NCBI GenBank assembly: GCA_905215095.1
Contig: CAJMOL010000023.1
Span: 1-12,441, forward strand
DNA from: an uncultured bacterium
GTDB taxonomy: Bacteria; Actinomycetota; Coriobacteriia; Coriobacteriales; Coriobacteriaceae
DNA length: 12,441 nucleotides
Reading direction: 5' to 3'
Within the stretch, counting starts at the first letter, position 1. Every line of letters starts with the position of its first letter. A program made the position numbers and the translations under genes. Of the stretch, positions 1 to 12,441 are shown piece by piece. Under the pieces are notes generated by a model. The model was given only the letters and a program-made list of their open reading frames with translations. It ran no database searches and was not told the origin of the DNA.

Positions 1-1953
1 GCGTCTTCCTCGGTTGGCGCGAGCAGCGTTAAGCTCACCCAGGGGCAGAAGATTGAGTTTGCCTTTACGGGCGGTAGCGCGTCCCCTGTCGTTAAGGACC
101 AGCTTGCTGCGAATGTGACCGTCATTGGTCGCGATGCCCAGGGCAAGACTCAGACTTGGGTCGATAACGCGCAGTATGTGGTGACGTCCGGCTCGAGCGC
201 GCTTGACCTTACGAAGGTCGCGCTCGAGGCGAATGATATTGACGCCGTTGCTGCGGGCTCCTTCATTCTGAGCCTTAAGTACAACGGCGTTGAGCTGGGT
301 ACGCCGCTCGATTATTCGACCTATTGGCAGCTGTTCATCAACGGCAAGTCGAGCGACTACACGGCAGACAATGTCACCATCCACGCCGGCGATACCGTCA
401 CGTGGTTCTACGGTGGCTGGGGCGACCAGTTGCCGTCCGATTCTGTTCATGCTTCCGTTCAGGTACTTGGTAAGGATAAGGACGGCAAGCAGCAGGTTTG
501 GGCTTCGACGGGCCAGATGAGCCTCAAGGCAGGCTCCACTGCCAAGGATCTCCTTGAGCAGACCGGCCTTACTCTCGATGCTGGCGAATCGTCTTGGGGC
601 TGGTTCCTCAACGGCATTACTTCGCCGTTCGATGGTAAGTCCTATGGCTGGGATGCTGCGACCAATAGCTATTGGCGCTTCTACGTAAATGGCAAGTTCG
701 CCGACGCCGGCGCCGGTGCCTATGAGCTCCAAGAGGGTGACGCCGTCACCTTTATGTATGGTGCTGACGCCGATGCCCTTCCTGGCCAGGTTCTTGGTTC
801 TGTCGATGTTATCGGTCCCGATGTCAACGACAACAATACTCGCTGGGGCTCGGCAAGCAACGTTTCTCTGCCCGAAGGCTCTACGGCTCAGGATTTCATT
901 GAGACGGTTCTGAAGGCAAAGCGCGTTGATTACAAGGCCTCCCAGAGTGGTGCATACTGGTTCCTCAATTCCGTTACTTCGCCGTTCGATCACAAGCCGT
1001 ATGTCTGGGATGCTACGACCAATAAATATTGGCACCTGTATATCAATGGAGAGCCCTCCTTACTCTGCGCCAATCAGATTACGCTCAAGAGTGGCGATAA
1101 GGTTACGCTTGCCTATACGACCGATGACTCGCCCATGCCCGATCCCGACAAGATTGTCGTGGACCCGAGTGCGACGACTCCTGATTGGGATGCCGAGTGG
1201 GCCGGCTACGGCAACAGTGGCAACGGTTCGACCGTAACGGATGCCAAGACGCCTGCGCAGGCTGCCGGTCTTAAGTGGGCCTTCGATTGGAAGGCCGAGT
1301 CTGGTCAGCAGTATGCCAACTGCAGCGAACCTGTCATCGCTAACGGCTTTGTGTACATCGCGACCGAGAACGAGCTCATTAAGATCGATTCGTCCACGGG
1401 CAAAAAGGTTGCCTCTGCGCCGCTTGCCTCCAAGGTGAGCTATACCTCTCGTCCGATCTATACCAATGGCCTTATCATCGTTCCGCTCAACGGCGGTGCG
1501 GTCCAGGCGATTACTGCAGACAAGCTGATCTGCAAGTGGCTGACGCCCGGTTTGACGGACTTGACGCAGAGCTCCTGCACCGTCGTTTCGGACGGCGAGT
1601 ACGTCTATGTAGGCTCGGTCGATATTTCGTATGACGAGAATTACAACGCGACCTACGGCAACGGCTCCTTTGTGCGCATTAAGATTGCCACGGGCGAAGT
1701 TTCTTGGCAGAACATCGACCCTGCCGAGGGCTATTACTGGACTGGTGCGGCTTTGACGGATAAGTATGCCATCGTTCCTACGAGCGCAGGTACGCTTAAG
1801 TGCATTGATAAGGCAACGGGTGATGTCGTTTCGACCATGAAGCTCGGCGCCCTTGCGAACGCTGACTGCGTCGCCGATCCGTCCAATGGCTCGACCTTCT
1901 ATCAGATGACGCACGACGGAAAGCTCCATGTGATTTCGCTTTGGGCGTGCTGA
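1..1953 (+). CDS. Large surface protein, 5'-partial fragment: DUF4430 repeats plus PQQ-like propeller (frameshifted)
   Basis: The reading frame is open from base 1, so the true start lies upstream; the GTG at 115 is internal, because the 38 codons before it complete an earlier repeat. The 650 visible residues begin with the end of one DUF4430 (transcobalamin-C-like) repeat. Three full repeats of about 110-118 residues follow, at roughly bases 115-445, 448-792 and 793-1148. Each has a YW.(L/F)(F/Y).NG motif and a GD.V...Y motif near its end, and two share a W.LN..TSPFD motif. From about base 1275 the protein becomes a PQQ/WD-like beta-propeller, with blades such as GFVYIATENELIKIDSSTGK and ATGEVSWQ. 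The frame stops at 1951-1953 inside a blade, and the propeller resumes in another frame from 1941, so this is the N-terminal part of one gene ending at 3074. DUF4430 proteins are usually extracellular. The ligand is unknown; adhesion or ligand binding is inference. Confidence 0.8.
   Translation, partial: ASSSVGASSVKLTQGQKIEFAFTGGSASPVVKDQLAANVTVIGRDAQGKTQTWVDNAQYVVTSGSSALDLTKVALEANDIDAVAAGSFILSLKYNGVELGTPLDYSTYWQLFINGKSSDYTADNVTIHAGDTVTWFYGGWGDQLPSDSVHASVQVLGKDKDGKQQVWASTGQMSLKAGSTAKDLLEQTGLTLDAGESSWGWFLNGITSPFDGKSYGWDAATNSYWRFYVNGKFADAGAGAYELQEGDAVTFMYGADADALPGQVLGSVDVIGPDVNDNNTRWGSASNVSLPEGSTAQDFIETVLKAKRVDYKASQSGAYWFLNSVTSPFDHKPYVWDATTNKYWHLYINGEPSLLCANQITLKSGDKVTLAYTTDDSPMPDPDKIVVDPSATTPDWDAEWAGYGNSGNGSTVTDAKTPAQAAGLKWAFDWKAESGQQYANCSEPVIANGFVYIATENELIKIDSSTGKKVASAPLASKVSYTSRPIYTNGLIIVPLNGGAVQAITADKLICKWLTPGLTDLTQSSCTVVSDGEYVYVGSVDISYDENYNATYGNGSFVRIKIATGEVSWQNIDPAEGYYWTGAALTDKYAIVPTSAGTLKCIDKATGDVVSTMKLGALANADCVADPSNGSTFYQMTHDGKLHVISLWAC
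1936..1953 (+). other. Frameshift site in the large surface-protein gene
   Basis: The reading leaves the first frame after KLHVISL (codon 1939-1941) and must continue one base back, at 1941, to read GVLSEQKTVDLG and the rest of the propeller. One base is therefore missing, or two are extra, around the CTTTGGG at 1939-1945. A canonical X XXY YYZ slippery heptamer is not present in the incoming frame, so programmed -1 frameshifting is not supported. A deletion in the T-run, real or from sequencing, is the simplest reading. Confidence 0.75.
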
Positions 1954-3074
1954 GTGAACAGAAGACGGTTGATCTGGGCCTTACGAATAATCTGAGCGCC
2001 CCTGCGGTGTCTGGTGACAATCTGATTGTCGGCGGACAGACGGCTACTGGCTCTGCTCTGGTTCTCTATAACCTGAAGACGGGTAAGACCACGATGGTCG
2101 CTGCTGCCGACGGCAAGGCGCTGCCGGCTGGCCTCAACGGTATTGCTGCTACTCCGCTGGTGAGTGTTCAGGGCGGCAAGACCTATGTGTACTTCACCGT
2201 TAACAGCGCGGATAGCAAGGATTACGTCAACTACTCTGCTGGTGGTGGCGTGTATCGCTATACGCTCGGCGATGCAGAGGCGACGCAGATTTATGATGCG
2301 GCTGGCCATTACCAGTACTGTGACTCTCCGGTCATTGCCGATGCTTCTGGCAATCTCTACTACATTAATGATTCGGGCACGCTGTTTAAACTTGGAGCTG
2401 TCGAGTCTTGGACGGTTGCCTTTAACTCCAACGGCGGGTCTGCTTGCGACACTAAGTTTGTTGCTACGGCCGATGGCAAGCTGGTCAAGCCGGCCGATCC
2501 GACGCGCGATGGCTACACTTTCGGCGGTTGGTATACCGATGAGGCTTGCACGCAGGCGTATGACTTTAGCACGCCGGTGACGGCCGATCTGACGCTGTAT
2601 GCCAAGTGGACCAAGAATGCCGTTAACCCTGGCGGTAATGGCGGCGCTGGTTCGAATGGCGGCGGCGGTTCTGGTACCGGTACTGGTTCCGGCACTAGCG
2701 CTGGCACTGGCACGGGTTCCGGCTCCGGCTCGAAGGGCGGCGCTGTCGCCCCGGGTCATAAGCCGACGACCAAGACGACGGTGTCGACCAAGACCGAGAC
2801 CAAGGACAACAAGTCCGACAAGAAGGACTCCGATAAGTCCGATAAGAAGGACGAGAAGAAGTCTGACAAGAAGTCTGACAAGAAGGACAGCAAGTCCGAC
2901 AAGAAGTCCGATTCCAAGTCCGATACGGGTGCTGCTTCCACGACCACTGCTAAGAAGTCCTCTAGTGCTTCCGAGCAGGAGACTGGCACCAACCCGCTCG
3001 CCATTGTTGGCGTTGCCGCCGGCGTCATCGGTCTCGCCATCGTCGGCGTGTTCGTGTTCACCAAACGTCGGTAG
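1941..3074 (+). CDS. Large surface protein, C-terminal fragment: propeller end, Listeria-Bacteroides repeat, anchor
   Basis: This is the continuation of the preceding gene in another frame. Its nominal start (TTG at 1941) lacks a ribosome binding site and falls inside a propeller blade, so it is not an independent gene. Residues 1-155 finish the PQQ-like propeller (blades such as NLKTGK and ASGNLYYINDSGTLFKL). Residues 156-224 are a Listeria-Bacteroides (InlB B-type, Flg_new) repeat, with FNSNGG, GYTFGGWYTD and LTLYAKW. Residues 230-262 are a Gly/Ser/Thr linker. Residues about 270-330 are Lys/Ser/Asp repeats, as in wall-spanning stalks. The C-terminus has EQETG, then a hydrophobic segment (about 352-373) and FTKRR. 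That is the layout of a sortase signal, but LPxTG is not intact (only TG matches), so it may be a plain membrane anchor. The stop at 3072-3074 abuts the next start, suggesting one operon. Confidence 0.8.
   Translation: MGVLSEQKTVDLGLTNNLSAPAVSGDNLIVGGQTATGSALVLYNLKTGKTTMVAAADGKALPAGLNGIAATPLVSVQGGKTYVYFTVNSADSKDYVNYSAGGGVYRYTLGDAEATQIYDAAGHYQYCDSPVIADASGNLYYINDSGTLFKLGAVESWTVAFNSNGGSACDTKFVATADGKLVKPADPTRDGYTFGGWYTDEACTQAYDFSTPVTADLTLYAKWTKNAVNPGGNGGAGSNGGGGSGTGTGSGTSAGTGTGSGSGSKGGAVAPGHKPTTKTTVSTKTETKDNKSDKKDSDKSDKKDEKKSDKKSDKKDSKSDKKSDSKSDTGAASTTTAKKSSSASEQETGTNPLAIVGVAAGVIGLAIVGVFVFTKRR
2808..2931 (+). repeat. Low-complexity AAG/TCC/GAC coding repeat (KSDKK stalk)
   Basis: This is in-frame low-complexity DNA encoding Lys-Ser-Asp repeats. 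It includes a perfect tandem 12-mer, AAGTCTGACAAG, at 2859-2870 and 2871-2882. Such tracts change length easily by slippage in frame, so stalk length may vary between strains. Confidence 0.7.
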
Positions 3075-3986
3075 GTGAGGGCTGTGTCCAATAAATCCAA
3101 GGACGCTGACCCCAAGCAACCAGATTCCTCGTTCATTCAGTTCGACGATTCAAAGCAACAGGGCGCCGCTTCGGCGGCGTCCGCCCCTCGACGGAAGGCG
3201 CTTCTTGGCGTTCTGACTGCCGCGTGCGTTGCGCTGATTGTCATATCGCTGGGCTTCGTCCATCCTTCCGAGAGCGGCGCCTGGTCCATTGACTGGATCG
3301 TTCAGGCCGTGACGGGGGAGAGCGTCGTCGCCAAGGACACCAAGGGGTTTGGCTCGACTACGACTTCGGGCGAGGCCAGTTCCAAGGATTCCAAATCTTC
3401 GAATGATGCAAAAGACGAGCCCAAGGGTTCGAACGACGCCAAGAACGATTCCGAGTCTTCAAACAAGGAATCGGACAAAAACTCGGATAGCAAGAAGTCC
3501 GAGGACCGGGGCGGCAAGAAGTCTGGCGATAAATCCGCTGCCCAAAATACGGGAGCCGGTGATACTTCCAATGCGTCTGGCGGTGCTTCTTCGGGCGGTG
3601 GCCAGTCGTCTGATGGAGCCTCATCCTCTAATGGTGGAAACGCCTCCTCGGGCAGCCAAAGCGGCTCACAGGAGTCCAACTACGTTACGGTGACGGTTTC
3701 GGTCACATCGAGCGCTGTGGGCAATCCCGTGTCCTCTGGCGGCACCTTTACCTTTAACGAAGGCGCCACCGTTTACGATGCCCTGTGCGCGCTGGGCCTT
3801 TCTGTCAACGCACACGGCTCATCGTACGGCACGTATGTTTCTGCGATTGGTGGTTTGGCCGAGAAACAGTACGGCGGCACGAGCGGCTGGATGTACTCCG
3901 TCAACGGCACAACGCCCATGACGGCCTGCAGTAACTACGTTCTCTCCAATGGCGACAACGTCGTTTGGTATTACGTAACGGGCTAA
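3075..3986 (+). CDS. Membrane-anchored protein with one extracellular DUF4430 domain
   Basis: This 303-residue protein has a charged cytoplasmic N-terminus of about 40 residues and a single transmembrane helix at about 43-62 (ALLGVLTAACVALIVISLGF) preceded by RRK. A Ser/Lys/Asp- then Gly/Ser-rich linker of about 100 residues follows. The C-terminal domain of about 100 residues ends in SGWMYSVNGTTP, a cysteine-containing loop (TACSNY) and GDNVVWYYVTG, the signature of DUF4430. It should be a type II membrane protein with the domain outside. GTG 3075 directly follows the previous stop. GTG 3084 is an alternative start, since AGGTGAGG at 3073-3080 could serve as its ribosome binding site. It shares domain type and linker style with its upstream neighbour, so the two may act together at the cell surface (inference). 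DUF4430 is related to the C-terminal domain of transcobalamin, but cobalamin binding cannot be claimed. Confidence 0.85.
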   Translation: MRAVSNKSKDADPKQPDSSFIQFDDSKQQGAASAASAPRRKALLGVLTAACVALIVISLGFVHPSESGAWSIDWIVQAVTGESVVAKDTKGFGSTTTSGEASSKDSKSSNDAKDEPKGSNDAKNDSESSNKESDKNSDSKKSEDRGGKKSGDKSAAQNTGAGDTSNASGGASSGGGQSSDGASSSNGGNASSGSQSGSQESNYVTVTVSVTSSAVGNPVSSGGTFTFNEGATVYDALCALGLSVNAHGSSYGTYVSAIGGLAEKQYGGTSGWMYSVNGTTPMTACSNYVLSNGDNVVWYYVTG

Positions 3987-4006
3987 ATGCCTCGAAATAA
4001 CGCGCC

Positions 4007-4046
4007 AAACGGGCGGTTCGGACCAACATCCGAGCCGCCCGTTTTT
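4007..4046 (+). terminator. Rho-independent terminator after the DUF4430 cluster
   Basis: The left arm (4007-4022) starts AAACGGGCGG and pairs with the right arm (4029-4044) ending CCGCCCGTTT. This gives 16 pairs with one G-U wobble, a 6-nt loop and a T-run at 4042-4046. It starts 20 bases after the stop at 3986. Confidence 0.9.
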
Positions 4047-4055
4047 AATACGGAT

Positions 4056-4284
4056 GGGATGGGGTTCCCAATCGAGGCTCAACCGGAAAATGCATCCCAC
4101 TCTGAAGGCGAATTCCGAGACACGGTTTCCGCATCAGCATCCATTGGGAAAGCACATCCCGTTCTGCTGACTGATTCCGGGACGCAGCTTCCGCTAGGAC
4201 GGCGTTGCGGAAGCTGCATCCCATTCTGAGGCTGCAATCTGGGATGCACTTTCCGGAACGGCGCTCTTGGGGAAACTGCGTCCC
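4056..4284. repeat. Array of eight alternating inverted motifs (BIME/REP-like), 62-bp dimer period
   Basis: The core motif is GGAARNTGCRTCCC (14 bp). Plus-oriented copies are at 4085-4098, 4147-4160, 4209-4222 and 4271-4284, spaced exactly 62 bp. Minus-oriented copies are at 4056-4069, 4117-4130, 4179-4192 and 4241-4254, spaced 61, 62 and 62 bp. Similarity extends about 6 bp past the CCC end (ATTCTG or GGAATC types). Orientation alternates at every step, and steps are 29-32 bp, close to three DNA helical turns. Neighbouring copies can form hairpins: 4179-4194 and 4207-4222 match at 15 of 16 positions, and 4209-4223 and 4240-4254 match at 13 of 15. The array lies between convergent genes and between two terminators, which is typical of REP/BIME elements. 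No protein gene is supported here; open frames on both strands only reflect the repeats. Role unknown. Confidence 0.85.
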
Positions 4285-4334
4285 ATTCCGGCGTTGTAGC
4301 CCGCCTCGTGCGCCTTCCTCGGCAGGCTCTGCAA

Positions 4335-4370
4335 ACAAAAAGCCGGCTGGAACGTGAATTCCAACCGGCT
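4335..4370 (-). terminator. Rho-independent terminator of the gtrA-like gene
   Basis: AGCCGGCTGGAA (4341-4352) pairs with TTCCAACCGGCT (4359-4370), 12 pairs with one wobble and a 6-nt loop. The A-run at 4336-4342 is a T-tract on the minus strand, so it terminates the leftward gene ending at 4396. Confidence 0.9.
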
Positions 4371-4395
4371 GCGAAGCGAGATTATGTTGGGCCGT

Positions 4396-4803
4396 CTACG
4401 ACTGTGCGCCTTCGAGGAAGAAGCGGCGGCTAAAGTAGTTGTACCAGGTGACCAGGAACGTGGCGATGGCCTTCATGGCCTGGTAGCCGATGCTCAAAAA
4501 CGTGACGCCCACAAACATGTACAGGTCGTTGAGGCCCAGGCCGATCACCGACAGGATGGTGAAGATCGTGAACTCGCGCTTGCGGCTCATGCCTTCGCGG
4601 TGGTCGAACACGTACTTCATGCTGAGCCAGTAGTTGACCACGACGGACGTGATAAACGAGATCGTGGTGCTCATCAAAAAGTCGAGATGGAACAGCTCGA
4701 CGAGCGCAATGAGCATGCCCCAGTCGATGCCAAAGGAGATAAGTCCCACGACAGCGAACTTGAGGAACTGCTTGGTATGAGGTTGTGCCAGTGCCTTGCG
4801 CAC
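4396..4803 (-). CDS. GtrA family small membrane protein (first of two)
   Basis: This 135-residue protein has four predicted transmembrane helices and GtrA-family motifs: QFLKFAVVGLISFGIDW at the N-terminus, NYWLSMKYVF in the middle and YNYFSRRFFL at the C-terminus. GtrA proteins are thought to take part in moving lipid-linked sugars across the membrane for polysaccharide or teichoic-acid-like decoration. Substrate specificity cannot be read from sequence. The start is GTG at 4803, with GGAT about nine bases upstream as a weak ribosome binding site. It lies downstream of a paralogue (5023-5418), but a 219-bp gap with a large hairpin and an AT-rich inverted repeat suggests its own transcription or attenuation. 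No glycosyltransferase gene is adjacent, which is unlike many GtrA loci. Confidence 0.88.
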   Translation of the reverse strand: MRKALAQPHTKQFLKFAVVGLISFGIDWGMLIALVELFHLDFLMSTTISFITSVVVNYWLSMKYVFDHREGMSRKREFTIFTILSVIGLGLNDLYMFVGVTFLSIGYQAMKAIATFLVTWYNYFSRRFFLEGAQS

Positions 4804-4900
4804 GTAATCACATCCAATGCGTTGACGAATCGAGCAGAGGATACTTTAGAGCTTTTGCATGGGAAACGTAAGGTCTTTGCCAATAACTATACGAACTCGC

Positions 4901-4939
4901 CAAATTTTCAAGAGCTAATCCGCAAACGTTGAAAATTTG
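4901..4939. promoter_or_regulatory. AT-rich 11-bp inverted repeat upstream of the gtrA-like gene
   Basis: CAAATTTTCAA (4901-4911) and TTGAAAATTTG (4929-4939) are perfect inverted copies separated by 17 bp. They lie about 100-135 bp upstream of the leftward GTG at 4803. On the minus strand, TTGAAA at 4906-4911 could be a -35 box with TATAGT at 4886-4891 as -10, but the 14-bp spacing is too short for a confident promoter. It could be a dimer-binding operator or a hairpin. Confidence 0.4.
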
Positions 4940-4956
4940 CCCGTAAACGAGCGACA

Positions 4957-4996
4957 CCCACGGACGATACTGCGCTGAGTGCGCGTCGTCCGTGGG
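4957..4996 (-). terminator. Strong hairpin after the second gtrA-like gene, weak T-tract
   Basis: CCCACGGACGA (4957-4967) pairs perfectly with TCGTCCGTGGG (4986-4996). An inner GCGC/GCGC stem lies at 4972-4975 and 4981-4984. It begins 26 bases past the leftward stop at 5023. No clean T-run follows on the minus strand, so it may be a terminator, an attenuator or an RNA-stabilising hairpin. Confidence 0.55.
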
Positions 4997-5022
4997 CGCC
5001 GTAATGCTGCAGGGGTTTCGAG

Positions 5023-5418
5023 CTATTTTGTCTCGTCGCCCTCCAGGAAGATCTTTCGGGTCACAAAGTTGTAGACCATAACAAGCGCGGTGGCGCAAAT
5101 CTTGGCGATATTGGCCTCGAGTCCCAGGCCGGCGTTGAGCGCCAGCACGATGCCATCGTTGAGCACCAAACCGATCACGGACAGCACGACAAAGATAATG
5201 AACTCGCGGCGGCGGCTCATGCCTTCCTTGTGCGCAAACACGTATTTCATGCTTGCGAGGTAGTTAAAGATGAGTGAGATGATAAAGCCGCTGGTGTTGG
5301 CGATTAGGATGTTGAGGCCCAGACCGTAGTGGAGCAGATTCATGATGCCAAAGTCGATGACGGTGGCAATGACGCCGACGACGCCAAACTTCATGATCTG
5401 CGCAAGGAGCTTTTGCAT
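5023..5418 (-). CDS. GtrA family small membrane protein (second of two)
   Basis: Starting at ATG 5418, this 131-residue protein aligns end to end with the neighbouring GtrA protein: KFGVVGVIATVIDFG, NYLASMKYVFAHKEGMSRRREF and YNFVTRKIFLEG match FAVVGLISFGIDWG, NYWLSMKYVFDHREGMSRKREF and YNYFSRRFFLEG. Four transmembrane helices are predicted. I prefer ATG 5418 because AAGGCAGG lies just upstream (5423-5430) and because it matches the paralogue's N-terminus. A longer frame from TTG 5481 would add 21 residues encoded by a hairpin and is unlikely. It follows fbp by 78 bp on the same strand and may be read through from it. The likely role is membrane translocation of a lipid-linked sugar; the actual partner is not visible. 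Confidence 0.88.
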   Translation of the reverse strand: MQKLLAQIMKFGVVGVIATVIDFGIMNLLHYGLGLNILIANTSGFIISLIFNYLASMKYVFAHKEGMSRRREFIIFVVLSVIGLVLNDGIVLALNAGLGLEANIAKICATALVMVYNFVTRKIFLEGDETK

Positions 5419-5447
5419 GGTACCTGCCTTAGGGTGGCGCCGGAGCG

Positions 5448-5490
5448 CCGCGGGGATGACAAACTCAGCAAGTTTAGCCAATCCCCGCGG
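5448..5490 (-). promoter_or_regulatory. Hairpin between fbp and the downstream gtrA-like gene
   Basis: CCGCGGGGAT (5448-5457) and ATCCCCGCGG (5481-5490) form a perfect 10-bp stem. An inner AAACT/AGTTT stem lies at 5461-5465 and 5471-5475. A second hairpin, GGCGC/GCGCC at 5436-5440 and 5445-5449, shares two bases with the first, so the two compete. There is no T-tract. Position, right after the fbp stop at 5497 and before the ribosome binding site at 5423-5430, fits an attenuator or mRNA-processing structure. Confidence 0.5.
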
Positions 5491-5496
5491 GTGGTG

Positions 5497-7413
5497 CTAG
5501 GCGCGCTCCTCGATAGCACCGTTTCTATATGCATCGAGCAGCTGACGCAGGTCCTGGATTTGGCTGCGGATCTTGGCACCGGTATCGGTGTCGCTCACCA
5601 TGCGGCGACGGTCTGCTTGGTCAAAACGGTTGGTCTCGCTTTCGATGTCCACGTTGCGCGTGAGTGCCTCGGCAACCGTCGTAAAGGCCCGGTGCGACTT
5701 GAGGCGGCAGCCGCGCGAGCTCGAGATGAGCGTATAGCCGGCGATACCCGTCTTGGGATGGTAAGCGCGGCAGAAGCCGCCATCGATGACCAGCAGCTTG
5801 CCCTCGGCGCGGATGGGCTGCTCGCCCTTGGTAGTTTTAACGGGCGTGTGGCCGTTGATGATGTGGCCGGTCGGCGAGCATGCCATGGGCGCGACGCCAA
5901 ACTCGCGCATGATGTCATCGCAGACCGAGGGCGACTTGGTAAGCGTAAAGTACGGGTCCATCGGCTCGGCCCAGGTGCTCTTATCGGCGATATAGGCGCG
6001 CTCAAAGGTACGCACCAGGCGTCCGCTGGCGGGTGAGTTAAAGCCGATCCACAGGTACCACATCCAGTCGAGGGCGTCGCGGTCGCCCACGCGCCAGGCG
6101 CGGCGGGCGATGTGGTCGCAAAAATCGAGATAATCGCGGCCAGCGTGCCAGGTGCCCAGACAGTTCATGCTGCTAAAGGTGCCGTCTTCGTTGAGCGGCA
6201 CGCAGCCATGGAACAGCAGGTTGCCGTTGGTGACCTTGTACATCGAGCCGTGGGTGTAGAGGAAATCGATATGGCGATGCAGATGATCGGCGGTGACAAA
6301 CTCGGACACAAGCTTGTCGATGATGTGTTGCTCCTGGGGCGTGAGCGTGTAGGGGTCCGCCGGATCGACGGTGGGGAAGTCGTTGGTCGTGAGCGGCCAT
6401 ACACTGCCGTCGGCAAGCGTGACCGTGCCGGCGTCGTGGTCGATCTTGTCGAGTAACAGGCGGTCGGTCATATCGAACTCGGGGTGGCGCTGGATAATCT
6501 GGCCCTCGAGTTTAAAGAGCAGCACGTTGATGGCCTTGATCAGCGGGGTGATGGTCTCACCGGCGGTGTAGGTGGCATCGGCAAAGGCGACGAGCTCGCG
6601 CAGCGAGATACCGTAGTCGTTCTCGAGGATCTCGTAGTTGTCGTAGCGCAGGTTGTTGCGCAGCACCGTGGCGATGCAGGCGGGCTCGCCGGCAGCGGCG
6701 CCCATCCACAGCAGGTCGTGGTTGCCCCACTGGATGTCGAGCGAATGGTAGGTGAGCAGGCGGTCCATAATCTTGGCAGCGCCGCCGCCACGGTCGAAGA
6801 TATCGCCCACCAGGTGCAGGTGGTCGACGGCCAGGCGCTTGATGAGCGAGGCGAGCGACTCGATAAAGTCGTCGGCGCTTGCGGTCTCCAGAATGGACTC
6901 CACGATGCGCTCGTGATAGCGCACACGATAGTTGTTCTCGTCCGGATGCGTGTGCAGCAGCTCGTCGATGATGTAGGCGTAATCGCGCGGGATGGCCTTA
7001 CGCACCTTGGAGCGCGTATAGCGGCTCGAAAGCGAGCGGGCAACCACAATGAGTTGGTCGAGCATGGTCTTGTACCAGGTGGGGGAGTCCTCGTGCTGGC
7101 TGCGGACCAGCTCGATCTTCTCGCGCGGATAGTAGATGAGCGTGCACAGCTCGCCCTTTTCGTCAAAGGTGAGTGTGTCGCCAAAGATCTCGTCGACATG
7201 TTCGCGCACGACGCCCGAGCAGTTGTTGAGGATGTGCATAAAGGCTTCGTACTCGCCGTGCACGTCGCTCATAAAATGCTCGGTGCCCTTGGGTAGGTTG
7301 AGGATGGCCGAGAGGTTGATAATCTCGGTAAATGCGGATTGTTCGGTGGGGAACTGTCTCGACAGCAGGCGCAGATACTTGAAGTCTTGCGGGTTGCGAT
7401 CGAATGCGACCAT
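5497..7413 (-). CDS. fbp: Fructose-1,6-bisphosphatase, class III
   Basis: This enzyme hydrolyses fructose 1,6-bisphosphate to fructose 6-phosphate and phosphate in gluconeogenesis, in the cytosol. The product is 638 residues, the usual size for class III enzymes. Metallophosphatase motifs appear in order: SDVHGE (49-54), GDIFDRGGG (203-211), WGNHD (229-233), then LLFHGCVPLNEDG and, near the C-terminal third, INGHTPVK. The conserved family N-terminus is LRLLSRQFPT. The start is ATG 7413, preceded by GGAAGGTG at 7418-7425; a frame open 15 codons further upstream has no comparable site. A perfect 10-10-10 palindrome lies 28 bases upstream of the start and may control expression. It is divergent from the DegV-family gene and is followed by a gtrA-like gene on the same strand. 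Confidence 0.96.
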   Translation of the reverse strand: MVAFDRNPQDFKYLRLLSRQFPTEQSAFTEIINLSAILNLPKGTEHFMSDVHGEYEAFMHILNNCSGVVREHVDEIFGDTLTFDEKGELCTLIYYPREKIELVRSQHEDSPTWYKTMLDQLIVVARSLSSRYTRSKVRKAIPRDYAYIIDELLHTHPDENNYRVRYHERIVESILETASADDFIESLASLIKRLAVDHLHLVGDIFDRGGGAAKIMDRLLTYHSLDIQWGNHDLLWMGAAAGEPACIATVLRNNLRYDNYEILENDYGISLRELVAFADATYTAGETITPLIKAINVLLFKLEGQIIQRHPEFDMTDRLLLDKIDHDAGTVTLADGSVWPLTTNDFPTVDPADPYTLTPQEQHIIDKLVSEFVTADHLHRHIDFLYTHGSMYKVTNGNLLFHGCVPLNEDGTFSSMNCLGTWHAGRDYLDFCDHIARRAWRVGDRDALDWMWYLWIGFNSPASGRLVRTFERAYIADKSTWAEPMDPYFTLTKSPSVCDDIMREFGVAPMACSPTGHIINGHTPVKTTKGEQPIRAEGKLLVIDGGFCRAYHPKTGIAGYTLISSSRGCRLKSHRAFTTVAEALTRNVDIESETNRFDQADRRRMVSDTDTGAKIRSQIQDLRQLLDAYRNGAIEERA

Positions 7414-7440
7414 GAAACACCTTCCAATATGGTTGGTAAA

Positions 7441-7470
7441 ACTGATAAACATCGTCAAACGTTTATCAGT
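7441..7470. promoter_or_regulatory. Perfect 10-10-10 palindrome upstream of fbp
   Basis: ACTGATAAAC (7441-7450) and GTTTATCAGT (7461-7470) are perfect inverted copies separated by exactly 10 bp. The site sits 28 bp from the fbp start codon and just upstream of its ribosome binding site. Two half-sites 20 bp centre to centre fit a dimeric repressor operator on one DNA face; a 5' UTR hairpin is the alternative. I do not recognise the regulator. Confidence 0.55.
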
Positions 7471-7634
7471 ATGCGCCGCTTTTGTTTCGATTTTGCGCCA
7501 GCGGCTGAATTGTCGGCTGAATGGTTTGGTAAATCGATTTAGTGAAGGTAGATGTGTTGGTTGGGTGGAGACGACAGAAGGTGTTTTCTCAGATATTTAT
7601 GCGTGGGGCCGGTGGAGACGATGGTGGTAAAGAT

Positions 7635-7671
7635 GTTCACTATTTTTGGTTCGATTTGGTAAATAGTGGAC
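7635..7671. promoter_or_regulatory. Inverted repeat upstream of the DegV-family promoter
   Basis: GTTCACTATTT (7635-7645) and AAATAGTGGAC (7661-7671) are inverted copies matching at 10 of 11 positions, with a 15-bp spacer. The repeat ends just before the expected -35 region of the promoter whose -10 box is at 7700-7705, a position suited to an activator or repressor. The regulator is unknown. Confidence 0.45.
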
Positions 7672-7696
7672 ATTTGTATCGTATTTAGGCTTGCTG

Positions 7697-7727
7697 TGCG
7701 ATAATTTGCGTAGCAATACTTAAGGAG
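7697..7727 (+). promoter_or_regulatory. Extended -10 promoter and ribosome binding site of the DegV-family gene
   Basis: GATAAT at 7700-7705 is preceded by TGC, an extended -10 arrangement. The -35 is weak (TTGTAT, spaced too far at 20 bp). AAGGAG at 7722-7727 is a good ribosome binding site six bases before ATG 7734. The 5' leader would be about 20 nt. Confidence 0.5.
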
Positions 7728-7733
7728 CCTCAT

Positions 7734-8625
7734 ATGAGTGATTTTGTCCTGACCTGTGAATCCGCCGCCGATCGAACCCGTGAGTTCTTTGCGTCGCGCA
7801 ATATCCCTGTCGTGTGTTTTCATTACGAGATTGATGGTGTTGTCCATACGGACGATCTGTATCAGTCGATTACGCCGGATGAGTTTTTTTGCCCAGATTG
7901 CCGCGGGCGCCATGCCCAAGACCTCTCAGGTGAGCGTGGGTGAGTACGAGGAGTTTTGGGAGCCGTTTGTTGCCGAGGGTAAAGACGTGCTGCACCTGAC
8001 GTTGTCGTCGGGCATTTCGGGTACGTATGGTTCGGCTTGCGTTGCGGCGCAGATGCTCGCGGATCGCTATCCCCAGGGCGGCAAGGTGCGCGTCATCGAT
8101 TCGCTGGGGGCGTCTTCGGGCTTTGGCCTATTGCTGGAATATGCCGCCGACGTGCGCGATAGCGGCGCTTCGCTCGACGAGACGGCCGCTTGGATTGAGG
8201 AGCATAAACTCAACCTGCACCACTGGTTCTTCTCGACCGATCTGTCGAGCTACCTACGAGGCGGTCGCATTTCGGCTGCGAGCGCGATCATCGGCACGGC
8301 GCTTAAGATTTGCCCGCTTATGACGGTCGATTGCGAAGGTGGGCTGTCGCCACGTGAGAAGATTCGCACTAAGAAGCGCGCGATTTCCGAGATGGCTAAG
8401 ACCATGATGGCACACGTGCAGGACGGTGCGGATTATTCGGGTAAGTGCATCTTGTCCCATTCGGCGTGCCGCGAGGACGCTGAGGCCGTTGCGGCGCTGA
8501 TTGAGGAACAAGTTCCGCAGCTCAAAGGCAAGATTGAGATCGACAATATCGGTGCTCTGATCGGTTCGCACACCGGACCAGGTACGGTGGCACTCTTCTT
8601 TATGGGCGACCAGCGCGTGGATTAA
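7734..8625 (+). pseudogene. DegV/FakB family fatty-acid-binding protein, frameshifted
   Basis: The gene starts at ATG 7734 with a good ribosome binding site. The first frame reads FVLTCESAADRT...YQSITPDEFF, then goes off family and stops at 7943. The remaining family sequence (AQIAAGAMPKTSQVS onward) continues in another frame from about 7891 to the stop at 8625. Removing one T restores a 296-residue protein, normal for DegV. Visible motifs are MPKTSQVS, LTLSSGISGTYGSA, DSLGASSGFGLL, LSSYLRGGRI and, near the end, SHTGPGTVALFF. FakB-type DegV proteins bind fatty acids and present them to the kinase FakA for phosphorylation and phospholipid synthesis. No fakA lies here, and the ligand is not known. 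As sequenced, only a C-terminal piece (from ATG 7912) or a 69-residue N-terminal piece could be made. This may be a sequencing error. Confidence 0.88.
7884..7890 (+). other. T7 homopolymer frameshift in the DegV-family gene
   Basis: After GAG (7881-7883) there are seven Ts. The family sequence DEFFAQIAAG needs six. The extra T shifts the frame. Possible causes are a base-calling error, strain-specific decay, phase variation, or correction by transcriptional slippage on the T-run. Confidence 0.85.
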
Positions 8626-8660
8626 TTTGCCTCATCACGTCGCTGCATGATTGCTCAAAC

Positions 8661-8694
8661 GAAAACGGCCCGCCTCACGTTTGTGGGGCGGGCC
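8661..8694 (-). terminator. Rho-independent terminator of the TIM-barrel gene, possibly bidirectional
   Basis: GGCCCGCCTCAC (8667-8678) and GTGGGGCGGGCC (8683-8694) pair over 12 bp with one wobble and a GTTT loop. The minus-strand continuation is GTTTTCG, a T-tract fitting the leftward gene ending at 8707. The plus-strand tail (TTGCTGTT) is weaker but may also stop transcription of the DegV-family gene. Confidence 0.85.
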
Positions 8695-8706
8695 TTGCTG
8701 TTGGGG

Positions 8707-9798
8707 TTAGTGTTTCTTTCCGCGGAAGAAGAAGCCGTGCAGCGAGGGCTTGAGTCCACGGTTGGCGCGACGCTCCTCGATATGATCGTGGATCGAAGCG
8801 ACGCGCTCAATGATTTCGTCGGGGATCGGCACGTCGGGATTCATGTTCTCGACCTGGCTGACCTCGGCGGCGGCGACCTGGTCGATAATGGGCACATCGT
8901 CGTGCGAGATGACGGGCGTGGCGTCTTCCTTCATCTTGCGGTAGCGCTGCATCATGTCGGTCTGCAGCTGTTGGGCCGAAGGCGGCGTCCAAATGATGGC
9001 GTTGGCACCGGCGGCGATGGTCTCGCGGATGCTCTCGGGCGTCTTGCCGCCCGGTGCGATGAGCGGCAGGTTGGGATAGTGCTCGCGCAGTTCACGCAGG
9101 ACCTGCGGCGTGTTCTTGCCGGCCGCGATGTTGAGGATCTTGGCTCCGGCGCGCACTTTGGCATGCGCATCATCGTCGCAGCGAACGACCGTGGCGATGA
9201 CGGGGATATCGGCGATGTTGGTGATGTGCTCGACCATCTCGGCGGTAGCGGGGGAGTTGACCACGCAGCCCGCCGCGCCCTGCATCTCGGAGACGGCTGC
9301 CATCTGCACGGAGCGCTTACCGGTCGTAGTTCCGCCGCCCACGCCTACAAAGACCGGGCACTCGGCGACGGTCAGCAGCGCCTGCGTAATGGCGGGCTGC
9401 GGCGTGAAGGGGTAGACGGCAAACACGGCGTCGGCATTGGAGTTGCGGATGACCGCCACGTCGGTGGTGTAGATGAGCGATTTGATGCGGCGGCCAAAGA
9501 GCGTAAAGCCGCTGGCCTCCTCGATCTCATCGGGCATACGGAGGGCTGCCTTGCGCAGACGCCCGTCGATGGGCAGCGGCTCCATGGGCAAAAGGCCGTT
9601 GGGAGTTACGGCCACCTGGGGCTCAGTAAATTCGTCTGCAAGCTCAACCTCGGAGAAGTCGACCGAGGCGACGATGTCCTCGTGAACCTCGGCGGGAACA
9701 TCGATGGGGGCTTGGTCGTTAGTCGCGGCAGGCGTCTCGAAGGAGCTGGTGCCGACAAAGGCGTCGACGCGCTCGTTCAAATCGTTGAGAGTATCCAT
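8707..9798 (-). CDS. TIM-barrel protein of unknown function with acidic N-terminal extension
   Basis: This 363-residue protein has a Ser/Glu/Asp-rich, probably disordered N-terminus (about 1-88). A compact alpha/beta barrel follows (about 96-290): FGRRIKSLIYTTDVA, an NADAVFAVYPFTP strand-loop, GVGGGTTTGKRS (152-163), IPVIATVV, AGAKILNIAAGK, APGGKTPESI (248-257) and AAGANAIIWTPP (262-273). The Gly-rich loops at the ends of late strands resemble phosphate-binding sites of TIM barrels such as KDPG aldolases and NanE-type epimerases. From memory, homologues in Firmicutes and Actinobacteria lack the N-terminal extension and are labelled vaguely as hydrolases; I could not check this. The C-terminus is a charged helix ending in FFFRGKKH. 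ATG 9798 has no good ribosome binding site; leaderless translation is possible. A strong terminator follows, so it is monocistronic. Confidence 0.8.
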   Translation of the reverse strand: MDTLNDLNERVDAFVGTSSFETPAATNDQAPIDVPAEVHEDIVASVDFSEVELADEFTEPQVAVTPNGLLPMEPLPIDGRLRKAALRMPDEIEEASGFTLFGRRIKSLIYTTDVAVIRNSNADAVFAVYPFTPQPAITQALLTVAECPVFVGVGGGTTTGKRSVQMAAVSEMQGAAGCVVNSPATAEMVEHITNIADIPVIATVVRCDDDAHAKVRAGAKILNIAAGKNTPQVLRELREHYPNLPLIAPGGKTPESIRETIAAGANAIIWTPPSAQQLQTDMMQRYRKMKEDATPVISHDDVPIIDQVAAAEVSQVENMNPDVPIPDEIIERVASIHDHIEERRANRGLKPSLHGFFFRGKKH

Positions 9799-9948
9799 GG
9801 GGGCTCGATTCTATGCGATGGTGGCTGGCAGGGTGCCGACAGCGTTGTACTTGCTAAATCGTTTGACGAGTTGATTTTTCCCCGCCGCGCCATCCGTTAG
9901 ACCGAAGGACCGGCGAACGTGAAGGAGCTGTGGTGGCGGGTATTGAGG

Positions 9949-9979
9949 TGCTATCTTGAATGTCCCGTTTAAAAGAGAG
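9949..9979 (+). promoter_or_regulatory. Candidate promoter and ribosome binding site for the small membrane-protein gene
   Basis: TGCTATCTT at 9949-9957 is an extended -10 (TGN plus TATCTT). No good -35 is seen. AGAGAGG at 9973-9979 is a ribosome binding site ten bases before ATG 9990. Confidence 0.35.
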
Positions 9980-9989
9980 GTGACGCGGT

Positions 9990-10160
9990 ATGGAATTCAC
10001 AGCAATGTTGGGCTCGATTGGCCTGTGTGTGGGCGCAATCGTTGCCGCCGCGATCATCTACTTGGTGGTCACGGCCATTAAGGGCAAAAGAGCCGAGCGC
10101 AAGGAACGCGAGGCGCTTAAGCAGCACCGTGACCAGCAGGACAAGCGCGCACGGAGATAG
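9990..10160 (+). CDS. Small single-pass membrane protein, 56 residues
   Basis: ATG 9990 is preceded by AGAGAGG. The protein begins MEFTAMLGSIGLCVGAIVAA, continues with a hydrophobic helix through about residue 30 (AIIYLVVTAI), then has a highly basic and acidic tail (KGKRAERKEREALKQHRDQQ, then DKRARR) likely to be a cytoplasmic amphipathic helix. One N-terminal transmembrane helix with a positive tail predicts N-out, C-in topology. The stop is TAG at 10158-10160. I do not recognise a family; the shape recalls small regulatory membrane proteins or short FeoB-associated-type peptides, but no function can be assigned. ATG 10005 (residue 6) is an alternative start. It ends 24 bp from the convergent methyltransferase gene, sharing a hairpin with it. 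Confidence 0.65.
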   Translation: MEFTAMLGSIGLCVGAIVAAAIIYLVVTAIKGKRAERKEREALKQHRDQQDKRARR

Positions 10161-10185
10161 TTTGTTGAGTTTTGAATCCGTGCGC
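10147..10185. terminator. Inverted repeat spanning the ends of two convergent genes
   Basis: GCGCACGGA (10147-10155) and TCCGTGCGC (10177-10185) are perfect inverted copies with a 21-nt loop. The left arm lies in the small gene's last codons and the right arm touches the opposing stop codon (10185-10187). There is no T-tract, so bidirectional termination is only a possibility. Confidence 0.4.
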
Positions 10186-11288
10186 TAGCTGCGTTTTCGG
10201 ACCAGGGCGATATAGAAGCCCTCAAAGTCGCGACTGGGCGGAATGGTCAGCGTGCCGGGCATGCCGTTGGCAATGGCCGAGACGTGGCCCGCGGCAATGG
10301 CCTCGGTAAGGGCGTTGCACTCGATGCGCGGTTCCTCACCGGCTTCGCGGGCGCGGCGTGCTTCGCTTTCACTCGGCGTGCTGTCGAGGGGGATGAGCTC
10401 GCAGTCCATATGCTTGTCGAGGGCCTCTTGCAGGGCATCCTCGTTTTCCTGCGGCAAGATCGAACATGTCGAATAGACGAGCGTGCCGCTCGGTTTGAGG
10501 GCCCCCATGGCGCGATCCAGAAGTGCTCGCTGCGATCGGGCGCACTTGCTCAGCAACTGCTCGGTGAGGCCGCGCAGACTCTTCTCGTTGCCGCTGATGA
10601 CGGTGCCTGTGCCGGTGCAGGGGGCGTCGAGCAGGATGCGGTCAAAGCGGAAGAACTCGTCGAGCTCGCGTGCGTCGATGCGCATGACGGGCACGTTTTT
10701 GGCGCCTTGGCGGCGGAGGTTGGACTCAAGCTTTTCGGCGCGGGGAATGCTCATCTCGCAGGCCGTGAGGTGCGCCTGTCCCTGCGTGAGGGCGGCAATC
10801 TGCGTCGTCTTGCCGCCAGGGGCTGCGCACATGTCCAGGATGTCCTCGCCGGCTTGAGCGCCCAGGACCAACGGCGGCATCATGGACGACAGGCTTTGCA
10901 AGTAGATTTTGCCGTCACGGTAGATGTCGAGGTCCCATAGGTCGGAAACCTGGGCCTCGGGCAGGATGAAGGCATCCCGGTACCAGGTAACGGTTTGGTG
11001 TGCGATGCCGGCCTCGTCGAGTGCGGCAGCGATGTCTTCGGCGGTCGCCTTGAGCGTGTTGGCGCGCAGTGTGACTGGGCGCGTGGCCGCAGCGCCAAAG
11101 CCTTCGATCATGAGCTCGGCATCGGCGGGTGCATAGGCGCCGGCGACCGTGTCGACCATAAAGCGCGGCAGGTCGGTGGCGCAGGGAAGGGCGGCAAGCT
11201 GGTCGGAAAGCTCGGTAGCAGCAAACTGCCTGAGCTTGAGCTCGGCCTTGACCTGCTTTTTCTGCTTACGACGACGCGGCTTGGACAT
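10185..11288 (-). CDS. RsmB/RsmF (NOL1/NOP2/Sun) family RNA cytosine-C5 methyltransferase
   Basis: This 367-residue SAM-dependent enzyme is predicted to methylate C5 of a cytosine in rRNA or tRNA. A basic N-terminus (KPRRRKQKKQ) is followed by an N-terminal RNA-binding region (PVTLRANTLK at 71-80) and the family element YLQSLSSMMPPLVLG (129-143). Motif I is DMCAAPGGKTTQIA (152-165), motif IV is DAPCTGTG (221-228, Cys224) and motif VI is STCS (273-276, Cys275). Both catalytic cysteines of the family are present. The C-terminal PUA-type extension seen in E. coli RsmF (about 479 residues) is absent, and so is the N-terminal NusB-like domain of RsmB, so the target base is uncertain. ATG 11288 has AAGGA about eight bases upstream. 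It starts 59 bp downstream of the MetRS-like gene on the same strand with no strong terminator between, suggesting co-transcription. Confidence 0.92.
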   Translation of the reverse strand: MSKPRRRKQKKQVKAELKLRQFAATELSDQLAALPCATDLPRFMVDTVAGAYAPADAELMIEGFGAAATRPVTLRANTLKATAEDIAAALDEAGIAHQTVTWYRDAFILPEAQVSDLWDLDIYRDGKIYLQSLSSMMPPLVLGAQAGEDILDMCAAPGGKTTQIAALTQGQAHLTACEMSIPRAEKLESNLRRQGAKNVPVMRIDARELDEFFRFDRILLDAPCTGTGTVISGNEKSLRGLTEQLLSKCARSQRALLDRAMGALKPSGTLVYSTCSILPQENEDALQEALDKHMDCELIPLDSTPSESEARRAREAGEEPRIECNALTEAIAAGHVSAIANGMPGTLTIPPSRDFEGFYIALVRKRS

Positions 11289-11347
11289 CCGTTTTTCCTT
11301 CCCGTCCCAAATTGACTACTTTCCGGGTACGCCGTTGCTGGCGTGCT

Positions 11348-12441
11348 TTAGTACTGGCTCTCGTGCTTGCTGAAGAAGTCGAAGCGCGGGGGCAGCGGCT
11401 TCACGCGGTGCTCGCCGGGCTTCTCGCCCAAGCTCTCCACAAACTCATCCGTGGAGGCGAAGATGTTATCCCAGCTAAAGAAGGCGACCGGGTCAACGTC
11501 GAAGTACTCGCAGATGAGCTCGCAGCCGGCCGGCACGATGCCGTGCATGAGCACGGTCGCCACGCGCAGCTCGGTGAAGGCGTCGACGAGGGCCTGCGTC
11601 ATTGCGGCGTTTGCCGGCTCACCTTCGAGCTTGTTGGCGGCCTTGGAGGCGTCGCTCCAGCGCTTGTTGGCGGCACGCAGGTAGTCGTCGCACACGGCGA
11701 GCGCACGGTGCGTCTCGAACTTGTACATGGCCTGCTCAAACGCGAGGGCGGCCTGCTCGGCGGCCTCCACCACGGTGGCCGAGGCGGCGCCGGCGGGGAT
11801 GCAACCGTTGCGATAGGGGCTCTCGTCGCCCTCCTTGACGGCGACGCCGTAGAAGCAGCTGCGGGCCAGGCGGTTGAACACGCCGGTCAAAAGGGCGCTC
11901 TCCTTAAGGGCCGGATCGATGACGCGCTTGTCGTCGCAGGCGCGCACCTCGTTGCCGTTCTTGTCCTTGCCGGTCACGCGGGTGTCGTATGCCTTGGGGC
12001 TAAAGCTCACCGGCTTCTCGGACAGGCCGAGCGACAGCCAGTGCGCGCGCATCTGCTCGCAGGTGTAGTGGTTGAGCAGGTCGTCTGCCGGCGGGGGAGG
12101 CGTCTGCGAGGACGAGCTTGCCTTTTTGCCCATGTAGAGCAGGTGGTAGCAGGCGCTGACGGTGCTCTGCGTAAGGTCCCAACCCAGGGCCTCCCACATG
12201 GCGGTCTGCGCGATGCAATAGAAGTAGATGTTGTCCTGGCCAATGAACTGGTAGATCTGTGCGTCATCCGAGCACCACCAGTCGCGCCAGTCGAGCGAGC
12301 TGTGCTGGTAGGTGGGCGCGGGGACCTGCGTGGAATCGGCGGCGGGCTCGCCCATGAGGGCGGCATCCTGGGCGGCGACGCCCTCGGTCACGCCGGCGGC
12401 CTTGGCATCGCGTGCGAGCACGGTGCGCGTATAGCTGATGG
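11348..12441 (-). CDS. Methionyl-tRNA synthetase-like class I synthetase, C-terminal part, degenerate KMSKS (5'-partial)
   Basis: The frame is open to the right edge, with ISYTR before the internal GTG at 12421, so the start and the HIGH region lie outside. The segment IYQFIGQDNIYFYCIAQTAMWEALG matches the MetRS catalytic domain (IHQFIGKDI.YFH....PAML). The KMSKS loop position reads GKKASSSS (12107-12130), followed by a Pro-rich stretch; the second lysine and the methionine are missing. The C-terminal half looks like a MetRS anticodon-binding helical bundle, with FNRLARSCF, LRAANKRWSDASKA and ELRVATVLMHGIVPAGCE. If active it would charge tRNA-Met in the cytosol, but loss of the KMSKS lysine makes it either a divergent lineage-specific MetRS or a paralogue with another job. 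The stop is TAA at 11348-11350, 59 bp before the methyltransferase gene. Confidence 0.8.
   Translation of the reverse strand, partial: ISYTRTVLARDAKAAGVTEGVAAQDAALMGEPAADSTQVPAPTYQHSSLDWRDWWCSDDAQIYQFIGQDNIYFYCIAQTAMWEALGWDLTQSTVSACYHLLYMGKKASSSSQTPPPPADDLLNHYTCEQMRAHWLSLGLSEKPVSFSPKAYDTRVTGKDKNGNEVRACDDKRVIDPALKESALLTGVFNRLARSCFYGVAVKEGDESPYRNGCIPAGAASATVVEAAEQAALAFEQAMYKFETHRALAVCDDYLRAANKRWSDASKAANKLEGEPANAAMTQALVDAFTELRVATVLMHGIVPAGCELICEYFDVDPVAFFSWDNIFASTDEFVESLGEKPGEHRVKPLPPRFDFFSKHESQY

Follow-up and report, generated by a model that had tools for sequence, protein, structure and literature searches.

A clade-specific family of phased, alternating repeat arrays in Collinsella, BIME-like in layout and possibly made of DNA-binding sites

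What is a row of eight short motifs, alternating in direction and evenly spaced, that lies between two convergent genes of an uncultured member of the Coriobacteriaceae? The question arises from a 12,441-nucleotide stretch of contig CAJMOL010000023.1 (assembly GCA_905215095.1), hereafter the window, whose closest relatives belong to Collinsella, a common human gut genus; to our knowledge the nucleoid organisation of Collinsella has been little studied. From the letters of the window, a first-pass annotation proposed a BIME/REP-like element, a landing site for gyrase or a nucleoid protein, or a multi-hairpin RNA. BIMEs consist of REPs set at regular intervals and alternating in orientation (PMC2817692). 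We compared the window array with its counterparts in related strains and across the genus, and weighed these readings against each other.

The array spans positions 4056–4284 of the window and comprises eight motifs of 14 bp in alternating direction, placed by reading and by a refined-motif scan and joined by a weight-matrix chain. Forward motifs, on the plus strand, start exactly 62 bp apart, at 4085 (GGAAAATGCATCCC, 4085–4098), 4147 (GGAAAGCACATCCC, 4147–4160), 4209 (GGAAGCTGCATCCC, 4209–4222) and 4271 (GGAAACTGCGTCCC, 4271–4284); inverted motifs, on the minus strand, start at 4056 (the degenerate GGGAACCCCATCCC, 4056–4069), 4117 (GGAAACCGTGTCTC, 4117–4130), 4179 (GGAAGCTGCGTCCC, 4179–4192) and 4241 (GGAAAGTGCATCCC, 4241–4254), at intervals of 61, 62 and 62 bp. 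The successive steps are 29, 32, 30, 32, 30, 32 and 30 bp, and the spacing is as first reported: four plus-strand copies at 62 bp and four inverted copies at 61–62 bp. The earlier consensus, GGAARNTGCRTCCC, is matched exactly by five of the eight motifs; the poorer copies are those at 4147, with two mismatches, and at 4056 and 4117, with three each. Exact matches to GGAARNTGCRTCCC occurred in none of 200 dinucleotide shuffles. At up to three mismatches over the whole window, the consensus alone is not significant (17 found against 12 expected, with 27 of 200 shuffles as high), unlike the register, which is. A weight matrix, refined on the window array and related arrays and hence not independent of the window, gives eight matches that form a single chain of eight, against a longest chain of one in 1000 dinucleotide-shuffled windows, and the alternation in steps of 29–32 bp is confirmed by that comparison. 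The 46-bp dyads (motif, 18 bp, inverted motif) at 4085–4130, 4147–4192 and 4209–4254 are the three matches in the window to a general dyad pattern, each with one mismatch, and no match arose in 200 shuffles.

The proposed location between the terminators of convergent genes also proved correct. To the left lies the gene of a DUF4430 protein (3075–3986, plus strand) and to the right the convergent gene of a GtrA-like membrane protein (4396–4803, minus strand). Behind each, our own simple hairpin finder places a terminator-like hairpin with a T-run: at 4007–4046 on the plus strand behind the DUF4430 gene (arms 4007–4022 and 4029–4044), and at 4337–4370 on the minus strand behind the GtrA-like gene. 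These hairpins face the array from both sides, at 14 and 57 bp, and because of this double flank the window array is probably little transcribed. Further left, positions 1–3074 hold two overlapping open frames, which may be a single gene split by a frameshift; frame 1–1953 has a DUF4430 match and a weak beta-propeller match, and frame 1941–3074 has a List_Bact_rpt domain and a repeat stretch rich in lysine, serine and aspartate.

The array is one member of a dispersed family. In the nearest genome (G001), which has 75% of the window's sampled 31-mers in common, the array region matches twelve other array-holding places. A search with the GtrA-like protein returned 24 loci, 19 of them at 96–99% identity, all Collinsella and many named C. 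aerofaciens; the five remoter loci (67–69%; three Collinsella, Enorma and Limicola) had no array in the fetched DNA. We then scanned 43 Collinsella genomes for the dyad pattern GGAAA-N-YRYR-N-CCC, 18 bp and its inverse, allowing at most two mismatches. It is present in 23 of them, 23–56 times in each of 22 and once in G014, where the sole match consists of just two weak motifs, and at this threshold it is absent from the other 20; the reversed-pattern control gave no match in any of the 43. At no more than one mismatch, 22 of 396 genomes of the class match, namely 21 Collinsella and G367, a genome of another family, which we rejected as a genuine occurrence: its two matches lie on a contig 92–96% identical to Collinsella G011, a contaminant. 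The search shows an array family restricted to one part of the genus Collinsella. Viral contigs yielded no exact match to the pattern and phage records no blastn match to the window array; a plasmid carrier was considered and set aside, the only 'plasmid' match being a 900-kb Collinsella aerofaciens record whose genes look like those of a chromosome. There are about ten array places per chromosome (10 in G003). With a strict pattern in G001, all nine matches fell inside arrays, and lone motifs outside arrays were not evident. No listed dyads fall at about 0.20–1.05 Mb of G002 contig C1 or 0.15–1.10 Mb of G003 contig C1; searching for the origin by DnaA_N in G002 and G003 gave no match, and hence nothing on replichores. 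The genome search for the motif thus upholds a repeat family, with many alternating, regularly spaced copies between genes in 22 of 43 Collinsella genomes. The first-pass annotation knew of no described family of this type in Coriobacteriia; neither the literature searched, with subscription journals mostly outside reach, nor Rfam, which gave no match in the window at E up to 1, holds one, and the family was apparently undescribed before.

The family motif has the 14-bp consensus GGAAA-N-YRYR-W-CCC, and its layout is rigid. In 339 of 362 distinct neighbour pairs from 198 loci the order is motif, 18 bp, inverted motif, 16 bp, with a 15-bp linker in 21; these step counts pool related loci, redundancy having been removed for the pairing statistics only. 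The forward-to-inverted step is 32 bp in 191 of 193 distinct pairs and 31 bp in two, and the inverted-to-forward step is 30 bp in 148 of 169 and 29 bp in the other 21. Lifting the neighbour filter added just four pairs within 60 bp, at odd distances, and the 76 distinct arrays with four or more motifs, 476 steps in all, contain only five register positions that lack a motif. By contrast, the stretch between the last motif and the start codon varies at a patatin-like locus, with six lengths, 87–121 bp, in 20 loci. Across the 104 motifs of 52 non-redundant dyads, positions 1–4 and 12–14 are 97–100% fixed, position 5 is A in 91% and the core is YRYR in 89; the motifs were chosen by the matrix, so this constancy is partly selection, yet few register positions are missed. 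The ends of the 18-bp spacer are biased too, and mirror each other. A seven-genome alignment of another array locus has variable columns in 5 of 90 core, 6 of 237 spacer and 1 of 120 outer positions; we gave up the proposal of faster evolution in the core than in the spacers, as clusters had been picked by spacer similarity and the changes in the alignment are too few.

A forward motif comes first in 16 of 17 even-numbered arrays of G002, G003 and the window, a partly orthologous set, and in 6 of 7 in G001, the exceptions being the window array with its orthologues L044, L046 and L053, and L004; the three two-motif elements of the same scan are all forward-inverted. A 46-bp dyad with 18 bp at its centre therefore seems to be the usual building block. 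Most motifs hold to the consensus singly, hardly depending on their neighbour, and their spacing hardly changes, although the fixed spacing may in part be shared descent with few indels. An inert tandem satellite in neutral decay would account for a copy number that differs between strains, but here the spacers differ and yet the outer positions of the motif and the spacing are conserved, and the register positions that have decayed are as few as the five counted above; we consider such a satellite very improbable.

A stronger competitor is a hairpin element of REPIN or BIME type, acting in RNA or single-stranded DNA, in which dyad stem-loops at the 3' ends of genes would stabilise or terminate transcripts. 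Folding of the array is much stronger than that of shuffled sequence on both strands (z −6.1 and −7.2), which speaks for hairpins, but any row of inverted motifs would fold strongly. The first-pass annotation had singled out 4179–4194 and 4207–4222 as a compensating pair. The pairing does exist in the window, and this best pair beats slid controls by far, as any structure taken from the sequence would; an alignment with three other strains lends the compensation no support beyond shuffles: 82.1% of cells are paired across the four, and 309 of 500 shuffles are as high. Within an initial set of 13 arrays, neighbouring motifs differed by slightly fewer mismatches than they did when their order was shuffled (2.85 versus 3.09, P 0.02). 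Core pairing in the non-redundant sets is indistinguishable from that of shuffled arms, at 0.683 against 0.676 (n=52, P 0.38) and 0.771 against 0.766 (n=59, P 0.38). This independent variation of the arms, in the non-redundant set and at the window locus alike, counts against the hairpin reading. Covariation as a general rule is accordingly not borne out, and the suggested covarying multi-hairpin RNA is not supported at the window locus or in the non-redundant set overall.

Two other loci are exceptions that keep paired arms, and they favour hairpins. At the L013 locus, two pairs across the 16-bp linker are fully paired in six of seven full arrays, one via a double swap, which amounts to compensatory change at that pair, and a third pair is fully paired in three of the seven. 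At the L099 site, the arms of one dyad pair perfectly in 12 of 19 loci, with only G-U departures in five and a mismatch in two; this is conservation, not compensatory change, which tells against the hairpin element. The paired-arm dyad at this site (L217–L235) lies 11–22 bp after a stop codon, in arrays of 2 to 8 motifs, and may serve as the 3' end of that gene. Identical arms are slightly commoner than expected, at 4 of 52 in one set and 3 of 59 in the other, where about 0.8 would be expected in each. Paired arms at these two loci and the excess of identical arms mean, therefore, that hairpins matter, or that arms copy each other, at some loci.

Genomic context points both ways. By heuristic gene calls, arrays lie between genes, convergent or tandem, and some adjoin tRNA or tmRNA genes. 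On one annotated record with an incomplete gene table, two of five arrays are convergent, two tandem and one disturbed by an IS, and the absence of any divergent case agrees with a role at gene 3' ends; of the 23 gaps measuring 100 bp or more in a 49-kb stretch of that record, four are divergent by eye, against 0 of 5 arrays, which only suggests that arrays avoid divergent gaps. L097 and L106, one locus in two genomes, were divergent according to the ORF caller and were reassigned, a tmRNA gene making them tandem. Some arrays (L089, L096, L098, L100, L212 and the L099 site) start 11–22 bp past a stop codon, and no preceding terminator was found for them, which favours hairpins. However, a terminator-like hairpin within 160 bp already faces the array in 13 of 38 arrays (it faces away in 10 of 38), and a fixed 16-bp linker is needless for RNA hairpins. 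On balance we regard the hairpin element as rather unlikely as the general explanation; motif-by-motif constraint with fixed spacing fits binding sites in duplex DNA better than RNA structure.

Strains differ widely in array size and presence. The patatin-like locus, with a tmRNA gene upstream in the two genomes scanned, carries arrays of 3–11 motifs in 20 of 22 array-clade genomes; at eight loci of array-free genomes, where the place is located less surely, no array was found. By matrix, the L099 site has 2, 3, 4, 6 or 8 motifs according to strain. At a third locus, the seven-genome alignment, which leaves out G011, G032 and G033 because they could not be placed, has one genome without 61 bp, two without about three periods, and a single spacer base lost in G034. 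Arrays thus grow and shrink, often by whole periods of 61–62 bp. The window site carries arrays of 6 to 10 motifs in five of 20 strains, one 7-motif array stopping at an insertion, and a deletion-like scar in one; since it is empty in the other 14, the array is dispensable at that site. G001, outside the local tree, is empty there as well. On the local tree, array presence needs at least five changes, four by well-supported branches, and the array label does not cluster (500 of 500 shuffles as low), with recombination between strains as a caveat to this result; L044 (10 motifs) and L045 (empty) are neighbours on it.

Such a pattern might be expected of a selfish family of miniature elements, spread by a putative transposase and kept by copying, not by host function. 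Dispersal over the chromosome, sites occupied in some related strains and vacant in others with a scattered distribution on the local tree, and identical or swapped arm pairs that resemble arm-to-arm copying would all agree with this. Other sites, though, are common to the clade, the patatin-like locus foremost, which speaks for descent; empty sites gave, by eye, neither a convincing target duplication nor a clean insertion, and empty window sites retain a piece like the end of the last motif, again by eye, that looks like a deletion scar. We judge the selfish family unlikely. Mobile-element sequences occur within or at the edges of arrays, at L055:2782–3760, L197:5109–6160 and L236:127–1464; an IS3 transposase is annotated in L197, and those of L055 and L236 are transposase-like by eye. 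REPs are likewise reported as IS targets (PMC1525189).

How far, then, is the family a BIME? The BIMEs of E. coli and Xanthomonas are likewise short alternating motifs with regular spacing, in clusters of variable size between genes (PMC2817692). Regular alternating motifs at many intergenic places of the chromosome are found here too, gene calls being heuristic, whereas the palindromic REP units of a BIME are not: by eye there is no GTAG/CGTC tag and the internal palindrome is weak. Unlike BIMEs, the Collinsella arrays show no palindromic REP headed by GTAG or GTGG, a motif that is itself no clear hairpin, no RAYT gene found flanked by the motif and a strict 62-bp register, and they amount to 23–56 pattern dyads per genome in another phylum. 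REPINs of Pseudomonas fluorescens SBW25 are inverted pairs with a spacer, foldable as one hairpin, and some form ordered clusters (PMC3116915), but they are mostly solitary and near RAYTs, as opposed to mostly arrays, a fixed spacer length and mostly independent arms in Collinsella. GTAG- and CGTC-tagged palindromic repeats are likewise dispersed and intergenic, as dimers and groups (PMC3733652), but no such tag is seen in the Collinsella motif; the main text of that paper contains neither Collinsella nor Coriobact.

A strict-sense REP family spread by a RAYT, a transposase whose genes are said to lie invariably between inverted REPs (PMC2817692), would share the alternating, spaced repeats of BIMEs. 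The Y1_Tnp family includes both IS200-like and RAYT-like genes. Of the 43 Collinsella genomes, 37 have such genes, among them all 22 array-bearing ones and 15 of the 21 others; the two are not independent in this sample, a point slightly in favour of a RAYT-borne family, though shared descent may explain it. We fetched a subset of these genes with up to 1.5 kb on each side, 31 loci in all (L064, L065 and L108–L136). Only one, at which an IS200-like gene neighbours a tRNA-Arg gene, adjoins an array; each of three others, all belonging to genomes free of arrays, has a single weak match standing alone, and the motif is absent from the fetched flanks of both G001 Y1_Tnp genes. The RAYT-like Y1 transposase gene of G001 (L064:1243–2400) is flanked by a repeat of its own, which starts with GTAG and holds GGGACGGGG by eye; it is perhaps a separate GTAG-type REP family in Collinsella, and its difference from the array motif argues against a RAYT-borne origin of the arrays. 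We find the strict-sense REP family improbable. The suggested look for an associated RAYT thus comes to one array-flanked Y1_Tnp gene in 31 fetched loci, IS200-like at that, and of the BIME/REP-like reading the layout stands, whereas the REP proper, with no tag seen in the motif and no RAYT partner in the loci fetched, is not supported.

We favour, at a probability of roughly 45%, a BIME-like, clade-specific family of phased putative DNA-binding sites that is not a REP. Operator arrays and iterons of DNA-binding proteins have phased, individually constrained sites with conserved spacing, and the Collinsella sites are phased and constrained in the same manner, but differ in occupying about ten places per chromosome and in alternating direction. 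The array would offer duplex DNA sites to a putative sequence-specific protein that binds cooperatively; its outer GGAAA and CCC would be read directly and the flexible YR-YR core indirectly. With about three helical turns per step, all sites would come to lie on one face, where neighbouring protein molecules could touch head to head and tail to tail. The resulting filament or bend between genes might organise or insulate the chromosome or set supercoiling. In E. coli, BIMEs act with gyrase or IHF in chromosome organisation and supercoiling, DNA polymerase I being a further protein that BIMEs bind, and gyrase or a nucleoid protein may likewise bind the Collinsella arrays. Array growth and shrinkage would probably proceed by recombination between same-direction motifs. 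Several observations count against the binding-site reading: the paired and identical arms at some loci, the possible share of descent in the fixed spacing, the spacer base lost in G034, and the window site that is empty in 14 of 20 strains. In addition, a usual DNA-binding protein is expected to have some lone motifs, and none is evident in G001.

More speculatively, and with appreciably less confidence, the arrays may be landing strips for a putative nucleoid or topology protein confined to the Collinsella aerofaciens group, that is, intergenic elements organising or insulating the chromosome. In this proposal, an alternating-subunit filament, one subunit per 31 bp on one helix face, would read a YRYR shape code between two fixed contacts, and a BIME kind of element would have evolved without REPs or RAYTs.

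A clade-specific repeat laid out like BIMEs yet lacking REP units would demonstrate that arrays of this kind can originate and be kept up independently. The rigid register makes a direct test possible, in the form of a protein that requires 62 bp, and array size, because it differs from strain to strain, could serve for typing.
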